Assembly (NCBI RefSeq): GCF_040250305.1
Contig: NZ_CP158190.1
Location: 1,830,001 to 1,894,000, forward strand
Direction: 5' to 3'
Source: Peribacillus frigoritolerans
GTDB taxonomy: Bacteria > Bacillota > Bacilli > Bacillales > DSM-1321
Length of the DNA: 64,000 nucleotides
Below are positions 1 through 64,000 of this stretch, piece after piece. Position 1 is the stretch's first letter, and each line of letters starts with the position of its first letter. The notes beneath the pieces were generated by a model, which was not told the origin of the DNA, ran no database searches, and saw only the letters and a program-made list of their open reading frames with translations. The translations under genes were made by a program, and so were the position numbers.

Positions 1-84
1 GTCACAATCAAGACAAGAAAGAAAACGATTGTCATACCATTCGAAAAGGTAGCCAAAGCAAGATTGGCGATTACCTTCTCTTAA
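1..84 (+). CDS. rimP: Ribosome maturation factor RimP, C-terminal end (partial)
   Basis: Only the last 27 codons are present, ending with TAA at 82-84; the 5' part lies before the window. The frame reads VTIKTRKKTIVIPFEKVAKA and ends ARLAITFS, which fits the C-terminal SH3-like end of RimP, where 'I.F.K...A.L...F' is typical. RimP helps mature the 30S ribosomal subunit. Its position directly before nusA is the usual Bacillus order and is the main support, since the fragment alone is short. Confidence 0.8.
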   Translation, partial: VTIKTRKKTIVIPFEKVAKARLAITFS

Positions 85-127
85 GTCAGGCAAATCATTA
101 ATTTAAATATCCGTAAGGGGGATCACC

Positions 128-1258
128 ATGGGCAATGAGTTATTGGATGCTCTCTATATTTTAGAAAACGAAAAAGGGATTTCCAGGGAGGTTTTGATCG
201 ACGCGATTGAATCTGCCCTTATATCGGCATACCGCCGTAACTTTAACCAAGCACAAAACGTACGTATCGACTTGAATCTTGGTAAAGGAACAATGCGTGT
301 ATTTGCCAGAAAAGACGTTGTTGACGAAGTGTTCGATTCACGTCTGGAAATTTCTGTTGAAGAAGCAAGAGCAATTGATCCCAACTATCAGTTAGAGGAT
401 ATTGTCGAAATGGAAGTAACACCTAAGGATTTCGGCCGTATTGCTGCACAAACAGCAAAACAAGTCGTCACTCAAAGGGTGCGTGAAGCGGAACGGGGCA
501 TCATTTATGCCGAATTCATCGATCGTGAAGAGGATATCATGACTGGCATCGTTCAACGCCAGGATTCCCGTTTCATTTATGTGAGCCTAGGTAAAATCGA
601 AGCTTTGCTCCCGGTGAATGAGCAAATGCCGAATGAACAGTATAAGCCACATGACCGCATTAAAGTTTTCATCACTAAAGTTGAAAAGACTTCCAAGGGC
701 CCGCAAATTTTTGTATCCCGTTCACATCCTGGCCTTTTAAAACGTTTATTCGAAATCGAAGTGCCTGAAATTTTTGATGGAACAGTAGAAATTAAGTCAG
801 TTGCCCGCGAAGCAGGCGACCGTTCAAAAATCTCCGTGCACTCCGATAACGAAGAAGTAGATCCGGTCGGTTCTTGTGTAGGCCAAAAAGGACAGCGTGT
901 CCAGGCCATCGTCAATGAATTGAAAGGTGAAAAAATCGATATCGTTAAATGGTCGGAGAATCCGGTCATTTTCGTTGCGAATGCTTTAAGCCCTTCAAAA
1001 GTACTTGAAGTTATTGTTAAAGAAGAGGAAAAGGCTACGACTGTAATCGTTCCGGATTATCAACTTTCCCTGGCAATTGGTAAGCGTGGACAAAATGCCC
1101 GTTTAGCTGCCAAGCTTACAGGCTGGAAAATTGATATCAAGAGTGAAACGGAAGCCCGCGAAGCTGGTATTTATCCTGTGGAAGAACAGGAATTCCTTTT
1201 GAGCAGAGATAGTTATGTTACTGAAGAGGAAACAGATTTCGAAGAGGATAACGAGTAA
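128..1258 (+). CDS. nusA: Transcription termination/antitermination factor NusA
   Basis: NusA binds RNA polymerase and nascent RNA and modulates pausing, termination and antitermination. The 376-residue product has the Gram-positive domain order: N-terminal polymerase-binding domain (about 1-125), S1 domain (about 135-200), then two KH domains with GxxG-type loops VGQKG near residue 250 and IGKRGQ near residue 316. It lacks the acidic C-terminal repeats of enterobacterial NusA, as usual in Bacilli, and ends in a short acidic tail. The ATG is preceded by the RBS GTAAGGGGG. It lies 43 bp after rimP and 16 bp before rnpM, in one operon. Confidence 0.98.
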
Positions 1259-1274
1259 TTCGAGGTGAAAAAAG

Positions 1275-1550
1275 ATGAATAGCCGAAAAAAAATCCCGAT
1301 GCGTAAATGTGTGGCTACAGGCGAAATGAAGCCGAAGAAAGAACTCATTCGCATCGTTCGATCTAAAGAAGGGGAAGTCAGCCTGGATCCTACCGGAAAG
1401 AAATCTGGAAGGGGAGCTTATTTGACTCTTGATCGGGATGTTATCGAGCTGGCCAAAAAGAAAAATGTGCTGGCTAATCACCTTAGTACCCAAATCGATT
1501 CTTCCCTTTATGAACAATTGCTTGAATTAGTGAATAAGGAGAAAAACTAA
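1275..1550 (+). CDS. rnpM: RNase P modulator RnpM (YlxR family)
   Basis: A 91-residue basic protein of the YlxR family. The family signature is present: [20 protein letters not shown] near the N-terminus and GRGAYL in the middle. In B. subtilis this protein (YlxR, renamed RnpM) binds the RNase P RNA and lowers its activity; that role is known for the family, not shown here. It sits between nusA and the L7Ae-like gene and is preceded by a GAGGTG ribosome binding site. Length matches the family. Confidence 0.93.
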
Positions 1551-1554
1551 CACC

Positions 1555-1860
1555 ATGACCCAACAACAACAATGGATGTCTCTATTAGGTTTGGCCAATC
1601 GAGCACGCAAGCTAATTTCGGGTGAAGAATTAGTGGTTAAAGAGATTAGAAGCGGTAATGCCAAAGTTGTTATTTTATCCGCGGACGCTTCAAAAAACAC
1701 TGAAAAAAAAATATCTGATAAGTGCGCATTTTATCAGGTTCCTTTAAAAAGAGTCGAAAGCAGGTCATTGCTCGGCCATGCGATAGGCAAGGATGCTAGA
1801 GTTGCCGTCGCAGTTCTGGATGAAGGTTTTGCACAAAAACTCCGAACGCTGCTCGATTAA
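1555..1860 (+). CDS. rplGA: L7Ae-family K-turn-binding ribosomal-like protein (YlxQ)
   Basis: A 101-residue L7Ae/L30e/Gadd45-type protein. The N-terminus [17 protein letters not shown] and the core [13 protein letters not shown] resemble YlxQ (RplGA) of B. subtilis, a kink-turn RNA binder whose cellular target is uncertain. The start is the ATG 4 bp after the rnpM stop; the preceding AAGGAGAA lies inside the rnpM end, so the two are translationally close. The infB start follows 19 bp after its stop. Confidence 0.92.
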
Positions 1861-1879
1861 ATTTTACGGGGGTGAACGT

Positions 1880-4030
1880 ATGACAAAATTGCGTGTATAT
1901 GAATATGCAAAACAAAAGAACGTTTCAAGCAAGGATGTAATAAATAAACTTAAAGAAATGAATATAGAGGTAACAAACCATATGACAGCATTAGACGATT
2001 CAACTGTAAATAAATTAAACGATTCAATCAAACCTAAAAACGAAGATAAAAGCCAAGAACCAAAAGCTAACGCTACGGTTGCGAAGTACGAAGCTGAAGC
2101 GGATGAAAAGAGCACAGTCAATAAAGAAAAACTGAAGAAGAAACCACCAGTTAAACCTGTAGGGACGAAAAAACCAACAGGTCAGTTCAACAAAGGTCGC
2201 AATAACAAGAATAAAAATAATAAACAAAGACAACAAGCGCCTCAGGCACCTGTAACAAAACGTAAAGAAAGGGAACTTCCAGAGAAAATTACGTTTTATG
2301 AGTCTTTGACGGTTATGGAGCTTGGAAAGAAACTTCACCGTGAACCTTCTGAAATCATTAAAAAGCTCTTTATGCTTGGAGTTATGGCAACAATCAACCA
2401 AACTTTGGAAAAAGATGCAATTGAATTGATTTGTGCGGAATACGGTGTAGTGGCCGAAGAAGAGATTCGTGTCGACCTAACAGACCTTGAATCACTTGTC
2501 ACTGAGGATGCTTCTGAAGATTTGATCGAACGTCCGGCTGTCGTGACGATCATGGGTCACGTTGACCATGGTAAAACGACATTGCTTGATTCTATACGCC
2601 ATACAAAAGTAACTGAAGGCGAAGCGGGCGGAATCACTCAGCATATCGGTGCTTATCAAGTTAAAGTTAATGATAAGAAAATAACATTCCTGGATACACC
2701 AGGCCATGCTGCGTTTACAACAATGCGTGCCCGCGGTGCACAAGTTACCGATATCACCATCCTTGTCGTCGCTGCGGATGATGGCGTTATGCCTCAAACG
2801 ATTGAAGCGATCAACCATGCTAAAGCGGCTGAAGTTCCAATTATCGTCGCTGTCAATAAGATGGATAAAGAAGCTGCCAATCCGGACCGTGTCATGCAAG
2901 AATTGACAGAACACGGTTTAGTTTCTGAAGCATGGGGCGGAGACACGATCTTCGTACCAATTTCAGCTAAAAACGGTGAAGGAATCGACAGCTTGCTTGA
3001 AATGATTCTTCTTGTCAGTGAAGTGGAAGAGTATAAAGCTAATCCATCTCGTAAAGCAAATGGAACGGTCATCGAAGCACGTTTGGATAAAGGGCGCGGA
3101 TCGGTTGCCACTTTGCTAGTTCAAAACGGAACGTTGAAAATCGGCGATCCGATTGTTATCGGTAATACATTCGGACGTGTTCGTGCTATGGTTAACGATC
3201 TTGGACGCCGTGTTAAGGATGCAGGTCCTTCAACACCGGTTGAAATCACTGGATTGAACGAAGTGCCACAGGCCGGCGATCGTTTCATCGTCTTTGAAGA
3301 TGAGAAAACGGCCCGTCAAGTTGGGGAAGTGCGTGCACAAAGGCAACTTGCTTCACAACGTAATGAAAAATCCCGTGTAACCCTTGATACATTGTTCGAG
3401 CAAATGAAAGAAGGGGAAATTAAAGAATTGAACATCATTTTAAAGGCTGATGTTCAAGGTTCTGCGGAAGCAGTAGCCGCTTCCCTGAATAAAATAGAAG
3501 TGGAAGGCGCTAAAGTGAAAATCATACACACTGGCGTCGGTGCTATCACAGAGTCTGACATCATCCTTGCTACAGCTTCGAATGCAATCGTCATCGGTTT
3601 CAACGTCCGTCCTGACGTGAATGCGAAGCGTGCAGCTGAATCAGAAAATGTTGATGTCCGTCTTCACCGCATCATCTACAAAGCGATCGAAGAGATCGAG
3701 TCGGCTATGAAAGGGATGCTTGACCCTGAATTCGAAGAAAAAATTATCGGTCAGGCTGAAGTCCGTACGACTTTCAAAGTATCCAAGGTGGGTACGATTG
3801 CCGGTTCTTACGTTACAGAAGGAAAAATTACTCGTGACAGCGGAATTCGCTTGATTCGTCAAGGTGTCGTCATTTTCGAAGGTGAAATTGATGCATTGAA
3901 ACGCTTTAAAGATGATGTAAAAGAAGTGGCAACGAACTATGAGTGCGGTATTACGATTAAAAATTACAACGACCTTAAAGAAGGCGATGTAATTGAAGCG
4001 TATGTTATGGAAGAGATTGAACGTAAATGA
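1880..4030 (+). CDS. infB: Translation initiation factor IF-2
   Basis: IF-2 is the GTPase that places fMet-tRNA on the 30S subunit and promotes 50S joining. The ATG at 1880, preceded by ACGGGGGTG, is chosen; an upstream in-frame start would lie inside rplGA and has no RBS. The 716-residue protein has an IF2-N domain ([12 protein letters not shown]...), a charged Lys/Asn/Gln-rich linker (about 50-135), a second IF2-N segment, then the G domain with GHVDHGKTT near residue 226, DTPGHAAF, and NKMD near residue 325, followed by domains II-IV. The stop overlaps the ylxP start (ATGA). Confidence 0.98.
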
Positions 4031-4308
4031 TCGTTGGCTCTGTCCAATGTGAATGCATCATCCATGACACCCATTCTTTGAAAGAAAAACGGGCCGTGCT
4101 TCAGCGTGTCATGACACGGCTTAAGCAGAAGTTCAACATTTCTGTAGCAGAAACCGATTTTCAGGATTTATGGCAGCGGACTAAGATTACTATCGTTACC
4201 GTAACATCCTCGAGGAAGGCTACTGAACGGGAACTTCAAAATGCCCTTAAATTTCTAGATTCTTTTCCGGAACTAGAGCGAACAATAACAGATATAGACT
4301 GGCTTTAG
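4027..4308 (+). CDS. ylxP: DUF503 family protein YlxP
   Basis: A 93-residue DUF503 protein. The family pattern '[29 protein letters not shown]' (shown here from H18 on) is recognisable. In Bacilli this gene lies between infB and rbfA, as here; a role in ribosome assembly or translation has been suggested only from that context. It overlaps infB by 4 bp (ATGA), implying coupled translation. No membrane segment or catalytic motif is seen. Confidence 0.92.
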
Positions 4309-4325
4309 GCTATTGAGGTGATATT

Positions 4326-4685
4326 ATGAGCCTTCGTTCAAATCGTGTTGGCGAACAAATGAAAAAAGAGCTGAGTGAAATTATCGGCCGAAAAATTAAA
4401 GATCCAAGAATCGGATTTGTTACTGTGACGGATGTCGCGGTTACAGGCGATTTACAACAGGCAACAGTTTATATTTCCGTTTTGGGTGACCAGGAACAAA
4501 GGGAGAAAACCCTGCAAGGTCTAGCTAAGGCGAAAGGATTCATGCGTTCAGAAATTGGGCAGCGGATCCGCCTCCGCAAAACCCCTGAGCTGTTTTTTGA
4601 ATTTGATGAATCGGTCGATTATGGTAATCGTATCGAGTCGTTGATTTCCCAAATCAATAAACCGGCTGAAAAAGACGAGGAATAA
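4326..4685 (+). CDS. rbfA: 30S ribosome-binding factor A (RbfA)
   Basis: RbfA binds the immature 30S subunit near helix 1 of 16S rRNA and is needed for late maturation, especially in the cold. The 119-residue protein has the family start [19 protein letters not shown] and the conserved [13 protein letters not shown] segment of the KH-type fold, with [14 protein letters not shown] near the C-terminus. GAGGTG precedes the ATG. It is the last gene of the nusA-infB operon; a strong terminator follows. Confidence 0.97.
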
Positions 4686-4702
4686 GCAAGCAGTAAAAGG
4701 AG

Positions 4703-4751
4703 GCCGACTCAATAAGTGCTTTGCACTTCTTGAAGTCGGTCTCTTTTTTTT
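4703..4751 (+). terminator. Rho-independent terminator after rbfA
   Basis: The arms GCCGACTCAATAAGTGC and GCACTTCTTGAAGTCGGT enclose a TTT loop and are followed by TCTTTTTTTT. This closes the nusA-infB operon; truB starts about 100 bp later, probably with its own promoter. Confidence 0.92.
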
Positions 4752-4854
4752 GAAAAATGGATATGTAAAAAAACGATAAACACCTATCGGAATTGGAATT
4801 CATTTTGCTTTATGATAGTAATTTAGGGTGTTTTATAAATGATGAGGTGAAAGC

Positions 4855-5775
4855 GTGAACGGTATTCTTCCATTATGGAAACCCAAGGGATTGACATCCC
4901 ATGATTGTGTTTTTAAATTAAGAAAGATCCTGAAGACAAAAAAGGTAGGGCACACAGGTACTCTAGATCCTGATGTAACAGGGGTTTTACCTATTTGTAT
5001 TGGCAGGGCAACCAAGATAGCCGAATATTTGACAGAAGCCGGTAAAGCGTATGAAGGGGAAGTGACCCTTGGTTTTTCCACGACAACTGAAGACGCAAGC
5101 GGTGAAAAAGTGGAAGAGAAAAAGGTTGATCAAGTGATTCAGCGTAAACGGATTCTGGAAGTGCTGGAATCACTGACTGGAAAGATTGAACAGACGCCGC
5201 CAATGTATTCAGCAGTAAAGGTAAACGGGAAGAAGTTATATGAATATGCCCGTGCAGGGGTGGAAGTGGAGAGGCCGACAAGGGAGGTCACCATTTATGA
5301 TATTACCCTTCTCGATGATCGTTCTGAATTTAAAGGGGAAACCATTTCTTTTCGGTTTCGCGTCAAATGCAGCAAAGGAACGTATATTCGGACGCTTGCA
5401 GTCATGATGGGGGAAGAATTGGGTTTTCCTGCCCATATGTCAGACTTGACACGTATTGAATCAGCAGGTTTTAAGCAGGAGGATTGTTTCACATTTTCTG
5501 AAGTGGAAGACTTCATGGAAAGTGGACAAACGGATAAATTTTTGCTGCCTTTGGAACGGGGATTATTTCATTTGCCCAAATTTCAGATTAGTGATAAAGT
5601 AGCAAAGAAAGTACTTAACGGTGCGGTATTGGAACAAACAAAGGATGTTGTTGTTGATAAAGGGATGCCTTTTGTTATGGTCGACCCAGCAGATAAGGCC
5701 ATTGCCATTTATCAAATACATCCGACAAAAGAGGGATTAATTAAACCTGTAAAAGTATTGGCACAAGAATTATAG
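4855..5775 (+). CDS. truB: tRNA pseudouridine(55) synthase TruB
   Basis: TruB converts U55 of the tRNA T-loop to pseudouridine. The 306-residue product contains the TruB signature GHTGTLDPDVTGVLP, with the catalytic aspartate at about residue 38, the KPKGLTSHD start, and the C-terminal PUA-like region. The start is GTG after GATGAGGTGAAAGC; length matches the Bacillus enzyme. ribF follows 33 bp downstream, so the two are probably cotranscribed. Confidence 0.97.
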   Translation: MNGILPLWKPKGLTSHDCVFKLRKILKTKKVGHTGTLDPDVTGVLPICIGRATKIAEYLTEAGKAYEGEVTLGFSTTTEDASGEKVEEKKVDQVIQRKRILEVLESLTGKIEQTPPMYSAVKVNGKKLYEYARAGVEVERPTREVTIYDITLLDDRSEFKGETISFRFRVKCSKGTYIRTLAVMMGEELGFPAHMSDLTRIESAGFKQEDCFTFSEVEDFMESGQTDKFLLPLERGLFHLPKFQISDKVAKKVLNGAVLEQTKDVVVDKGMPFVMVDPADKAIAIYQIHPTKEGLIKPVKVLAQEL

Positions 5776-5808
5776 ACCGTTTTACCGCCGGAAAGAGGAG
5801 ATTGAAAG

Positions 5809-6759
5809 GTGAAAGTGATCGCAATAGAGCATCCTCATCAATTTAATTCGGATGATTTTCCCGAGCTTGTAATGGCGCTTGGATTTTTTGATGGTATACA
5901 TAAAGGTCATCAGATTGTTATTCAGACCGCCAAGCAAAAAGCCGATGAAATGAATCTTAAGTCAGCAGTAATGACATTTGACCCGCATCCTTCTGCAGTA
6001 CTGGGTAGGAAAACGGAAAATATCCGCTATATCACTCCACTTGAAGATAAAGTGGATATCATAGAGTCGATGGAGATAGATTATTTATTCATTGTCCATT
6101 TCAGCAAGGAATTTGCTTCGGTACTGCCGGAACGGTTCGTTGACGAATACATTGCCGGGCTGAATGTCCGTCACGTAGTTGCAGGCTTTGATTATTCCTA
6201 CGGTCGCTATGGTCAAGGATCGATGGATGATTTGCCTGTTTATGCACAGGGCAGATTTTCACAGACAGTCGTCGCAAAACAGACAATTGAAGATGAAAAG
6301 GTTAGCTCGACGAGAATCAGGGAAACTCTCGGTGATGGCAGCTTTACCGACTTCTATCATTTGGCTGGCCGCCGCTATTTAACGAAAGGTCATGTCGTTC
6401 ACGGTGAAAAGCGGGGCAGGAAATTGGGTTTCCCCACCGCTAATATTGAAGTGGGTGATGATTATATTTTTCCTGCTGCCGGCGTATATGCCGTCAGGAT
6501 CAAAATAAGCGGTAAATGGTATAAAGGGGTTTGCAATGTCGGCTACAAACCTACATTCCACGAAGAAAAACCTAAATATCCGACTGTAGAGGTTCATGCC
6601 TTGGAGTTCTCGGGTGATATTTATGGCAACCAGGTCTCGGTTGAATGGCATACAAGACTTCGGAGTGAGCAGAAATTTTCCGGACTTGAAGCATTGGTCG
6701 CTCAGATCGAAACGGATAAGCAAAATGCCATAGCCTATTTTGCAAAGCTTGAAGGATAA
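5809..6759 (+). CDS. ribF: Bifunctional riboflavin kinase/FMN adenylyltransferase
   Basis: Makes FMN from riboflavin and then FAD. The N-terminal nucleotidyltransferase half has LGFFDGIHKGHQ (residues about 24-35, the HxGH motif) and VSSTRIRE near residue 165; the C-terminal kinase half begins around GRRYLTKGHVVHG and carries KLGFPTANI. 316 residues is normal. It starts with GTG after AAGAGGAGATTGAAAG. Called ribC in B. subtilis. It follows truB closely, and rpsO downstream has its own promoter. Confidence 0.97.
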   Translation: MKVIAIEHPHQFNSDDFPELVMALGFFDGIHKGHQIVIQTAKQKADEMNLKSAVMTFDPHPSAVLGRKTENIRYITPLEDKVDIIESMEIDYLFIVHFSKEFASVLPERFVDEYIAGLNVRHVVAGFDYSYGRYGQGSMDDLPVYAQGRFSQTVVAKQTIEDEKVSSTRIRETLGDGSFTDFYHLAGRRYLTKGHVVHGEKRGRKLGFPTANIEVGDDYIFPAAGVYAVRIKISGKWYKGVCNVGYKPTFHEEKPKYPTVEVHALEFSGDIYGNQVSVEWHTRLRSEQKFSGLEALVAQIETDKQNAIAYFAKLEG

Positions 6760-6770
6760 AAAGACAAGAC

Positions 6771-6799
6771 TTGCAATTTTAATGAAAAACATGTATTCT
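6771..6799 (+). promoter_or_regulatory. Sigma-A promoter of rpsO
   Basis: TTGCAA (6771-6776) and TATTCT (6794-6799) are separated by 17 bp. The site lies just after the ribF stop and about 100 bp before the rpsO start, leaving an untranslated leader. Confidence 0.75.
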
Positions 6800-6804
6800 A
6801 TTGT

Positions 6805-6882
6805 ATGTATGAAAATAACCATTGCTTGGCTAGTCGAGACTCCGACGCTGGCTCGGTAATAGGTGATTTTACAGAATTTTAG
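6805..6882 (+). promoter_or_regulatory. rpsO 5' leader, possible S15 autoregulatory RNA
   Basis: The leader between the promoter and the Shine-Dalgarno AGGAGG contains GC-rich segments such as GCTGGCTCGG and GTCGAGACTCCGACGC that can pair with each other. S15 commonly represses its own mRNA by binding the leader; that this leader does so is inference from family knowledge and from the visible pairing potential. Confidence 0.4.
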
Positions 6883-6895
6883 GAGGAATAATAAC

Positions 6896-7165
6896 ATGGC
6901 AATTACACAAGTACGCAAAAACGAACTTATCGCTGAGTTCAGAACTCACGATACTGACACTGGTTCTCCAGAAGTTCAAATCGCAGTATTAACAGAAGAA
7001 ATCAACAACTTGAACGGTCACTTACGCACACACAAAAAAGACCACCATTCACGTCGCGGTCTTCTAAAAATGGTAGGTAAACGTCGTAATCTTTTAACTT
7101 ACCTACGTAACAAAGACGTTACTCGTTACCGTACACTAATTAACAAATTAGGTCTACGTAGATAA
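6896..7165 (+). CDS. rpsO: 30S ribosomal protein S15
   Basis: Primary 16S rRNA-binding protein of the small subunit platform. The start is the ATG at 6896 after AGGAGGAATAATAAC, giving the standard 89 residues beginning [15 protein letters not shown]. The conserved [10 protein letters not shown] and [13 protein letters not shown] segments are present. It has its own promoter and terminator and precedes pnp, as in most bacteria. Confidence 0.98.
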
Positions 7166-7176
7166 TTTTTTCAGGA

Positions 7177-7200
7177 AGGCGGGAAATTTCCCGCTTTTTT
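7177..7200 (+). terminator. Terminator after rpsO
   Basis: Stem GCGGG/CCCGC with an AAATTT loop, followed by TTTTTT. Confidence 0.85.
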
Positions 7201-7218
7201 GATGTTAATCAAATGATT

Positions 7219-7281
7219 TGGACGTATTCTACTTAAGGCTGGGCCTTCGTCCTTGGGACTCGGCAGGAGCCGGGTCCTTTT
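7219..7281 (+). other. Double-hairpin structure in the rpsO-pnp gap
   Basis: The 319-bp gap between rpsO and pnp holds two adjacent stems. The first nests AAGGC/GCCTT inside GGACG/CGTCC (7220-7252). The second pairs GGACTCGGC with GCCGGGTCC around AGGA (7256-7277) and is followed by only four T. It could be a second terminator, an RNase site, or part of a small RNA. No protein-coding signal is seen here. Confidence 0.5.
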
Positions 7282-7432
7282 CCATTTATAAATGATCGGG
7301 ATATACATAATCAAATGAATGAAATTTTTATTCATTTTACTGTTAATGCTTGTTTTTTTCGTGCATAATAGGAATAGTTTGGTTTTAACTCGAGTTCAGT
7401 TACTTTTCACATATAAATGATTTATCCAATAC

Positions 7433-7453
7433 AGGTTTAGGTAAACTAAGCCT
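7433..7453 (+). promoter_or_regulatory. Hairpin in the pnp 5' leader
   Basis: AGGTTTAG and CTAAGCCT pair (one G-U) around GTAAA, about 30 bases before the pnp start. Leader hairpins next to pnp are cleavage and autoregulation sites in other bacteria; the role here is inferred from position only. Confidence 0.45.
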
Positions 7454-7484
7454 CTAAGTGAAGATTCAGAGAGGGGTTTAATAA

Positions 7485-9602
7485 ATGGGACAGGAAAAAC
7501 ATACGTATTCATTTGACTGGGCCGGCCGTAATGTAACGGTAGAGATAGGGCAATTGGCCAAACAAGCGAACGGGGCAGTATTAGTCCGTTATGGAGAAAC
7601 TGCTGTATTAAGTACAGCAACGGCTTCGAAGGAACCTAGAAATGTCGACTTTTTCCCTTTGACAGTCAACTACGAAGAAAGACTTTATGCAGTCGGTAAA
7701 ATTCCGGGAGGCTTCATTAAACGTGAAGGACGACCGAGTGAAAGGGCAATTCTTGCAAGCCGCTTGATTGACCGTCCAATCCGTCCGCTTTTCGCCGACG
7801 GCTTCAGGAATGATGTTCAGATCATCAGCATGGTCATGAGTGTCGATCAAGATTGTTCTACGGAAATGGCAGCTATGCTAGGTTCTTCACTTGCACTTTC
7901 AGTTTCCGATATTCCGTTCGAAGGTCCAATTGCCGGAGTTGTAGTGGGGAGGATCAATAATGAATTCATTATTAACCCTACTGTCGACCAACTAGCTGAA
8001 AGTGACATCAATCTGACGGTTGCCGGCACAAAAGATGCTATCAACATGGTTGAAGCCGGAGCAAATGAAGTACCAGAGGAAACGATGCTTGAAGCAATCA
8101 TGTTTGGACATGATGAAATCAAGAAGATCATTGCATTCCAAGAGAAAATCGTTGCTGAAATCGGCAAGGAAAAAATGCAGGTCACTTTATATCAAGTGGA
8201 TGCAGAACTGGAAGCAGAAGTGAAAGGCCTATGTGAAGCAGACTTGAACAAAGCTGTACAAGTTCAGGAAAAACATGCTCGTGAAGACGCGATCAAAGAA
8301 GTAAAAGATCGTGTATTGGGTCATTATGAGGAAGAAACTGATGAAGAGAAATTAAAGCAGATCAAAGAAATCCTGAATAAATTGGTCAAATCCGAAGTCC
8401 GCCGTTTAATCACGGAAGAAAAAGTGCGTCCGGATGGCCGTAATCCTGACGAAATCAGACCATTATCATCAGAAGTTACCATTCTGCCACGTACACATGG
8501 TTCCGGATTGTTCACACGCGGACAAACCCAAGCTCTATCCATCTGTACATTAGGTGCACTTGGTGATGTGCAGATTCTGGACGGACTTGGAACCGAAGAG
8601 TCAAAACGTTTTATGCACCACTATAACTTCCCGCATTTCAGTGTCGGTGAAACTGGCCCTATCCGTGGGGCAGGACGCCGTGAAATCGGTCATGGTGCAC
8701 TTGGTGAAAGGGCATTGGAGCCTGTTATTCCAAACGATAAAGACTTCCCTTATACAATCAGGCTTGTTTCTGAAGTGCTTGAATCAAACGGTTCAACATC
8801 ACAAGCAAGTATCTGTGCAAGCACTTTGGCAATGATGGATGCAGGTGTTCCATTGAAAGCTCCAGTTGCCGGTATTGCCATGGGTCTTGTCAAGTCAGGT
8901 GAGCACTATACAATCTTAACGGATATTCAAGGTATGGAAGACCATCTGGGAGACATGGACTTTAAAGTCGCAGGTACTTCAAAAGGTGTTACTGCCCTAC
9001 AAATGGATATTAAGATTGAGGGTCTTTCAAGAGAGATTCTTGAAGAAGCTTTACTTCAAGCCAAACATGGCCGGATGCATATTTTGGAATCAATGATATC
9101 AACAATCAATCAACCGCGTGAGCAGCTATCCAAATATGCTCCAAAAATCGTTACAATGTCCATAAATCCGGATAAGATCCGTGATGTGATTGGACCGAGC
9201 GGAAAACATATCAACAAAATCATTGAAGAAACTGGCGTGAAAATCGACATCGAACAAGATGGAACGGTATTCATATCTTCTACTGATGAACCAATGATTC
9301 AAAAAGCGAAGAAAATCATTGAGGATATCGTACGTGAAGTCGTAGTGGGCGAACTATACTTAGGTAAAGTTAAACGTATCGAAAAGTTCGGTGCCTTCGT
9401 TGAAATCTTCAACGGTAAAGACGGTTTGGTACATATTTCTGAACTGGCTGAAGAAAGAGTCGGAAAAGTGGAAGATGTCGTTTCACTTGGCGATGAATTA
9501 TTGGTCAAAGTTACTGAGATCGATAAGCAAGGAAGGGTAAACCTTTCCCGTAAAGCGGTCTTGAAAGAGCAAAAAGAGGCAGCCAACCCTACTCAATCGT
9601 AA
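7485..9602 (+). CDS. pnp: Polyribonucleotide nucleotidyltransferase (PNPase)
   Basis: 3'-5' phosphorolytic exoribonuclease of mRNA decay. The 705-residue protein has two RNase PH cores (about 10-230 and 310-540), the alpha-helical linker between them, a KH domain with [10 protein letters not shown] near residue 567, and an S1 domain starting near residue 620 ([19 protein letters not shown]). AGAGGGG precedes the ATG. It has its own terminator. Confidence 0.98.
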
Positions 9603-9619
9603 TGAATAATGTAAATCCG

Positions 9620-9654
9620 GCATGCAGTTCCTTGTGAATCTGCATGCTTTTTTT
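9620..9654 (+). terminator. Terminator after pnp
   Basis: GCATGCAG/CTGCATGC stem with a 12-nt loop, followed by seven T. Confidence 0.9.
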
Positions 9655-9759
9655 GTTTAAAAGTATGGGAATATCCATAGTGTGAATGGCGTTAAAAGGA
9701 TGTCATGTTCTACCTTGTCCGTTTTCTTCATACATTTTGGTATGAAGGGGGCGTAAAAA

Positions 9760-10719
9760 ATGAATAATAAATGGAAGCAGATAGTTGCGATAAGTGCCAT
9801 TGCAGGTATATCATGGTTATTAGTGCAAAATCCATATACACAAATTTATTTGACCCAATTAACCGATGATTCAGTTGCATCAATGAAGCAAGAAGACGAG
9901 CTTCTTTTACAAATAAAAGAATCAACAAAAAAATATGAGATTGCACCACAGGATGCACGAATAGATTCTGTCTGGAAAACCGTTCCTGCATATAACGGCC
10001 TGAAGGTAAATATTGATGATTCGTATAAAGCCATGAAGAAGGAGGGCGTGTTCGATAAGGATAAGCTGGTGTTTCAGCAGGTTCCTGCAAAGATACATAT
10101 GGAGGATCTGGATCCGGCTCCCATATACCGGGCCCATCCCGAAAAGCCAGTGGTATCATTTTTAATCAATGTGGCCTGGGGGAATGAATTCTTACAAGAT
10201 ATGTTGGCCGTGTTAAAAAAGAATAATGTCAAGGCCACATTTTTCCTTGAAGGTAATTGGACCAAGAAAAACCCAGATTTGGCCAAGATGATTAAGGGTG
10301 GCGGGCACGAAATTGGAAATCATTCTTATTCACATCCCGATATGAAAAACATATCCGCACAAGCTACACGTGAGGAAATTCGAAAAACGAACGAAGTCAT
10401 TGAAGCTGTGACAGGTTTGAAAATGAAATGGTTCGCACCACCAAGTGGAAGCTATCGGGACGAAACGGTGAAAATAGCGGATTCTTTCGGTATGGAGACC
10501 GTCATGTGGAGTGTGGATACAATCGACTGGCAAAAGCCAAGCCCTGAAGTCCTTCAACAAAGAGTGCTTTCTAAGGTACACCCCGGAGCATTTATATTGA
10601 TGCATCCGACGGAATCTACTGCAAAATCATTGGAAACGTTAATAATTGAAATAAAAAAGAAAGACTTAGATGTTGTTACCGTTTCGGAAGCAGTAGATGA
10701 AGAGCGATCGAATCCATAA
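9760..10719 (+). CDS. ylxY: YlxY-type polysaccharide deacetylase-like sporulation protein
   Basis: A 319-residue exported protein: an N-terminal hydrophobic segment (about 6-23) serves as signal or anchor. The C-terminal NodB-fold domain (about 120-310) has the metal-binding type motif NHSYSHPDM and the FAPPSGSY segment. The first NodB motif, normally TFDDG, reads LINVAWGNE, so the usual catalytic aspartates are missing; as I recall the YlxY family shares this, so it may be inactive or altered. Located between pnp and the M16 protease gene as in B. subtilis. GAAGGGGG precedes the ATG. Confidence 0.9.
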   Translation: MNNKWKQIVAISAIAGISWLLVQNPYTQIYLTQLTDDSVASMKQEDELLLQIKESTKKYEIAPQDARIDSVWKTVPAYNGLKVNIDDSYKAMKKEGVFDKDKLVFQQVPAKIHMEDLDPAPIYRAHPEKPVVSFLINVAWGNEFLQDMLAVLKKNNVKATFFLEGNWTKKNPDLAKMIKGGGHEIGNHSYSHPDMKNISAQATREEIRKTNEVIEAVTGLKMKWFAPPSGSYRDETVKIADSFGMETVMWSVDTIDWQKPSPEVLQQRVLSKVHPGAFILMHPTESTAKSLETLIIEIKKKDLDVVTVSEAVDEERSNP

Positions 10720-10765
10720 TGTATTGGTTACGATAGCAGCATAGAATGATTGGGAGGAATGTTAG

Positions 10766-11992
10766 TTGATTAAGAAATACACGTGTCAAAATGGAGTTCG
10801 AATTGTATTGGAAAATATTCCAACTGTACGCTCTGCAGCAATTGGAGTTTGGATCAAAACAGGTTCAAGAAATGAAACACCGGAATTGAATGGGGTTTCA
10901 CATTTCTTGGAGCATATGTTCTTCAAAGGGACAACTACGAGAAATGCGCGTGAAATTGCCGAGTCATTCGATAGTATTGGCGGACAGGTGAATGCATTCA
11001 CTTCAAAAGAGTATACATGCTATTATGCTAAAGTAATGGATAACCATGCAAGCTATGCGCTTGAAATCCTTGCTGATATGTTCTTCAACTCAACATTTGA
11101 TGGGGAAGAATTGAAAAAAGAAAAAAATGTCGTCTACGAAGAAATCAAAATGTACGAAGACACACCAGATGACATTGTCCATGACCTCTTAAGCAAGGCG
11201 GTATATGAAAATCATCCCCTTGGCTATCCGATACTTGGCACGGAAAATACGCTTGAAACGTTCAATAGTGATACATTAAAAAAATACGTCCATGACATGT
11301 ATACACCCGATAAAGTAGTTGTATCCATTGCTGGGAATGTAGATGAAAAAATGATTAAGGAAGTCGAAAGCTACTTTGGCTCGTATCAAGGAGGGGAAGA
11401 TCGTCTTGAATTGGTCAAGCCTTCCTTCCATGAAAATAGGATCACCCGTAAAAAAGATACGGAACAAGCCCACTTATGCCTTGGTTACAAAGGGTTGGAA
11501 ATTGGCAATGATAAAACATACAGCCTGATTACCTTGAATAATATTCTTGGAGGAAGCATGAGCAGCCGCCTATTCCAGGACGTCAGGGAGCAACGAGGCC
11601 TTGCCTATTCCGTTTATTCCTATCATTCCAGCTATCAAGATAGCGGTATGGTGACAGTATATGGGGGGACAGGCACAAATCAGCTTGACAGCCTGTATGA
11701 AACCATTCAGGAAACACTGGATACTTTAAAGAGGGATGGCATTACGGAAAAGGAATTACGGAATAGTAAAGAGCAACTTAAAGGCAGCTTGATGCTTAGC
11801 CTTGAAAGCACGAATAGCCGCATGAGCCGGAACGGAAAAAATGAGCTGATGTTGGGTGAGCACCGTTCCCTTGATGATATCATCATCAAGATTGACGCGG
11901 TGACGGAGGATACCGTCAATGAATTGGCAAACCAGATCTTTACGGAACATTCCTTGTCATTAGTGAGCCCGCTGGAAAACTGGGATAAATAA
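10766..11992 (+). CDS. mlpA: M16-family zinc protease MlpA (YmxG)
   Basis: A 408-residue single-unit M16 peptidase like mitochondrial processing peptidase beta. The inverted zinc motif HFLEH is at about residues 46-50, with the downstream glutamate region KKEKNVVYEEIKMYEDTP. The start is TTG after TGGGAGGAATG. In B. subtilis the orthologue influences extracellular protease gene expression. It lies downstream of ylxY and before ylmC, matching Bacillus order. Confidence 0.93.
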   Translation: MIKKYTCQNGVRIVLENIPTVRSAAIGVWIKTGSRNETPELNGVSHFLEHMFFKGTTTRNAREIAESFDSIGGQVNAFTSKEYTCYYAKVMDNHASYALEILADMFFNSTFDGEELKKEKNVVYEEIKMYEDTPDDIVHDLLSKAVYENHPLGYPILGTENTLETFNSDTLKKYVHDMYTPDKVVVSIAGNVDEKMIKEVESYFGSYQGGEDRLELVKPSFHENRITRKKDTEQAHLCLGYKGLEIGNDKTYSLITLNNILGGSMSSRLFQDVREQRGLAYSVYSYHSSYQDSGMVTVYGGTGTNQLDSLYETIQETLDTLKRDGITEKELRNSKEQLKGSLMLSLESTNSRMSRNGKNELMLGEHRSLDDIIIKIDAVTEDTVNELANQIFTEHSLSLVSPLENWDK

Positions 11993-12000
11993 TGACGAAC

Positions 12001-12044
12001 AAGTCTGCACCTTCCTTTAATTAATGGGAGGTCAGGCTTTTTTT
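12001..12044 (+). terminator. Terminator after mlpA
   Basis: Imperfect stem AAGTCTGCACCTTCC with GGGAGGTCAGGCTT, loop AT-rich, followed by a T tract. Confidence 0.7.
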
Positions 12045-12154
12045 CTTTGAATGCAGGAGGGTCCAATGTTATGGACAATATTTGGACAAATGCCTTCTAA
12101 GTTTACCTTTTTCGGATATAGATTGAATAGAAGGCGAAAAAGGGGGAACCAAAT

Positions 12155-12424
12155 TTGAGGTTGAGCGAATTGAGCGGTAAGGAAATAGTCGATGTGAATA
12201 GGGCGGAGAGATTAGGGATCCTTGGTCAGACCGATTTGGAAATAGATGAAACTGGACAAATTACCTCATTGATCATCCCATCTGTCAAATGGTTCGGTCT
12301 TTTAAGGAATGGCAGTGAAATAAGAGTTCCTTGGGAACATATAAAAAAAATCGGTGCGGATATGGTCATCATTGATTTCCAGGAAGGACTTTCACATAAA
12401 GACGGAGAGCATATGGACGGATGA
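12155..12424 (+). CDS. ymxH: YlmC/YmxH family sporulation protein (PRC-barrel)
   Basis: An 89-residue PRC-barrel-like protein beginning LRLSELSGKEIVDVNRAERLG. The family is found in spore-formers; no biochemical role is known to me. The TTG start follows AAAAAGGGGGAACC. It lies between mlpA and dpaA, as ymxH does in B. subtilis, and is followed by its own terminator. Confidence 0.85.
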   Translation: MRLSELSGKEIVDVNRAERLGILGQTDLEIDETGQITSLIIPSVKWFGLLRNGSEIRVPWEHIKKIGADMVIIDFQEGLSHKDGEHMDG

Positions 12425-12471
12425 TCGCGCTCGTGTCAGGCTCCTTGAACTTCTCGGAATGCAAGCTCGAA

Positions 12472-12505
12472 AACGCCTTAGCTGGCAATAGCTATGGCGT
12501 TTTTT
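12472..12505 (+). terminator. Terminator after ymxH
   Basis: AACGCC/GGCGTT outer stem with a GCT/AGC inner pair, followed by TTTTT. Confidence 0.75.
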
Positions 12506-12653
12506 CTTTTCTTATCACCGTTTTTTAAGTGAAAACATAAGATGGCAGGGTAACTAGAGAATGTAGCAAAAACCGAATTGCTTCCTGAAGGAATTGTATA
12601 TCATGAGGCAAGGAATGTTTAGGATCTTTTATATAAAGAAGGTGACGGTTTTA

Positions 12654-13556
12654 ATGCTCACAGGCATGCAAATCGCTGTAATTGGTGGAGATGCGCGTCA
12701 GCTTGAAGTTGTCCGTAAACTGACGGAGCTTGATGCAAAGCTATTATTGGTAGGTTTTGAACAGCTCGACCATGCTTTTACCGGAGCGGTTAAGGAAAAA
12801 ATGGAAGATATAAACTTCAAGGAATTAGATTCAGTTATTTTACCTGTCCGGGGCACGGATTCAGATGGGAAAGTAGAAACGATCTTTTCCAGTGAAGAGG
12901 TTGTTTTGACTGAAGAAATGATAAAAAATACCCCGGCACATTGCATTTTTTATGCAGGAATCAGTAACGACTACCTTAATGAGATATTCAAGAAAGTGGA
13001 TCGCAAACTCGTTCTATTGTTCGAACGTGATGATGTGGCTATTTATAATTCGATTCCCACTGTTGAGGGTGCAATCATGATGGCCATTCAACATACGGAT
13101 TTTACTATCCATGGATCGAATGTAGCCGTTCTCGGACTGGGAAGGGTCGGAATGAGTGTAGCCCGGTCATTCCATGCACTTGGAGCAAAAGTGAAGGTGG
13201 GGGCAAGAAAAAGCGAAGATATTGCGAGAATCAGTGAAATGGCATTAGCCCCTTTTCATTTAAATGAACTCGCTGCAGAAATGAAGGATGTTGATATATG
13301 TATCAATACGATTCCTTTTCCGATAATTACCGCAAAAGTTATAGCCAATATGCCCGTTCATACATTAATCATCGACCTTGCTTCAAAACCGGGGGGAACG
13401 GATTTTCGTTACGCTGAAAAAAGGGGAATTAAGGCGCTGTTGGCACCGAGCCTACCGGGTATAGTTGCCCCGAAAACAGCTGGTCAGATATTAGCGAATG
13501 CACTGGGACTATTGATTCAAGGCGAGTTCTTGAAAAGGAAGGGGAAAATGATATGA
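12654..13556 (+). CDS. dpaA: Dipicolinate synthase subunit A
   Basis: SpoVFA: with DpaB it oxidises dihydrodipicolinate to dipicolinic acid in the mother cell late in sporulation. The start ATG at 12654 (after AAGGTGACGG) gives 300 residues beginning MLTGMQIAVIGGDARQLEV, matching the B. subtilis protein; an upstream in-frame ATG has no RBS. A Rossmann motif GLGRVGMSVA lies near residue 160, and LPGIVAPKTAGQILAN near the end. The stop overlaps the dpaB start (ATGA). Confidence 0.95.
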   Translation: MLTGMQIAVIGGDARQLEVVRKLTELDAKLLLVGFEQLDHAFTGAVKEKMEDINFKELDSVILPVRGTDSDGKVETIFSSEEVVLTEEMIKNTPAHCIFYAGISNDYLNEIFKKVDRKLVLLFERDDVAIYNSIPTVEGAIMMAIQHTDFTIHGSNVAVLGLGRVGMSVARSFHALGAKVKVGARKSEDIARISEMALAPFHLNELAAEMKDVDICINTIPFPIITAKVIANMPVHTLIIDLASKPGGTDFRYAEKRGIKALLAPSLPGIVAPKTAGQILANALGLLIQGEFLKRKGKMI

Positions 13557-14155
13557 GTCTCAAAGGGAAACGTATTGGTTTCGGATTAACAGGATCACAT
13601 TGCACATATGATGAAGTGTTTCCGGAAATAGAAAAACTTGTAAATGAAGGTGCGGAAGTCATTCCAATCGTAACATCGACTGTCCAAAACACGGAAACCC
13701 GTTTTGGAAAGGGAGAGGATTGGGTCGAAAGAATAGAAAAATTGACGGGGAACCATGTCGTTGATACAATCGTCAAAGCAGAGCCTTTAGGACCTAAGTT
13801 GCCACTTGATTGCATGGTGATCGCTCCTTTAACGGGTAACTCAATGAGTAAAATGGCAAATGCACTTACCGATTCGCCAGTACTTATGGCTGCAAAAGCG
13901 ACGATGAGAAATCACCGTCCAGTCGTGGTCGCAATATCAACTAATGATGCACTTGGGTTAAATGGTGTCAATCTAATGAGGCTGATGGCAGCTAAAGATA
14001 TTTATTTCGTTCCATATGGCCAGGATAATCCCAAAGGCAAACCAAGTTCCATGGTTGCAAGGATGAGCATGATAAGGGATACGATCATAGCGGCACTGGA
14101 AAGGGAACAGATTCAACCTGTCATCGTCGAAAGGTTCAAGGATGATTTAGTCTGA
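13553..14155 (+). CDS. dpaB: Dipicolinate synthase subunit B
   Basis: SpoVFB, a 200-residue flavoprotein of the HFCD (flavoprotein/decarboxylase) fold that partners DpaA. The N-terminus LKGKRIGFGLTGSHCTYDEV and the APLTGNSMSKMANALTDSPV segment are characteristic. It overlaps dpaA by 4 bp, so translation is coupled. The next gene, asd, starts 213 bp later; that gap holds no gene or recognisable riboswitch. Confidence 0.95.
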   Translation: MSLKGKRIGFGLTGSHCTYDEVFPEIEKLVNEGAEVIPIVTSTVQNTETRFGKGEDWVERIEKLTGNHVVDTIVKAEPLGPKLPLDCMVIAPLTGNSMSKMANALTDSPVLMAAKATMRNHRPVVVAISTNDALGLNGVNLMRLMAAKDIYFVPYGQDNPKGKPSSMVARMSMIRDTIIAALEREQIQPVIVERFKDDLV

Positions 14156-14368
14156 ACAAGTATTTCTGCCTCAAACCAGCTTTCTAACGACTGACATATA
14201 TGCATAAATTTGTAGGTTGAAGTTATAAAAAACCACTCCACTACCAGAATATTTTGTTAAAGTGCGACCCTTTGGAATGTTAATGTGTTAAAATAAATGA
14301 TATTCTGAAAAAGAAGTAGTAAATCCAATAAATAACTAATTTAAGAGATAGAAAAGGAGTATGTATAA

Positions 14369-15424
14369 ATGACTGAGACACAGGGATTGCGTATTGCAGT
14401 TGTGGGAGCAACTGGAGCAGTAGGACAACAAATGATTTCAACACTCGAACAGAGGGACTTACCGATTAAGAAAATCATCTTTTTATCATCGGCTCGTTCC
14501 GCAGGAATCAAACTTACGTTTAAGGGCGAAGAAATCGAAGTGCAGGAAGCAAAACCTGAAAGCTTTGAAGGCATCGATATAGCTTTATTCAGTGCTGGAG
14601 GAAGCGTGTCTAAGGAATTGGCTCCAGAAGCAGTGAAACGCGGTGCGATAGTAGTCGATAATACAAGCGCATTCCGCATGGATGAAAATGTGCCGCTAGT
14701 CGTTCCTGAAGTAAATGAGGAAGACTTGAAACAGCATAATGGGATCATTGCAAATCCGAATTGTTCAACTATCCAAATGGTTGTGGCATTGGAACCTATT
14801 CGCAAGACATACGGCTTATCAAAAATTGTTGTTTCTACCTATCAGGCTGTTTCGGGTGCAGGTGCAGCTGCGATAAATGAATTAAAGGAACAAGCTCGCG
14901 ACTTGCTTGATGAAAAAGAAATAGATCCGAAAATTTTACCGGTAAAAGGGGACGAAAAGCATTATCAAATCGCATTTAACGTCATTCCCCAAATCGATAA
15001 ATTCCAAGATAACGGGTACACGTTCGAAGAGATGAAAATGATTAATGAAACAAAGAAAATCATGCATATGCAAAACCTTCCAGTGGCTGCAACTTGCGTG
15101 AGGCTTCCTGTTGTAACAGGTCATTCGGAATCTGTATACATTGAAGTTGAAAAAGAAGGCATAGCGGCTTCTCAAATCAAAGATTTAATGAAAACGGCAC
15201 CTGGAATAGTGTTAGAAGATGAACCGGAACAACAAGTTTACCCTACGCCTGCTTCATCCGTCGGCAAGAATGATGTATTCGTCGGTCGGATACGCAAAGA
15301 TTTGGATGAAGATAAAGGCTTCCATTTATGGGTGGTTTCCGATAATCTATTAAAAGGAGCAGCTTGGAATTCCGTTCAAATTGCTGAGAGCCTTTTGAAA
15401 TTAGGTTTGGTTACCGTTAAGTAA
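14369..15424 (+). CDS. asd: Aspartate-semialdehyde dehydrogenase
   Basis: Reduces aspartyl phosphate to aspartate semialdehyde, the branch point to lysine/DAP, threonine and methionine. The 351-residue protein has the NADP motif [12 protein letters not shown] at about residues 12-23 and the catalytic cysteine in NPNCSTIQM near residue 133. AAAAGGAG precedes the ATG. It begins the asd-dapG-dapA set. Confidence 0.97.
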
Positions 15425-15485
15425 AAATTTTATTCTTAATGAACTCGACAGAAAATTAAATTCCAATAGGATAGAGAGTTTTTGT

Positions 15486-15508
15486 CAGCTTCCCGGATTG
15501 GGAAGCTG
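15486..15508 (+). other. Hairpin in the asd-dapG gap
   Basis: CAGCTTCC/GGGAAGCTG with a short loop, 20 bases before the dapG RBS. It is preceded by TTTTTG rather than followed by a T tract, so it is not a classical + strand terminator; it could tune dapG expression or stabilise the mRNA. Confidence 0.5.
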
Positions 15509-15530
15509 GCTTATATTTGGGGTGCATATT

Positions 15531-16757
15531 ATGAAAATTATCGTCCAGAAATACGGTGGGACATCCGTTCGTGATGAGGAAAGCCGTTCATTCGCCAAGG
15601 GGCATATTGAAAATGCGATTAAAGAAGGCTATAAAGTGGTGGTTGTGGTTTCAGCAATGGGAAGAAAAGGCGATCCTTATGCAACGGATACCTTACTTTC
15701 CCTGGTAAATGGAGCGAAAGCCTGCCTTTCAAAACGAGAACAGGATTTACTTATGTCAGTAGGGGAAACGATATCATCAGTCGTATTTACGAACATGCTC
15801 TTGGAACATGGTATTGATGCGGTCGCATATACTGGAGCCCAAGCGGGATTCTTGACGAATACCGACTATTCAAGTGCGAAAATTATTGAAATGAAATGCG
15901 ACCGTCTCATGAAAGAACTTGAGGTGAAGGATGTTGTCGTTGTAGCAGGTTTCCAGGGAGCGGCTAAAAACGGGGACATCACGACCATCGGCCGTGGTGG
16001 AAGTGATACATCAGCCGCAGCATTAGGTGCGGCTTTGCAAGCTGAACGGGTCGATATTTTTACGGATGTGGAAGGAATCATGACGGCAGATCCACGTATT
16101 GCCGACCAAGCTCGTCCATTGTCAATCGTTTCATATACGGAAGTTTGCAATATGGCATATCAAGGGGCGAAGGTCATTCATCCGAGAGCTGTTGAAATTG
16201 CGATGCAGGCGAAAGTCCCGATTCGGATAAGGTCAACTTACAGCGAAGGCTTGGGAACACTTGTTACAAGCATGAACAAGGGAAGCCAGGGCAGCGACAT
16301 ACGTGAAAGGCTCGTGACCGGGATTGCCCATGTACCAAAGATCACTCAAATCAAGGTCCGTGCGAAAAAAGATCAATATAATCTACAGGCAGAAGTTTTC
16401 AAAGCAATGGCCAATGCCTCCATTTCAGTGGACTTTATAAATATATATCCAAGTGGCGTAGTTTATACCGTTTCCGAGGAGATGACAGAACTTGCCCTCT
16501 CGATTTTGGCCGAGCTTGGTCATGAACCGGTCATTGAACGCAATTGTGCCAAGGTTTCAGTAGTCGGTGCAGGCATCAATGGAGTGCCAGGCGTTGCAGC
16601 GAAGATTGTCACAGCGCTTTCCGAAAAGGAAATTGCCATTCTCCAGTCAGCGGACAGCCATACGACAATTTGGGTACTCGTAAAAGAGGAAGATTTAATA
16701 GAAGCTGTTAATTCCCTGCACTATGCGTTTCAATTGCATGAAAGGGAAGTCCAATAA
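15531..16757 (+). CDS. dapG: Aspartate kinase I (diaminopimelate-sensitive type)
   Basis: Phosphorylates aspartate. The start ATG at 15531 (after TTTGGGGTG) gives 408 residues beginning MKIIVQKYGGTSVRDE, the typical kinase start; an upstream in-frame start would cross the hairpin and has no RBS. The amino-acid kinase domain (1-about 240) with GRGGSDTSAAALGAAL is followed by two ACT domains (about 265-400) that bind effector. Position between asd and dapA identifies it as DapG rather than LysC. Confidence 0.95.
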   Translation: MKIIVQKYGGTSVRDEESRSFAKGHIENAIKEGYKVVVVVSAMGRKGDPYATDTLLSLVNGAKACLSKREQDLLMSVGETISSVVFTNMLLEHGIDAVAYTGAQAGFLTNTDYSSAKIIEMKCDRLMKELEVKDVVVVAGFQGAAKNGDITTIGRGGSDTSAAALGAALQAERVDIFTDVEGIMTADPRIADQARPLSIVSYTEVCNMAYQGAKVIHPRAVEIAMQAKVPIRIRSTYSEGLGTLVTSMNKGSQGSDIRERLVTGIAHVPKITQIKVRAKKDQYNLQAEVFKAMANASISVDFINIYPSGVVYTVSEEMTELALSILAELGHEPVIERNCAKVSVVGAGINGVPGVAAKIVTALSEKEIAILQSADSHTTIWVLVKEEDLIEAVNSLHYAFQLHEREVQ

Positions 16758-16807
16758 TCAGGTTTTTTAATAAATAAAGGTTTTAAAAATTAAAGAGGTG
16801 TTAGATA

Positions 16808-17674
16808 ATGATATTTGGTAGAGTATCAACCGCAATGGTCACCCCTTTCGATAGCAAGGGAAATGTTGATTTTCAAAAGACGACTTCATTGGTTAATTAC
16901 TTAATAGCTAATGGAACAGATTCGCTTGTGCTTTCGGGAACGACAGGGGAGTCTCCAACTTTATCTTCGGAGGAGAAAATTGCATTATTGCGTCATGTTT
17001 CTAAGGTTGTTGAAAAACGTGTGCCCATCATCATGGGTACAGGAAGCAACAATACGTATGCGTCCATCGAGTTGACAAAAAAAGCGGAACAAAATGGCGC
17101 CGATGCGATAATGCTGGTTGCCCCGTATTATAGTAAAACCAATCAAGAAGGTCTGTACCAGCATTTTAAGGCTATTGCAGCTAGTACGACTCTCCCTGTT
17201 ATGGTTTACAATATCCCTGGGCGCGCTTCGGTTAACATTGAACCGGAAACGATCATCCGCCTTTCAAAAATTCCTAATATCGTAGCCGTTAAGGAAGCGA
17301 GCGGGGATTTAAACGCTATGACCCAAATCATAGCAGGCACGGATGAAGATTTTGCATTATATAGTGGGGACGACGCTTTAACACTCCCAGTATTGGCGAT
17401 TGGTGGTGTGGGTGTAGTCTCGGTTGCTTCACATATTGCAGGTAATGAGTTGCAGAAAATAGTGGAGGCCTTCATCAGCGGGAACTTGAAAGAGGCAGCC
17501 AGGCTGCATCAGGAACTGATACCGCTTATAAAAGGTTTGTTTGCAGCGCCAAGCCCTGCACCTGTCAAAACAGCGCTTCAGTTATATGGAATTGACGTTG
17601 GATCGGTGAGACTTCCAATCGTGCCGTTGACTGAGCAGGAGCGACTTGCATTAACCAAGGTATTAAAAAAATAA
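16808..17674 (+). CDS. dapA: 4-hydroxy-tetrahydrodipicolinate synthase
   Basis: Condenses aspartate semialdehyde with pyruvate at the start of the DAP/lysine branch; its product also feeds DpaAB. The 288-residue TIM barrel has GTTGESPTLSSEEK near residue 44, the YNIPGRASVN segment near residue 134, and the Schiff-base lysine in VAVKEASGD near residue 163. AAAGAGGTG precedes the ATG. A terminator follows. Confidence 0.97.
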   Translation: MIFGRVSTAMVTPFDSKGNVDFQKTTSLVNYLIANGTDSLVLSGTTGESPTLSSEEKIALLRHVSKVVEKRVPIIMGTGSNNTYASIELTKKAEQNGADAIMLVAPYYSKTNQEGLYQHFKAIAASTTLPVMVYNIPGRASVNIEPETIIRLSKIPNIVAVKEASGDLNAMTQIIAGTDEDFALYSGDDALTLPVLAIGGVGVVSVASHIAGNELQKIVEAFISGNLKEAARLHQELIPLIKGLFAAPSPAPVKTALQLYGIDVGSVRLPIVPLTEQERLALTKVLKK

Positions 17675-17684
17675 AAAGACAAAG

Positions 17685-17717
17685 AACAAGCTGATCGTTG
17701 AAGATTGGCTTGTTTTT
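17685..17717 (+). terminator. Terminator after dapA
   Basis: AACAAGCTGATC and GATTGGCTTGTT form an imperfect stem around GTTGAA, followed by a T tract. The remaining gap up to 17955 holds no gene that I can see. Confidence 0.75.
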
Positions 17718-17955
17718 ACATAATGATGTATATGAATGGGATAACTTTCCGATTTCGGATGAAAATATTTAAATTTTTTTATGATCAATCGAGACTGGAT
17801 AAAAGTACAAAGGATCTCTTACATAATAGGTTGTTTTATTGGATTAAATGAAAAAGTCCCTCTGAAAATGGTAAGTGTTGTCATGTTTTTTGAACATCGG
17901 TTATAATGAAATCATTGGGAAATTATGAACGGGATTTTTTAAGGAGGATATTCGA

Positions 17956-19626
17956 TTGGGTAAAGATAAAAATAATGGAATAAAAGTGATTTCTCTTGGA
18001 GGACAAGGGGAACTTGGTAAAAATATGTACGTCGTTGAGGTGAACGAGGACATCTATCTTCTTGATGCAGGGTTAATGCTGCCAGAAGATGAAATGCTCG
18101 GAATCGATGCGGTTATCCCTGATATTACGTATTTGATGGATAATAAGGAACGTGTGCAGGGGATATTTATTTCCCATGGTCATGAAGACCATATGGGAGC
18201 GCTTGCTTATGTCTTGAAATATTTACCGGTCCCTGTTTATGGAACAAAGCTTACTCTTGCTTTAATCAAAACGAAATTAAAGGAAGATGGCTTTAACGGC
18301 AGGGCGACATTCACAGAAATCGATTCGGATTCTCTTTTAAGTTTCCCTCAAGCAGCCGTGTCTTTTTTCCGGACAAACCATAGTATTCCCGATTCCGTCG
18401 GAGTCGTGATCCACACTCGTGAAGGTGCAATCGTTTATACAGGGGATTTCAAATTCGATCAAGCAGCAACAGATCTATATAAACCGGAAATCGGTAAAAT
18501 GGCCAGTATCGGTGAAGAAGGTGTCCTATGCTTGCTTTCGGATAGTACTGGAGCCGAGAGGCCAGGTTATACGACATCAGAAGCAGTTGTGGCCAAAGAT
18601 ATTACAGAGGTATTTCATGCTGCCTCCGGAAGGATCATTGTTGCGTGCTTCGCTTCGAATATCAACCGGATTCAACATGTTTTCAATGCAGCGGCAGCAA
18701 GTCGCAGAAAAGTGGCAGTTGTCGGGAAAAGCCTGCAACGCGTTTATGAAACAGCATTGAACCTCGGCTACTTAAAGGTCGAAGAAGAGCTGATAATCCC
18801 AATTAATGAAATAGGCCAGTATGACGACCGTGAAATCGTCGTGTTATCGACAGGTCATCAGGGCGAACCCATTGCGGCACTTCAAAAAATGGCAAAACAG
18901 ACGCACAAGCAGGTAACGATCAAAAAGGGAGACACCGTTTTGATCAGTGCATCACCGCTACAGGGCGGTGAACTTATTTTATCCAAAACCGTCGATTTAC
19001 TATACAGGGTAGGTGCTGAAGTGGTATCTGCTAATAAATATAAAGTGCACGTAACAGGGCATGGCAGCCAGGAAGAACTGAAAATGATGATCAATTTGAT
19101 GAATCCTAAATTCCTCATCCCTGTACATGGGGAATACCGCCATTTATATGCCCATCAAAAAGTTGGGATTGCAGCGGGGATTAAGCGGGAAAACATCATC
19201 ATTGCCGAAAAAGGTGATGTCATCGAACTTAAGGGCAATAAAATGGGCCTTTCCGGGAAAGTCTCTGCAGGAAATATCTTGATAGATGGCAGTGGTGTTG
19301 GAGATGTGGGTAATATCGTACTTCGTGATCGGCGCTTGTTATCCCAGGATGGCATTTTGATTGTAGTGGTCACGTTGAACCGTCAGGATAAAAGCATTGC
19401 AGCAGGCCCTGAAATCATTTCAAGGGGCTTCGTATATGTTCGCGAATCAGAGAAAATGATTGGCGAAGCAACTGAAATTGTAAGTGAAATCGTAAAGAAA
19501 AATGGGTCGCGCCAACCATTTGATTGGTCCACGCTGAAGCAGGAAATGCGTGATGCGTTAAACCAATTCTTCTATGAAAAAACGAAACGCCGTCCAATGA
19601 TTTTACCGATCATCATGGAATATTAA
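17956..19626 (+). CDS. rnjB: Ribonuclease J2-type metallo-beta-lactamase RNase
   Basis: RNase J endo/5'-exoribonuclease, partner of RNase J1 in mRNA decay. The 556-residue protein has the beta-lactamase/beta-CASP architecture: HGHEDH near residue 74, HSIPDS, GDFKFD, then SGHG-like VTGHGSQEE and PVHGEYR. The position before tepA/spoIIIE marks it as RnjB (J2). Unlike the degenerate motif I recall for B. subtilis J2, the metal-binding HxHxDH is complete. The start is TTG after AAGGAGGATATTCGA. Confidence 0.93.
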   Translation: MGKDKNNGIKVISLGGQGELGKNMYVVEVNEDIYLLDAGLMLPEDEMLGIDAVIPDITYLMDNKERVQGIFISHGHEDHMGALAYVLKYLPVPVYGTKLTLALIKTKLKEDGFNGRATFTEIDSDSLLSFPQAAVSFFRTNHSIPDSVGVVIHTREGAIVYTGDFKFDQAATDLYKPEIGKMASIGEEGVLCLLSDSTGAERPGYTTSEAVVAKDITEVFHAASGRIIVACFASNINRIQHVFNAAAASRRKVAVVGKSLQRVYETALNLGYLKVEEELIIPINEIGQYDDREIVVLSTGHQGEPIAALQKMAKQTHKQVTIKKGDTVLISASPLQGGELILSKTVDLLYRVGAEVVSANKYKVHVTGHGSQEELKMMINLMNPKFLIPVHGEYRHLYAHQKVGIAAGIKRENIIIAEKGDVIELKGNKMGLSGKVSAGNILIDGSGVGDVGNIVLRDRRLLSQDGILIVVVTLNRQDKSIAAGPEIISRGFVYVRESEKMIGEATEIVSEIVKKNGSRQPFDWSTLKQEMRDALNQFFYEKTKRRPMILPIIMEY

Positions 19627-19631
19627 GTAAG

Positions 19632-19665
19632 GAACCCCTGATTTAACAGTCAGGGGTTCTTTTTC
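19632..19665 (+). terminator. Terminator after rnjB
   Basis: GAACCCCTGA/TCAGGGGTTC perfect stem followed by TTTTTC. Confidence 0.92.
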
Positions 19666-19753
19666 TGTTTCAAACCTCTTATATCTTGAAGAATGAAGTC
19701 CGAGACTCGAGACATAATAAAGCTATAGGCTATAAGAGAAAGGGGTTGGCATA

Positions 19754-20500
19754 GTGGATAATGCACCATTACCAAATGAAAATGAAGGCAAGCAGGAAGG
19801 TAAGAATTCAACTTTAATCGAAAAGATCCAGCAGCTGGGGGCTACCAATGTTCCGCAACTATCTCAGGACTCAAAAATCCATTGTTTGACGATCATTGGA
19901 CAAATTGAAGGACATATGCAGCTGCCGCCTCAAAATAAAACGACCAAATATGAACATGTTATTCCGCAAATTGTGGCAATTGAACAAAATCCCAATATAG
20001 AGGGACTGCTTGTCATATTAAATACAGTCGGAGGAGATGTCGAAGCGGGACTGGCAATCGCAGAAATGCTGGCTTCCCTATCAAAGCCATCCGTCTCGAT
20101 TGTACTTGGGGGAGGGCACTCGATCGGTGTGCCGATTGCGGTTTCGTGTGACCATAGCTATATAGCAGAAACAGCAACGATGACGATTCATCCAATTCGT
20201 TTGACAGGGCTAGTCATTGGCGTGCCTCAAACCTTTGAATACTTGGATAAAATGCAGGAAAGAGTCATTAAATTTGTTACTCGCCACTCCAACGTTACGG
20301 AAGAAAGTTTTAAGGATTTAATGTTTGCCAAAGGAAACTTGACCCGTGATATCGGTACGAATGTTATCGGGGCCGAGGCAGTTGAAATCGGTATGATCGA
20401 TGATGTAGGAGGAGTGGGCCAGGCAATGAGAAAACTAAATAGCTTCATGGAAGAAAGAAGGCCAAAAATTGCCGGGGAAGAGGAGGGGCTTCTGCAATGA
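19754..20500 (+). CDS. tepA: ClpP-like translocation-enhancing protein TepA
   Basis: A 248-residue ClpP/crotonase-fold serine peptidase-like protein (YmfB/TepA). The ClpP-type core runs from about residue 55 to 235, with the oxyanion stretch [17 protein letters not shown] and the serine candidate in [14 protein letters not shown]; a histidine follows in TMTIHPIRL. In B. subtilis it has been linked to preprotein translocation and spore protein degradation. GTG start after AAAGGGGTTGGC. It overlaps ylzJ by 4 bp. Confidence 0.9.
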
Positions 20501-20724
20501 CGCTTTATACGATCGTTCCTGAAGAAATAATTTTCCCTCATCACCATGAGAAGACGGCAAATTTAATAGAAATGATCTACAATGGTGTCCATGTGATGGT
20601 TGAACTTGACGGTGGCCGTACGTTTCGCATTGACCGAATCGTCAGCACCGATCCTGAAGATTATATGAATGTACACATTCAGCCGGGAGCTGTCATAAAT
20701 GTGTTCGAACATATGAACCATTAG
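20497..20724 (+). CDS. ylzJ: YlzJ-like small protein
   Basis: A 75-residue protein ([14 protein letters not shown]...) of the YlzJ-like family, which lies between tepA and spoIIIE in Bacilli. Function unknown. Its ATG overlaps the tepA stop (ATGA), implying coupled translation. No membrane segment is seen. Confidence 0.88.
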
Positions 20725-20771
20725 TAAAAACGACTAACTGAGGTAAATTATGATATACTGGAATGAAAATC

Positions 20772-20793
20772 AGCAGCCGCTTGGCTGCTTTAT
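20772..20793 (+). terminator. Hairpin/terminator after ylzJ
   Basis: AGCAGCC/GGCTGCT around GCTT, followed by TTATT; a short, weak T tract. Confidence 0.65.
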
Positions 20794-20843
20794 TCATTAT
20801 ATGGGAAAAATGTCCGCCTTAAGAATGAATGGTACATATATCA

Positions 20844-20872
20844 AGGACAAGGTCATATTTATTTGGTATAAT
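20844..20872 (+). promoter_or_regulatory. Candidate sigma-A promoter of spoIIIE
   Basis: AGGACA (20844-20849) and a perfect TATAAT (20867-20872) are spaced by 17 bp, about 90 bp before the spoIIIE start. Confidence 0.6.
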
Positions 20873-20962
20873 CAGTAGCGAACGTTTGTTTCGTGAAGGG
20901 AAATCATGTAGTGATGTTGAATAGGAAAGTTAGAATAGTTTCATGAAGAATCAGGTGATATT

Positions 20963-23293
20963 ATGGCAAAGAAGAAACGCAGAAAAAAGAATAGTACAGA
21001 GAAGTTAAAACTAACGCTTAAATATGAATTGATTGGCCTCACTATAATAGGTTTGGCCATAATTGCCATTGCCAAGCTTGGAGCAGTGGGAAATGGGACG
21101 GTCTTTTTAATCCGCTTCTTCATGGGGGAATGGTATATCCTCTTTTTGTTGGGAGCAATTGCAGCTGGGTTCTATTTGATGATAAAGAGAGAGGTCCCGT
21201 ACCTGTTGAAACGGCAATTGGTGGGGATGTACTTCCTTGTTGCGAGCATGCTCCTACTGAGTCATGTGACGCTGTTCAACATGCTTGCAGATGGAGGACC
21301 GTTCACGAAGCCCAGCGTCATTTCGAATACATGGGAACTATTCTGGATGGAAGTGACCGGCAAGGCCAGCACAAAGGACCTTGGGGGCGGTATGATTGGA
21401 GCGATATTATTTGCAGCCTCATACTTTTTATTCGACGAAGCTGGATCGAAAATCGTTTCATTCCTTTTTATCATTGTAGGTGCCGTCCTATTGACAGGGA
21501 AAACGTTAGGTGAAACCCTCGGGAAGTTTTTCATGGGTCTTGGCGGCTTTTTCAAAAAGCAATGGTCTGCATTCAGAGATGATATGAGGACGTGGAATGA
21601 AGACAAAAAAGAAAAGAAAAAGAATCCGGTTAAAAAGAAGAAACGGGAAAAAGACCCGGTGGAAGAAACGGATCAGCCCCTTCTTCAAGAAGAGGATACA
21701 GAGCAAATGGCGACGGAGCGGATTATTTCCAGCTTTGCTGATAAAGCCTATAGCGACGAAGACGAAATAATTCCGGTCGTCACGGAACCTGCAGCTGATA
21801 ATAAAGAGGACCAGGATGATGCCGTCCCGCCTATGAATTTTACGGAAGTGGAGAATAAAGAATATCTTTTACCGCCTCTTTCTTTACTATTACAGCCCAA
21901 AAAAACGGATCAAAGCGGAGAATACCAATTGATCCATGAAAATGCGGCTAAGCTTGAGCGCACTTTTCATAGCTTTGGAGTGAAAGCGAGGGTCACTCAA
22001 GTTCATTTAGGCCCAGCCGTAACCAAATACGAAGTTCATCCGGACGTAGGGGTGAAGGTAAGTAAAATTGTCAGCCTATCCGATGACTTGGCCCTTGCAC
22101 TTGCCGCAAAGGATATTAGGATCGAAGCCCCGATTCCCGGAAAATCGGCAATCGGGATAGAAGTGCCCAACTCGGAAGTGGCAATGGTGTCATTAAGGGA
22201 AGTTTTAGAGGCCAAGGAAGTTGACAAGCCTGACGCAAAACTGCAAATAGGCCTAGGGCGGAATATTTCCGGTGAAGCGGTTAAGGCGGAGCTCAATAAA
22301 ATGCCGCATTTACTAGTGGCTGGTGCTACTGGCAGCGGGAAATCCGTTTGTATCAACGGGATTATCACGAGTATCCTGATGCGGGCAAAACCGCATGAAG
22401 TGAAAATGATGATGATCGATCCAAAAATGGTGGAGCTGAATGTCTATAATGGAATTCCCCACTTACTTGCACCTGTAGTGACAAATCCAAAGAAAGCTGC
22501 ACAGGCTTTGCAAAAAGTGGTCAGTGAAATGGAAAGGCGCTATGAGCTATTTTCTCATTCCGGTACGCGTAATATTGAAGGCTACAATGATTATATTAAC
22601 CGGTATAACATCGAAGAAGATGCCAAACAACCGCTCTTGCCTTATATCGTAGTCATTGTCGATGAGCTGGCGGATTTGATGATGGTCGCCTCAAATGATG
22701 TAGAGGATGCCATCACACGGCTTGCACAAATGGCACGTGCCGCGGGCATCCACTTGATAATTGCCACTCAGCGGCCATCCGTCGATGTAATTACAGGGGT
22801 CATTAAAGCGAACATCCCATCCCGGATTGCTTTTAGTGTCTCATCAATGACCGATTCGAGAACGATCCTCGACATGGGCGGAGCTGAAAAACTGTTAGGC
22901 CGGGGTGACATGCTCTTCCTGCCAGCAGGAGCTTCAAAACCGGTTCGCGTCCAAGGTGCCTTTTTATCCGACAATGAAGTCGAGGAAGTTGTCACATATG
23001 TCATTTCACAGCAAAAAGCACAATACAGCGAAGAGATGATACCCGATGAAATTGCAGAAACTTCAAATGGTGAAGTCGAAGATGATTTATATGGGGATGC
23101 CGTGTCCTTGATAGTAGAAATGCAGACTGCTTCGGTTTCCATGCTGCAGCGCCGTTTCCGGATTGGCTATACGCGGGCAGCGAGATTGATTGATGAAATG
23201 GAAGCGAGGGGAATTGTCGGTCCATATGAAGGCAGTAAACCACGAAATGTGTTGGTCACTAAAGATGAACAGGATGAAGCGCATTCATCATAG
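20963..23293 (+). CDS. spoIIIE: DNA translocase SpoIIIE/FtsK family
   Basis: Septal DNA pump that moves the chromosome into the forespore. The 776-residue protein has N-terminal transmembrane helices (within about 20-175), a charged Lys/Glu linker (about 190-300), the motor domain with Walker [11 protein letters not shown] near residue 454 and Walker [14 protein letters not shown] near 561, and a C-terminal gamma winged helix (about 705-765) that reads SRS sequences. Start ATG after AGGTGATATT. Its place after tepA-ylzJ marks SpoIIIE rather than SftA. Confidence 0.96.
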
Positions 23294-23301
23294 GTAAAAA
23301 A

Positions 23302-23326
23302 AACCGGGCAGCAGCCCGGTTTTTTA
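23302..23326. terminator. Bidirectional terminator between spoIIIE and the convergent gene
   Basis: AAACCGGGC/GCCCGGTTT with an AGCA loop, flanked by A and T tracts, so it can serve both converging genes. The stop of the minus-strand gene overlaps its right edge. Confidence 0.92.
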
Positions 23327-23623
23327 ATTATTCATCGCCTCGTCTAAATGTTTAAGGCAGAAGTCGGTAATCATCGCTTCTTCATCTTCTTCTAAATCGA
23401 ATTCGAGTGCGCCCTCATTACCTTTTTCAAAAATATCATATTTAATCAATTTTCCTACTTGCTCTTCCACTGCAAAAAGCACCCGGATATATAAACCATT
23501 TTCTGAAAAGAGCTCATCCTCTTCAGGCACTTCAATATCCAGGAACAACTCGTAACGTTCCCCGGACAAAATACCAAATGGATCATTCAATTTTTCGATC
23601 GTGTATTCTGTAATCTTTAACAT
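23324..23623 (-). CDS. Small acidic protein, probable DUF6509 family
   Basis: A 99-residue acidic protein on the minus strand: MLKITEYTIEKLNDPFGIL, then a GERYELFLDIEVPEEDELF core. I believe it belongs to the Bacillaceae DUF6509 family, of unknown function; that assignment is from memory. GAAGGGATG precedes the start codon on its strand. A TATAAT box lies on the minus strand at 23657-23662, in the divergent gap shared with the GntR gene. No signal peptide or membrane segment. Confidence 0.75.
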   Translation of the reverse strand: MLKITEYTIEKLNDPFGILSGERYELFLDIEVPEEDELFSENGLYIRVLFAVEEQVGKLIKYDIFEKGNEGALEFDLEEDEEAMITDFCLKHLDEAMNN

Positions 23624-23927
23624 CTTGTGTACATCCCTTCAAAGAAGATAAATCCTATTATACAGGAAAACAACATCTTGAACAGAGCTGCATTCATTTT
23701 GCATTTTCAAAAAAAATTTATCTGATTTAGGAGAATTATCGTGCAAATTCCGCGGCCTCATCTAGATTGAAAGACACAGGGAAGGGTAATTTCTCCTAAA
23801 TTCTTTTAAAGTAAATAGTAAAACACTATTTATTTATGTCAAAAAAAATGTTATATTATTTTCGATTAGTAGGAATGATTCAACATCAGAGGTCTGATGT
23901 CTTAAGAAATTAGCTGGGGGAAACTGT
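23624..23927. promoter_or_regulatory. Divergent intergenic region
   Basis: 304 bp without a gene between the minus-strand small acidic gene and the GntR-type gene. It holds a minus-strand TATAAT (23657-23662) and AT-rich, -10-like sequence on the + strand around 23850 (TGTTATATTAT). No riboswitch or repeat is recognised. Confidence 0.45.
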
Positions 23928-24653
23928 ATGTCAATAAAATCAGATAGTCGACATTTATATTTGCAGGTCATTGATTACCTGAAGCAGGATATTGAAGCTG
24001 GAGTCTATCAGGAAAATGAAAAATTCCCTTCAGAATTCGATCTTGCAAAAAAATTGGGAGTGAGTAGGGCGACACTTCGAGAAGCGCTGCGAATTTTAGA
24101 AGAAGAAAACATCATCATTCGCCGCCATGGAGTTGGGACTTTCGTCAATCCGAAACCTCGGTTCACTTCAGGTATCGAGCAATTAAAAAGTGTCACGAAC
24201 ATGATTGAAGAGGCAGGAATGAAACCGGGTACGATTTTCTTAAGCTCGACGGCCCAAGAACCTACAGAAGAGGATATACGCAGGTTTTCGTGTTCGACAG
24301 ATGAACGCATCGTCATCATCGAACGAGTAAGGACTGCGAATGGGGAGCCAGTTGTCTACTGTATTGACAAAATTCCTGAATCTATACTATCAGAAAATTT
24401 TGACCGTAATGATGAGTCTCTTTTAGATATTTTGGAAAGAGATGCGCATCGAAAAATTACGCATGCCGTAGCAGAGATTGAGCCTATTGGATATCATGAG
24501 AAAGTTTCTCCTATCCTTAAATGCTCGCCAGAAGCCGCACTACTCGTTCTAAAGCAGATGCATCTGGATGATTGGGACCAGCCTATCCTGTATTCTGTAA
24601 ACTACTTTAAAGCCAATATGTTCAGCTTTCATGTTCTTCGTAAACGTGTGTAG
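23928..24653 (+). CDS. ymfC: GntR family transcriptional regulator with UTRA domain
   Basis: A 241-residue HutC-subfamily GntR regulator: winged HTH at about 8-75 ([20 protein letters not shown], then [12 protein letters not shown]) and a UTRA ligand-binding domain at about 95-235. It corresponds by position to B. subtilis ymfC. Because it directly precedes the BMP/ABC nucleoside transporter genes, it probably controls them in response to a nucleoside or related ligand; this is inference. The ATG follows AGCTGGGGGAAACTGT. Confidence 0.88.
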
Positions 24654-24815
24654 GTCTTGACTCTGCAGACGGGTGAATGCAAGCGTTTGTTTCGATTCCG
24701 AAAAAGTCGATCAAGCGGATGCAAAAAAAATTAACGAGAAGTGAAAACGCAAACATAAATGACTTTTCAGAACATTCCTGCTCAAAAAAACTAAGTAAAA
24801 CTAGGGGGATAAAAA

Positions 24816-25904
24816 TTGAAAAAGCGCAAATTAGGACTAGCTCTTTCACTTGTTCTTGCAGCCGGTACGCTACTAGGAGCATGTGGTAATTCAGAGAATG
24901 ATGATAAAGAATCTTCAAATGGGAAAAACAAAGATAACTTCACTGTTGCAATGGTAACTGATACTGGCGGCGTGGATGACGAGTCGTTCAACCAATCCGC
25001 TTGGAAGGGCATTCAGGAATTCGGTAAGGATAATGGTCTGGAAAAAGGTAAGGATGGCTACAACTACCTGCAATCTAAATCTGATGCAGATTACGCTAAA
25101 AACCTGAATACGCTTGTACGTGAAGATTACCAACTAATCTATGGTATCGGTTTTCTTTTAGCCGAAGCTGTTGGTGAAGTGGCCGACCAACGTCCGGACT
25201 CACACTTTGCTATCGTTGATACAGTTGTAGATAAAAAGAATGTAGCCAGCATTAATTTTAAAGAGCAGCAAGGTTCATTCCTTGTAGGTGTAATTGCCGG
25301 TCTGCAAACGAAAACAAACAAGGTCGGTTTTATCGGCGGAGTTGAATCTGAATTAATCAAGAAATTCGAAGTTGGCTTTAAGGCTGGGGTTTTATCTGTA
25401 AATCCGGATGCGAAAGTTGAAGTTAAATATGCCGGAGATTTCAATAAAGCTGATATCGGTAAATCCACAGCAGGCTCCATGTATTCTTCAGGTATCGATA
25501 TCATTTATCATGCTGCTGGCGGAACTGGAAAAGGTGTATTCACTGAAGCAGTCGAGCAAAAGCAAAAAGATCCTAAGAGAGAAATCTATGTTATCGGTGT
25601 AGATAGCGACCAAGCTAAATTAGGGGCAGTTCCTGGAACTGACGACAACATCACACTTACTTCCATGCTAAAACGTGTTGACGTGGCAGTTAAAGACCTT
25701 TCCGAAAAAGCGAAAGAAGGAAACTTCCCAGGCGGAAAAGTAATTGAGTACGGTATCGAAGAAAATGGTGTAGGCATTTCCGATACAAAAGATAATGTAA
25801 CAGAAGAATCTTTAAAAGCGGTCGAAGAGTGGACAGAAAAAATTAAATCAGGTGAATTCGTAGTTCCGGGCACGGATGAAGAATTCAAAAAACTTGGTTT
25901 ATAA
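24816..25904 (+). CDS. BMP-family ABC transporter substrate-binding lipoprotein
   Basis: A 362-residue lipoprotein. The signal peptide [19 protein letters not shown] ends in the lipobox LGAC (Cys at about 23). The mature part is the basic membrane protein/Med fold, which binds nucleosides in characterised members (NupN of B. subtilis, PnrA of Treponema). Start TTG after CTAGGGGGATAAAAA. Followed by two tandem hairpins and then the ATPase and two permease genes, so it is the receptor of that importer. Confidence 0.92.
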
Positions 25905-25915
25905 GCTGTAATGCC

Positions 25916-25956
25916 AGAAAGAATAGGGAGGCGAATTGCCCTCTATTCTTTCTTTT
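25916..25956 (+). terminator. Hairpin 1 after the lipoprotein gene
   Basis: AGAAAGAATAG and CTATTCTTTCT pair, with GGC/GCC inside, followed by TTCC. Probably a partial terminator that leaves the receptor mRNA more abundant than the downstream genes. Confidence 0.7.
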
Positions 25957-25987
25957 CCCAATTGCTCTTTGCATCTGAAAAATATCG

Positions 25988-26032
25988 AATGAAAAACTAT
26001 GATAGAATCGTAGTTTTTCATTTGGTTTTTTT
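25988..26032 (+). terminator. Hairpin 2 after the lipoprotein gene
   Basis: AATGAAAAACTA/TAGTTTTTCATT perfect 12-bp stem, followed by TGGTTTTTTT. Confidence 0.8.
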
Positions 26033-26107
26033 AAAAAAATCAATAAGCTAGTAGAAGCAATTATATGATTTAAGAATATTTACACTCATTTTAGGAGTTG
26101 ATAATAC

Positions 26108-27643
26108 GTGGAATATGTAATTGAGATGCTTAATATCCGTAAGGAATTCCCCGGCATCGTCGCAAATGATAACGTTACCCTTCAGGTTAAAAAAGGGGAG
26201 ATTCACGCATTATTAGGTGAAAATGGCGCGGGCAAATCCACTTTGATGAATGTCTTATTCGGCTTATATCAGCCTGAACAGGGAGAAATCCGTGTGAATG
26301 GCAAGCCAGTCAAGATTACCAGTCCTAACATTGCCAATGATTTAGGAATTGGGATGGTCCATCAGCATTTTATGCTCGTAGACCCCTTTACAGTAACAGA
26401 AAATATCATTTTAGGAAAAGAACCATCAAAAGCGGGTAAAATCGATTTAAAAGAAGCGAGCGAGGAAGTTAGGAAACTATCGGAACAATATCAGCTTCGT
26501 GTTGACCCCTATGCGAAAATTGCCGATATATCAATAGGGATGCAGCAGCGTGTCGAGATTCTTAAAACGCTATACCGTGGTGCGGAGATATTGATTTTTG
26601 ATGAGCCGACCGCTGTATTGACTCCTCAAGAAATCAAGGAATTGATTTATATTATGAAAGCCCTTATCAAAGAGGGGAAATCCATCATTTTAATTACACA
26701 CAAACTTAAGGAAATCATGGAGGTTTGTGACCGGGTAACGGTAATACGCAAAGGCCAAGGAATTGGTACAGTGAATGTCAACGAAACGAATCCTAACGAA
26801 TTGGCCAGTTTAATGGTTGGTAGGGAAGTTCTGTTCAAGACGGAAAAAACGGCAGCTATTCCTTCGGATGTAGTTCTCGAGGTCCGGGAACTGGAAGTCA
26901 AGGATTCCCGGGGCGTTTCAGCTGTTCGGAACTTGGATTTAACTGTCCGTGCAGGAGAAATCGTCGGTATCGCCGGTGTGGATGGGAATGGACAATCCGA
27001 ACTAATTGAAGCATTGGCTGGCCTAAGGAAGACAACCGCAGGTTCGATAAAGCTAAATGGAAAAGAAATCAGGAATCTGAAGCCGCGTAAAATCACTGAA
27101 GCAGGTGTCGGCCATATTCCAGAAGACAGACATAAGCATGGTTTGGTTCTTGATTACAGCATTGGGGAAAATATTGTCTTGCAAACCTATTATCAAAAGC
27201 CTTTTTCAAAAGCTGGTATCTTGAACTCAAAGAAAATTTTTGAAAAGGCCCGTTCACTGATCAAAAGTTACGATGTTCGCACTCCGAGTGAATATACCCC
27301 GGCAAGGGCGCTTTCTGGAGGGAATCAGCAAAAAGCGATCATTGGACGGGAAGTTGATAGGAACCCGGATTTATTGATAGCCGCACAGCCGACACGCGGG
27401 CTTGATGTCGGGGCGATCGAGTTTATCCATAAACGTCTGATTGAACAGCGTGATGCAGGAAAAGCGGTACTCCTCATATCATTTGAATTGGAAGAAATCA
27501 TGAATGTGAGCGATAGAATTGCCGTTATATACGAAGGGGAAATCGTCGCAATAGTCGATCCGAAAGAAACGACTGAACAGGAGCTTGGCCTTCTTATGGC
27601 TGGCAGTAAACGGACGGTAGCAGGGGGAAAACAAAATGTCTAA
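26108..27643 (+). CDS. Nucleoside-type ABC transporter, double ATPase subunit
   Basis: A 511-residue protein of two fused ABC domains, as in NupO and sugar importers. Domain 1 has Walker A GENGAGKST (about 37-45), signature SIGMQQR and Walker B ILIFDEPTAVLTP. Domain 2 (from about 258) has a degenerate P-loop GVDGNGQSE, an LSGGNQQK signature and LLIAAQPTRGLDVGA, where the usual Walker B acid is replaced. Energises import with the two permeases downstream. GTG start after TTTAGGAGTTG. It overlaps the next gene by 8 bp. Confidence 0.94.
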   Translation: MEYVIEMLNIRKEFPGIVANDNVTLQVKKGEIHALLGENGAGKSTLMNVLFGLYQPEQGEIRVNGKPVKITSPNIANDLGIGMVHQHFMLVDPFTVTENIILGKEPSKAGKIDLKEASEEVRKLSEQYQLRVDPYAKIADISIGMQQRVEILKTLYRGAEILIFDEPTAVLTPQEIKELIYIMKALIKEGKSIILITHKLKEIMEVCDRVTVIRKGQGIGTVNVNETNPNELASLMVGREVLFKTEKTAAIPSDVVLEVRELEVKDSRGVSAVRNLDLTVRAGEIVGIAGVDGNGQSELIEALAGLRKTTAGSIKLNGKEIRNLKPRKITEAGVGHIPEDRHKHGLVLDYSIGENIVLQTYYQKPFSKAGILNSKKIFEKARSLIKSYDVRTPSEYTPARALSGGNQQKAIIGREVDRNPDLLIAAQPTRGLDVGAIEFIHKRLIEQRDAGKAVLLISFELEEIMNVSDRIAVIYEGEIVAIVDPKETTEQELGLLMAGSKRTVAGGKQNV

Positions 27644-28679
27644 GTATTTATCTAAATTAACGAGTCCGTTAATAGCAGTTATCCTCGGCTTAGTCGTTGG
27701 GGCCATAATCATGTTAGTAAGCGGCTATGATCCTGTTGCCGGCTATGGCTCCATGATAAATGGAATTATTGGGGATTCTTATTATGTAGGGGAATCCGTC
27801 AGGACAATCATCCCTTATATCCTTGCCGGTTTGGCAGTGGCTTTTGCTTTCCGTACGGGCCTATTCAATATCGGTGTAGAAGGGCAATTAATTGTAGGCT
27901 GGCTGGCGGCAGTTTGGGTCGGAATCGCTTTTGATCTACCAAGGATCATCCATTTGCCGTTTGCCATATTAGCTGGTGCAGCTGCAGGTGCCTTGTGGGC
28001 GTTTATCCCTGGTTATTTAAAAGCTAAGTTCCGTGTACATGAAGTAATCGTTTCGATCATGTTGAATTATACAGCTTTATATGTGACAAATTATTTAATT
28101 CGGAATGTAATGACTGACAAGCTGGATAAAACAGAAAGAGTTGCTGATACAGCATCACTGCGGTCTCCTTTTTTTGAAAGCATTACGGATTTTTCCCGGA
28201 TGCATTGGGGAATAGTGGTAGCGATTATTTGCGTGATCATCATGTGGTTCCTTCTTGAAAGGACAAAAACCGGCTTTGAACTGAAAGCGGTAGGTTTCAA
28301 TCAGCACGCGTCCGAATATGCAGGGATGAGTGTAAATAAGAACATCATACTTTCCATGGTTATTTCAGGTGCGTTTGCAGGGCTAGCGGGTGCGATGGAA
28401 GGCCTTGGAACTTTCGGTTATGCTGCAGTCAAAGGCGGGTTCACAGGTATGGGCTTTGATGGGATTGCAGTAGCCTTACTAGGAGCTAATACGGCTATTG
28501 GTGTAGTGCTGGCAGCCTTATTATTTGGGGGACTGAAAGCAGGGGCGTTAAATATGCCGCTAGAAACCGGCATACCTAGTGAAATTGTAGATATTGTCAT
28601 AGCATTGATCATCTTCTTCGTCGCATCCAGTTATTTTATTCGTTGGATTGCCGCTCGATTTAAGAAAGGGGTGAAATAA
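27636..28679 (+). CDS. ABC transporter permease (nucleoside type, NupP-like)
   Basis: A 347-residue integral membrane protein of the BPD_transp_2 (LivH/RbsC-like) family with about eight to ten hydrophobic helices and the conserved FNIGVEGQLIVG and FKAGALNMPL-type segments (here LKAGALNMPL). Overlaps the ATPase gene by 8 bp and abuts the second permease, indicating one operon. Substrate is inferred to be a nucleoside from the BMP receptor. Confidence 0.92.
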   Translation: MSKYLSKLTSPLIAVILGLVVGAIIMLVSGYDPVAGYGSMINGIIGDSYYVGESVRTIIPYILAGLAVAFAFRTGLFNIGVEGQLIVGWLAAVWVGIAFDLPRIIHLPFAILAGAAAGALWAFIPGYLKAKFRVHEVIVSIMLNYTALYVTNYLIRNVMTDKLDKTERVADTASLRSPFFESITDFSRMHWGIVVAIICVIIMWFLLERTKTGFELKAVGFNQHASEYAGMSVNKNIILSMVISGAFAGLAGAMEGLGTFGYAAVKGGFTGMGFDGIAVALLGANTAIGVVLAALLFGGLKAGALNMPLETGIPSEIVDIVIALIIFFVASSYFIRWIAARFKKGVK

Positions 28680-29639
28680 GTGGATTTTTACCAAGTATTA
28701 CAAATTATTATTCCATCTATGATTGCTCTAGCTGCACCACTTATTTTTACTTCGCTTGGAGGAGTGTTATCTGAACGGGCTGGTGTCATAAACATCGGTT
28801 TAGAAGGATTGATGGTCATCGGTGCCTTTACAGGGATCGTTTTTAACTTAATGTTTGCTGATGTTTTTGGGGAATGGACTCCTTGGCTTGCTGTGCTAGC
28901 GGCAATGGTTGCCGGCTTGCTGTTTTCCATTCTGCACGCCGTGGCATGCATTACATTCAGGGCGGACCAAACGGTTAGTGGGGTAGCCATCAACTTGTTG
29001 GCAGTGGGTCTGACCATGTTTTTGGTGAAGCTGATTTTTGACAAAGGTCAAACTGATAGAATAACGGAAACATTCCCAAGGATTGATGTTCCTTTACTAA
29101 GTGATATCCCATTTATAGGACCCATCTTTTTCGCGAATGGATATTATATCGTATATATAGCGATCCTTATATCCTTTGTCGTCTGGTATGTACTTTATAA
29201 AACACCTTTCGGGTTAAGGATCCGTGCAGTGGGTGAGCATCCCATGGCTGCTGATACGATGGGTGTCAATGTTACGAAAATCCGATATGCCGCTGTTTTA
29301 TTATCAGGTGCTTTTGGAGGTATAGGCGGAGCGATATATGCTACCATCTTTTCGAATGAATTCAATCATGCGACAATTAATGGTCAAGGTTTCATGGCCA
29401 TTGCCGCCATGATTTTTGGTAAATGGCACCCGGTCGGGGCAATGGGTGCAGCGTTATTCTTTGGTTTGGCTCAAAGTTTAAGTATCGTTGGCTCGAGCCT
29501 TCCCTTCTTCAAGGATATTCCTTCGGTTTACCTATTGATCGCTCCTTATGTTCTGACGATCATTGCATTAACTGGTTTCATTGGACGTGCAGATGCTCCT
29601 AAAGCATCCGGACAGCCATACATCAAAGGAAAAAGATAA
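28680..29639 (+). CDS. ABC transporter permease (nucleoside type, NupQ-like)
   Basis: A 319-residue membrane protein of the same BPD_transp_2 family (INIGLEGLMVIGAF near residue 38), forming the heterodimeric channel with the upstream permease. GTG start directly after the upstream stop, RBS AAAGGGGTG inside the upstream gene. A strong terminator follows, closing the transporter operon. Confidence 0.92.
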   Translation: MDFYQVLQIIIPSMIALAAPLIFTSLGGVLSERAGVINIGLEGLMVIGAFTGIVFNLMFADVFGEWTPWLAVLAAMVAGLLFSILHAVACITFRADQTVSGVAINLLAVGLTMFLVKLIFDKGQTDRITETFPRIDVPLLSDIPFIGPIFFANGYYIVYIAILISFVVWYVLYKTPFGLRIRAVGEHPMAADTMGVNVTKIRYAAVLLSGAFGGIGGAIYATIFSNEFNHATINGQGFMAIAAMIFGKWHPVGAMGAALFFGLAQSLSIVGSSLPFFKDIPSVYLLIAPYVLTIIALTGFIGRADAPKASGQPYIKGKR

Positions 29640-29644
29640 GGTTT

Positions 29645-29680
29645 TAACCGGTCAGCAAACTATGCTGGCCGGTTTTTTCT
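29645..29680 (+). terminator. Terminator of the transporter operon
   Basis: AACCGGTCAGCA/TGCTGGCCGGTT stem followed by TTTTTTC. Confidence 0.92.
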
Positions 29681-29848
29681 TTTGAGATTGAGCCGTAGTG
29701 ATCGTGAGCTGGTGAAAAACCAAAAAAAGTAGCTGTAACTTGCATGATTTTTCCTTTCACATGTATATTTTAAGTAGATGTTTAAAAGGGTTCCAATCTA
29801 CAAACAATAAGCTAATAAAGGTGATTTATATAATGAGGAGGATTATTC

Positions 29849-31129
29849 ATGTCTATTGCTTCCGAAACAATTACGGAAAAAAGCGGCTACAAGCTTCATG
29901 TGGTCCGGACGGATAAATATAAAACGAATACTCTCGTGCTCAAGATGAAAGCCCCGTTGACAAAAGAGGACGTTACATATCGTGCATTGCTGCCATATGT
30001 GTTACAAAGCAATACAAGTAAATATCCTACAACACCCGAGCTTCGATCTTATCTTGATGATTTATATGGAGCAGGGTTTTATGTCGATGTAGCTAAAAAA
30101 GGCGAATATCAAATCATAAGTTTTACGATCGATATCGTCAATGAAAAATTCCTTAGTGATTCAACCCCGCTTCTCGAAAAGGCTTTTGGGTTATTATCAG
30201 AGGTGATCTTTAATCCGAAGAAGAATGGCGAAGCCTTTGACTCTAAAACGGTTTCCAATGAAATCCGTTCTTTAAAACAGCGGATTCAATCCATTTCCGA
30301 TGATAAAATGCGATATTCAGCTACACGCCTTGTAGAGGAAATGTGTAAAAACGAACCATATGCTTTAGAAGCGAGCGGTAATCTTCAAGACTTGGAAACG
30401 ATGACTCCCGAGTCCCTTTTCGCCTATTACAAAAAAGTGCTGGCGGAGGATGAAATCGATTTATATGTAATCGGTGACATCGATCAATCGGAAGTGCAGG
30501 CTCTGGCTGACAAGTATGTTTCATTGCAAGAACGAGTGCCTGTGAGACTGCCAGGGAAGACGGGCAAGGTAGTGGAGAAGGAAAAAGAAATCATTGAGAA
30601 TTCGGATGTGAAGCAAGGGAAATTGAATATCGGTTATCGAACCCAAGTTGCCTACGGTGATCCGGATTATTATGCACTTCAGCTTTTCAATGGGATTTTT
30701 GGTGGCTTTTCACATTCAAAACTTTTCATCAATGTCCGGGAGAAGGCCAGCCTTGCTTATTATGCAGCTTCGAGGCTCGAAAGTCATAAAGGTCTATTAA
30801 TGGTCATGGCCGGCATTGAAAATGCCAACTACAAGCAGGCATTGGATATCATTCATGCGCAAATGAAGGAAATGAAGCAAGGGAACTTTTCCGAAGAAGA
30901 GCTGGCGCAGACAAAGGCGGTCGTTAAGAACCAACTCCTTGAAACCATTGACGTTTCGAGAGGACTTGTGGAAATTTTATATCATAATGTGGTTTCCGGG
31001 CAGGATATATCACTCGACGAGTGGTTTGCAAACACAGAGCGGACGACAAAGGAAGAAATCATTGCAGTTGGTCAAAAAATTCAGCTTGATACGATTTATT
31101 TCCTAACGGAAGAGGAGGTGCAAGGGTAA
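29849..31129 (+). CDS. ymfF: M16-like protein YmfF, EF-P modification-associated
   Basis: A 426-residue M16 (insulinase) family protein without an HxxEH zinc motif in the first domain, so presumably a non-catalytic partner of YmfH. In Bacillus, ymfF, ymfH and ymfI are grouped, and YmfI acts in 5-aminopentanol modification of elongation factor P; association of YmfF/H with this pathway is from annotation practice. The ATG follows TGAGGAGGATTATTC. The stop overlaps the ymfH start by one base. Confidence 0.9.
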   Translation: MSIASETITEKSGYKLHVVRTDKYKTNTLVLKMKAPLTKEDVTYRALLPYVLQSNTSKYPTTPELRSYLDDLYGAGFYVDVAKKGEYQIISFTIDIVNEKFLSDSTPLLEKAFGLLSEVIFNPKKNGEAFDSKTVSNEIRSLKQRIQSISDDKMRYSATRLVEEMCKNEPYALEASGNLQDLETMTPESLFAYYKKVLAEDEIDLYVIGDIDQSEVQALADKYVSLQERVPVRLPGKTGKVVEKEKEIIENSDVKQGKLNIGYRTQVAYGDPDYYALQLFNGIFGGFSHSKLFINVREKASLAYYAASRLESHKGLLMVMAGIENANYKQALDIIHAQMKEMKQGNFSEEELAQTKAVVKNQLLETIDVSRGLVEILYHNVVSGQDISLDEWFANTERTTKEEIIAVGQKIQLDTIYFLTEEEVQG

Positions 31130-32415
31130 TGGAAAAAATAGCATTCACTCAATTGAAAGAAGAACTTTTCCATGAAAAAATGGATAATGGCCTAGAAGTG
31201 TATATTCTTCCGAAAAGTGGCTTCAATAAATCATTTGCCACTTTCACGACGAATTATGGTTCGATCGACAACCATTTCAAACCTTTGAATGAAACGGAAT
31301 TCACTAAAGTACCTGATGGAATTGCCCATTTTCTTGAACATAAGCTTTTTGAAAAGGAAGATGGAGATGTTTTTCAGCAATTTTCAAAGCAGGGAGCATC
31401 TGCAAATGCCTTTACTTCTTTCACCCGTACAGCTTATTTATTTTCCAGCACGTCCGATTTCGATAGGAATCTAACTACCTTAATCGACTTTGTCCAGGAT
31501 CCTTACTTTTCGGAAAAGACGGTAGAGAAGGAAAAAGGAATCATTGGGCAGGAAATCAATATGTATGATGATAATTCGGACTGGCGATTATATTTCGGAA
31601 CGATAGCCAATATGTATCATCAGCATCCCGTGAAAATCGATATCGCCGGTACTGTGGAATCCATTGCAGATATTACGAAGGATATGCTTTACGAATGTTA
31701 TAATACGTTTTATCATCCTAGCAACATGCTCCTATTCGTGGTAGGACCGGTGGATGTCGAAAGCACCATGAAGCTGATTCGGGATAATCAAAATAATAAA
31801 GGATACAACGAACAACCTGAGGTGGAACGTAAGTTTGACCAAGAGCCGGAAATCGTTGCCAAGGATAAGGAAGTCTTAAGAATGAATGTCCAGACACCAA
31901 AAGTGATGCTGGGAATCAAGGCGACCAATGTCCATCAATCCGGTTTACAGCTTTTGAAAAGGGAATTGGCAACCAATATTTATCTGGAAATGCTGTTCGG
32001 CAAAAGTTCACCTTTGCATGAGGAGCTATATGAGGAAGGATTGATCGATCAAAGCTTCTCATATGATTATACACAGGAACAAGGTTTTGGATTTGCGTTA
32101 ATTGGCGGGGACAGTGCCAAACCTGATGAGTTGACGGAGTCTTTATTTGGTATCCTGCATAAATCAAAAGCCGGAACCGGCCTGAATGAAGAAAGCCTGC
32201 AAAGGACAATCAAGAAAAAAATCGGTTCTTTCCTTCGTTCTCTGAATTCGCCGGAATATATAGCGAATCAATTCACCAGATATGCATTCAATGATATGAA
32301 CTTGTTCGATGTTGTATCAGTATTGGAAAAACTAACGATCGAAGATATCAGGGAGGTCGCCAAGGACTTAATATCCGATGAACGGATGACAGTCTGTCAG
32401 GTACTTCCTAAATAA
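31129..32415 (+). CDS. ymfH: M16-family peptidase YmfH, EF-P modification-associated
   Basis: A 428-residue M16 peptidase with the zinc motif HFLEH at about residues 66-70 and the second glutamate region KEKGIIGQEINMYDD. This is the likely catalytic member of the YmfF/YmfH pair. RBS GAGGTG lies in the ymfF end; the genes overlap (TAATG). Its physiological substrate is not known to me. Confidence 0.92.
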   Translation: MEKIAFTQLKEELFHEKMDNGLEVYILPKSGFNKSFATFTTNYGSIDNHFKPLNETEFTKVPDGIAHFLEHKLFEKEDGDVFQQFSKQGASANAFTSFTRTAYLFSSTSDFDRNLTTLIDFVQDPYFSEKTVEKEKGIIGQEINMYDDNSDWRLYFGTIANMYHQHPVKIDIAGTVESIADITKDMLYECYNTFYHPSNMLLFVVGPVDVESTMKLIRDNQNNKGYNEQPEVERKFDQEPEIVAKDKEVLRMNVQTPKVMLGIKATNVHQSGLQLLKRELATNIYLEMLFGKSSPLHEELYEEGLIDQSFSYDYTQEQGFGFALIGGDSAKPDELTESLFGILHKSKAGTGLNEESLQRTIKKKIGSFLRSLNSPEYIANQFTRYAFNDMNLFDVVSVLEKLTIEDIREVAKDLISDERMTVCQVLPK

Positions 32416-32433
32416 TATAAAGGGGGCTCGAAT

Positions 32434-33159
32434 GTGGGGAAACGTTTTGCCCTTATTACTGGAGCCAGTGGAGGGATCGGCCGGGAAATCGCTATAAAGC
32501 TCGCCGAGGAGAATTATTCACTTTATCTACATTATAACAGCAATGAAGAAGCGATACTTGAATTGATTGAAGAACTGAAGCCCCATCAAGTCGAACTTAT
32601 TCCGGTTCAAGCGGATTTGGCTGCACCGGATGGATACAAGAAATTGGCGGAAAATATCTTTGCCCTCCATGCAATCGTCCTCAATAGTGGCAATAGCTAT
32701 TATGGGCTAATATCAGACATGGATGAGAAAATCGTTAATGAAATGGTGCAGCTGCATGTAACGAGCCCTTTCCAATTAACAAAGGAACTGCTTCCAAAGC
32801 TTATGTACCAAGAACAGGCTGCCATCGTTGCGGTCACATCGATTTGGGGGCAGACAGGTGCATCCTGTGAAGTCTTATATTCAATGGTCAAGGGCAGTCA
32901 AAATGCTTTTATCAAAGCGCTTAGTAAAGAAGTCTCGCTTAATGGAATCCGGGTGAATGCTGTTGCCCCCGGTGCGATTTCCACTTCCATGCTCGAATCT
33001 TTCAGTGCAGAAGATCTGGAGATCATCAAAGGCGATATCCCGATGGGCAGGATGGGACATTCCAAAGAAGTCGCAGAGGCCGTATACTACTTGCTTTCCG
33101 ACAAGTCATCCTATATAACCGGGCAAATTTTAGGCGTAAATGGCGGATGGTACACATGA
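32434..33159 (+). CDS. ymfI: SDR oxidoreductase YmfI, EF-P 5-aminopentanone reductase
   Basis: A 241-residue short-chain dehydrogenase: NAD(P) motif TGASGGIG at about 9-16 and the catalytic YSMVK (YxxxK) near residue 149. In B. subtilis YmfI reduces the aminopentanone on EF-P Lys32, a modification needed for swarming. It resembles FabG, but the context after ymfFH supports YmfI. GTG start after TAAAGGGGGCTCGAAT. Confidence 0.92.
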   Translation: MGKRFALITGASGGIGREIAIKLAEENYSLYLHYNSNEEAILELIEELKPHQVELIPVQADLAAPDGYKKLAENIFALHAIVLNSGNSYYGLISDMDEKIVNEMVQLHVTSPFQLTKELLPKLMYQEQAAIVAVTSIWGQTGASCEVLYSMVKGSQNAFIKALSKEVSLNGIRVNAVAPGAISTSMLESFSAEDLEIIKGDIPMGRMGHSKEVAEAVYYLLSDKSSYITGQILGVNGGWYT

Positions 33160-33239
33160 TTTTTTTTAAGACATGTATAATTTCCTCGGTTCCTTCACAA
33201 AATATCTATGTACTATTTTGAAGGAAAGGGTGACCATTC

Positions 33240-33497
33240 ATGTCTGTACTGGACAATTGGGATCAATGGAAAAACTTCTTAGGCGACAGATTACATCAAG
33301 GTGAACAACAAGGTTTGTCAGGAAGCGCTGTTAACAACTTGGCTTACGAAATCGGTGATTACCTGGCTAACCAGGTTGAGCCCCAGAATGATCAAGAGAA
33401 AGTGCTTGCTGATCTTTGGTCGGTCGCAAGTGATGAAGAAAAACATGCCATGGCAAGTGTCATGGTCAAGTTAGTCGAGAACAATGGAACGAAGTAA
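33240..33497 (+). CDS. ymfJ: DUF3243 family protein YmfJ
   Basis: An 85-residue soluble protein beginning MSVLDNWDQWKNFLGDRLHQ, DUF3243 family, always found near ymfI/ymfK in Bacilli. Function unknown. GAAAGGGTGACC precedes the ATG. A terminator follows, so it may be monocistronic or the end of the ymfFHI operon. Confidence 0.9.
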   Translation: MSVLDNWDQWKNFLGDRLHQGEQQGLSGSAVNNLAYEIGDYLANQVEPQNDQEKVLADLWSVASDEEKHAMASVMVKLVENNGTK

Positions 33498-33509
33498 AAT
33501 ATCAATCCA

Positions 33510-33540
33510 AAGGCCCTGTTATTAATTAACAGGGCCTTTT
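33510..33540 (+). terminator. Terminator after ymfJ
   Basis: AAGGCCCTGTT/AACAGGGCCTT perfect stem with an ATTAATT loop, followed by TT. Confidence 0.88.
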
Positions 33541-33737
33541 GGGTTTAAGTGGCTGACTATTTATCCTCTTATATAAAAATGAATATTTTTCTAGGGTTTT
33601 TCCTTTTAACTTATCACGAAATGCTATATTATAGAAGCTAGACAATTAATATTAAAGTGTTGAGACCTTGAAATTTACGATGGATAAGTTTTTTGCCCTG
33701 AGTAGGGTAAAAGCTTTTAGGCTTAAGGAGTGTTATC

Positions 33738-34529
33738 GTGGATAATAAAGAATGGTATTTTGAATATGAAATCCAAGTCAACCGTCCTGGTTTATTAGGG
33801 GATATTTCATCTCTTCTGGGTATGCTTTCCATTAATATCATCACCATTAACGGGGTCGATGAAGGCAGGCGTGGTTTACTTTTGTTGGCGAAAGACAGCC
33901 GTAATATAGAAAGATTCGAGTCAATCCTCCGTACGATGGATACGATAAAGGTCATTAAGCTGAGGGAACCTAAATTGCGTGATCGCCTCGCAGTCAGGCA
34001 TGGACGTTATATTCAGCGCGATGCCGATGAGAAGAACACCTTTAGGTTTGTCCGTGATGAACTGGGCTTGCTTGTCGATTTCCTGGCCGAGCTGTTTAAA
34101 CAGGAAGGTCATAAATTGATCGGGATACGGGGGATGCCTCGTGTCGGGAAAACTGAATCCATCGTAGCCTCGAGTGTATGTGCTAATAAGAGATGGTTGT
34201 TTGTGTCATCGACCCTTTTAAAGCAGACTATCCGCAGTCAGCTTATTGAGGATGAATATAATAATGATAATTTGTTCATTTTAGATGGAATTGTTTCCAC
34301 TCGCCGTGCAAATGAGCGTCATTGGCAGTTGATTCGCGAAATAATGAGGCTTGATGCTGTCAAAGTAATCGAACATCCGGATGTTTTTGTCCAAAATACA
34401 GAGTATACCCTCGAAGACTTTGATTATATTATTGAATTGCGAAACAATCCTGAAGAAGAAATAACATATGAAGTTGTCGACCAAAAAGACCAGTTTTCAG
34501 GGTCCGATTTTGGTTCCTTTGACTTTTAA
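33738..34529 (+). CDS. ymfK: DUF3388 protein YmfK with ACT-like and P-loop-like regions
   Basis: A 263-residue conserved Bacillus protein of unknown function. The first 75 residues look like an ACT domain (EYEIQVNRPGLLGDISSLLG). A P-loop-like sequence GMPRVGKTE lies near residue 134, followed by a Walker-B-like NLFILDGIV near residue 176. Whether it binds ATP is untested here. GTG start after TTAAGGAGTGTTATC. It is 17 bp upstream of ymfM, probably cotranscribed. Confidence 0.88.
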   Translation: MDNKEWYFEYEIQVNRPGLLGDISSLLGMLSINIITINGVDEGRRGLLLLAKDSRNIERFESILRTMDTIKVIKLREPKLRDRLAVRHGRYIQRDADEKNTFRFVRDELGLLVDFLAELFKQEGHKLIGIRGMPRVGKTESIVASSVCANKRWLFVSSTLLKQTIRSQLIEDEYNNDNLFILDGIVSTRRANERHWQLIREIMRLDAVKVIEHPDVFVQNTEYTLEDFDYIIELRNNPEEEITYEVVDQKDQFSGSDFGSFDF

Positions 34530-34546
34530 AATGGCAGGTGTTTTAT

Positions 34547-35443
34547 TTGACTGAGTTAGGTAATCGATTAAAGGAAGCTAGGGAAGCCAAAGGCCTTAGC
34601 TTAGAAGATTTGCAGGAATTAACGAAGATTCAAAAGCGTTACCTTATAGGCATTGAAGAGGGAAATTACAGTATGATGCCTGGAAAGTTCTATGTACGGG
34701 CATTCATAAAGCAATATTGTGAAGCGGTCGGACTGGACCCAGAAGAGATTTTCGAACAATATAAGAGTGAAGTGCCATCAGTCTATAGCGAGGAATTGCC
34801 AGAACAGCTTTCAAGGGTCCAATCCCGGAAAACTTTACCGGCAGGAGATTCAAAGGTTGTGGAAATGTTACCGAAGATCCTGGCTGTCGTTTTAGTAATT
34901 GGTGCGGCCGTTTTGATATGGGTACTGGTATCGAATTATATGAGTAACCCAGATAATGATGATAAAAAGAACGCTAAAGAGAATGAAGCTGTGGGCTACA
35001 ATAAAAGTGATGGGTTTAACGAAGAAAAAGAGAATGCAGACAAAAAACAGAATGAAGAAAAATCAGTGTCTGATAAGAAGAATGAAGATGATGAAGTTGT
35101 CAAAGATGAAGAGAAAGAGCAAAAACTTGCTGTTACAAGTTCCAGCGGTAAAAATAGTACGTATGAATTAAAAAATACCGATACCTTTAAATTAAAGGTG
35201 ACATCAAAAGGCTCACCATGGGTCGGCATAAAAAATGGTGAAGGTAAATTACTATTCCAGGGCACAATCGACAAGGACAAAAGCCAGGAAATTGATTTCA
35301 CCAATGAAAAAGAAGCTGTCATCAATATAGGCAGAGCATATGAAACTGAGATTTATGTGAATGATGAGAAGCTGGAGTATTCCATTTCACCGACTGAAGT
35401 GAATACGCAATTGGTTACGATACAATTTACGAAAGCCGAATAG
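34547..35443 (+). CDS. ymfM: RodZ-like membrane protein YmfM (HTH_25, DUF4115)
   Basis: A bitopic protein of about 298 residues. The N-terminal HTH_25 domain (about 1-75: TELGNRLKEAREAKGLSLED, then KIQKRYLIGIEEGNY) is cytosolic; a transmembrane helix spans about 107-128 (ILAVVLVIGAAVLIWVLV); a Glu/Lys/Asn-rich linker precedes the DUF4115 domain outside. RodZ links MreB to the cell wall machinery. TTG at 34547 with AGGTG upstream is preferred over a GTG nine bases earlier that is part of that RBS. Confidence 0.9.
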   Translation: MTELGNRLKEAREAKGLSLEDLQELTKIQKRYLIGIEEGNYSMMPGKFYVRAFIKQYCEAVGLDPEEIFEQYKSEVPSVYSEELPEQLSRVQSRKTLPAGDSKVVEMLPKILAVVLVIGAAVLIWVLVSNYMSNPDNDDKKNAKENEAVGYNKSDGFNEEKENADKKQNEEKSVSDKKNEDDEVVKDEEKEQKLAVTSSSGKNSTYELKNTDTFKLKVTSKGSPWVGIKNGEGKLLFQGTIDKDKSQEIDFTNEKEAVINIGRAYETEIYVNDEKLEYSISPTEVNTQLVTIQFTKAE

Positions 35444-35466
35444 TCATCTTATAGATGACTATTTTT
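35442..35466 (+). terminator. Terminator overlapping the ymfM stop
   Basis: AGTCATCT/AGATGACT around TAT, followed by ATTTTTG. The stem begins inside the ymfM stop codon. Confidence 0.78.
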
Positions 35467-35607
35467 GCTCTATATAATAGTAAGGCGGCTGGAAATGGAT
35501 TTCCCGGCATATAAGATTGGATTTTGAGTTAAATTATACATAAAAGCGTATTTTAGATCTAAGACGCAGGCCCGAATGGCAGGCGTAAATTTTGGAGGTT
35601 AAAAGTT

Positions 35608-36192
35608 TTGAATCTGCCTAATAAGATTACAGTAGCAAGAATCTGTTTAATACCAGTATTTTTAATCATCATGCTCGTTCCTTTTTCATGGGGGACGCTG
35701 ACTTGGGGAGAATACAGTTTGCCAGTGGCGCACTTAGCTGGAGCCATCCTCTTTATTATCGCTTCCACTACGGATTGGATCGATGGCCATTTTGCCAGAA
35801 AATATAATATGATTACTGATTTAGGGAAATTTTTAGATCCATTGGCTGATAAGCTTCTGGTTTCGGCTGCCTTAATCGTTTTGGTTGATCTAGATTTAAT
35901 GTACGGTCAATCATGGATCGCCATCGTGATCATAAGTCGCGAGTTTGCAGTCACCGGATTGCGTTTGGTGCTAGCGGGTACAGGGGAAGTGGTTGCAGCG
36001 AACCAGCTTGGTAAAATTAAAACATGGGCACAAATTGTTTCCATTTCAGCTTTATTGCTGCATAACCTTCCATTTGCCCTCATTTCACTTCCATTTGCCA
36101 ATATCGCATTATGGATTGCATTAATCTTTACAATCTGGTCTGGTTTGGATTATTTTATAAAAAACAAAGAAGTATTTGTTAATTCAAAGTAA
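35608..36192 (+). CDS. pgsA: CDP-diacylglycerol-glycerol-3-phosphate 3-phosphatidyltransferase
   Basis: Makes phosphatidylglycerol phosphate at the membrane. The 194-residue protein contains the CDP-alcohol phosphotransferase signature DGHFAR (about 53-58) through GKFLDPLADK, with the three aspartates in place, and several hydrophobic helices. TTG start after TTTTGGAGGTTAAAAG. cinA starts 23 bp after it; pgsA-cinA-recA is the usual order. Confidence 0.95.
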   Translation: MNLPNKITVARICLIPVFLIIMLVPFSWGTLTWGEYSLPVAHLAGAILFIIASTTDWIDGHFARKYNMITDLGKFLDPLADKLLVSAALIVLVDLDLMYGQSWIAIVIISREFAVTGLRLVLAGTGEVVAANQLGKIKTWAQIVSISALLLHNLPFALISLPFANIALWIALIFTIWSGLDYFIKNKEVFVNSK

Positions 36193-36215
36193 AAACGAAT
36201 GGTGGTTTTGAAAAG

Positions 36216-37448
36216 ATGGATGCAGAAATCATTGCAGTGGGCTCAGAGCTTCTTTTAGGACAAATCAATAACACTAATGGAAGGTTCTTATCGCAGCAGT
36301 TTGCGGAAATGGGTATCAACGTTTTTTACCATACTGTCGTCGGGGATAACGACCGCCGTTTACAACAAGCTATAGAAATCGCTGAATCGAGGGCGAACTT
36401 GATTGTTTTTACCGGTGGACTCGGTCCTACCAAAGATGATTTAACGAAAGAAACGATTGCTCGCCATATAGGGAAAAAGCTCGTTTTTAATGATGAAGCT
36501 TTGCAATCCATTGAAGCTTACTTCCAAAAACGGGAACGGCCGATGACGGAAAACAACAAAAAACAGGCCCTTGTCTTAGAAGGCAGTGAAGTGTTGGCAA
36601 ACGATCATGGCATGGCACCGGGAATGGTCTTGTCCAAATCCGGGATTACATATATGCTTCTCCCTGGTCCGCCAAGTGAAATGGAGCCGATGTTTTTAAG
36701 TTATGGTTATGAAAAGATCATGAATAAACTGGAAAAGCATGAACGGATCGATTCCAAGGTTCTTCGGTTCTACGGTATAGGTGAAGCCGAACTGGAAACG
36801 GTGATTGAAGATCTTCTTGTCAATCAAACGAATCCGACAATTGCTCCGCTGGCAGCCGAAGGGGAAGTGACGTTAAGGATCACCGCTAAAGACTCTTCTA
36901 AAGAAAAATGCGAAGAGCTTATTTTAGAAACGGAAAAAGAAATTCTTAGCAGGGTCGGTAAGTTCCATTATGGAAGTGATAATACTTCGCTAATAAAGGA
37001 ACTTGTAAAAGAATTAACGGTCCGCAAGCTTTCAATTGCGGCAGCTGAAAGCTTGACCGGAGGGATGTTCCAAGAACAGCTGACAACCATTCCTGGCGCC
37101 GGTAAGGTCTTCAAAGGCGGAATTGTCTGCTATACGAATGATGCGAAGTCGAACGTCCTTGGCGTCAGCGATGATACCATATCTGAGCATGGGGTGGTCA
37201 GCGGTGAGTGTGCAATGGAAATGGCCTCTAATGTCCGGAGCAAGCTCAATGCGGATGTAGGCATAAGCTTTACGGGTGTTGCAGGTCCGGATGAACAAGA
37301 AGGCAAGCCTGTAGGGACAGTATTCATTGGCATTTCCTATCGGGATGGAAACACTCATTTCAAGGAGTTGAATCTTTCCGGAAGCAGGGCGCAAAACCGG
37401 ATTCGGAGTGTGAAGTACGGCTGTCATTACCTATTAAGGGATTTATAA
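36216..37448 (+). CDS. cinA: CinA family protein (competence/damage-inducible)
   Basis: A 410-residue two-domain CinA: an N-terminal molybdopterin-binding-like (COG1058) domain (1-about 170, FTGGLGPTKDDLTKE) and a C-terminal PncC-like NMN deamidase domain (about 255-405, AAESLTGGMFQEQLTTIPGA). Involved in competence and possibly pyridine nucleotide recycling. Here a terminator and an independent LexA-controlled promoter separate it from recA. Confidence 0.95.
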   Translation: MDAEIIAVGSELLLGQINNTNGRFLSQQFAEMGINVFYHTVVGDNDRRLQQAIEIAESRANLIVFTGGLGPTKDDLTKETIARHIGKKLVFNDEALQSIEAYFQKRERPMTENNKKQALVLEGSEVLANDHGMAPGMVLSKSGITYMLLPGPPSEMEPMFLSYGYEKIMNKLEKHERIDSKVLRFYGIGEAELETVIEDLLVNQTNPTIAPLAAEGEVTLRITAKDSSKEKCEELILETEKEILSRVGKFHYGSDNTSLIKELVKELTVRKLSIAAAESLTGGMFQEQLTTIPGAGKVFKGGIVCYTNDAKSNVLGVSDDTISEHGVVSGECAMEMASNVRSKLNADVGISFTGVAGPDEQEGKPVGTVFIGISYRDGNTHFKELNLSGSRAQNRIRSVKYGCHYLLRDL

Positions 37449-37456
37449 ATGCTATA

Positions 37457-37484
37457 AGCAGAGCTTTTTCAGCTCTGCTTTTTA
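37457..37484 (+). terminator. Terminator after cinA
   Basis: AGCAGAGC/GCTCTGCT around TTTTTCA, followed by TTTTA. Confidence 0.88.
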
Positions 37485-37636
37485 TTTGGTTTTAGAAGTT
37501 TGTTTCTTGAAAAATAGGGAAAAAAAGAAAAAAGTTAATTCAATGAAAATGTTTTTTTCAGGGAGCAAGTGAAAGGAAATGGAGATTTCTTAAAGATAAA
37601 ACGTTTTTTTACAGAGAATACCCCGAAAGAAAAAAA

Positions 37637-37650
37637 CGAATGAATGTTCG
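37637..37650 (+). promoter_or_regulatory. LexA (DinR) box upstream of recA
   Basis: CGAATGAATGTTCG matches the Bacillus SOS box CGAACnnnnGTTCG with one mismatch. It lies 9 bp upstream of the recA -35 box, as expected for SOS control of recA. Confidence 0.82.
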
Positions 37651-37659
37651 ACTTTTTGC

Positions 37660-37688
37660 TTGGCAAAATTGTAAAAAGAGTATATAGT
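37660..37688 (+). promoter_or_regulatory. Sigma-A promoter of recA
   Basis: TTGGCA (37660-37665), 17-bp spacer, TATAGT (37683-37688); followed by about 107 bp of leader before the GTG start. Confidence 0.82.
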
Positions 37689-37795
37689 AAAGATAGGTTT
37701 TGAGACAGGATGCAAACCTTGATCTCGAATAATTGCTAACGTAAGTACACCTTTAATCGGACAGCCGATTATTTGAATATAGAGGAGGAAATTGA

Positions 37796-38842
37796 GTGAG
37801 TGATCGTCAAGCGGCTTTAGATATGGCGTTAAAACAAATTGAAAAACAATTTGGTAAAGGTTCTATTATGAAACTTGGGGAACAGTCTGATCGTAGGATT
37901 TCAACGATTTCAAGCGGTTCTTTAGCATTGGACGTAGCATTGGGAGTGGGCGGATATCCAAGAGGCCGGGTCATTGAGATATATGGACCTGAAAGCTCCG
38001 GTAAAACGACTGTTGCATTACATGCTATTGCAGAAGTACAAAAGACTGGCGGCACGGCTGCATTCATTGATGCAGAGCATGCTTTAGATCCAGCATATTC
38101 AGAAAAACTTGGTGTGAATATCGATGACTTACTGCTTTCACAGCCTGATACGGGTGAACAGGCCTTGGAGATCGCTGAAGCATTAGTTCGAAGTGGAGCG
38201 GTGGATATCATTGTCATTGATTCGGTGGCAGCACTTGTTCCTAAAGCTGAAATCGAAGGCGAAATGGGAGATTCCCATATGGGTCTTCAAGCGCGGATGA
38301 TGTCCCAGGCGCTTAGAAAACTGTCTGGTGCCATTAATAAATCAAATACCATTGCCATTTTCATTAACCAAGTCCGTGAAAAAATCGGTGTTATGTTTGG
38401 GAACCCTGAAACGACTCCGGGAGGCCGGGCATTGAAGTTCTATTCAACTGTTCGTCTGGAAGTGCGCCGTGCGGAACAATTAAAACAGGGTAATGAAATC
38501 GTCGGTAATAAAACGAAAATCAAAGTTGTTAAAAACAAGGTTGCTCCACCATTCCGTCAAGCGGAAGTTGACATCATGTATGGTCAAGGGATTTCCCAGG
38601 AAGGTGAAATCATCGATATGGGTGCAGATCTTGATATCGTCCTTAAAAGCGGTTCGTGGTATTCATACAATGAAGAGCGTGTCGGACAAGGCCGCGAAAA
38701 TGCGAAGCTGTTCTTGAAAGAAAATCAGGATATCGCTCAGGAAATTTCTCAGAAAATCAGAGATCACTATAATCTCGATGGAGAGCATGAATTACCGCCA
38801 GAAGAAAATGAACCAGAAGAGCATTTTGAATTGCTTGATTAA
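37796..38842 (+). CDS. recA: Recombinase RecA
   Basis: ATP-dependent strand exchange protein and LexA co-protease. 348 residues, with Walker A GPESSGKT near residues 64-71, the MAW region ([14 protein letters not shown]), and loop L2 ([20 protein letters not shown]). The C-terminal tail is acidic ([12 protein letters not shown]). GTG start after TAGAGGAGGAAATTGA. SOS-regulated as judged by the upstream LexA box. Confidence 0.99.
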
Positions 38843-38852
38843 TGGTATTTGG

Positions 38853-38886
38853 AAAAGGCCTAAGCTTGTTCGCTTAGGCCTTTTCT
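38853..38886 (+). terminator. Terminator after recA
   Basis: AAAAGGCCTAAGC/GCTTAGGCCTTTT perfect stem with loop TTGTTC. Confidence 0.94.
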
Positions 38887-39033
38887 ATATATTTTGAGAA
38901 AAGTGTGAAATTTTCAGCGGAATAAATGGCATTGAAATCAGATTTACAGACTTCTTCCATAAAGAATGCTGTACATTATGATGGTTGATATTAAGAAAAC
39001 TTGAATAATCATTGATACATAAGGGACAAACGC

Positions 39034-39062
39034 TTGACAATAAAAATTCTCAACTATACAAT
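39034..39062 (+). promoter_or_regulatory. Sigma-A promoter of rny
   Basis: Perfect TTGACA (39034-39039), 17-bp spacer, TACAAT (39057-39062). The recA-rny gap of 353 bp contains this promoter, the recA terminator and an AT-rich leader of about 130 nt, and no gene. Confidence 0.88.
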
Positions 39063-39195
39063 TAATATGTATATTTTACAATTTTTCAAACTAAAATTTT
39101 GAAAATTAAGTGCTGTATATTGAATTTATGTGCAATGTACTTGCCGACAGTTCAACATTTTATGTAAAAAGTTCATAGCAAGGGGAGGTGAAACG

Positions 39196-40755
39196 ATGGA
39201 ACCCATGACAATCATCTTCACTTTGCTTGGCCTAATCGTCGGTGCAGTTGTTGGTTATTTTATTCACAAATCAAAATTTGAGAGTAAAATAGCAGGGGCA
39301 AAGGGCTCTGCTGAACACATCCTTGAGGATGCAAAACGTGAAGCGGAAGCACTTAAGAAAGAAGCCTTGTTGGAAGCAAAAGATGAAATTCATAAAGTTC
39401 GTGCCGATTCGGATCGGGAAGCCCGTGAAAGAAGGAACGAATTACAAAAACAAGAAAATCGGTTATTGCAAAGAGAAGAGAATCTGGACCGCAAGGATGA
39501 AACGTTAGACAAACGTGAAAGCCTTTTGGAGAAAAAAGAAGATTCTCTAAACCAAAGACAACAGCATATTGAAGAGATGGAAAGCAAAGTGGACGAGACG
39601 GTTCGTAAGCAGCAAACAGAGCTTGAACGTGTTTCCGGTTTAACTCGTGAAGAAGCTAAAGCAATCATTATAGACCGAATGGAAAACGAGCTTGCTCACG
39701 ATGTAGCGCTTATGATTAAAGAAAGTGATACCCGTGCCAAAGAAGAAGCTGATAAAAAAGCAAAAGAAGTTCTTTCTCTTGCCATTCAGCGTTGTGCGGC
39801 TGATCATGTTGCAGAAACCACCGTTTCTGTAGTAAATCTTCCAAACGATGAAATGAAAGGACGGATAATCGGACGTGAAGGACGAAATATCCGGACGTTA
39901 GAAACGCTAACAGGTATTGACCTTATTATTGATGATACTCCTGAAGCTGTCATTTTATCTGGATTCGATCCAATTAGACGGGAAACGGCACGCTTGGCTC
40001 TTGAGAAACTTGTTCAGGACGGACGGATCCATCCGGCCCGCATTGAAGAAATGGTTGACAAAGCAAGACGTGAGGTAGATGAACATATTCGTGAAATTGG
40101 TGAACAAACGACTTTTGAAGTTGGAGTTCACGGTCTCCATCCAGATCTCATCAAAATACTAGGACGTTTGAAGTTCCGTACCAGTTATGGGCAAAACGTA
40201 CTTAAACATTCAATTGAAGTGGCCCAGCTTTCAGGTTTACTGGCCGCTGAGCTTGGTGAGGATGAAGTTCTTGCCCGCCGTGCAGGTCTACTGCATGATA
40301 TTGGGAAAGCGATTGATCATGAAGTGGAAGGCAGTCACGTTGAAATTGGCGTTGAATTAGCAACCAAATATAAAGAGCATCCAACGGTCATTAACAGCAT
40401 CGCTTCACATCATGGCGATACTGAACCAACTTCCATCATTTCAGTGCTTGTGGCTGCCGCTGATGCATTATCAGCTGCAAGACCGGGAGCTAGAAGTGAA
40501 ACGCTTGAAAATTACATTAGAAGACTTGAAAAACTTGAGGAAATTTCCGAATCGTATGATGGAGTGGAAAAATCATTTGCAATTCAAGCCGGACGAGAAG
40601 TGCGGATTCTAGTGAAACCAGAACAAATTGATGATCTTTCGGCCCATCGACTCGCACGTGATATCCGGAAAAGGATTGAAGAAGAGCTCGATTACCCTGG
40701 TCATATAAAAGTCACGGTCATCCGTGAAACAAGAGCAGTCGAATACGCTAAATAA
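39196..40755 (+). CDS. rny: Ribonuclease Y
   Basis: Membrane-anchored endoribonuclease that initiates mRNA turnover in Firmicutes. The ATG at 39196 after AAGGGGAGGTGAAACG gives 519 residues; an upstream in-frame start lacks an RBS. An N-terminal membrane helix (about 4-24) is followed by a long coiled coil (about 30-190, rich in E/K/R), a KH domain (near 210-270, GREGRNIR) and an HD domain with HDIGKA near residue 368. Confidence 0.97.
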
Positions 40756-40767
40756 TCGTTAATGAAA

Positions 40768-40798
40768 AACGAAGTGGTGCAAACCACTTCGTTTTTTC
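40768..40798 (+). terminator. Terminator after rny
   Basis: AACGAAGTGG/CCACTTCGTT with loop TGCAAA, followed by a T tract. Confidence 0.92.
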
Positions 40799-40896
40799 TT
40801 TTTCGTTAAGCGTAATTCTTATACTTACCCCAAATTATGTTACAATACTTACTTGAATAATTCATATAATTAGGTGAATCCAGAAAGGGTTTTACA

Positions 40897-41694
40897 ATGA
40901 AATTGCTATTTATTGGAGATGTAGTGGGGTCTCCTGGTCGTGACATGATCCAAGAATACCTTCCTAAGTTAAAAGAAAAGCATCGTCCGCACATCACGGT
41001 CATCAATGGCGAGAATGCAGCAAGTGGCCGGGGAATTACAGAAAAGATTTACCGCAGTTTTTTAGAGTGGGGGGCGCAGGCGGTGACCATGGGAAATCAT
41101 ACATGGGATAATCGTGATATCTTCAATTTTATTGATGAAGCGAAATATCTCGTCCGTCCAGCGAACTTTCCAGACGGGGCACCTGGAGAAGGAATGAAAT
41201 TTTTAAAATTGAACCAGTATGAAATAGCGGTCATCAATTTGCAAGCGAGAACATTCATGCCGGATTTGGATTGTCCGTTCAAAAAGGCTGAAGAACTCGT
41301 GGCAGAGGCTCAAAAAAAGACACCAATCATCTTTGTCGATTTTCATGGAGAAGCTACAAGTGAAAAGCAGGCTATGGGGTGGTTCCTGGATGGGAAGGTT
41401 ACAGCCGTTGTTGGTACACACACACACGTCCAGACAGCCGATAACCGTATACTGCCTGGAGGCACCGCTTACATATCAGATGTAGGCATGACAGGACCAT
41501 ATGATGGCATCCTTGGTATGGGAAGAGATGCAGTCATTCAGCGGTTCCTAACTAGCCTTCCTGCTCGTTTCGAAGTGCCAAAAGAGGGGCGGACCCTATT
41601 AAGTGGGGTACTCCTTGAAATTGATGATAAAACTGGCAGAGCTAAAAAAATAGAAAGGATACTGATTAACGAGGATCACCCCTTTTATCATTGA
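40897..41694 (+). CDS. ymdB: YmdB-family metallophosphodiesterase
   Basis: A 265-residue calcineurin-like phosphoesterase: metal-site motifs GDVVGSPGRD (about 7-16), NGEN (about 38-41), GNHTWD (about 66-71) and GTHTHVQTAD near residue 176. B. subtilis YmdB hydrolyses cyclic nucleotides and steers the choice between motility and biofilm. It follows rny as in B. subtilis. The ATG follows GAAAGGGTTTTAC. Confidence 0.94.
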   Translation: MKLLFIGDVVGSPGRDMIQEYLPKLKEKHRPHITVINGENAASGRGITEKIYRSFLEWGAQAVTMGNHTWDNRDIFNFIDEAKYLVRPANFPDGAPGEGMKFLKLNQYEIAVINLQARTFMPDLDCPFKKAEELVAEAQKKTPIIFVDFHGEATSEKQAMGWFLDGKVTAVVGTHTHVQTADNRILPGGTAYISDVGMTGPYDGILGMGRDAVIQRFLTSLPARFEVPKEGRTLLSGVLLEIDDKTGRAKKIERILINEDHPFYH

Positions 41695-41698
41695 TTCG

Positions 41699-41733
41699 AA
41701 CGGATGGACAGTCAAACTGGCCATCCGTTTTTC
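41699..41733 (+). terminator. Terminator after ymdB
   Basis: AACGGATGG and CCATCCGTT with an inner CAG/CTG pair, followed by TTTCC. Confidence 0.85.
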
Positions 41734-41868
41734 CATTCATTAATAAATGGTGGACAATCCCGGTTTTCTTTGTCATACAAGTTTTACTTGATGAATATAG
41801 TAGCAGTGGAAAGTGTTATAACTATTGAGCCAAGTTAGAATCGGCAGGGAAAACAAGGAGGACTAGGA

Positions 41869-42129
41869 ATGGAAATATTAAAAGTTTCAGCAAAATCTAA
41901 TCCTAATTCTGTAGCAGGCGCACTAGCGGGAGTGCTCAGGGAAAGAGGAGCAGCCGAAATTCAAGCAATCGGTGCAGGTGCGTTAAATCAAGCCGTCAAG
42001 GCAGTAGCAATCGCAAGAGGGTTTGTCGCACCTAGTGGAGTTGACTTGATTTGTATTCCTGCCTTTACAGATATACTTATTGATGGCGAAGAGCGAACGG
42101 CAATAAAACTAATCATTGAACCAAGATAA
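41869..42129 (+). CDS. spoVS: Stage V sporulation protein S
   Basis: An 86-residue Alba-like protein (MEILKVSAKSNPNSVAGALA) nearly invariant among spore-formers; affects septation and coat assembly in B. subtilis, where it is under sigma-H control. I looked for a sigma-H promoter and found only a GAAT element around 41793 without a convincing partner. ACAAGGAGGACTAGGA precedes the ATG. Confidence 0.97.
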   Translation: MEILKVSAKSNPNSVAGALAGVLRERGAAEIQAIGAGALNQAVKAVAIARGFVAPSGVDLICIPAFTDILIDGEERTAIKLIIEPR

Positions 42130-42261
42130 TTCATGTTTGGATGCCCTGTTTGTCGGATGGCGAGCAGGCTCTTTTTTGTCGTGAAATCCAAATGACGAAA
42201 AATATATATCCCTTTATAATGGAATATAGAATCATAAAAAGACACAGGAAGGGGGATTACA

Positions 42262-43197
42262 TTGGCTATTTTTGATGCCCATTGTGATGTACTGATGAAG
42301 ATGTTCATCGATCCGGATATTTCTTTTGCGAATAGTGATAAGTTACATATAACAAAGCGGGGATTATTGGATGAAGGGGGAAAGGTCCAATGTTTTGCCA
42401 TATATATTCCTGAAAAAGTCCACCCTGATATGAGATTTCAAGCGGCTTTGGCAATGGTGGATATTTTTCATGAAAAGATTTTATCAGAGCCGGAAATGAA
42501 ATTTATAAAGACCAAGGCAGATATCGAATCTTTAAAAGAAAAGGAAATAGGTGCAATGCTAACTTTGGAGGGGTGCGATTGCATCGGGAATGATTTGTTG
42601 AAACTTAAAACCCTTATTCATCTTGGAGTTTCCTCCGTAGGTCTAACTTGGAATTACGCCAACTTGGTAGCGGATGGGGCATTAGAAACAAGAGGGGGCG
42701 GCTTGACAGGGTTTGGAACCGAGGTGGTCGCGCAATTGAATGAGAAGTCGATTTGGTGCGATTTATCCCATTTATCCGAAGCGGGATTTTGGGACACCTT
42801 AAATTTGGCGAAATTCCCCATTGCCTCCCATTCGAATGCTTACCATCTTTGTCCGCATCCGCGAAATTTAAAAGACGGGCAGATAAAAGCCCTTTTGCAG
42901 AAAAATGGGGTGATCGGCGTAACCTTTGTCCCGCAATTTCTGGCAAATGGTGAATCGGCTACGATAAAGGATATCCTGAAACATATTGAGCATATATGCA
43001 GTTTGGGAGGGGAAAGACAAATTGGATTAGGGTCTGACTTCGATGGAATCGATCAAATGGTAGAAAATTTAATGTCATATAATGATTATCATAACTTAAT
43101 CAATGAACTGAACAGGCTTTATTCCAGTGAGTTTGTAAAAGGTCTCCTTTTTGATAATTTCACTCGTAATTTTCCGCTTGAAAAGGAAATATCTTAA
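42262..43197 (+). CDS. Membrane dipeptidase (peptidase M19, renal dipeptidase family)
   Basis: A 311-residue zinc dipeptidase-like protein. The HxD zinc motif is in FDAHCDVL (about 4-11), the bridging glutamate in LTLEGCD near residue 99, the histidine region in ASHSNAYHLCPHPRN near residue 193, and GSDFDG near residue 261. Cytosolic, no signal peptide. TTG start after GGAAGGGGGATTACA. B. subtilis lacks it at this position, but related Bacilli often have it beside spoVS/korA. Substrate unknown. Confidence 0.9.
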   Translation: MAIFDAHCDVLMKMFIDPDISFANSDKLHITKRGLLDEGGKVQCFAIYIPEKVHPDMRFQAALAMVDIFHEKILSEPEMKFIKTKADIESLKEKEIGAMLTLEGCDCIGNDLLKLKTLIHLGVSSVGLTWNYANLVADGALETRGGGLTGFGTEVVAQLNEKSIWCDLSHLSEAGFWDTLNLAKFPIASHSNAYHLCPHPRNLKDGQIKALLQKNGVIGVTFVPQFLANGESATIKDILKHIEHICSLGGERQIGLGSDFDGIDQMVENLMSYNDYHNLINELNRLYSSEFVKGLLFDNFTRNFPLEKEIS

Positions 43198-43295
43198 GTG
43201 ATTTTCAATTCTTACTATATAGATATGAATAAATATTCTGAAAATATAAAAAATAAAAGCAAAAAGGTTGCAATTTGATGATTTAACCGATAGAA

Positions 43296-43309
43296 TTGAA
43301 AGCGTTTAG
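43296..43309 (+). promoter_or_regulatory. Possible catabolite-responsive (cre-like) element before korA
   Basis: TTGAAAGCGTTTAG fits the first 13 positions of the cre consensus WTGNAARCGNWWWCAW, but the last three positions do not match. Located about 105 bp before korA. CcpA control of the kor operon would make metabolic sense, but the match is partial. Confidence 0.35.
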
Positions 43310-43413
43310 TACACCTTTCCTAAATTAGAACGATAATTTTACATAGTTGAATGTTCTGAAGAGAGGTGCGGTTAAATGCATTTATATACGAACGTCCTAA
43401 AGGAGTGTAAGAC

Positions 43414-45171
43414 ATGATCAATCAACTTTCATGGAAAGTTGGCGGACAACAAGGTGAAGGTATTGAAAGTACAGGAGAAATATTCTGTATTGCCCTCAAT
43501 CGCTTAGGTTATTACTTGTATGGCTACCGTCATTTCTCATCCCGAATCAAGGGTGGACACACGAATAACAAAATTCGTGTAAGTACTACGGAAACTCGTG
43601 CTATCTCTGATGATTTAGACATCTTAGTTGCTTTTGACCAAGAAACAATTGACGTCAATTATAAAGAATTACATGAGGGTGGCATCATAATTGCAGATGC
43701 AAAATTCAAACCTGTCTGCCCAGAAGATACAAAGGCAGAATTATATATTGTTCCCTTTACGGAAATAGCAGCCGAATTAGGAACATCATTAATGAAAAAT
43801 ATGGTCGCCATCGGTGCGACATGTGCTGTTCTAGGAATGGAGATTTCCGTATTCAACGATGTGGTTGATGAAATATTCGGCCGTAAGGGTGAAGAAATCG
43901 TTAAGAAGAATATGGATGCCATTACTGCTGGCTATAAGGCAATGGAAGTGTTGCTTGGAGAAAAACTGGGCGCAATGGAGCTGGAAAAGGCAGACGGCCA
44001 AAAACGAATGTTCATGATTGGAAACGATGCTATCGCTTTAGGTGCAGTTGCAGGCGGTTGCCGCTTCATGGCTGCTTACCCGATTACTCCTGCCTCGGAA
44101 ATTATGGAATACCTAATTAAAAAACTTCCTCAATTTGGCGGAACGGTCATCCAGACTGAAGATGAAATCGCGGCGGCTACAATGGCAATCGGTGCAAACT
44201 ATGGCGGTGTACGTGCCATCACAGCTTCAGCTGGACCTGGACTTTCCTTGAAAATGGAAGCGATTGGTTTAGCGGGCATTACCGAAACGCCAATTGTCAT
44301 CGTCGATACTCAACGTGGCGGTCCATCTACGGGACTTCCTACAAAACAGGAGCAATCCGATTTAATGGCCATGATTTATGGTACACATGGTGAAATACCT
44401 AAAATCGTCATGGCTCCGAGTACTGTTGAGGAAGCATTTTATGATACGGCGGAAGCATTCAACCTTGCAGAGGAATATCAATGTCCAGTTATCGTTCTAT
44501 CCGACTTACAGCTATCATTAGGTAAACAAACGGTTCAGCCGCTTGATTACGGCAAAGTGGAGATAAGACGAGGGAAATTGGTGGACTTTGAAATTGAAGA
44601 GGCTGAAGACAAATCTTACTTCAAGCGTTATGAAGTAACGGAAGACGGAGTCTCACCGCGTGTGGTGCCTGGTATGAAAAATGGAATTCACCATGTTACT
44701 GGTGTTGAACATGATGAAACGGGCAGACCTTCCGAGACGGCTTTGAATCGTAAATTGCAAATGGATAAACGGATGCGTAAGCTGAATAATTTAACTAACA
44801 CATTCCAAACACCAGTATACAAAAACACACCGCATGAAGAAGCGGATTTATTAATTCTTGGCTTTAACTCAACACGCGGGACGATTGATGAAGCGATCGG
44901 CCGGTTAGAAACGGATGGAATGAAAGTGAATCATGCGCAAATCCGTTTGATTCATCCTTTCCCAGCTGATGAAGTCCTATCATTGGTGCAAAGTGCTAAG
45001 AAAGTAGTAGTTATTGAAAATAATGCGACTGGACAATTGGCTAATATCATCAAGATGAATGTCGGACATGTTAATAAAATTAAAAGCATCCTAAAATATG
45101 ATGGCAACCCATTCCTCCCGCATGAAATTCACACACAATGCAAGGAGATGTTCGAATATGGCAACGTTTAA
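43414..45171 (+). CDS. korA: 2-oxoacid:acceptor oxidoreductase subunit alpha
   Basis: A 585-residue fused gamma-alpha subunit. Residues 1-about 190 form the gamma-type domain (WKVGGQQGEGIESTGEIF), and about 205-580 the PFOR-type pyrimidine-binding domain (AAYPITPASEIMEYL) with transketolase C-terminal region. With KorB it oxidises a 2-oxoacid, probably 2-oxoglutarate, to acyl-CoA and reduces ferredoxin. AAAGGAGTGTAAGAC precedes the ATG. It overlaps korB by 14 bp. Confidence 0.94.
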   Translation: MINQLSWKVGGQQGEGIESTGEIFCIALNRLGYYLYGYRHFSSRIKGGHTNNKIRVSTTETRAISDDLDILVAFDQETIDVNYKELHEGGIIIADAKFKPVCPEDTKAELYIVPFTEIAAELGTSLMKNMVAIGATCAVLGMEISVFNDVVDEIFGRKGEEIVKKNMDAITAGYKAMEVLLGEKLGAMELEKADGQKRMFMIGNDAIALGAVAGGCRFMAAYPITPASEIMEYLIKKLPQFGGTVIQTEDEIAAATMAIGANYGGVRAITASAGPGLSLKMEAIGLAGITETPIVIVDTQRGGPSTGLPTKQEQSDLMAMIYGTHGEIPKIVMAPSTVEEAFYDTAEAFNLAEEYQCPVIVLSDLQLSLGKQTVQPLDYGKVEIRRGKLVDFEIEEAEDKSYFKRYEVTEDGVSPRVVPGMKNGIHHVTGVEHDETGRPSETALNRKLQMDKRMRKLNNLTNTFQTPVYKNTPHEEADLLILGFNSTRGTIDEAIGRLETDGMKVNHAQIRLIHPFPADEVLSLVQSAKKVVVIENNATGQLANIIKMNVGHVNKIKSILKYDGNPFLPHEIHTQCKEMFEYGNV

Positions 45172-46024
45172 AGAGTTTCGGAATGATGTAAAACCTAACT
45201 GGTGTCCTGGCTGCGGAGATTTCTCCGTTCAGGCTGCCATGCAGCGTGCGGCAGCGAATGTGGGATTGGAGCCGGAGAACTTGGCTGTTGTTTCCGGTAT
45301 CGGCTGTTCAGGCCGTATTTCCGGTTACATCAAGTCATATGGTTTCCACGGCATCCATGGCCGCTCACTGCCAATCGCCCAAGGAGTAAAAATGGCCAAT
45401 CGTGAATTGACCGTTATAGCTTCAGGCGGTGACGGAGATGGTTTTGCGATCGGGATGGGACACACCATCCATGCGATCCGCCGTAATATCGACATTACGT
45501 ATATTGTCATGGATAACCAAATATATGGATTGACAAAAGGCCAGACTTCTCCTAGGTCCGCTGCTGGATTTAAAACGAAATCCACTCCAGAAGGATCAAT
45601 AGAACAGGCTGTTTCACCTATGGAATTAGCATTGTCAGCTGGCGCTACGTTTGTCGCCCAAAGCTTTTCCACAGACTTGAAAGACCTGACGGCGATCATT
45701 GAAGCAGGGATAAACCATAAAGGGTTCTCATTTATCAATGTTTTCTCTCCTTGCGTAACATACAATAAAATCAATACGTATGATTGGTTTAAACAAAACT
45801 TGACTAAATTGAACAGTATTGAAGGCTATGATACATCAAATAAAGAACAGGCCATGCAGACTTTGATGCAGCATGACAGCCTTGTGACAGGGATTATTTA
45901 TCAAGACTCTTCGCGCCCTTCGTACCAGGAATTAGTGCCAGGGTATGCTGAAAAAGCGTTAAATAAATCAGATTTGACTCTTGATCAAGCGCACTTTGAT
46001 AAGCTTGTTGCTGAATTTATGTAA
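45158..46024 (+). CDS. korB: 2-oxoacid:ferredoxin oxidoreductase subunit beta
   Basis: A 288-residue thiamine-diphosphate subunit. WCPGCGDF (about 14-21) supplies cysteines of the iron-sulfur site; GIGCSGR is near residue 46 and GGDGDGFAIGMGH near residue 90 is the TPP/Mg segment. The ATG at 45158 after GCAAGGAGATGTTCGAAT overlaps the korA end; a longer in-frame reading begins inside korA without an RBS. A strong terminator follows. Confidence 0.95.
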   Translation: MATFKEFRNDVKPNWCPGCGDFSVQAAMQRAAANVGLEPENLAVVSGIGCSGRISGYIKSYGFHGIHGRSLPIAQGVKMANRELTVIASGGDGDGFAIGMGHTIHAIRRNIDITYIVMDNQIYGLTKGQTSPRSAAGFKTKSTPEGSIEQAVSPMELALSAGATFVAQSFSTDLKDLTAIIEAGINHKGFSFINVFSPCVTYNKINTYDWFKQNLTKLNSIEGYDTSNKEQAMQTLMQHDSLVTGIIYQDSSRPSYQELVPGYAEKALNKSDLTLDQAHFDKLVAEFM

Positions 46025-46029
46025 AAGGT

Positions 46030-46066
46030 AAAAGGTTCACCCCTTAAGATGGGGTGAACCTTTTTT
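46030..46066 (+). terminator. Terminator after korB
   Basis: AAAGGTTCACCCC/GGGGTGAACCTTT with loop TTAAGAT, followed by TTT. Confidence 0.93.
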
Positions 46067-46119
46067 GTGATTAATTGGAAAGCTCAATTAGAGAGAATCA
46101 CTATATTCTCTGAATTAGC

Positions 46120-46401
46120 TTACCACCAACCGTTATTGCATCCGCAGCCGAATGAGAAGAAATTGCAGCGATTCCTTCTGCGACAACAATTGTTGTTGTT
46201 GTTGTTATGATGGTGGTGATGATGGTGGTCGCAGTCCCGATCGCGGTCACGATCTCTATCGCGGTCGCGGTCCCGGTCCCGGTCCCGATCCCGATCCCGA
46301 TCGCGGTCACGTCTTTGACAGCCCCTCACAGCACGACAAAAATCGTCTGCGATTCTATCGTTATCGTTATTATCATGGTGGTGATTATTGTTACATGACA
46401 T
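46120..46401 (-). CDS. Low-complexity Arg-Asp-repeat, His/Asn/Cys-rich protein, probable spore coat protein
   Basis: A 93-residue protein beginning MSCNNNHHHDNNDNDR. After GCQR come 13 consecutive Arg-Asp pairs, then a run of seven His, six Asn, CCRRRNRC and a C-terminal NFFSFGCGCNNGWW. The start at 46401 is chosen because GAAGGAGTGACTTAT precedes it on the minus strand. Composition (Cys, His, Asn, alternating charge) is like small Bacillus coat/exosporium proteins and the neighbours include cotE, but I cannot name a family. Frames on the other strand here are shadows of the repeat. Confidence 0.65.
   Translation of the reverse strand: MSCNNNHHHDNNDNDRIADDFCRAVRGCQRRDRDRDRDRDRDRDRDRDRDRDRDRDCDHHHHHHHNNNNNNCCRRRNRCNFFSFGCGCNNGWW
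46234..46311 (-). repeat. Thirteen 6-bp tandem repeats encoding (Arg-Asp)13
   Basis: The 78-bp block consists of 13 hexamers which, on the minus strand, read CGN-GAY except for one AGA-GAT. The third positions vary between units, so the dipeptide, rather than a perfect DNA repeat, appears maintained. Confidence 0.9.
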
Positions 46402-46606
46402 ATAAGTCACTCCTTCAGTTAATTTGTTGTACAAGATATCTTATTCGAGAGCGGACAGGATGCTATAGAAACATGACCCATTTAATAAAAATGTACGAAT
46501 TCCCCAGCCGGTACAAAAGCGTTTATGGTATTTTTTTATTTAGTTTTTCATATCTTTACATATTAAGGTAGATGAAATTAGCAGCCCTAGTTCAGGGGGA
46601 GTGTAC

Positions 46607-47650
46607 ATGTTGAGTGGGAAAATGAAAGCCGTCGTCAAACACCACCGAGGTTATGGGGCTCAATTACAAAATGTCGATATTCCGGAAATTCGTGATGACG
46701 AAGTATTGATTCGAGTGAAAATGACCTCGATATGTGGAACGGATATTCATATTTTTACCTGGGATGAATGGTCGCAGGGAAGAGTGAATCCACCATACGT
46801 ATTTGGGCACGAATTTGCTGGGGAAGTAATGGAGATAGGAGCAAGTGTAAGCAATGTTTCGGTTGGTGATTGCGTATCTGCAGAAACACATATCGTTTGC
46901 GGCACATGCAGGCAGTGCTTAACCGGACAATTCCATATTTGTAAAAAAACAAACATTATCGGTGTCGATAAACAAGGATGCTTTGCAGAGTATATAGCTC
47001 TGCCCGCCAAAAATTTATGGAAAAATCCAAGTGATATGCCACTTGATATGGCTACCATACAAGAACCGATGGGCAATGCAGTCCATTCAGTGCTAGCTGG
47101 CGAGGTGCTGGGTAAAACGGTGGCAATAATTGGCTGTGGCCCAATCGGGCTGATGGCGATTGCTGTAGCAAAGGCAGCAGGTGCTGATAAAGTAATCGCT
47201 CTTGATATTAATGAATATCGACTTCAGCTGGCCAAAAAGATGGGTGCTACAGACCTCATTCATTCGATTAAACAGGATCCATTGAAAATCACGAAAAGCC
47301 TCACAAGTGCCGATGGGGTGGATGTCGTTTGCGAAATGAGCGGTAATCCGGCGGCTATCCAACAAGGGTTTAAGATGGCGACAAATGGTGGAAGAATATC
47401 AATTCTAAGTTTGCCTTCTAAGCCCGTCACCCTTAATATAACGGAGGATATAGTATTCAAGGGCCTTACTGTCCAAGGAATAACAGGAAGGAAGATGTTT
47501 TCAACCTGGCAACAGGTTTCAAGCCTGCTTGAAAGTGGCAAGGTTGATGTAAAACCAATGATTACCCACCGTTTTCCACTAAGCGATTTTGAAAAGGGAT
47601 TTGAACTGATGATCAAAGGTCAGTGTGGTAAGGTGCTCCTGATACCTTAA
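46607..47650 (+). CDS. tdh: L-threonine 3-dehydrogenase
   Basis: Zinc alcohol dehydrogenase-family enzyme oxidising threonine to 2-amino-3-ketobutyrate. The 347 residues have CGTDIHIF near residue 42, GHEFAGEV (catalytic zinc) near 66, structural zinc cysteines CGTCRQCLTGQFHIC (about 98-112), NAD motif IIGCGPIGLMA near 170 and the C-terminal MIKGQCGKVLLIP. ATG at 46607 after CAGGGGGAGTGTAC is chosen; an in-frame GTG six bases earlier overlaps the RBS. The usual partner kbl is missing downstream. Confidence 0.94.
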   Translation: MLSGKMKAVVKHHRGYGAQLQNVDIPEIRDDEVLIRVKMTSICGTDIHIFTWDEWSQGRVNPPYVFGHEFAGEVMEIGASVSNVSVGDCVSAETHIVCGTCRQCLTGQFHICKKTNIIGVDKQGCFAEYIALPAKNLWKNPSDMPLDMATIQEPMGNAVHSVLAGEVLGKTVAIIGCGPIGLMAIAVAKAAGADKVIALDINEYRLQLAKKMGATDLIHSIKQDPLKITKSLTSADGVDVVCEMSGNPAAIQQGFKMATNGGRISILSLPSKPVTLNITEDIVFKGLTVQGITGRKMFSTWQQVSSLLESGKVDVKPMITHRFPLSDFEKGFELMIKGQCGKVLLIP

Positions 47651-47674
47651 GCATCTGAAAAGGTGGAAATTACA

Positions 47675-47698
47675 ATGTCAGCATTTGAAAAATCTTGA
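47675..47698 (+). pseudogene. Possible 7-codon remnant of kbl
   Basis: After tdh, AAAAGGTGG is followed by ATG and six codons reading MSAFEKS then TGA, which overlaps the start of a terminator. kbl (2-amino-3-ketobutyrate CoA ligase) normally starts exactly here. An RBS plus a tiny frame ending in a terminator suggests that the body of kbl was deleted. Seven residues are too few for certain identification. Confidence 0.35.
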
Positions 47699-47728
47699 AG
47701 AGGCTAATTTCGTCTTAGCCTCTTTTTT
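47698..47728 (+). terminator. Terminator after tdh
   Basis: AAGAGGCTAA/TTAGCCTCTT with loop TTTCGTC, followed by TTTT. Confidence 0.92.
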
Positions 47729-47961
47729 CATGTTCTTATTTCCCGTATTTGTGAAAAATTTCTTACAATTCAAGAAGCCATGACAGAATGATTGTTTCTT
47801 GCTGTTAAAAGCTTTATACTATAATAATGTGGATATATCACACTTAAAAGCAAATATTTACTGGTAATTCCTAAAAAGGAATCCGTATAAAACCATTAGA
47901 AGATAGGTCTTGAAATAGTTGGTGAAAGAAATAAACTAACTATTTTGAAAGGAGATTAACT

Positions 47962-49506
47962 ATGAACGAGAAACAACGATTAGAATCACAACAAGTACAG
48001 GCTGAGAATCCAGCGGACAAAAAATCCGAAAAGGACTTCAGTAAGTACTTTCAAGCCGTTTATATTCCGCCTTCCTTAAAAGATGCGAAAAAGCGAGGAA
48101 AAGAAGAAGTAGAATATCATGATGACTTTGCCATTCCTGAAGGTTTCCGTGGAATGGGAGAAGGTAAAAAGTTTTACATTCGTACTTTTGGCTGTCAAAT
48201 GAACGAACATGATACAGAAGTCATGGCGGGCATCTTTATGGCACTTGGTTATCAGCCGACAGACACGGTGGATGATGCTAACGTCATTTTACTTAACACT
48301 TGTGCGATTCGGGAAGGCGCAGAGAATAAAGTGTTCGGTGAATTGGGACATTTAAAATCATTGAAATTGGAAAAGCCGGATCTATTGCTTGGGGTTTGCG
48401 GTTGTATGTCACAAGAGGAGTCAGTTGTAAAGCGGATTCTAGAGAAGCACCATTTTGTAGATATGATTTTCGGAACGCATAATATCCACCGCCTGCCGCA
48501 AATTCTTAATGAAGCTTATCTTTCCAAGGAAATGGTCATTGAGGTTTGGTCTAAAGAAGGTGATGTAATCGAGAACCTTCCGAAAGTGCGTAAAGGAAAA
48601 ACGAAGGCATGGGTCAATATCATGTATGGCTGCGATAAGTTTTGTACATACTGCATCGTACCGTACACAAGAGGGAAAGAAAGAAGCCGCAGGCCTGCAG
48701 ATATCATACAGGAAGTCCGTCATTTAGCGGCACAGGGTTACAAGGAAATAACCCTGCTTGGACAGAATGTGAATGCTTATGGTAAAGATTTTACGGATAT
48801 CGAATACCGTTTCGGTGATTTGATGGATGAAATCCGCAAAATCGATATTCCGCGTATTCGTTTTACGACAAGCCATCCACGTGATTTCGATGATCACTTG
48901 ATTGAAGTATTGGCTAAGGGCGGTAATCTCGTTGACCATATCCATCTTCCAGTTCAATCGGGAAGTACGGAAACACTTAAAATCATGGCCCGTAAATATA
49001 CACGTGAACAATATTTAGAGCTAGTAAAAAAAATCAAGGAAGCTATCCCAGGTGCATCGCTAACCACTGACATCATTGTAGGTTATCCGAATGAAACGGA
49101 AGAGCACTTTGAAGAAACGATGTCTTTATACCGTGAAGTTGGTTTCGATGCGGCATATACTTACATCTATTCACCACGTGAGGGAACACCGGCTGCGAAA
49201 ATGCAGGATAATGTACCGATGGAAGTGAAAAAGGAACGTCTGCAGCGCTTGAACTCCCTTGTCAATGAAACGTGTGCATTGAAAATGAAGGAGTATGATG
49301 GGCAGATTGTTGAAGTGCTCGTTGAAGGCGAAAGCAAGAAGAATGCGGAAGTATTAGCAGGTTATACAACGAAAAATAAGCTCGTGAACTTCAAAGGACC
49401 AAAATCCGCTATTGGCCAAATCGTAAAAGTGAAAATCACCGGAACGAAAACATGGTCACTGAATGGGGATATGGTTGAAGAAGCAACGGCGATTGAGGTG
49501 GAGTAA
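47962..49506 (+). CDS. miaB: tRNA-2-methylthio-N6-dimethylallyladenosine synthase MiaB
   Basis: Radical SAM methylthiotransferase acting on A37 of tRNAs. The 514-residue protein has the Bacillus N-terminal extension (about 1-65), an MTTase domain with three cluster cysteines ([27 protein letters not shown]), the radical SAM CxxxCxxC (GCDKFCTYC near residue 224) and a C-terminal TRAM domain. Its stop lies one base before the ricA start, so they are an operon (ymcB-ymcA). Confidence 0.96.
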
Positions 49507-49507
49507 T

Positions 49508-49936
49508 ATGACGAAATATACTAAAGATGACATTCTGAACAAAGCTGCCGAGCTTGCTGAAATGATCGCAAGCACGGAAGAAGTCGATTTCTTTAAACGG
49601 GCAGAAGCTCACATCAATGAAAACCAAAAAATCCGTGAAATGATCGCCAGCATCAAGAGCTTACAAAAACAGGCTGTAAACTTCCAGCATTACGGCAAAG
49701 AGAAAGCATACAGTCAAGTTCAGGCCAAAATCGATGCACTGGAAAAACAATTGGATGAACTTCCGATCGTGCAAGAATTCAAACAATCCCAAGTGGATGT
49801 AAATGACCTTTTACAAATGGTTTCATCACAGGTATCGAATAAGGTGACGGACCTGATTATTGAATCGACCGAAGGAGACGTCCTTCGCGGTGAGACAGGT
49901 TCAAAGGTACAAGCAGGCGGCGGAAGCTGTTCATGA
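49508..49936 (+). CDS. ricA: RicA family regulator (YmcA)
   Basis: A 142-residue all-helical YlbF/YmcA-family protein. With YlbF and YaaT, YmcA forms an Fe-S complex affecting RNase Y specificity, biofilm, competence and sporulation. The EEVDFFKRAEAHINENQKIR segment and the C-terminal GGGSCS cysteine are conserved. The start ATG at 49508 uses GGTGGAG at the end of miaB; an upstream in-frame start would lie inside miaB. Confidence 0.94.
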   Translation: MTKYTKDDILNKAAELAEMIASTEEVDFFKRAEAHINENQKIREMIASIKSLQKQAVNFQHYGKEKAYSQVQAKIDALEKQLDELPIVQEFKQSQVDVNDLLQMVSSQVSNKVTDLIIESTEGDVLRGETGSKVQAGGGSCS

Positions 49937-49942
49937 ATAAAA

Positions 49943-49975
49943 AAAAGCCCTTCTGATTTCAGAAGGGCTTTTTTT
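49943..49975 (+). terminator. Terminator after ricA
   Basis: AAAAGCCCTTCTGA/TCAGAAGGGCTTTT perfect stem followed by TTT. Confidence 0.95.
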
Positions 49976-50148
49976 AGATTCAGAAATCCTTATACAGTGC
50001 CCATTCGTGACACATATCCCAAAACATGCGCATAAAATAACCTAGGTTTAAAACATTACAGCAGTTTTCAAACAATTAAAATTCTACGCACACTAGACTT
50101 TTACCACGCATAGGATGAATGGAAACTGTATGAGGAGGGTTCGCTAGC

Positions 50149-50688
50149 ATGTCACAATATAGAGAGATAATTACTAAAGCGGTGGTGGCAAAAGGACGCA
50201 AATTCACAAAGTCCTCTCACACCATTTGCCCGGCTCATCATCCTTCTAGCATTCTAGGTTGTTGGATCATCAACCATAAATACGATGCAAAGAAAGTCGG
50301 CAAAAAGGTAGAAATTCACGGCAGCTACGAAATCAACGTCTGGTATTCCTATAACCAAAATTCGAAGACGGAAGTTGTAACTGAAAAAGTGCAATATACC
50401 GACGTTATTTCGCTGAAATACCGTGATCCCGATTGTCTTGATGACCATGAAATCGTTGCAAAAGCTGTCCAACAGCCGAATTGTTTAGAAGCTTGCATCT
50501 CCCCATGTGGACAAAAAATCATTGTCCATGTGGAAAGGGAATTCTTTGTGGAAGTCGTCGGCGAAACGAAAATTTGTGTCGCTGTAAGTCCAGATGGCCG
50601 CTGTGAGGATGACTGGGGCTCTGATTTCGATGATGAGGATTTCGAAGATTTAGATCCGGATTTCCTTGATGAATTCGAAGACGAATAG
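50149..50688 (+). CDS. cotE: Outer spore coat morphogenetic protein CotE
   Basis: CotE organises assembly of the outer coat around the forespore. The 179-residue protein starts [19 protein letters not shown] and contains [20 protein letters not shown], with a very acidic C-terminal tail (from about residue 152), as in B. subtilis. Position between ricA and mutS agrees. TGAGGAGGGTTCGCTAGC precedes the ATG. Mother-cell promoters are expected but I could not identify them with confidence. Confidence 0.96.
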
Positions 50689-50702
50689 AATATAGAAATT
50701 AA

Positions 50703-50733
50703 TACCGGATGACATTCCCTTCATCCGGTTTTA
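50703..50733 (+). terminator. Terminator after cotE
   Basis: ACCGGATGA/TCATCCGGT stem with loop CATTCCCT, followed by TTTATTT. Confidence 0.85.
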
Positions 50734-50958
50734 TTTAATTTGAAGCGGGACAAGTCCCTTGCAGGCCTGGAAATGAGAAAAAAATAGGAATGAAATGTTA
50801 CTATATCCCTGAGTATGGCTTGCAGATACAGCCAGCTACACTTTAAAGGATAATTGATTTACCATGCAATTTCGAATACAGGCAATGTTGCTTTCCCATA
50901 TGTTATAATGAAGGACATAAATGTGTAATAGATTATAGTTTGGAAAGGTTTTGAAGGA

Positions 50959-53586
50959 ATGGCTGGATATACTCCGATGATACAGCAATATTTAAAAATT
51001 AAGGCAGAGTATCAGGATGCCTTTTTATTTTTTCGTTTAGGCGATTTTTATGAAATGTTTTTTGACGATGCGCTGAATGCATCTCAAGAGCTCGAAATCA
51101 CATTAACAAGCCGAGAAGGCGGTAGTGAAGAGCGAATTCCGATGTGCGGCATTCCGTATCACTCGGCTGCTAATTATATTGATATATTGATAGAAAAAGG
51201 TTTTAAAGTAGCTATTTGTGAACAAACCGAAGATCCGAAGCAAGCCAAAGGAGTTGTACGCAGGGAAGTTGTCCAGCTGATTACTCCGGGAACGAAAATG
51301 GATAGTAAGGGTCTTCGTGAAAAGGAAAATAATTATATTGCCACGATCACTTATTTCTCGGATGGTCAGTTTGGCTTTGGATACAATGATTTATCGACAG
51401 GGGAAAATAAGGTCACTCTAATTGAGAGTTTCGAGGAAGTTCTGAATGAATTTGCCATCCTTGGTGCGAGTGAAGTGGTCATTGCCGAGGATTTCAATGA
51501 AGAATGGAAAAAAAAGCTGCAAGAACGGGGCGCTGCCGCTCTATCCCTAGAGAATAATTTGGATCAAAGCGAGTCATTCGTTGCACTGCTTCATCTGTTA
51601 AAAGACCAGAAACTGGCGACAACGACTTCACGTTTATTGAATTATCTATACCGTACCCAAAAGCGCAGCCTGGATCATTTACAGCCAGTGCTTGCATATG
51701 AAACATCTCAATATATGAAAATTGATTATTATAGCAAACGTAATTTGGAATTAACTGAAACCATTCGTTCCAAAGGTAAAAAAGGCTCATTATTATGGCT
51801 GCTTGATGAAACGAAAACAGCCATGGGCGGAAGAATGTTGAAACAATGGATTGATAGACCGCTCATTAATAAAAAACAGATCGAGCGGAGACAAAGCCTT
51901 GTTGAAACCCTAAAAAATCAATACTTCGAACGGCAGGACTTACGTGAACGCCTGAAGGAAGTGTACGACTTGGAGCGACTTGCCGGAAGGGTGGCCTTCG
52001 GGAATGTAAACGCTCGGGACTTGATTCAACTGAAACGTTCATTGCAACAGGTGCCGATCATTCGTGAAATCGTTAAGTCAATGGCTTCAAATCACGATAT
52101 TTCAATTCTGGCCGATAAATTGGATCCTTGCGAAGAAGTGACGGATTTGCTTGAAACGGCACTTGTAGAAAACCCTCCATTGTCCGTGAAGGAAGGAAAT
52201 ATCATTCAGGACGGTTTCCATAAGGAGCTGGATACATACAGGGATGCCAGCAGAAACGGGAAAACTTGGATTGCACAGCTTGAACGGGAAGAGCGGGAAC
52301 GCACAGGAATCAAATCATTGAAAATCGGATATAATCGTGTTTTTGGCTATTATATTGAAGTCACACGAGCCAATTTGCATCTTCTTGAAGAAGGCCGTTA
52401 TGAACGGAAGCAAACTTTAACGAATGCCGAACGTTATATCACACCTGAGTTGAAAGAGAAGGAAGCTTTGATTTTACAAGCAGAAGAAAAAAGCATCAGT
52501 TTGGAATATGACCTATTCCTCAATCTTCGTGAAGAGGTCAAAAGCTATATCCCGCGCTTACAGGATTTAGCGAAAGGTGTCAGTGAACTGGATGTCTTGC
52601 AGTGCTTTGCGACGATTAGCGAAGAACGCCATTATGTGAAGCCTGTCTTTTCTGATGATCGAAGAATCGTACTGAAGGAAGGCCGGCATCCAGTGGTCGA
52701 GAAAGTCCTTCAATCACAGGAGTATGTCCCTAATGACTGCTTCATGGATGGAGACCGGGAGTTACTCTTGATTACAGGGCCTAATATGTCGGGTAAAAGT
52801 ACCTATATGCGTCAGATAGCGCTAACATCGATTTTAGCGCAAATTGGATGCTTCGTATCCGCAAGTATAGCTGAATTGCCTATTTTTGATAAGGTATTCA
52901 CTAGGATCGGCGCGGCAGATGATTTGATTTCCGGTCAAAGTACATTCATGGTCGAGATGCTTGAAGCAAGAAATGCCATCATGAATGCGACAGAAAACAG
53001 TTTAATATTATTTGATGAGATAGGGCGGGGAACATCAACTTACGATGGGATGGCGCTTGCCCAGGCCATCATTGAATATATTCATGAGGAAATTGGGGCA
53101 AAAACTCTCTTTTCGACTCATTATCACGAATTGACAGTGCTGGCAGCGGAACTGCCAAAATTGAAAAATATCCATGTCAGTGCCATTGAGCAAAATGGAA
53201 ATGTCGTTTTCCTTCATAAAATTAAAGAAGGTCCAGCAGATAAAAGCTATGGAATTCACGTGGCAAAGCTAGCTGATTTACCGGAGCAGTTAATAGATCG
53301 GGCGGCCGCAATTTTAGCGCAGCTGGAAAATGAAAATGGACTGGCAAAGGAGATGCCTGAACAGCCTGCTGCTTCTGTAAAAGCACCTATTGCTGAAGTA
53401 GCCCCGGTAACATCCGTCAATGAGGCACAGCTTTCCTTCTTTGGGGAAGAGGCTCCTAAAGGAAAAATGAATTCCTCGCCTAAGGAAAAAAAGGTGCTTG
53501 ATGACATAAAATCACTGGATATTCTTGAAATGACGCCACTTGAGGCGATGAATACCCTTTATAAATTACAAAAGAAACTTAAATGA
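50959..53586 (+). CDS. mutS: DNA mismatch repair protein MutS
   Basis: Mismatch recognition ATPase. 875 residues: mismatch-binding Phe-x-Glu motif FYEMFFDDA near residue 30, connector, lever and clamp domains, then the ATPase with Walker [11 protein letters not shown] near residue 608 and Walker [17 protein letters not shown] near residue 683. The C-terminus around 825-835 (AQLSFFGEE) resembles a beta-clamp-binding motif. The RBS is GGAAAGG about 10 bases before the ATG. Confidence 0.98.
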
Positions 53587-53609
53587 GATAATAAAGCGAG
53601 GCGATAAAA

Positions 53610-55550
53610 ATGGGGAAAATCATACAGCTCGACGAGGCTTTATCTAATAAAATCGCAGCTGGCGAAGTTGTTGAACGCCCAGCCTCAGTGGTTAAGGAAC
53701 TTGTGGAAAACGCAATAGATGCAAACAGTACCATTATAGAGATTGAATTGGTGGAGGCTGGACTTGGTTCCATTAGGATCGTGGATAATGGCGATGGGAT
53801 TTTGGCTGATGACATAGAAGCGGCATTTAAACGTCACGCCACAAGTAAAATAAAAGATGAAAATGACCTCTTCCGAATCCGAACACTCGGCTTCCGCGGT
53901 GAAGCAATGCCCAGTATTGCTTCAGTTTCCCGTTTTGAAATGAAAAGCAGCACTGGCGAAGGTGTAGGAACGCGCATACTTCTTGAAGGCGGCATGGTTA
54001 AGGAACTTGAGGCTTCATCCAGCCGTAAAGGAACGGATATCCTTGTTTCCGACTTGTTTTACAATACTCCTGCAAGGTTGAAATATATGAAAACCATTCA
54101 TACCGAGCTAGGAAATATTACGGATGTGGCTAACAGGCTCGCACTTTCGCACCCGGATGTTTCTATACGGTTAACACACAATGAGAAGCGTATTCTGCAT
54201 ACGAATGGTAACGGCGATGTCAGGCAGGTGCTAGCCGCAATTTATGGGACGAATATTGCCAAAAAGATGATTCCGGTTCAGGCAAGCTCATTGGACTTCA
54301 AATTATCCGGATATATCGTCATGCCCGAAGTCACACGGGCTTCAAGAAATTATATTTCAACCATGATAAACGGCCGCTTCATTAAAAACTATGCGCTCGT
54401 GAAAGCAATCCTGGATGGTTACCATACACTTCTACCAATTGGGCGTTTTCCAATTGCTTTGTTGAATATTGAAATGGACCCGATTCTTGTCGATGTCAAT
54501 GTACATCCGTCCAAAATGGAGGTAAGGCTCAGCAAGGAACAGGAATTGTTCAGTCTTGTATCGGAAACGATCAAATCTTCGTTTAAAAAGATGTCTCTAA
54601 TTCCAAGTGGATATACACCTGCAGCAAAGCCGGAACAGGTGAAAAGTGAACAAACTACGCTGGAATTGGACCATGTTGTGGAAAGCGGCAAGCGGGTTCT
54701 TGAAGAAGCCAAGAAAGAAGCTTCACTCTTGAAGGATACCTTGATTCGTGAAAAGCAGGAACAAAAGAGTTATGTGGATCATAATGAAGATTTCGACTTT
54801 GAACCAGTAAAGGAAATAATCTATAGCAATGAACAGCAGCAAATGGAAGATGTCTATGTACCGGTCTTACAAGATGATGAAAGCAAACCATATTTCGAGT
54901 CAGCCGAAAAGTATACAACCTACACTGTCGAACAAGAGGAAGAAATCGAAGCGAATGAACCTGCTAACCGCATCCCTCCCATGTACCCGATTGGGCAAAT
55001 GCATGGAACATATATTTTCGCCCAAAACGAAAAAGGTTTATATATCATAGACCAACATGCTGCCCAGGAACGGATCAAATACGAGTATTTTAAAGAGAAG
55101 GTCGGACGTGTTGAAAACGAGCTACAAGACATGCTGGTTCCCATCACCCTTGAATTTTCAACAGACCAATGTATCCGGATAAATGAATATCGGCATGAGT
55201 TGGAAAAAGTCGGCGTCTATTTAGAGGAGTTTGGCTACAACGCCTATATTGTCCGATCGCATCCACAATGGTTCCCTAAAGGAATTGAACAGGAAATCCT
55301 TGAAGAAATGATTGAACAATTGCTCTCGATGAAAAAGGTCGACATCAAAAAATTGCGCGAAGAAGCAGCTATCATGATGAGCTGTAAAGCCTCCATAAAG
55401 GCAAACCGTCATCTGCGCAATGATGAAATCCAAGCACTATTGGATGAACTAAGGCGCACAACCGATCCCTTCACATGCCCTCATGGAAGACCTATCATCA
55501 TCTCTTATTCCATTTATGAAATGGAGAAAATGTTCAAGCGGATCATGTAA
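53610..55550 (+). CDS. mutL: DNA mismatch repair protein MutL
   Basis: GHKL ATPase and nicking endonuclease of mismatch repair. The N-terminal ATPase has ENAIDAN near residue 34, DNGDGI near 60 and [10 protein letters not shown] near 96 (most homologues have Leu instead of Met). The C-terminal endonuclease carries [12 protein letters not shown] near residue 481, the DQHAx2Ex4E metal site, as in non-methyl-directed systems. 646 residues. It lies 23 bp after mutS, in one operon. Confidence 0.97.
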
Positions 55551-55553
55551 TTA

Positions 55554-55600
55554 AAAGCAATGGAGGACCCTTATGTAATAGGGTCCTTCATTGCTTTTTT
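55554..55600 (+). terminator. Terminator after mutL
   Basis: AAGCAATGGAGGACCC/GGGTCCTTCATTGCTT stem with loop TTATGTAATA, followed by TTTT. It marks the end of the conserved core block. Confidence 0.93.
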
Positions 55601-55634
55601 AGTTAAATGACCACATTTATTGGTCCAAGGACTT

Positions 55635-55860
55635 TTATCCTGGGGCTTTTGAAAAGTTTTCAGCTGAAGAGTCCTGTATATTATGTGTAACATGACTTTA
55701 TGTATCTAGGGTTATAGAAACTTTTGAATGTCCTAATCTTTCTGATCCCACTTTAGCATTTTCTCCGATCTCCAACATTATAGTTGCATGTGTATGGCGT
55801 AAATCGTGAAATCGTCTGAGAACAAGCTGGGTAAACCAGTCATTAAAGAAATTTAAGAGT
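55635..55860 (-). pseudogene. Tyrosine recombinase (phage-type integrase) C-terminal remnant
   Basis: Read on the minus strand, this stretch gives NDWFTQLVLRRFHDLRHTHA, then TIMLEIGENAKVGSERLGHS and KVSITLDT, then TAA at 55698-55700, then SHVTHNIQDSSAENFSKAPG and a final stop. HDLRHTHA (HxLRH) and SERLGHS are core motifs of phage integrases, and the stop occupies exactly the position of the catalytic tyrosine in the usual DTYSH. The N-terminal domains are absent. It is therefore a dead fragment of an integrase, marking past insertion next to mutL. Confidence 0.85.
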
Positions 55861-55918
55861 GAGCTAATGCCTGCTCTTTTTTATTAGAAGGGTATGTTAA
55901 GAATGTTGTTGATTTCCT

Positions 55919-55947
55919 TGATGAACTAACGGGGCAGGTTAGTGGTA
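55919..55947 (+). repeat. Accessory-region repeat, right half only (copy A)
   Basis: GAACTAACGGGGCAGGTTAG matches the right hairpin of the repeat family described for the full copies at 59778, 60146, 60884 and 61721. A terminator-like AAGAGTGAGC/GCTC stem lies 30 bp upstream (about 55854-55882). Confidence 0.75.
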
Positions 55948-56021
55948 GAAGAAGGTAATCAGGTGTTAAGTAGAGAATAAGGTAGCAATAAATATAAAAT
56001 TAAATAACTGAGGCGAAAAGG

Positions 56022-56480
56022 ATGGCACATAATGGGATAGTTTTAGTAGTTAGTGTATCAATATTCAGAGATGATGAAGTCTTAATAATTAGAGAAAATA
56101 AACCAACTGCTATTGATAAGTGGAACTTTCCGAGTGGACGCATTGAATATGGTGAAGACATTCTCTATTCAGCTCGTAGGGAGGTAAAAGAGGAAACTGG
56201 CTTTGATGTAAAACTTAATGGTACAACGGGTGTATATAATTTTATCAGTAGTACAAACAATCAAGTTATTCTATTTCATTTTACTGGTGAGGTTAATGGT
56301 GGTTCATTAAATCTTGAAGAAGATGAAATTTTAGACAGTAGATGGATTAAGGTGAATGACCTTGTGAAATTTGATAATGAAGAACTACGTGAACCAAGGG
56401 TACTAAAGCAAATAATAGATAACTTATTAAAAGAGAGGGTACATTCAATTAGTATTTATAATGAACAACTAGATAAATAA
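56022..56480 (+). CDS. NUDIX hydrolase
   Basis: A 152-residue NUDIX protein. The Nudix box GX5EX7REUXEEXGU is perfect: GRIEYGE near residue 39 followed by REVKEETGF. Such enzymes cleave nucleoside diphosphates linked to another group; the substrate here cannot be told. AACTGAGGCGAAAAGG precedes the ATG. It is AT-rich compared with the core genes upstream, is flanked by repeat copies A and B, and belongs to the accessory array. Confidence 0.9.
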   Translation: MAHNGIVLVVSVSIFRDDEVLIIRENKPTAIDKWNFPSGRIEYGEDILYSARREVKEETGFDVKLNGTTGVYNFISSTNNQVILFHFTGEVNGGSLNLEEDEILDSRWIKVNDLVKFDNEELREPRVLKQIIDNLLKERVHSISIYNEQLDK

Positions 56481-56485
56481 TTTTT

Positions 56486-56560
56486 ATTAAGCTAACAGCT
56501 TCTTTATCAGGAGCTGATCAGCAGCTCCTTTTCTTATGGCACTAAAGGGGCAGCATTCCT
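56486..56560 (+). repeat. Accessory-region repeat, divergent copy (B)
   Basis: Left part TTAAGCTAAC, then GGAGCTG/CAGCTCC terminator-like stem followed by TTTTC, then TATGGCACTAAAGGGGCAG. The stem is kept although its bases differ from the AGCTGCC/GGCAGCT stem of other copies. Confidence 0.75.
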
Positions 56561-56599
56561 GTATTAACTGAAATACTAAAAAGATTGTGAAGAAATCTA

Positions 56600-56632
56600 C
56601 TTAAACTAACGGGTGCTTTACTTCATTAAGAA
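56600..56632 (+). repeat. Accessory-region repeat, left half (copy C)
   Basis: ACTTAAACTAACGGGTGCTT followed by TACTTCATTAAG matches the left end of the repeat family. It lies 25 bp before the start of the small membrane gene. Confidence 0.7.
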
Positions 56633-56656
56633 ATAGTAAAATGGAAGAGGTTTTGT

Positions 56657-56776
56657 ATGAGAATTAATGAGAATGAGAAAAAGAATTTATGGAAATCTTT
56701 AATAAATAATGGGTTCTTGAGTGCCCTTTTTGTTATGTTAATAGGAATTATAGTTTTGATTTATGTACTAATCTAA
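56657..56776 (+). CDS. Small single-pass membrane protein (39 aa)
   Basis: Reads MRINENEKKNLWKSLINNGF and then a hydrophobic helix LSALFVMLIGIIVLIYVLI, ending in TAA. A charged N-terminus and one C-terminal membrane helix are visible. GGAAGAGGTTTTGT supplies an RBS, which supports translation. It sits between repeat C and a terminator. No family recognised; it could be a small regulator or a toxin-like peptide, but nothing shows this. Confidence 0.55.
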   Translation: MRINENEKKNLWKSLINNGFLSALFVMLIGIIVLIYVLI

Positions 56777-56794
56777 TTTACTTGTTCAACGTGT

Positions 56795-56826
56795 GGCTTT
56801 ACTTCAATATAGAGTAAAGCCTTTTT
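56795..56826 (+). terminator. Terminator after the 39-aa gene (degenerate repeat copy)
   Basis: GGCTTTAC/GTAAAGCC around TTCAATATAGA, followed by TTTTTC. The surrounding AACGTGTGGCTTTACTTCAA resembles the left end of the repeat, suggesting a diverged copy. Confidence 0.8.
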
Positions 56827-56883
56827 CTTATTCAATGAGCAAATCTCTTCTATTAAACAAAACCAGCTAAGTTTGTGATTTAA

Positions 56884-56914
56884 TACACTTAAACTAACGG
56901 GTGCGTTTCTTTAA
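56884..56914 (+). repeat. Accessory-region repeat, left half (copy D)
   Basis: ACACTTAAACTAACGGGTGC followed by GTTTCTT matches the left end of the repeat family. Confidence 0.7.
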
Positions 56915-57110
56915 AAAGGAATGCTCTTTTCGTATCCAATTAAAAGGAAGTAAATGTTATTATTATATTAAAGATGGTTGCTCTTCTATTATAGGTGGAG
57001 AAAGCTTTAATACGATATATACTACAATATTAACTTTGGAGGCACACCACTGCAATAAGACTTATAACGAAATTAAGTTCTTGATATATCCCGTAAAGGA
57101 CATATTATGA
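56901..57110 (+). CDS. Hypothetical 69-residue protein, doubtful
   Basis: An open frame whose GTG start lies inside repeat copy D (the GTG of GGGTGCG). It reads RFFKKECSFRIQLKGSKCYY and ends NEIKFLIYPVKDIL. No clear RBS precedes it and no family is recognised. It may be a degraded gene whose true start was replaced when the repeat was inserted. It ends 30 bp before the AlkD-like gene. Confidence 0.3.
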   Translation: MRFFKKECSFRIQLKGSKCYYYIKDGCSSIIGGESFNTIYTTILTLEAHHCNKTYNEIKFLIYPVKDIL

Positions 57111-57140
57111 AACAGTGCTTTAATAAAGGAGTTGTATAAA

Positions 57141-57809
57141 ATGAATGAAAATAAAGGTACAGAAATAAAACGCTTTTCAAAAGCAGAAAACATTCTACCT
57201 CAGATCAATAGTAAAACTAAGCTAGGCGACTTACGAAAAATCGCGAAGGACATTAAAAAAGATCACGAACTAGCTATGGAACTTTGGTCAACCGAAGAGT
57301 TTTTGCCCAGACTATTAGCAATCTTAATTATGGACAAAAAACTTCTTTCACAAGATGTGCTAAATAAGCTTGATAAGGATATGCAGACTCACACTTTTGA
57401 TGAGCGAAATAACTTAATGGATTGGTTAATGGCTAATCAGCTCACCAAAGACAAGAAGAAAATTGCATTGATGGAGTCATGGGAAAATAGTCCTTCTGCT
57501 CTTCAAAGGCGAGCTTTCTGGTATTATCAAGGGCGATTGAGATGGACTGGACAAACACCGCCTGATAACACCGCATACTTGCTATCTGCATTAGAAGCTA
57601 ATATTACGCAGGAAGAACCGGAAGTTCAATGGGCTATGAATTTCACCGCAGGCTGGATAGGCGTTTATGATGAAAAGAATCGTGCACGTTGTATTAAACT
57701 TGGTGAGAAAACGGGTCTTTACAAAGATGAAATAGTAGCAAAAGGATGTACTCCCAGCTATTTGCCGGAGTTCATTACAATTGAAGTTAACAAACGACAT
57801 AATAATTAG
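57141..57809 (+). CDS. DNA alkylation repair protein (AlkD-like)
   Basis: A 222-residue all-helical protein. RKIAKDIKKDHELAMELWST and the WENSPSALQRRAFWYYQGRL segment fit the HEAT-repeat DNA alkylation repair (AlkD/AlkC) family, which excises alkylated bases. The ATG at 57141 is chosen because AAAGGAG lies 9 bases upstream; a TTG nine bases earlier has no spacing. The gene lies within the repeat-separated array, and repeat E follows it. Confidence 0.78.
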   Translation: MNENKGTEIKRFSKAENILPQINSKTKLGDLRKIAKDIKKDHELAMELWSTEEFLPRLLAILIMDKKLLSQDVLNKLDKDMQTHTFDERNNLMDWLMANQLTKDKKKIALMESWENSPSALQRRAFWYYQGRLRWTGQTPPDNTAYLLSALEANITQEEPEVQWAMNFTAGWIGVYDEKNRARCIKLGEKTGLYKDEIVAKGCTPSYLPEFITIEVNKRHNN

Positions 57810-57887
57810 TTATCTCTGAAAAATTTATTAGGGTTTAATGCAAAAAATAAAGGAATTCAAAGCCTCAATATGAAAATTGTAATAGGC

Positions 57888-57942
57888 TTGGACGATCAGA
57901 GCTGTCTTTTAGGCAGCTTTTTCTTTATGGAACTAACGGGGC
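57888..57942 (+). repeat. Accessory-region repeat, middle and right part (copy E)
   Basis: GATCAGAGCTGTC TTTT AGGCAGCT stem with TTTTTC, then TTTATGGAACTAACGGGGC. The right hairpin is interrupted: the sequence runs directly into a long palindrome that shares its GGGG. Confidence 0.8.
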
Positions 57943-57990
57943 TGTTCCAAAAATCGATAATTGATCGATTTTTGGAGCAGCCTCTTTTTT
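57940..57990. terminator. Long palindromic terminator, 19-bp stem
   Basis: GGCTGTTCCAAAAATCGAT pairs with ATCGATTTTTGGAGCAGCC (one G-U) around AATTG, followed by TCTTTTTT. It lies between the AlkD-like gene and the convergent XRE gene and probably ends transcription from the left. Confidence 0.88.
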
Positions 57991-58039
57991 GTAACGGTAG
58001 TTATTTTATCTTTTCATTCTTACATAGGAAGAGTGCTAT

Positions 58040-58600
58040 TTAAACTAGCGCTGGAGTTAGTACAAATAAAATATGATTTGTTTCATCACTCTTGTTCAAA
58101 AATCGATGTTTAATATTGGGTGGAATACGCACTACATCCCCTTCATCTAAAAAATATTCAGTGCCTTCCAATTCAACATACGATTGACCTTTCATGACTA
58201 CAGCAATTTCTTCTTTGTCGTCGTGTGAATAGTGGCTTTCCGTAGTGATTGCGTGTGCATTTAAATCCATCATTAAGAGTTCGATACGTGCTTTCATGAA
58301 ATCTGGCGTTAACACATCATAGACAATATGGTCGTTATTTTCACGATACACCTTCTTCCGATCTTTTTTTCTAGAAATGAGTGAATCGGTATCAATATCG
58401 TTAATGAAAAGCGTAAACAATGGTACATTTAATGCTTTTGCAATCAATTCTAGTACACTTAGCGAAGGGTTTGCTTGTCCTCTTTCAATTTGGCTAATAA
58501 GCGAAGTGCTGATTCCTGCATAATCGGCAAATTCACGAATTGTCATATCGTTTTTCTTACGATAACTTAATACTGTTTGACCAAGGCGATAATTAATCAT
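58040..58600 (-). CDS. XRE-family regulator with cupin domain
   Basis: A 186-residue HTH-cupin regulator on the minus strand. HTH at about 6-60 (DMTIREFADYAGISTSLISQ, then IERGQANPSL); cupin at about 105-180 (HYSHDDKEEIAVVMKGQSYV, GDVVRIPPNIKHRFLN). The start at 58600 (INYRLGQTVL) is chosen because GAAAGGAGTC precedes it; a longer frame lacks an RBS. It is divergent from a DMT-type exporter gene 168 bp away and probably regulates it, which is inference from layout. Confidence 0.88.
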   Translation of the reverse strand: MINYRLGQTVLSYRKKNDMTIREFADYAGISTSLISQIERGQANPSLSVLELIAKALNVPLFTLFINDIDTDSLISRKKDRKKVYRENNDHIVYDVLTPDFMKARIELLMMDLNAHAITTESHYSHDDKEEIAVVMKGQSYVELEGTEYFLDEGDVVRIPPNIKHRFLNKSDETNHILFVLTPALV

Positions 58601-58767
58601 GGTAAAGACTCCTTTCCACAATAATGTATATTTCATTCCTTTTGTGCTGACATACTGAACATAAGTAATTAGTACTTTCTTAAATTACATAAAAATTTTA
58701 TACTTACGTTTGTACATTATATTATATAAATTTCAATATTATAAACAAGGAATCGGAGGATATAAAA

Positions 58768-59649
58768 TTGCAATCATCAATTATTTCTTATGTAATTTTA
58801 TTTTTTGGCGTATTTGCATTATCAACTTCAGCAATCTTTGTAAAGTTAGCAGATGCACCTGCGACAATCACGGCGTTCTATCGGCTGTTTTTTGCAACAA
58901 TAATGCTTTTGCCATTTTTATTAATAAATAAAAGGAATCGACATGAATTATATTCATTGTCAAAAAAACAATGGGGACTCGGACTATTATCAGGCTTATT
59001 TTTAGCAGTTCATTATGTATTATGGTTTGAATCATTAAATTACACTTCTGTAGCAAGTTCGACGGTTATCGTTACATTGCAGCCACTTTTTTCGATGGTC
59101 GGTGGATATTTTCTATTTAAAGAGAGATTCAGTAAAGGTGCTGTAATAGGTTGTCTTGTAGCGATTGCCGGAAGTATCGTTATTGGATGGCAAGATTTTC
59201 AAATTAGTGGACAAGCTTTATTTGGTGATATACTAGCCTTTATTGCAGCGGGGGTTATTACAGCCTATTTCTTTGTAGGCCAGCATGTTCGTAAAAAGCT
59301 ATCTCTTATTCCATATTCAGTTATCGGTTATGCCAGCAGTGCACTATTTTTGTGTATTTTTGCGTTCAGCCAGCAAACTTCTTTCGTTGATTATTCCACA
59401 CAAACATGGTTGTCCTTTATTGGATTAGCGTTTATTGCAACGATATTAGGGCAAACGATTTTTAATTGGCTGTTGAAATGGCTAAGTACTTCAGTTATTT
59501 CAATGAGCATATTAGGAGAGACGATTGGAACCTGTATACTCGCTTATTTTATTTTGGATGAGGTTATTTCTTTACAACAAGGTATGGGTATCGCACTCAT
59601 CTTAATCGGTTTAGCATTATTTTTACTACAGCAAAGAAATAACGAATAA
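58768..59649 (+). CDS. DMT-superfamily transporter (EamA domain)
   Basis: A 293-residue membrane protein with about ten hydrophobic helices in two EamA repeats (about 5-140 and 150-290; e.g. FALSTSAIFVKLADAPATIT and SVISMSILGETIGTCILAYF). Family members export amino acids, nucleosides or other metabolites; substrate unknown. TTG start after ATCGGAGGATATAAAA. Divergent from the XRE-cupin gene. Confidence 0.88.
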   Translation: MQSSIISYVILFFGVFALSTSAIFVKLADAPATITAFYRLFFATIMLLPFLLINKRNRHELYSLSKKQWGLGLLSGLFLAVHYVLWFESLNYTSVASSTVIVTLQPLFSMVGGYFLFKERFSKGAVIGCLVAIAGSIVIGWQDFQISGQALFGDILAFIAAGVITAYFFVGQHVRKKLSLIPYSVIGYASSALFLCIFAFSQQTSFVDYSTQTWLSFIGLAFIATILGQTIFNWLLKWLSTSVISMSILGETIGTCILAYFILDEVISLQQGMGIALILIGLALFLLQQRNNE

Positions 59650-59737
59650 ATAATAGAGATTAATTGGCGGTACGAGAAAGAATAGATTTAATTGAAGAAC
59701 AATTATAAGAAGAATATCTTTTAAAATGACTTCCTTG

Positions 59738-59768
59738 TTCAATTAAAGGCGCGATTCTTGAAGAAGTT
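59738..59768 (+). repeat. Degenerate left-half repeat
   Basis: GTTCAATTAAAGGCGCGATT followed by CTTGAAGAAG resembles the left end of the repeat family (AACTAACGGGTGCGTTAGCT then GAAGATC) with many changes. Confidence 0.4.
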
Positions 59769-59777
59769 TCGCTTTTC

Positions 59778-59870
59778 TTAATGAACTAACACGGTGCGTT
59801 AGCTGAAGATCGGAGCTGCCTTTAAGGCAGCTTTTTCTTTATGCAACTATCGGGGCAGGATAGTTCAACA
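59778..59870 (+). repeat. Accessory-region repeat, full copy (F)
   Basis: Three hairpin parts in order: CTAAC...GTTAG around ACGGTGC; AGCTGCC/GGCAGCT around TTTAA followed by TTTTTC, a terminator; AACTATC/GATAGTT around GGGGCAG, followed by TCAACAAG. The next gene's RBS follows about 50 bp later. Confidence 0.88.
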
Positions 59871-59936
59871 AGGGAAATGGTTATTTGTGGTAAAGTATAA
59901 AAGGATAGTTGTTTAATTTATAGGGGGTTGTTTTAA

Positions 59937-60152
59937 GTGCAAGAAAACAAAGAAACTCCTGAACGAAAAAGAGAGAGATTAAGACAAGAAGAATTAAAAA
60001 GAAATCCGACTGGTAGTTTGAATGATGCTTTTAATAAAGCAAACAGTGGCGGTCTTGCTGATTTAGTAGGAAGTTTAGGTTGGAAAGGTACGGGAATTCT
60101 CATTCTTGTAATCATTATTGGCTTTATTTTTGTATCACTTTTCTTCAAGTAA
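59937..60152 (+). CDS. Small membrane protein, probable DUF6366 family
   Basis: 71 residues: a charged N-terminus (KETPERKRERLRQEELKRNP), a TGSLNDAFNKANSGGLADLV middle and one C-terminal membrane helix (GILILVIIIGFIFVSLF). I believe this is the DUF6366 family, of unknown function, from memory. GTG start after TAGGGGGTTG. Its stop codon TAA is supplied by the first bases of repeat copy G, so the repeat forms the end of the reading frame. Confidence 0.75.
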   Translation: MQENKETPERKRERLRQEELKRNPTGSLNDAFNKANSGGLADLVGSLGWKGTGILILVIIIGFIFVSLFFK

Positions 60153-60234
60153 CGGATGCGTTAGCTGAAGATCGGGGCTGTCTTTAAGGCAGCTCTTTTC
60201 TTATGGAACTAAAGGGGCAGGATAGTTCAATAAG
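60146..60234 (+). repeat. Accessory-region repeat, full copy (G)
   Basis: TAACGGATGCGTTAGCTGAA, GATCGGGGCTGTC/GGCAGCT stem with CTTTTC, then GGAACTAAAGGGGCAGGATA and GTTCAATAAG. It starts inside the preceding reading frame. Confidence 0.88.
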
Positions 60235-60306
60235 AAAAGGGAATTTTTTCTTGAGGTATAAAGGACGATTTTTGGTAAGATGTCTTTATGGAGAAGGGAT
60301 ATTACA

Positions 60307-60579
60307 ATGAAAATTTTAAAAAATAGAATAAAGCCTTTGTTTATTCCAGCGTTACTTTTATGGATAACAGCAGGAATTATCCACTTTGTTTCCACCTTGC
60401 ATTACGGTGTTTACAATGATTATCGGTCTATGGCATATATCTTCATAGTCATTGGATTGTCTTTAACATTAATTGAACGGTATTTACTAGAAAAGGCAAC
60501 AAAAAAGGAACTAATTGGGCTAGGTTTGACATTTCTACTAATCATTTCATCTCAATTGTGGGTTATATATTTTTTGTAA
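60307..60579 (+). CDS. Small multi-pass membrane protein (90 aa)
   Basis: A 90-residue protein with three predicted helices: LFIPALLLWITAGIIHFV, MAYIFIVIGLSLTLI and ELIGLGLTFLLIISSQLWVI. The ATG at 60307 follows GGAGAAGGGATATTAC. No family recognised. It lies between repeat copies G and H, one gene per interval. Confidence 0.7.
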   Translation: MKILKNRIKPLFIPALLLWITAGIIHFVSTLHYGVYNDYRSMAYIFIVIGLSLTLIERYLLEKATKKELIGLGLTFLLIISSQLWVIYFL

Positions 60580-60580
60580 T

Positions 60581-60662
60581 TGAACAAACGGATGCTTTAC
60601 CTCAATATCAGGAGCCAATTAGCTGCTCTTTTTTTTATGGACTAAAGAGGCAGAATAATTGA
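60581..60662 (+). repeat. Accessory-region repeat, divergent copy (H)
   Basis: TGAACAAACGGATGCTTTAC, a GGAGC/GCTGCTC stem with eight T, then TATGGACTAAAGAGGCAGAA. The layout matches full copies though the bases have drifted. Confidence 0.75.
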
Positions 60663-60696
60663 GGATGTATTTTAGAGGAATATAATTGGAGTAATT

Positions 60697-60726
60697 ATGA
60701 AGATAAAAAGAGGATACAAAAGATGA
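60697..60726 (+). CDS. Possible 9-codon leader peptide
   Basis: TTGGAG is followed by ATG and the frame MKIKRGYKR, whose TGA overlaps the ATG of the next small gene (ATGA). This could couple translation to the downstream gene. Chance occurrence is possible because of its length. Confidence 0.25.
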   Translation: MKIKRGYKR

Positions 60727-60860
60727 AAAAGAAAGGCAAAGAAGGTTTTTTCAAAAGCATAATTAATGAAATTCGTGATTCCATCTTATCTGAATTGGTT
60801 TTTAACATCTTAACTCTTATTCCAAGAATGATAATTCGTTTAGTAAAGAGTTTATTTTAA
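60723..60860 (+). CDS. Small basic amphipathic protein (45 aa)
   Basis: MKKKGKEGFFKSIINEIRDS followed by a hydrophobic/amphipathic stretch ILSELVFNILTLIPRMIIRL and VKSLF. GAGG lies about 10 bases upstream of the ATG. No family recognised. The single gene between repeat copies H and I. A membrane-active peptide is conceivable from composition, but nothing proves it. Confidence 0.5.
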   Translation: MKKKGKEGFFKSIINEIRDSILSELVFNILTLIPRMIIRLVKSLF

Positions 60861-60883
60861 TTGATTAAGTCGGAAGTACTTCT

Positions 60884-60978
60884 TAATGAACTAACGGGTG
60901 CGTTAGCTGAAAGATCTGAGCTGTCTTTAAGGCAGCTTTTTCTTATGGTACTAACGGGGCAGGTTAGTTCATTAAAGA
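60884..60978 (+). repeat. Accessory-region repeat, full copy (I)
   Basis: CTAACGGGTGCGTTAG (perfect 5-bp stem), GAGCTGTC/GGCAGCT stem with TTTTTC, then ACTAACGGGGCAGGTTAGT (6-bp stem). Compared with copy F, the last stem shows a T-A to A-T exchange on both arms. Confidence 0.9.
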
Positions 60979-61080
60979 AATGTACATTGGCATATTTTCC
61001 TTACATAAGTAAGGAAGGATTTCTGTTAGGATGATTATCGGAACGTAATTATATGTTGAATATAGGAACGAGGATAATGT

Positions 61081-61404
61081 ATGAATGAAACAAAAGAAGT
61101 TTTGCCATTAAGGAAATCTTATTGGAGTATTTTATCACTGGTTTGTGTTTTATTAGGAATTCTATTCTGGTTTATATTCTTTTTGGTTCCTAGTCAAAAT
61201 ATAGGTCTTGACCAAGGGATTCCTATTTGGGCTTGGACTTTTATTATGAATCCAATTGGTATCATCTTGGCTAGGATAGGTTCAAAATACAATAATAAAT
61301 TTTCTTTGTTTGGGATTGCAGGGAATCTATTTATGACATTTAGCATATTTTTTGCTTGGTATATTGGTTATCTAGTTGAATGGCTGTCCTCCCTTATTCA
61401 TTAA
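61081..61404 (+). CDS. Multi-pass membrane protein (107 aa), unknown
   Basis: Three hydrophobic helices: YWSILSLVCVLLGILFWFIF, IWAWTFIMNPIGIILARIG and LFGIAGNLFMTFSIFFAWYI. ATG after GAACGAGGATAATGT. No family recognised. Upstream (about 61000-61019) lies a small inverted repeat CCTTACATAAGTAAGG that could be an operator. Confidence 0.7.
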   Translation: MNETKEVLPLRKSYWSILSLVCVLLGILFWFIFFLVPSQNIGLDQGIPIWAWTFIMNPIGIILARIGSKYNNKFSLFGIAGNLFMTFSIFFAWYIGYLVEWLSSLIH

Positions 61405-61485
61405 AAATTTTCTAATTAGAGTTAAACCATAATGGTTTGGAAAAAACGTATAAAAGAAAGGAATTTTAAGCTAGGTGGGATTAGA

Positions 61486-61713
61486 GTGGTTAAAGACTTT
61501 TTTGGTTCTATATTTGCAACTATATTTGGTATTATCGCAACCTGGACTGGTTTGATCTATACGACTCGTTATCGGTTTGATAATAGAAAATTTTTTGAAC
61601 ACATCAAATATATAACGCCCTTACCTCTAACATTTAATTATTGGCTTCTTAAAGTTTTATTTATTTTTGGAGGATTAATGTGTGTTGTTTTGGGTCTATA
61701 CGAAATTCTTTAA
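61486..61713 (+). CDS. Two-pass membrane protein (about 75 aa), unknown
   Basis: Begins VKDFFGSIFATIFGIIATWT and has a second helix WLLKVLFIFGGLMCVVLGLY. GTG at 61486 is favoured because TAGGTGGG lies 8 bases upstream; the frame is open from an ATG at 61432, which lacks an RBS and would give 93 residues. Shares the I-J interval with the 107-aa gene, so this interval holds two genes. Confidence 0.6.
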   Translation: MVKDFFGSIFATIFGIIATWTGLIYTTRYRFDNRKFFEHIKYITPLPLTFNYWLLKVLFIFGGLMCVVLGLYEIL

Positions 61714-61720
61714 GGTATTC

Positions 61721-61816
61721 CTTAATGAACTAACGGGGGCGTTATCTGTAGATCGGTGCTGTCTTTAAGGCAGCTTTTTCTTTATGCAACTAACGGGGCA
61801 GGATAGTTGAACAAGA
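61721..61816 (+). repeat. Accessory-region repeat, full copy (J)
   Basis: TTAATGAACTAACGGGGGCG, TGCTGTC/GGCAGC stem with TTTTTC, then CAACTAACGGGGCAGGATAG and TTGAACAAG. Confidence 0.9.
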
Positions 61817-61865
61817 AAATGTGATAAAATATGTAAGTAACTTATTTACTTTAAAGGGTGAAAAC

Positions 61866-62237
61866 ATGGAGAATATCTTAAAACAACTATCTGATATTAA
61901 AAAGGAATTGGAAAAGCCGTTTCCATATAGAGATATGGACAAAATACAAGAAGATTTTCGAACAGAGTTTTGTAATTTATCAGTTGAAGAGGACTGTCTA
62001 ACAGGTGATTTTAATACTTACTGTATGAATATAGCAGGAACTCTAAGTTATATTTTAGTAGGTAAATTGAATGAAATCCCTCAAGGTCAGATTGAAATGA
62101 TACATCTTTCCTTCTTTGATTTATTTAAAAAGTATAGATTTTTTGAAGACAAAATAGGGAACTTTAACGATTTTTCACAAGAATATAAAAACTATGAAGA
62201 GACAAGGGAATTATTATTACAGTTGCTATGTAAATAA
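61866..62237 (+). CDS. YxiJ-like family protein
   Basis: A 123-residue soluble protein (MENILKQLSDIKKELEKPFP; DFNTYCMNIAGTLSYILVGK; LSFFDLFKKYRFFED). I believe it is the YxiJ-like family, named after a B. subtilis gene in the wapA contact-toxin locus; from memory, moderate confidence. Function unknown; an immunity role is possible by association only. ATG after TTTAAAGGGTGAAAAC. Lies between repeat copies J and K. Confidence 0.65.
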   Translation: MENILKQLSDIKKELEKPFPYRDMDKIQEDFRTEFCNLSVEEDCLTGDFNTYCMNIAGTLSYILVGKLNEIPQGQIEMIHLSFFDLFKKYRFFEDKIGNFNDFSQEYKNYEETRELLLQLLCK

Positions 62238-62245
62238 ACATTCCT

Positions 62246-62300
62246 TATTAAGCTAAAGGGTGCGTTAGCTGAAGATCGAAGCTGTCTTTATGGCTGGAAC
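62246..62300 (+). repeat. Accessory-region repeat, truncated copy (K)
   Basis: TTATTAAGCTAAAGGGTGCG, then TTAGCTGAAGATCGAAGCTG and TCTTTATGGCTGGAACTAAC. The copy breaks off inside the terminator stem and is joined to a second, altered end (AACTAACCGTGCGTTCG). Confidence 0.8.
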
Positions 62301-62320
62301 TAACCGTGCGTTCGTATTAT

Positions 62321-62354
62321 AAGGTTAGCCAGTTTTTACTGGTTGGCCTTTTTT
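62321..62354 (+). terminator. Terminator at the end of the array
   Basis: AAGG...CCAGT/ACTGG...CCTT stem around TTTT, followed by TTTTTT. Confidence 0.82.
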
Positions 62355-62380
62355 AAATAGAACCGTTATATAATTAGCCA

Positions 62381-62578
62381 GGGGAGGACGTACGGGTGCG
62401 TGGGGCTTGATCCCGTGAACTAAACTGTCCGCCCCCTACTTGTAGAAACAAGTTTGAGGCTGGTTGGGATGCAGATCTCACGTAGTGGTTTTTTATCTCT
62501 GAAACCACTCGTATGCCGCAATGGCAGCTGACAATCTGGATCCTTTTTAAAATCTGAATTAGGAACAGGGAAGCTGCC
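62381..62578. ncRNA. Highly structured non-coding block, possible mobile-element RNA
   Basis: Within 200 nt lie four stems: GGGGAGGAC/GTCCGCCCC (62381-62435) enclosing ACGGG/CCCGT; ACTTGT/ACAAGT around AGAA (62438-62453); AGTGGTTT/AAACCACT (62484-62509); GGCAGCT/AGCTGCC (62523-62578). No coding signal fits. Such a chain of stems with open loops resembles structured RNAs of mobile elements, for example the non-coding end of IS110-type elements. Strand and class are not determined. Confidence 0.4.
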
Positions 62579-62703
62579 ACTTTGTATGAACTTTGTTTCC
62601 TTCGAATGTAAGTAAGCTTTGATAATAATGTTCAACTTCCAACACCTCAATGACACATTAAACGAAATTATTTTATTCTTCCTTATCGAAAATATAATCT
62701 AGG

Positions 62704-63588
62704 TTACCCCTCTATTTTATTAATTAGTTCCTCCTCTTCACTCAACAAATTTATAAATTTTTCTAAGGATGCAGGTACATACTTATCTTTTCGATAAATG
62801 AAAACTGTCCTAACTTTTCCATTCGGAATTGAGTGTTGTCGAATGATTCCTTCTTGTACCTGTTTTGAAACAACACTTTGCGGAAGCATACTTATACCTA
62901 GACCAGCTGCTACACAACCGATGATCCCATCTATAGTGCCAAATTCCATTATCTTATTGGGTATCATCTTCTCTTGTTGTAGCCATAGTTCAAACTTTTC
63001 CCGATAAGCACATCCTGCATGAAATACAAGCAGCGTCCTTGTTTGAATATCTTTGATAGAAGATATAGGAGGATGAACTGTATCTGTAATGAGCATTAGT
63101 TCTTCTTCGAATACTTCTTTCTGAATGAGATCTGGATGATTAATGGGTCCAGCCACAAATGCTCCATCAAGTTCATTCTGAAGGACTGCTTGAATATTTT
63201 GTTCAGTGGAGCCTGTTTTTAAAGTTAAATCAACCTCTGGAAAATCTTTGTGATACTTTGAAAACAAGACTGGTAAGCGAACTGCTGCGGTTGTTTCCAT
63301 TGAACCAATAATTAACGGACCTCTGGGTGTTTGATCATCATTCATCATATTTTTGGTCTCTTCTATAAGATCGAATATTTTTTCTGTATATGTTAGCAAC
63401 ATGCTTCCTTTGTCAGTTAATGCAGTGCCACGATTATGTCTATAAAAAAGAGTTGTTTGAAGATCCGATTCCAACTGCTGTATTTTCATCGTGATATTTG
63501 ACTGTGCATATTGAAGTTCTCTTGCTGCTTGAGAAATGCTTCCCATCTTAGCAACACTGTGGAAAATTTTTAATGAGTGCAAATCCAA
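62704..63588 (-). CDS. LysR family transcriptional regulator
   Basis: A 294-residue LysR protein on the minus strand: winged HTH at 1-about 60 (MDLHSLKIFHSVAKMGSISQ, then AARELQYAQSNITMKIQQLE) and a substrate-binding domain from about 88 (RGPLIIGSMETTAAVRLPVL). Divergent from a tautomerase gene, as in the yrdQ-yrdN pair of B. subtilis, so it probably controls that gene; this is inference. AAGGAGAGATTATTTTGG precedes the start on its strand. Confidence 0.92.
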   Translation of the reverse strand: MDLHSLKIFHSVAKMGSISQAARELQYAQSNITMKIQQLESDLQTTLFYRHNRGTALTDKGSMLLTYTEKIFDLIEETKNMMNDDQTPRGPLIIGSMETTAAVRLPVLFSKYHKDFPEVDLTLKTGSTEQNIQAVLQNELDGAFVAGPINHPDLIQKEVFEEELMLITDTVHPPISSIKDIQTRTLLVFHAGCAYREKFELWLQQEKMIPNKIMEFGTIDGIIGCVAAGLGISMLPQSVVSKQVQEGIIRQHSIPNGKVRTVFIYRKDKYVPASLEKFINLLSEEEELINKIEG

Positions 63589-63752
63589 AATAATCTCTCC
63601 TTAGTTGATATATCTTTTAGCCATCATTATGAGTGATACCAAATATCGATTTTAAGTATTATACCATATAGCAAAAAGAAGATATGCTTATAATATCCTA
63701 CATTTCAGTTGGACACTCTAAAATCATTATTTATTTTGAGGGGAGATACAAG

Positions 63753-64000
63753 ATGCCATTATTACGTTTTGATTTAGTAGAAGGAAGAAACGAAGAAACT
63801 TTAAAGAAATTATTGGATTCGGCTCACCATGCGATGGTGGAAGCTTTCCAAGTGCCTGAAAGTGACCGTTATCAAATAGTTCATCAGCACCCGCCGCATG
63901 AGCTAATAATCGAGGATACCGGACTGGGGTTTAAAAGAAGCAGAGACCTAGTAATCATTAGTATTGTAAGTAAAAAAAGAACTGTAAAACAGAAAGAAAC
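63753..64000 (+). CDS. Tautomerase family protein (partial)
   Basis: The first 82 codons of a tautomerase/MIF-fold protein of the Tautomerase_2 type. Cleavage of Met exposes Pro as the N-terminal catalytic residue ([20 protein letters not shown]), as in 4-oxalocrotonate tautomerases; [20 protein letters not shown] follows. GAGGGGAGATACAAG precedes the ATG. The window ends inside the gene. Divergent from the LysR gene. Confidence 0.85.

Follow-up and report, generated by a model that had tools for sequence, protein, structure and literature searches.

The closest described systems are integrons, the dif/pdif modules of Acinetobacter (XerC/XerD) and, among intergenic repeats, bcr1 of Bacillus and REP. 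Integrons are known chiefly from Gram-negative bacteria; their attC sites have the box consensus RYYYAAC / GTTRRRY, and insertion elements that target attC are known. In the excerpted text of the IntegronFinder 2 paper (PMC9024848), integrons are described as extremely rare in Firmicutes, with a single complete integron (Limnochorda pilosa) and a few CALIN named. The way in which Firmicutes collect their small accessory genes is thus still an open matter. For pdif, multi-module islands on the chromosome and on plasmids are described in the excerpted text of PMC12907356.

The arrays described here resemble integrons in being co-oriented, in consisting mostly of single-ORF units with short imperfect-palindrome sites between them, in varying in cassette content among close strains and, in relatives of this genome, in being linked to a tyrosine recombinase. 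An attC-like single-strand fold was obtained for 60866-60994, and IS110-type insertions at the sites resemble the elements that target attC. However, the recombinase is Xer-like rather than IntI, no attI was identified, the boxes AACTAAC and GTTAGTT/GTTAGCT do not fit the attC consensus, each element has two core sites whose terminator-like linker is often exchanged separately, and the site does not always stay with the upstream gene. As in dif/pdif, short core sites that are double-stranded and have a 6-bp spacer delimit the gene modules; pdif has two module types that must alternate, and genes and linkers here would do likewise. In contrast to dif modules, in which the XerC and XerD sites are inversely oriented and which can invert, the sites here are direct repeats; their near-palindromic arms and spacers (GGGTGC and GGGGCAG) depart from the XerC/XerD 11-6-11 organisation of dif, terminators make up one of the module types, and the recombinase linked to the arrays is a separate Xer-like enzyme. 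Many intergenic palindromic copies are also a property of bcr1 and REP, but none is known to delimit genes that are exchanged within co-oriented, recombinase-associated arrays. Among open-licence papers, including those on dif modules and bcr1, no description of this cassette system was found.

The array between mutL and lysR

In the window (the whole stretch of 64,000 nucleotides analysed), mutL ends at 55550, lysR lies at 62704-63588 (−), and the array fills the interval between them. The profile search gave nine co-oriented copies at E ≤ 1e-3; those starting at 59782, 60145, 60887 and 61726 are full (all E ≤ 5.1e-24), and the remaining ones are diverged or partial. Extra solo or half sites lie at 55923-55942, 56601-56634 and 56889-56921, the first being part of the first of the nine copies. 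The co-oriented repeat array of the original prediction is therefore real. Copies of its ~92-nt element are also present, but the view of a single unit did not hold: there are two core sites around a terminator.

The C-terminal fragment of a phage-type tyrosine recombinase lies 3' of mutL (55704-55814, −; PF00589 26.5 bits, cut-off 27.1), and the block 55300-55814 also follows mutL in genomes G041, G017 and G007. This fragment was rejected as the array integrase, as it belongs to another family and matched recombinase L030. The left end of the array is a solo R-type core site (55923-55942, +; GAACTAAC-GGGGCAG-GTTAG), followed by a gene module (55938-56490, +) with a NUDIX hydrolase at 56022-56480. 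Blocks within about 55913-56553 are 95-97% identical in G017:C49, G048:C16 and G050:C20, and the NUDIX module is 97.7% identical in G050c20. A diverged element consisting of an L site, a terminator linker and an R left arm (56489-56556, +) and a solo L-type site (56601-56634, +; CTAAC-GGGTGC-TTTAC) precede the gene for a 39-aa membrane protein without a Pfam match (56657-56776, +). The AlkD module is bounded by an L-type site (56889-56921, +) and carries the gene for an AlkD-like DNA alkylation repair protein (57144-57809, +; PF08713); blocks of 99-100% identity in four other genomes start at 56888-56892, and the module is found at 99-100% in G050, G048, G049 and G001 (there in the 1.0-1.2 Mb array).

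A partial element with a type-B terminator and an R left half (57892-57947, +) is followed by a two-gene module (58040-59649) of an HTH/cupin regulator (58040-58603, −) and an EamA transporter (58768-59649, +); the block 57901-59699, which includes this module, is 97% identical in G048:C10. The full element at 59782-59874 (+; L, type-B linker, R) precedes the gene for a DUF6366 protein (59937-60152, +; E 1.5e-39), the module of which occurs at 98.9% in G041, where both neighbours differ. The next full element (60145-60236, +) is followed by the gene for a small membrane protein, weakly DUF7144-like and below the Pfam cut-off (60310-60579, +); its module recurs at 97.0% identity on the plasmid contig G006:C2 of P. 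simplex, where another gene module lies upstream. Then come a diverged element whose terminator was read as type-C-like (60581-60666, +) and the gene for a 45-aa basic protein without a Pfam match (60723-60860, +). The best full element, flanking arms included (60887-60980, +), has the L spacer GGGTGC at 60896-60901, the terminator linker at 60902-60955 and the R spacer GGGGCAG at 60956-60962. It precedes a two-gene module of small membrane proteins (61081-61713, +; genes 61081-61404 and 61432-61713), and the block 60889-61416 is 94% identical in G017:C26. The last full element (61726-61817, +) and the gene for a YxiJ-like protein (61821-62237, +; PF14176, E 8.6e-36) are followed by a truncated last element (62250-62311, +). 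At this last site, the right end of the array (62298-62479, +), overlooked in the original prediction, is a truncated copy of the sequence that forms the left end of IS110-type elements elsewhere; its reading as a group II intron end was rejected, since IS110-type transposase ORFs follow its copies elsewhere.

The NUDIX, AlkD-like, DUF6366, membrane-protein and YxiJ genes that had been named beforehand were all found, and nearly all genes are on the + strand as had been stated, with the HTH/cupin gene as the sole exception. Comparison of the window with a phage collection gave no match, and an Rfam search over 55500-62800 gave one match, to the histone 3' stem-loop, below the gathering score and taken as chance.

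Core sites and exchange of modules

The window array is a small part of a genome-wide set of copies, which the original prediction had missed. The profile search found 147 copies in this genome, that of a soil Peribacillus (143 or 141 with other nhmmer models or databases), in six stretches, co-oriented within each, and the largest array holds 105 copies over ~150 kb. The repeats are clustered rather than scattered singly: the strongest own-genome matches, from the best 40 of 175 candidates scored, form six clusters of at least two copies. Over 59 stretches, taken from this genome and from related ones, 799 of 801 copies point the same way as the rest of their stretch; most of these stretches were picked for holding elements, and the co-orientation counts describe a non-random sample. 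The dominant ORF is on the element strand in 295 of 346 modules and on the opposite strand in 17 (64 and 107 with shuffled letters). Arrays occur on chromosomes and plasmids, and their location differs between genomes: 10 of 13 other mutL loci have no element in the stretch taken. These include G050, of the same species, which has no element in the 9 kb after mutL, so gene content here is variable, not fixed.

Each element consists of two short core sites, arranged as a direct repeat around a terminator-like linker of ~53 nt. The L site is arm-GGGTGC-arm with arms of ~13 bp, the R site is arm-GGGGCAG-arm with arms of ~16 bp, and the arms are near-palindromic with the two consensus boxes given above. 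Among sites with the listed spacers, 823 of 828 are on the element strand. Neighbouring sites form 228 L-R pairs (median distance 60 nt) and 213 R-L pairs (818 nt); a further 195 R-R and 56 L-L pairs, none closer than 120 nt, were counted with a strict pattern that misses diverged L sites. Three elements were folded, and each did better than all of 200 dinucleotide shuffles. The region 60866-60994 forms a hairpin with unpaired spacers on both strands (z −5.4 and −4.8); two further elements were folded on a single strand, and the outer arms pair in one of them, while the other forms local hairpins. An attC-like hairpin of the full element on both strands would permit a single-strand mechanism.

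Exchange was analyzed with 798 elements and 411 modules, positioned by gapless box matching; those with poor boxes or extreme length were dropped before the pairs were counted. Both neighbours differed (less than 60% identity in the 60-nt flanks) in 72 of 84 homologous module pairs and were the same in 0. The identity profile was calculated from 42 independent pairs, all between different genomes, with positions treated as independent. Excess identity is close to zero immediately to the left of the R spacer and within it (z 0.9 and 0.5) and starts directly after it (z 3.8, 6.7 and 22.4); before the L site it is high (z 24.7 and 13.8), and across L it falls to 4.2, 2.9 and 2.2. Module identity thus begins at the R spacer and fades over the L site or continues to the next R. 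A duplication on one plasmid extends from one R site to another, with its copies 97.8% identical. The same-species comparison gave block limits from R to R and from R to L, together with a 2.9-kb insertion with both ends within ~40 nt of R sites; several block ends there lie inside modules, away from any listed site. In the arrays of this genome examined, 18 of 56 G050 modules were matched. Of the two types of exchange, R x R is the commoner.

Genes tend to move together with the linker that follows them, although linkers also change without their genes: among independent pairs of at least 95% identity, the downstream linker type was the same in 13 of 22 (chance about 8.4) and different in 9, and linker-type switches at L are visible by eye in the alignments. 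Excess identity inside linkers (z 4.1 downstream and 3.1 upstream) shows that some gene-linker association persists, so exchange is not always cleanly bounded by sites. The proposed gene-plus-repeat unit is right in that differences track module boundaries and too simple in that each repeat has two sites and linkers also move on their own. Junctions had been expected within the repeat, and most do fall in or beside the site spacers. The arrays and their site-bounded exchange are well supported, and the gene-cassette interpretation is likewise supported. For the 11-kb plasmid NZ_CP128117, no close cassette-free relative was present among the matches listed, and its cytidine deaminase module matches that of the other plasmid over short stretches only. 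No excised circle was seen.

A recombinase family linked to the arrays

A family of Xer-like tyrosine recombinases, INT-3, is embedded in element arrays, in many cases with an L site on one side and an R site on the other. Its loci are spread over many Bacillaceae genera, and 53 of 78 have at least one element within 8 kb (36 have at least three), with no element near INT-3 in 25 of 78 under this model. By our reading of the P. simplex group, 11 of 12 loci have an R-type site ~40 nt beyond the stop codon and the twelfth has an L-type site in that place; an L site is upstream in 9 of 12. An L site on the opposite strand follows the stop in 26 of 75 loci compared with 3.3% of control windows, and an R site precedes the start in 14 of 75 compared with 2.7%. 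A matching pair of sites on both sides is present in 18 of 75 loci; no site within 4 mismatches was found in the flanks of 35 of 75. Where flanking sites were seen, they are ordinary L and R sites, and no distinct attI was identified.

The INT-3 catalytic domain is full-length, and the residues R, HxxR, H and Y, which we take to be of catalytic type, are invariant in an alignment of four sequences. The family profile matches the XerD structure 1a0p (E 6.9e-36). With the integron-integrase model TIGR02249, for which the cut-off is 265, INT-3 reaches 95 bits; with XerD it reaches 203 bits, also below the cut-off of that model, and with XerA 201 bits. Judged by these scores, it is not an IntI. 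At E ≤ 1e-40, 17 of 36 genus genomes have no INT-3 match. Among them are the array-rich genomes G050, G041, G001, G013, G017 and the present one (G000), for which one has to assume a different enzyme or plasmids that were lost. As this genome holds only an INT-3 remnant, the window array is probably now immobile or mobilised in trans.

Proposed mechanism and alternatives

We consider it quite probable that these arrays form an independent integron-like cassette system in which INT-3 is the likely enzyme and acts at the paired sites. Gene modules would begin with the right arm of an R site and end with the left arm of an L site; linker modules would begin with the right arm of L and end with the left arm of R. 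Strand exchange by a tyrosine recombinase would take place inside the spacers, mostly R x R and sometimes L x L, and pairs of gene and linker may be excised and inserted in circular form. Since every site is in direct repeat, modules would not invert and arrays would stay co-oriented; because the L and R spacers differ, and are presumably orthogonal, genes and terminators would keep alternating. The catalyst is most likely INT-3, whose gene is embedded in arrays across Bacillaceae. Somewhat less surely, though still slightly favoured, the arrays may represent a third, independently evolved class of cassette platform that is widespread in Bacillaceae, with a dedicated Xer-like integrase and orthogonal direct sites at which genes and terminators alternate. 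If so, each captured gene would arrive insulated by a terminator, and Gram-positive bacteria would have arrays of superintegron scale on chromosomes and plasmids. Cassettes arrayed over 150 kb and linked to a recombinase other than IntI would answer the question of accessory genes in Firmicutes directly, would offer a large unread pool of small genes and would demonstrate that Xer-like enzymes gave rise to cassette arrays on more than one occasion. The paired recombination sites would also be useful as a tool.

RecA-mediated homologous recombination between ordinary multicopy terminators, with no dedicated enzyme, is improbable. It would draw on the best 40 same-strand own-genome copies, mostly 85-94% identical to those of the window over ~80-100 nt, and it agrees with the partly graded linker association, with the block ends inside modules and with the lack of an intact INT-3 in this genome. 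However, modules at least 95% identical up to the arms lie beside linkers that belong to different families and whose identity is often close to 70%, the median for random pairs, which leaves little homology there for RecA; the changes in identity cluster near the two spacers and are not spread evenly over the linker, and strict co-orientation and the linkage of INT-3 are left unexplained. More improbable still is a true integron or CALIN, with attC sites acting as folded single strands, one box, and the site staying with its upstream gene. The anatomy is the same (box-spacer-box, variable middle, box-spacer-box), there is about one gene per cassette, and both the hairpin of 60866-60994 and the prevalence of R x R exchange would agree with it. 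The INT-3 scores and the boxes speak against it, and an ordinary attC was dropped as the main reading, since linkers are often exchanged at L, which would not happen with an attC, and since the recombinase is no IntI. Simple accretion at a hotspot, where the repeats would be a miniature transposable element that inserted between the genes by chance, is the least credible of all: it would account for the varying location of arrays, but neither the near-complete co-orientation nor the site-bounded transfer of single modules would be expected.

The sites may also be as described but served by another catalyst (host XerC/XerD, INT-1, INT-2 or a small catalytic-domain recombinase), which we regard as unlikely, though less so than the three readings above. 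INT-1, a fixed Xer-like recombinase at ~280 kb, has a match at E ≤ 1e-40 in 31 of 36 genus genomes; in 20 of these, some of them without INT-3, the identity is 90-99%. Despite this broad phyletic spread, it was rejected as the array integrase: no element at E ≤ 0.1 was found around 8 of 9 loci (L094-L097, L105-L108 and L111 were searched), and the ninth, L111, has an element fragment 9 kb away. INT-2, a 55% relative of INT-1, has an element about 1-11 kb away in 4 of 6 loci (L098, L102, L104 and L110), with none near L099-L101. In the one locus of each that was tested by Rfam, INT-1 (L105) and INT-2 (L102) adjoin 5S/23S rRNA genes, and INT-2, which is without flanking sites like those of INT-3, was rejected as well; INT-3, in contrast, is embedded in arrays of many genera. 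A small recombinase lies in the CK6 plasmid array stretch, with fragments in G006 and in the main array of this genome, and relatives of the aligned small catalytic-domain recombinases L031-L033 occur in array stretches.

Structure of the element and its arrays

The consensus of the ~92-nt element, from an alignment of 39 full copies, is TTCTTATTGAACTAACGGGTGCGTTAGCTGAAGATCGGAGCTGTCTTTAAGGCAGCTTTTTCTTATGGAACTAACGGGGCAGGTTAGTTNAATAAGAAA; it was joined by hand from the consensus line, and N stands for one undecided base. As judged from its sequence, the element reads as two core sites in the same orientation: an L site with an arm ending CTAAC, the spacer GGGTGC and an arm starting GTTAG, and an R site with the same arm ends around the spacer GGGGCAG. 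The linker between them is ~53 nt long and terminator-like. A stem of at least 7 pairs was present in 378/440 linkers, and at least six T lay within 11 nt at or after the stem end in 341/440; these 440 linkers comprise at least four sequence families. Treated as single-stranded DNA, the full element folded better than 200/200 shuffles on both strands (z -5.4 and -4.8), and its predicted fold is an attC-like hairpin in which the spacers remain unpaired. Two further elements also outfolded all their shuffles, one of them via local hairpins.

The profile search gave 147 copies in the six stretches examined of G000, the single-contig 5.60-Mb genome that holds the window (1,830,001-1,894,000), and within every stretch all copies had one orientation. 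Relatives and plasmid matches assign this genome to Peribacillus. The main array at 791-943 kb contains 105 copies (+), and 19 lie at 3.28-3.32 Mb (-), six near 2.71 Mb (-), six near 3.14 Mb (-) and two at 1.43 Mb (+). The nine copies of the window (+) lie between mutL and lysR, where solo sites were additionally read from the sequence and a repeat listing. In 59 stretches (2.13 Mb), 799 of 801 elements had the majority orientation of their own stretch; when these stretches were oriented by their own elements, 823/828 core sites with listed spacers were on the same strand, and the median spacing from L to the neighboring R was 60 nt. By BLAST, 25 of 41 genomes (G000 counted) matched the element, representing 2 of 17 genera: 24 belong to the same genus, and the remaining one is a weak match outside it. 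Sixteen records of a plasmid collection carried the element (10 Peribacillus, 4 Cytobacillus, 1 Metabacillus and 1 Mesobacillus), and no record matched in the phage collection searched.

Gene modules and their exchange

Among 346 gene modules, the dominant ORF lay on the element strand in 295 and opposite to it in 17; a further 28 modules were ambiguous and 6 lacked such an ORF. The corresponding counts in a letter-shuffled control were 64, 107, 75 and 100. Among 84 main-array ORFs, no single Pfam family had more than three matches, and each of four defense models matched one member. Copies of the window modules were found in related genomes: AlkD in four (99-100%), NUDIX in three (95-97%), the regulator/EamA pair in one (97%) and DUF6366 in the relative G041 (98.9%). 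The module at 60310-60579 was found on a P. simplex plasmid contig (97.0%) and in the relative G048 (93.2%). The same-species genome G050 had zero elements in the 9 kb taken beside mutL, and 10 of the 13 mutL loci outside G000 (G050 included) had none in the stretch taken; G041, G004 and G017 carry elements at 2.6 to ~20 kb. Counterparts of 18 of the 56 G050 modules examined were found in the sampled G000 arrays.

Comparison of 411 usable gene modules yielded 84 homologous pairs, two of them within one genome. Both neighbors differed in 72 pairs, only the left was shared in 3, only the right in 4 and both in 0, with 5 intermediate. Sharp identity switches occurred among the module alignments listed, and the exchange is mostly bounded by the sites. 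In 42 independent pairs, each from two different genomes, excess identity was close to zero immediately before the R spacer on its left (z 0.9) and inside it (z 0.5), began directly to its right (z 3.8, rising to 6.7 and 22.4), and dropped across the L site from z 24.7 and 13.8 to 4.2, 2.9 and 2.2; a small residual excess was seen deeper in the linkers (z 3.1 upstream, 4.1 downstream). At module identities of at least 95%, the downstream linker was of the same type in 13/22 pairs and the upstream linker in 5/22 (chance level 8.4), so gene and downstream linker travel together above expectation (R x R), and the comparison indicates that linkers are replaced too (L exchange). One plasmid contains an R-to-R duplication of 549 nt (97.8% identity). 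A same-species comparison showed R-to-R and R-to-L blocks and a 2.9-kb insertion, each end of which lay no more than ~40 nt from an R site; several blocks, however, terminated within modules.

The candidate recombinase INT-3 and a probable mechanism

None of the 14 Phage_integrase matches of G000 lies at 620 kb-1.42 Mb, so no detected one adjoins the main array. The proposed recombinase, INT-3 (Xer-like, 279 aa), was located on the P. simplex plasmid contig with two elements around it. XerD, XerA and XerC ranked best among the NCBIfam models, with integron integrase far lower, and INT-3 stayed under the cut-off of every model listed. It was matched at E<=1e-40 in 19 of 36 genus genomes, a count that takes in fragments and one protein at 35% identity; G000, G050 and G041 gave no match, and the G000 main array contains an INT-3 remnant of 37 residues.

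INT-3 is linked to the element. Among 12 distinct P. simplex-group loci (broken genes included, sites read by eye), 11 had an R-type site ~40 nt past the stop and the other had an L-type site there; nine had an L site upstream. When one genome of each species was scanned, 189 relatives turned up among 313 stretches, and 78 loci from many Bacillaceae genera were kept; at least one element lay within 8 kb of INT-3 in 53/78 and at least three in 36/78. An opposite-strand L was found ~42 nt past the stop in 26/75 loci and an R ~92 nt ahead of the start in 14/75, versus 3.3% and 2.7% of random windows from the same loci. With up to 4 mismatches, 40/75 had any flanking site and 18/75 a matching pair on both sides. 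These positions indicate that INT-3 often occupies the place of a linker, facing either way. As a control, 8/9 loci of INT-1, another Xer-like recombinase, had no element, and the ninth had a fragment 9 kb away.

In the most likely model, INT-3 would bring together two L or two R sites and exchange strands within the spacer, which would excise or insert a circle of gene and linker. Because the L and R spacers differ, genes and terminators would stay alternating, and since the sites are direct repeats, inversion would not be expected. This model has one main gap: despite the wide differences between G000 and G050, neither carries an intact INT-3. Loss of plasmids, decay that followed activity, or a different enzyme may account for this.

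The system works like an integron, and its alternation logic is common to the Acinetobacter dif modules (PMC13141974, PMC12907356); however, it lacks some of the defining features tested for integrons and for dif modules. PMC9024848 describes integrons as extremely rare in Firmicutes; PMC8618304 lists Firmicutes among the phyla that bear them. Our search of open-licence papers found no account of such a system.

One small catalytic-domain tyrosine recombinase, whole or as fragments, was also observed in array stretches of two plasmids (L051, L050) and in the main array at ~822.6 kb. The Xer-like INT-1/INT-2 family (G000:C1:280585-281421, L105, L098 and L102) adjoins rRNA genes at both loci examined for this. 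As judged from ORFs resembling the ones that overlie the L102 23S gene, the array-bearing plasmid of L098 also appears to hold rRNA genes.

Insertions and further sites

At window positions 62298-62479, a ~182-nt sequence, widely repeated in related genomes, starts at a site spacer. An ORF of 376-425 aa with a shared start motif followed this repeat in 9/16 copies examined; a single such ORF was tested and proved to be an IS110-family transposase (PF01548). Both L and R sites seem to be targets of IS110-type elements, much as attC is for some relatives. At L102:19618-19929, an element is broken past model position 56, with a group II intron match (RF02001) ~80 nt further, which suggests that introns insert at element terminators too. 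Directly past mutL, at 55704-55814, lies a phage-type integrase fragment in a block common to G041, G017 and G007, suggesting that this locus is an older insertion hotspot. A solo L site at ~10897-10912 (- strand) of locus L053 has perfect 13-bp inverted arms, TTAATGAACTAAC-GGGTGC-GTTAGTTCATTAA, and could be a primary attachment site; locus L052 contains a close variant with similar downstream sequence.
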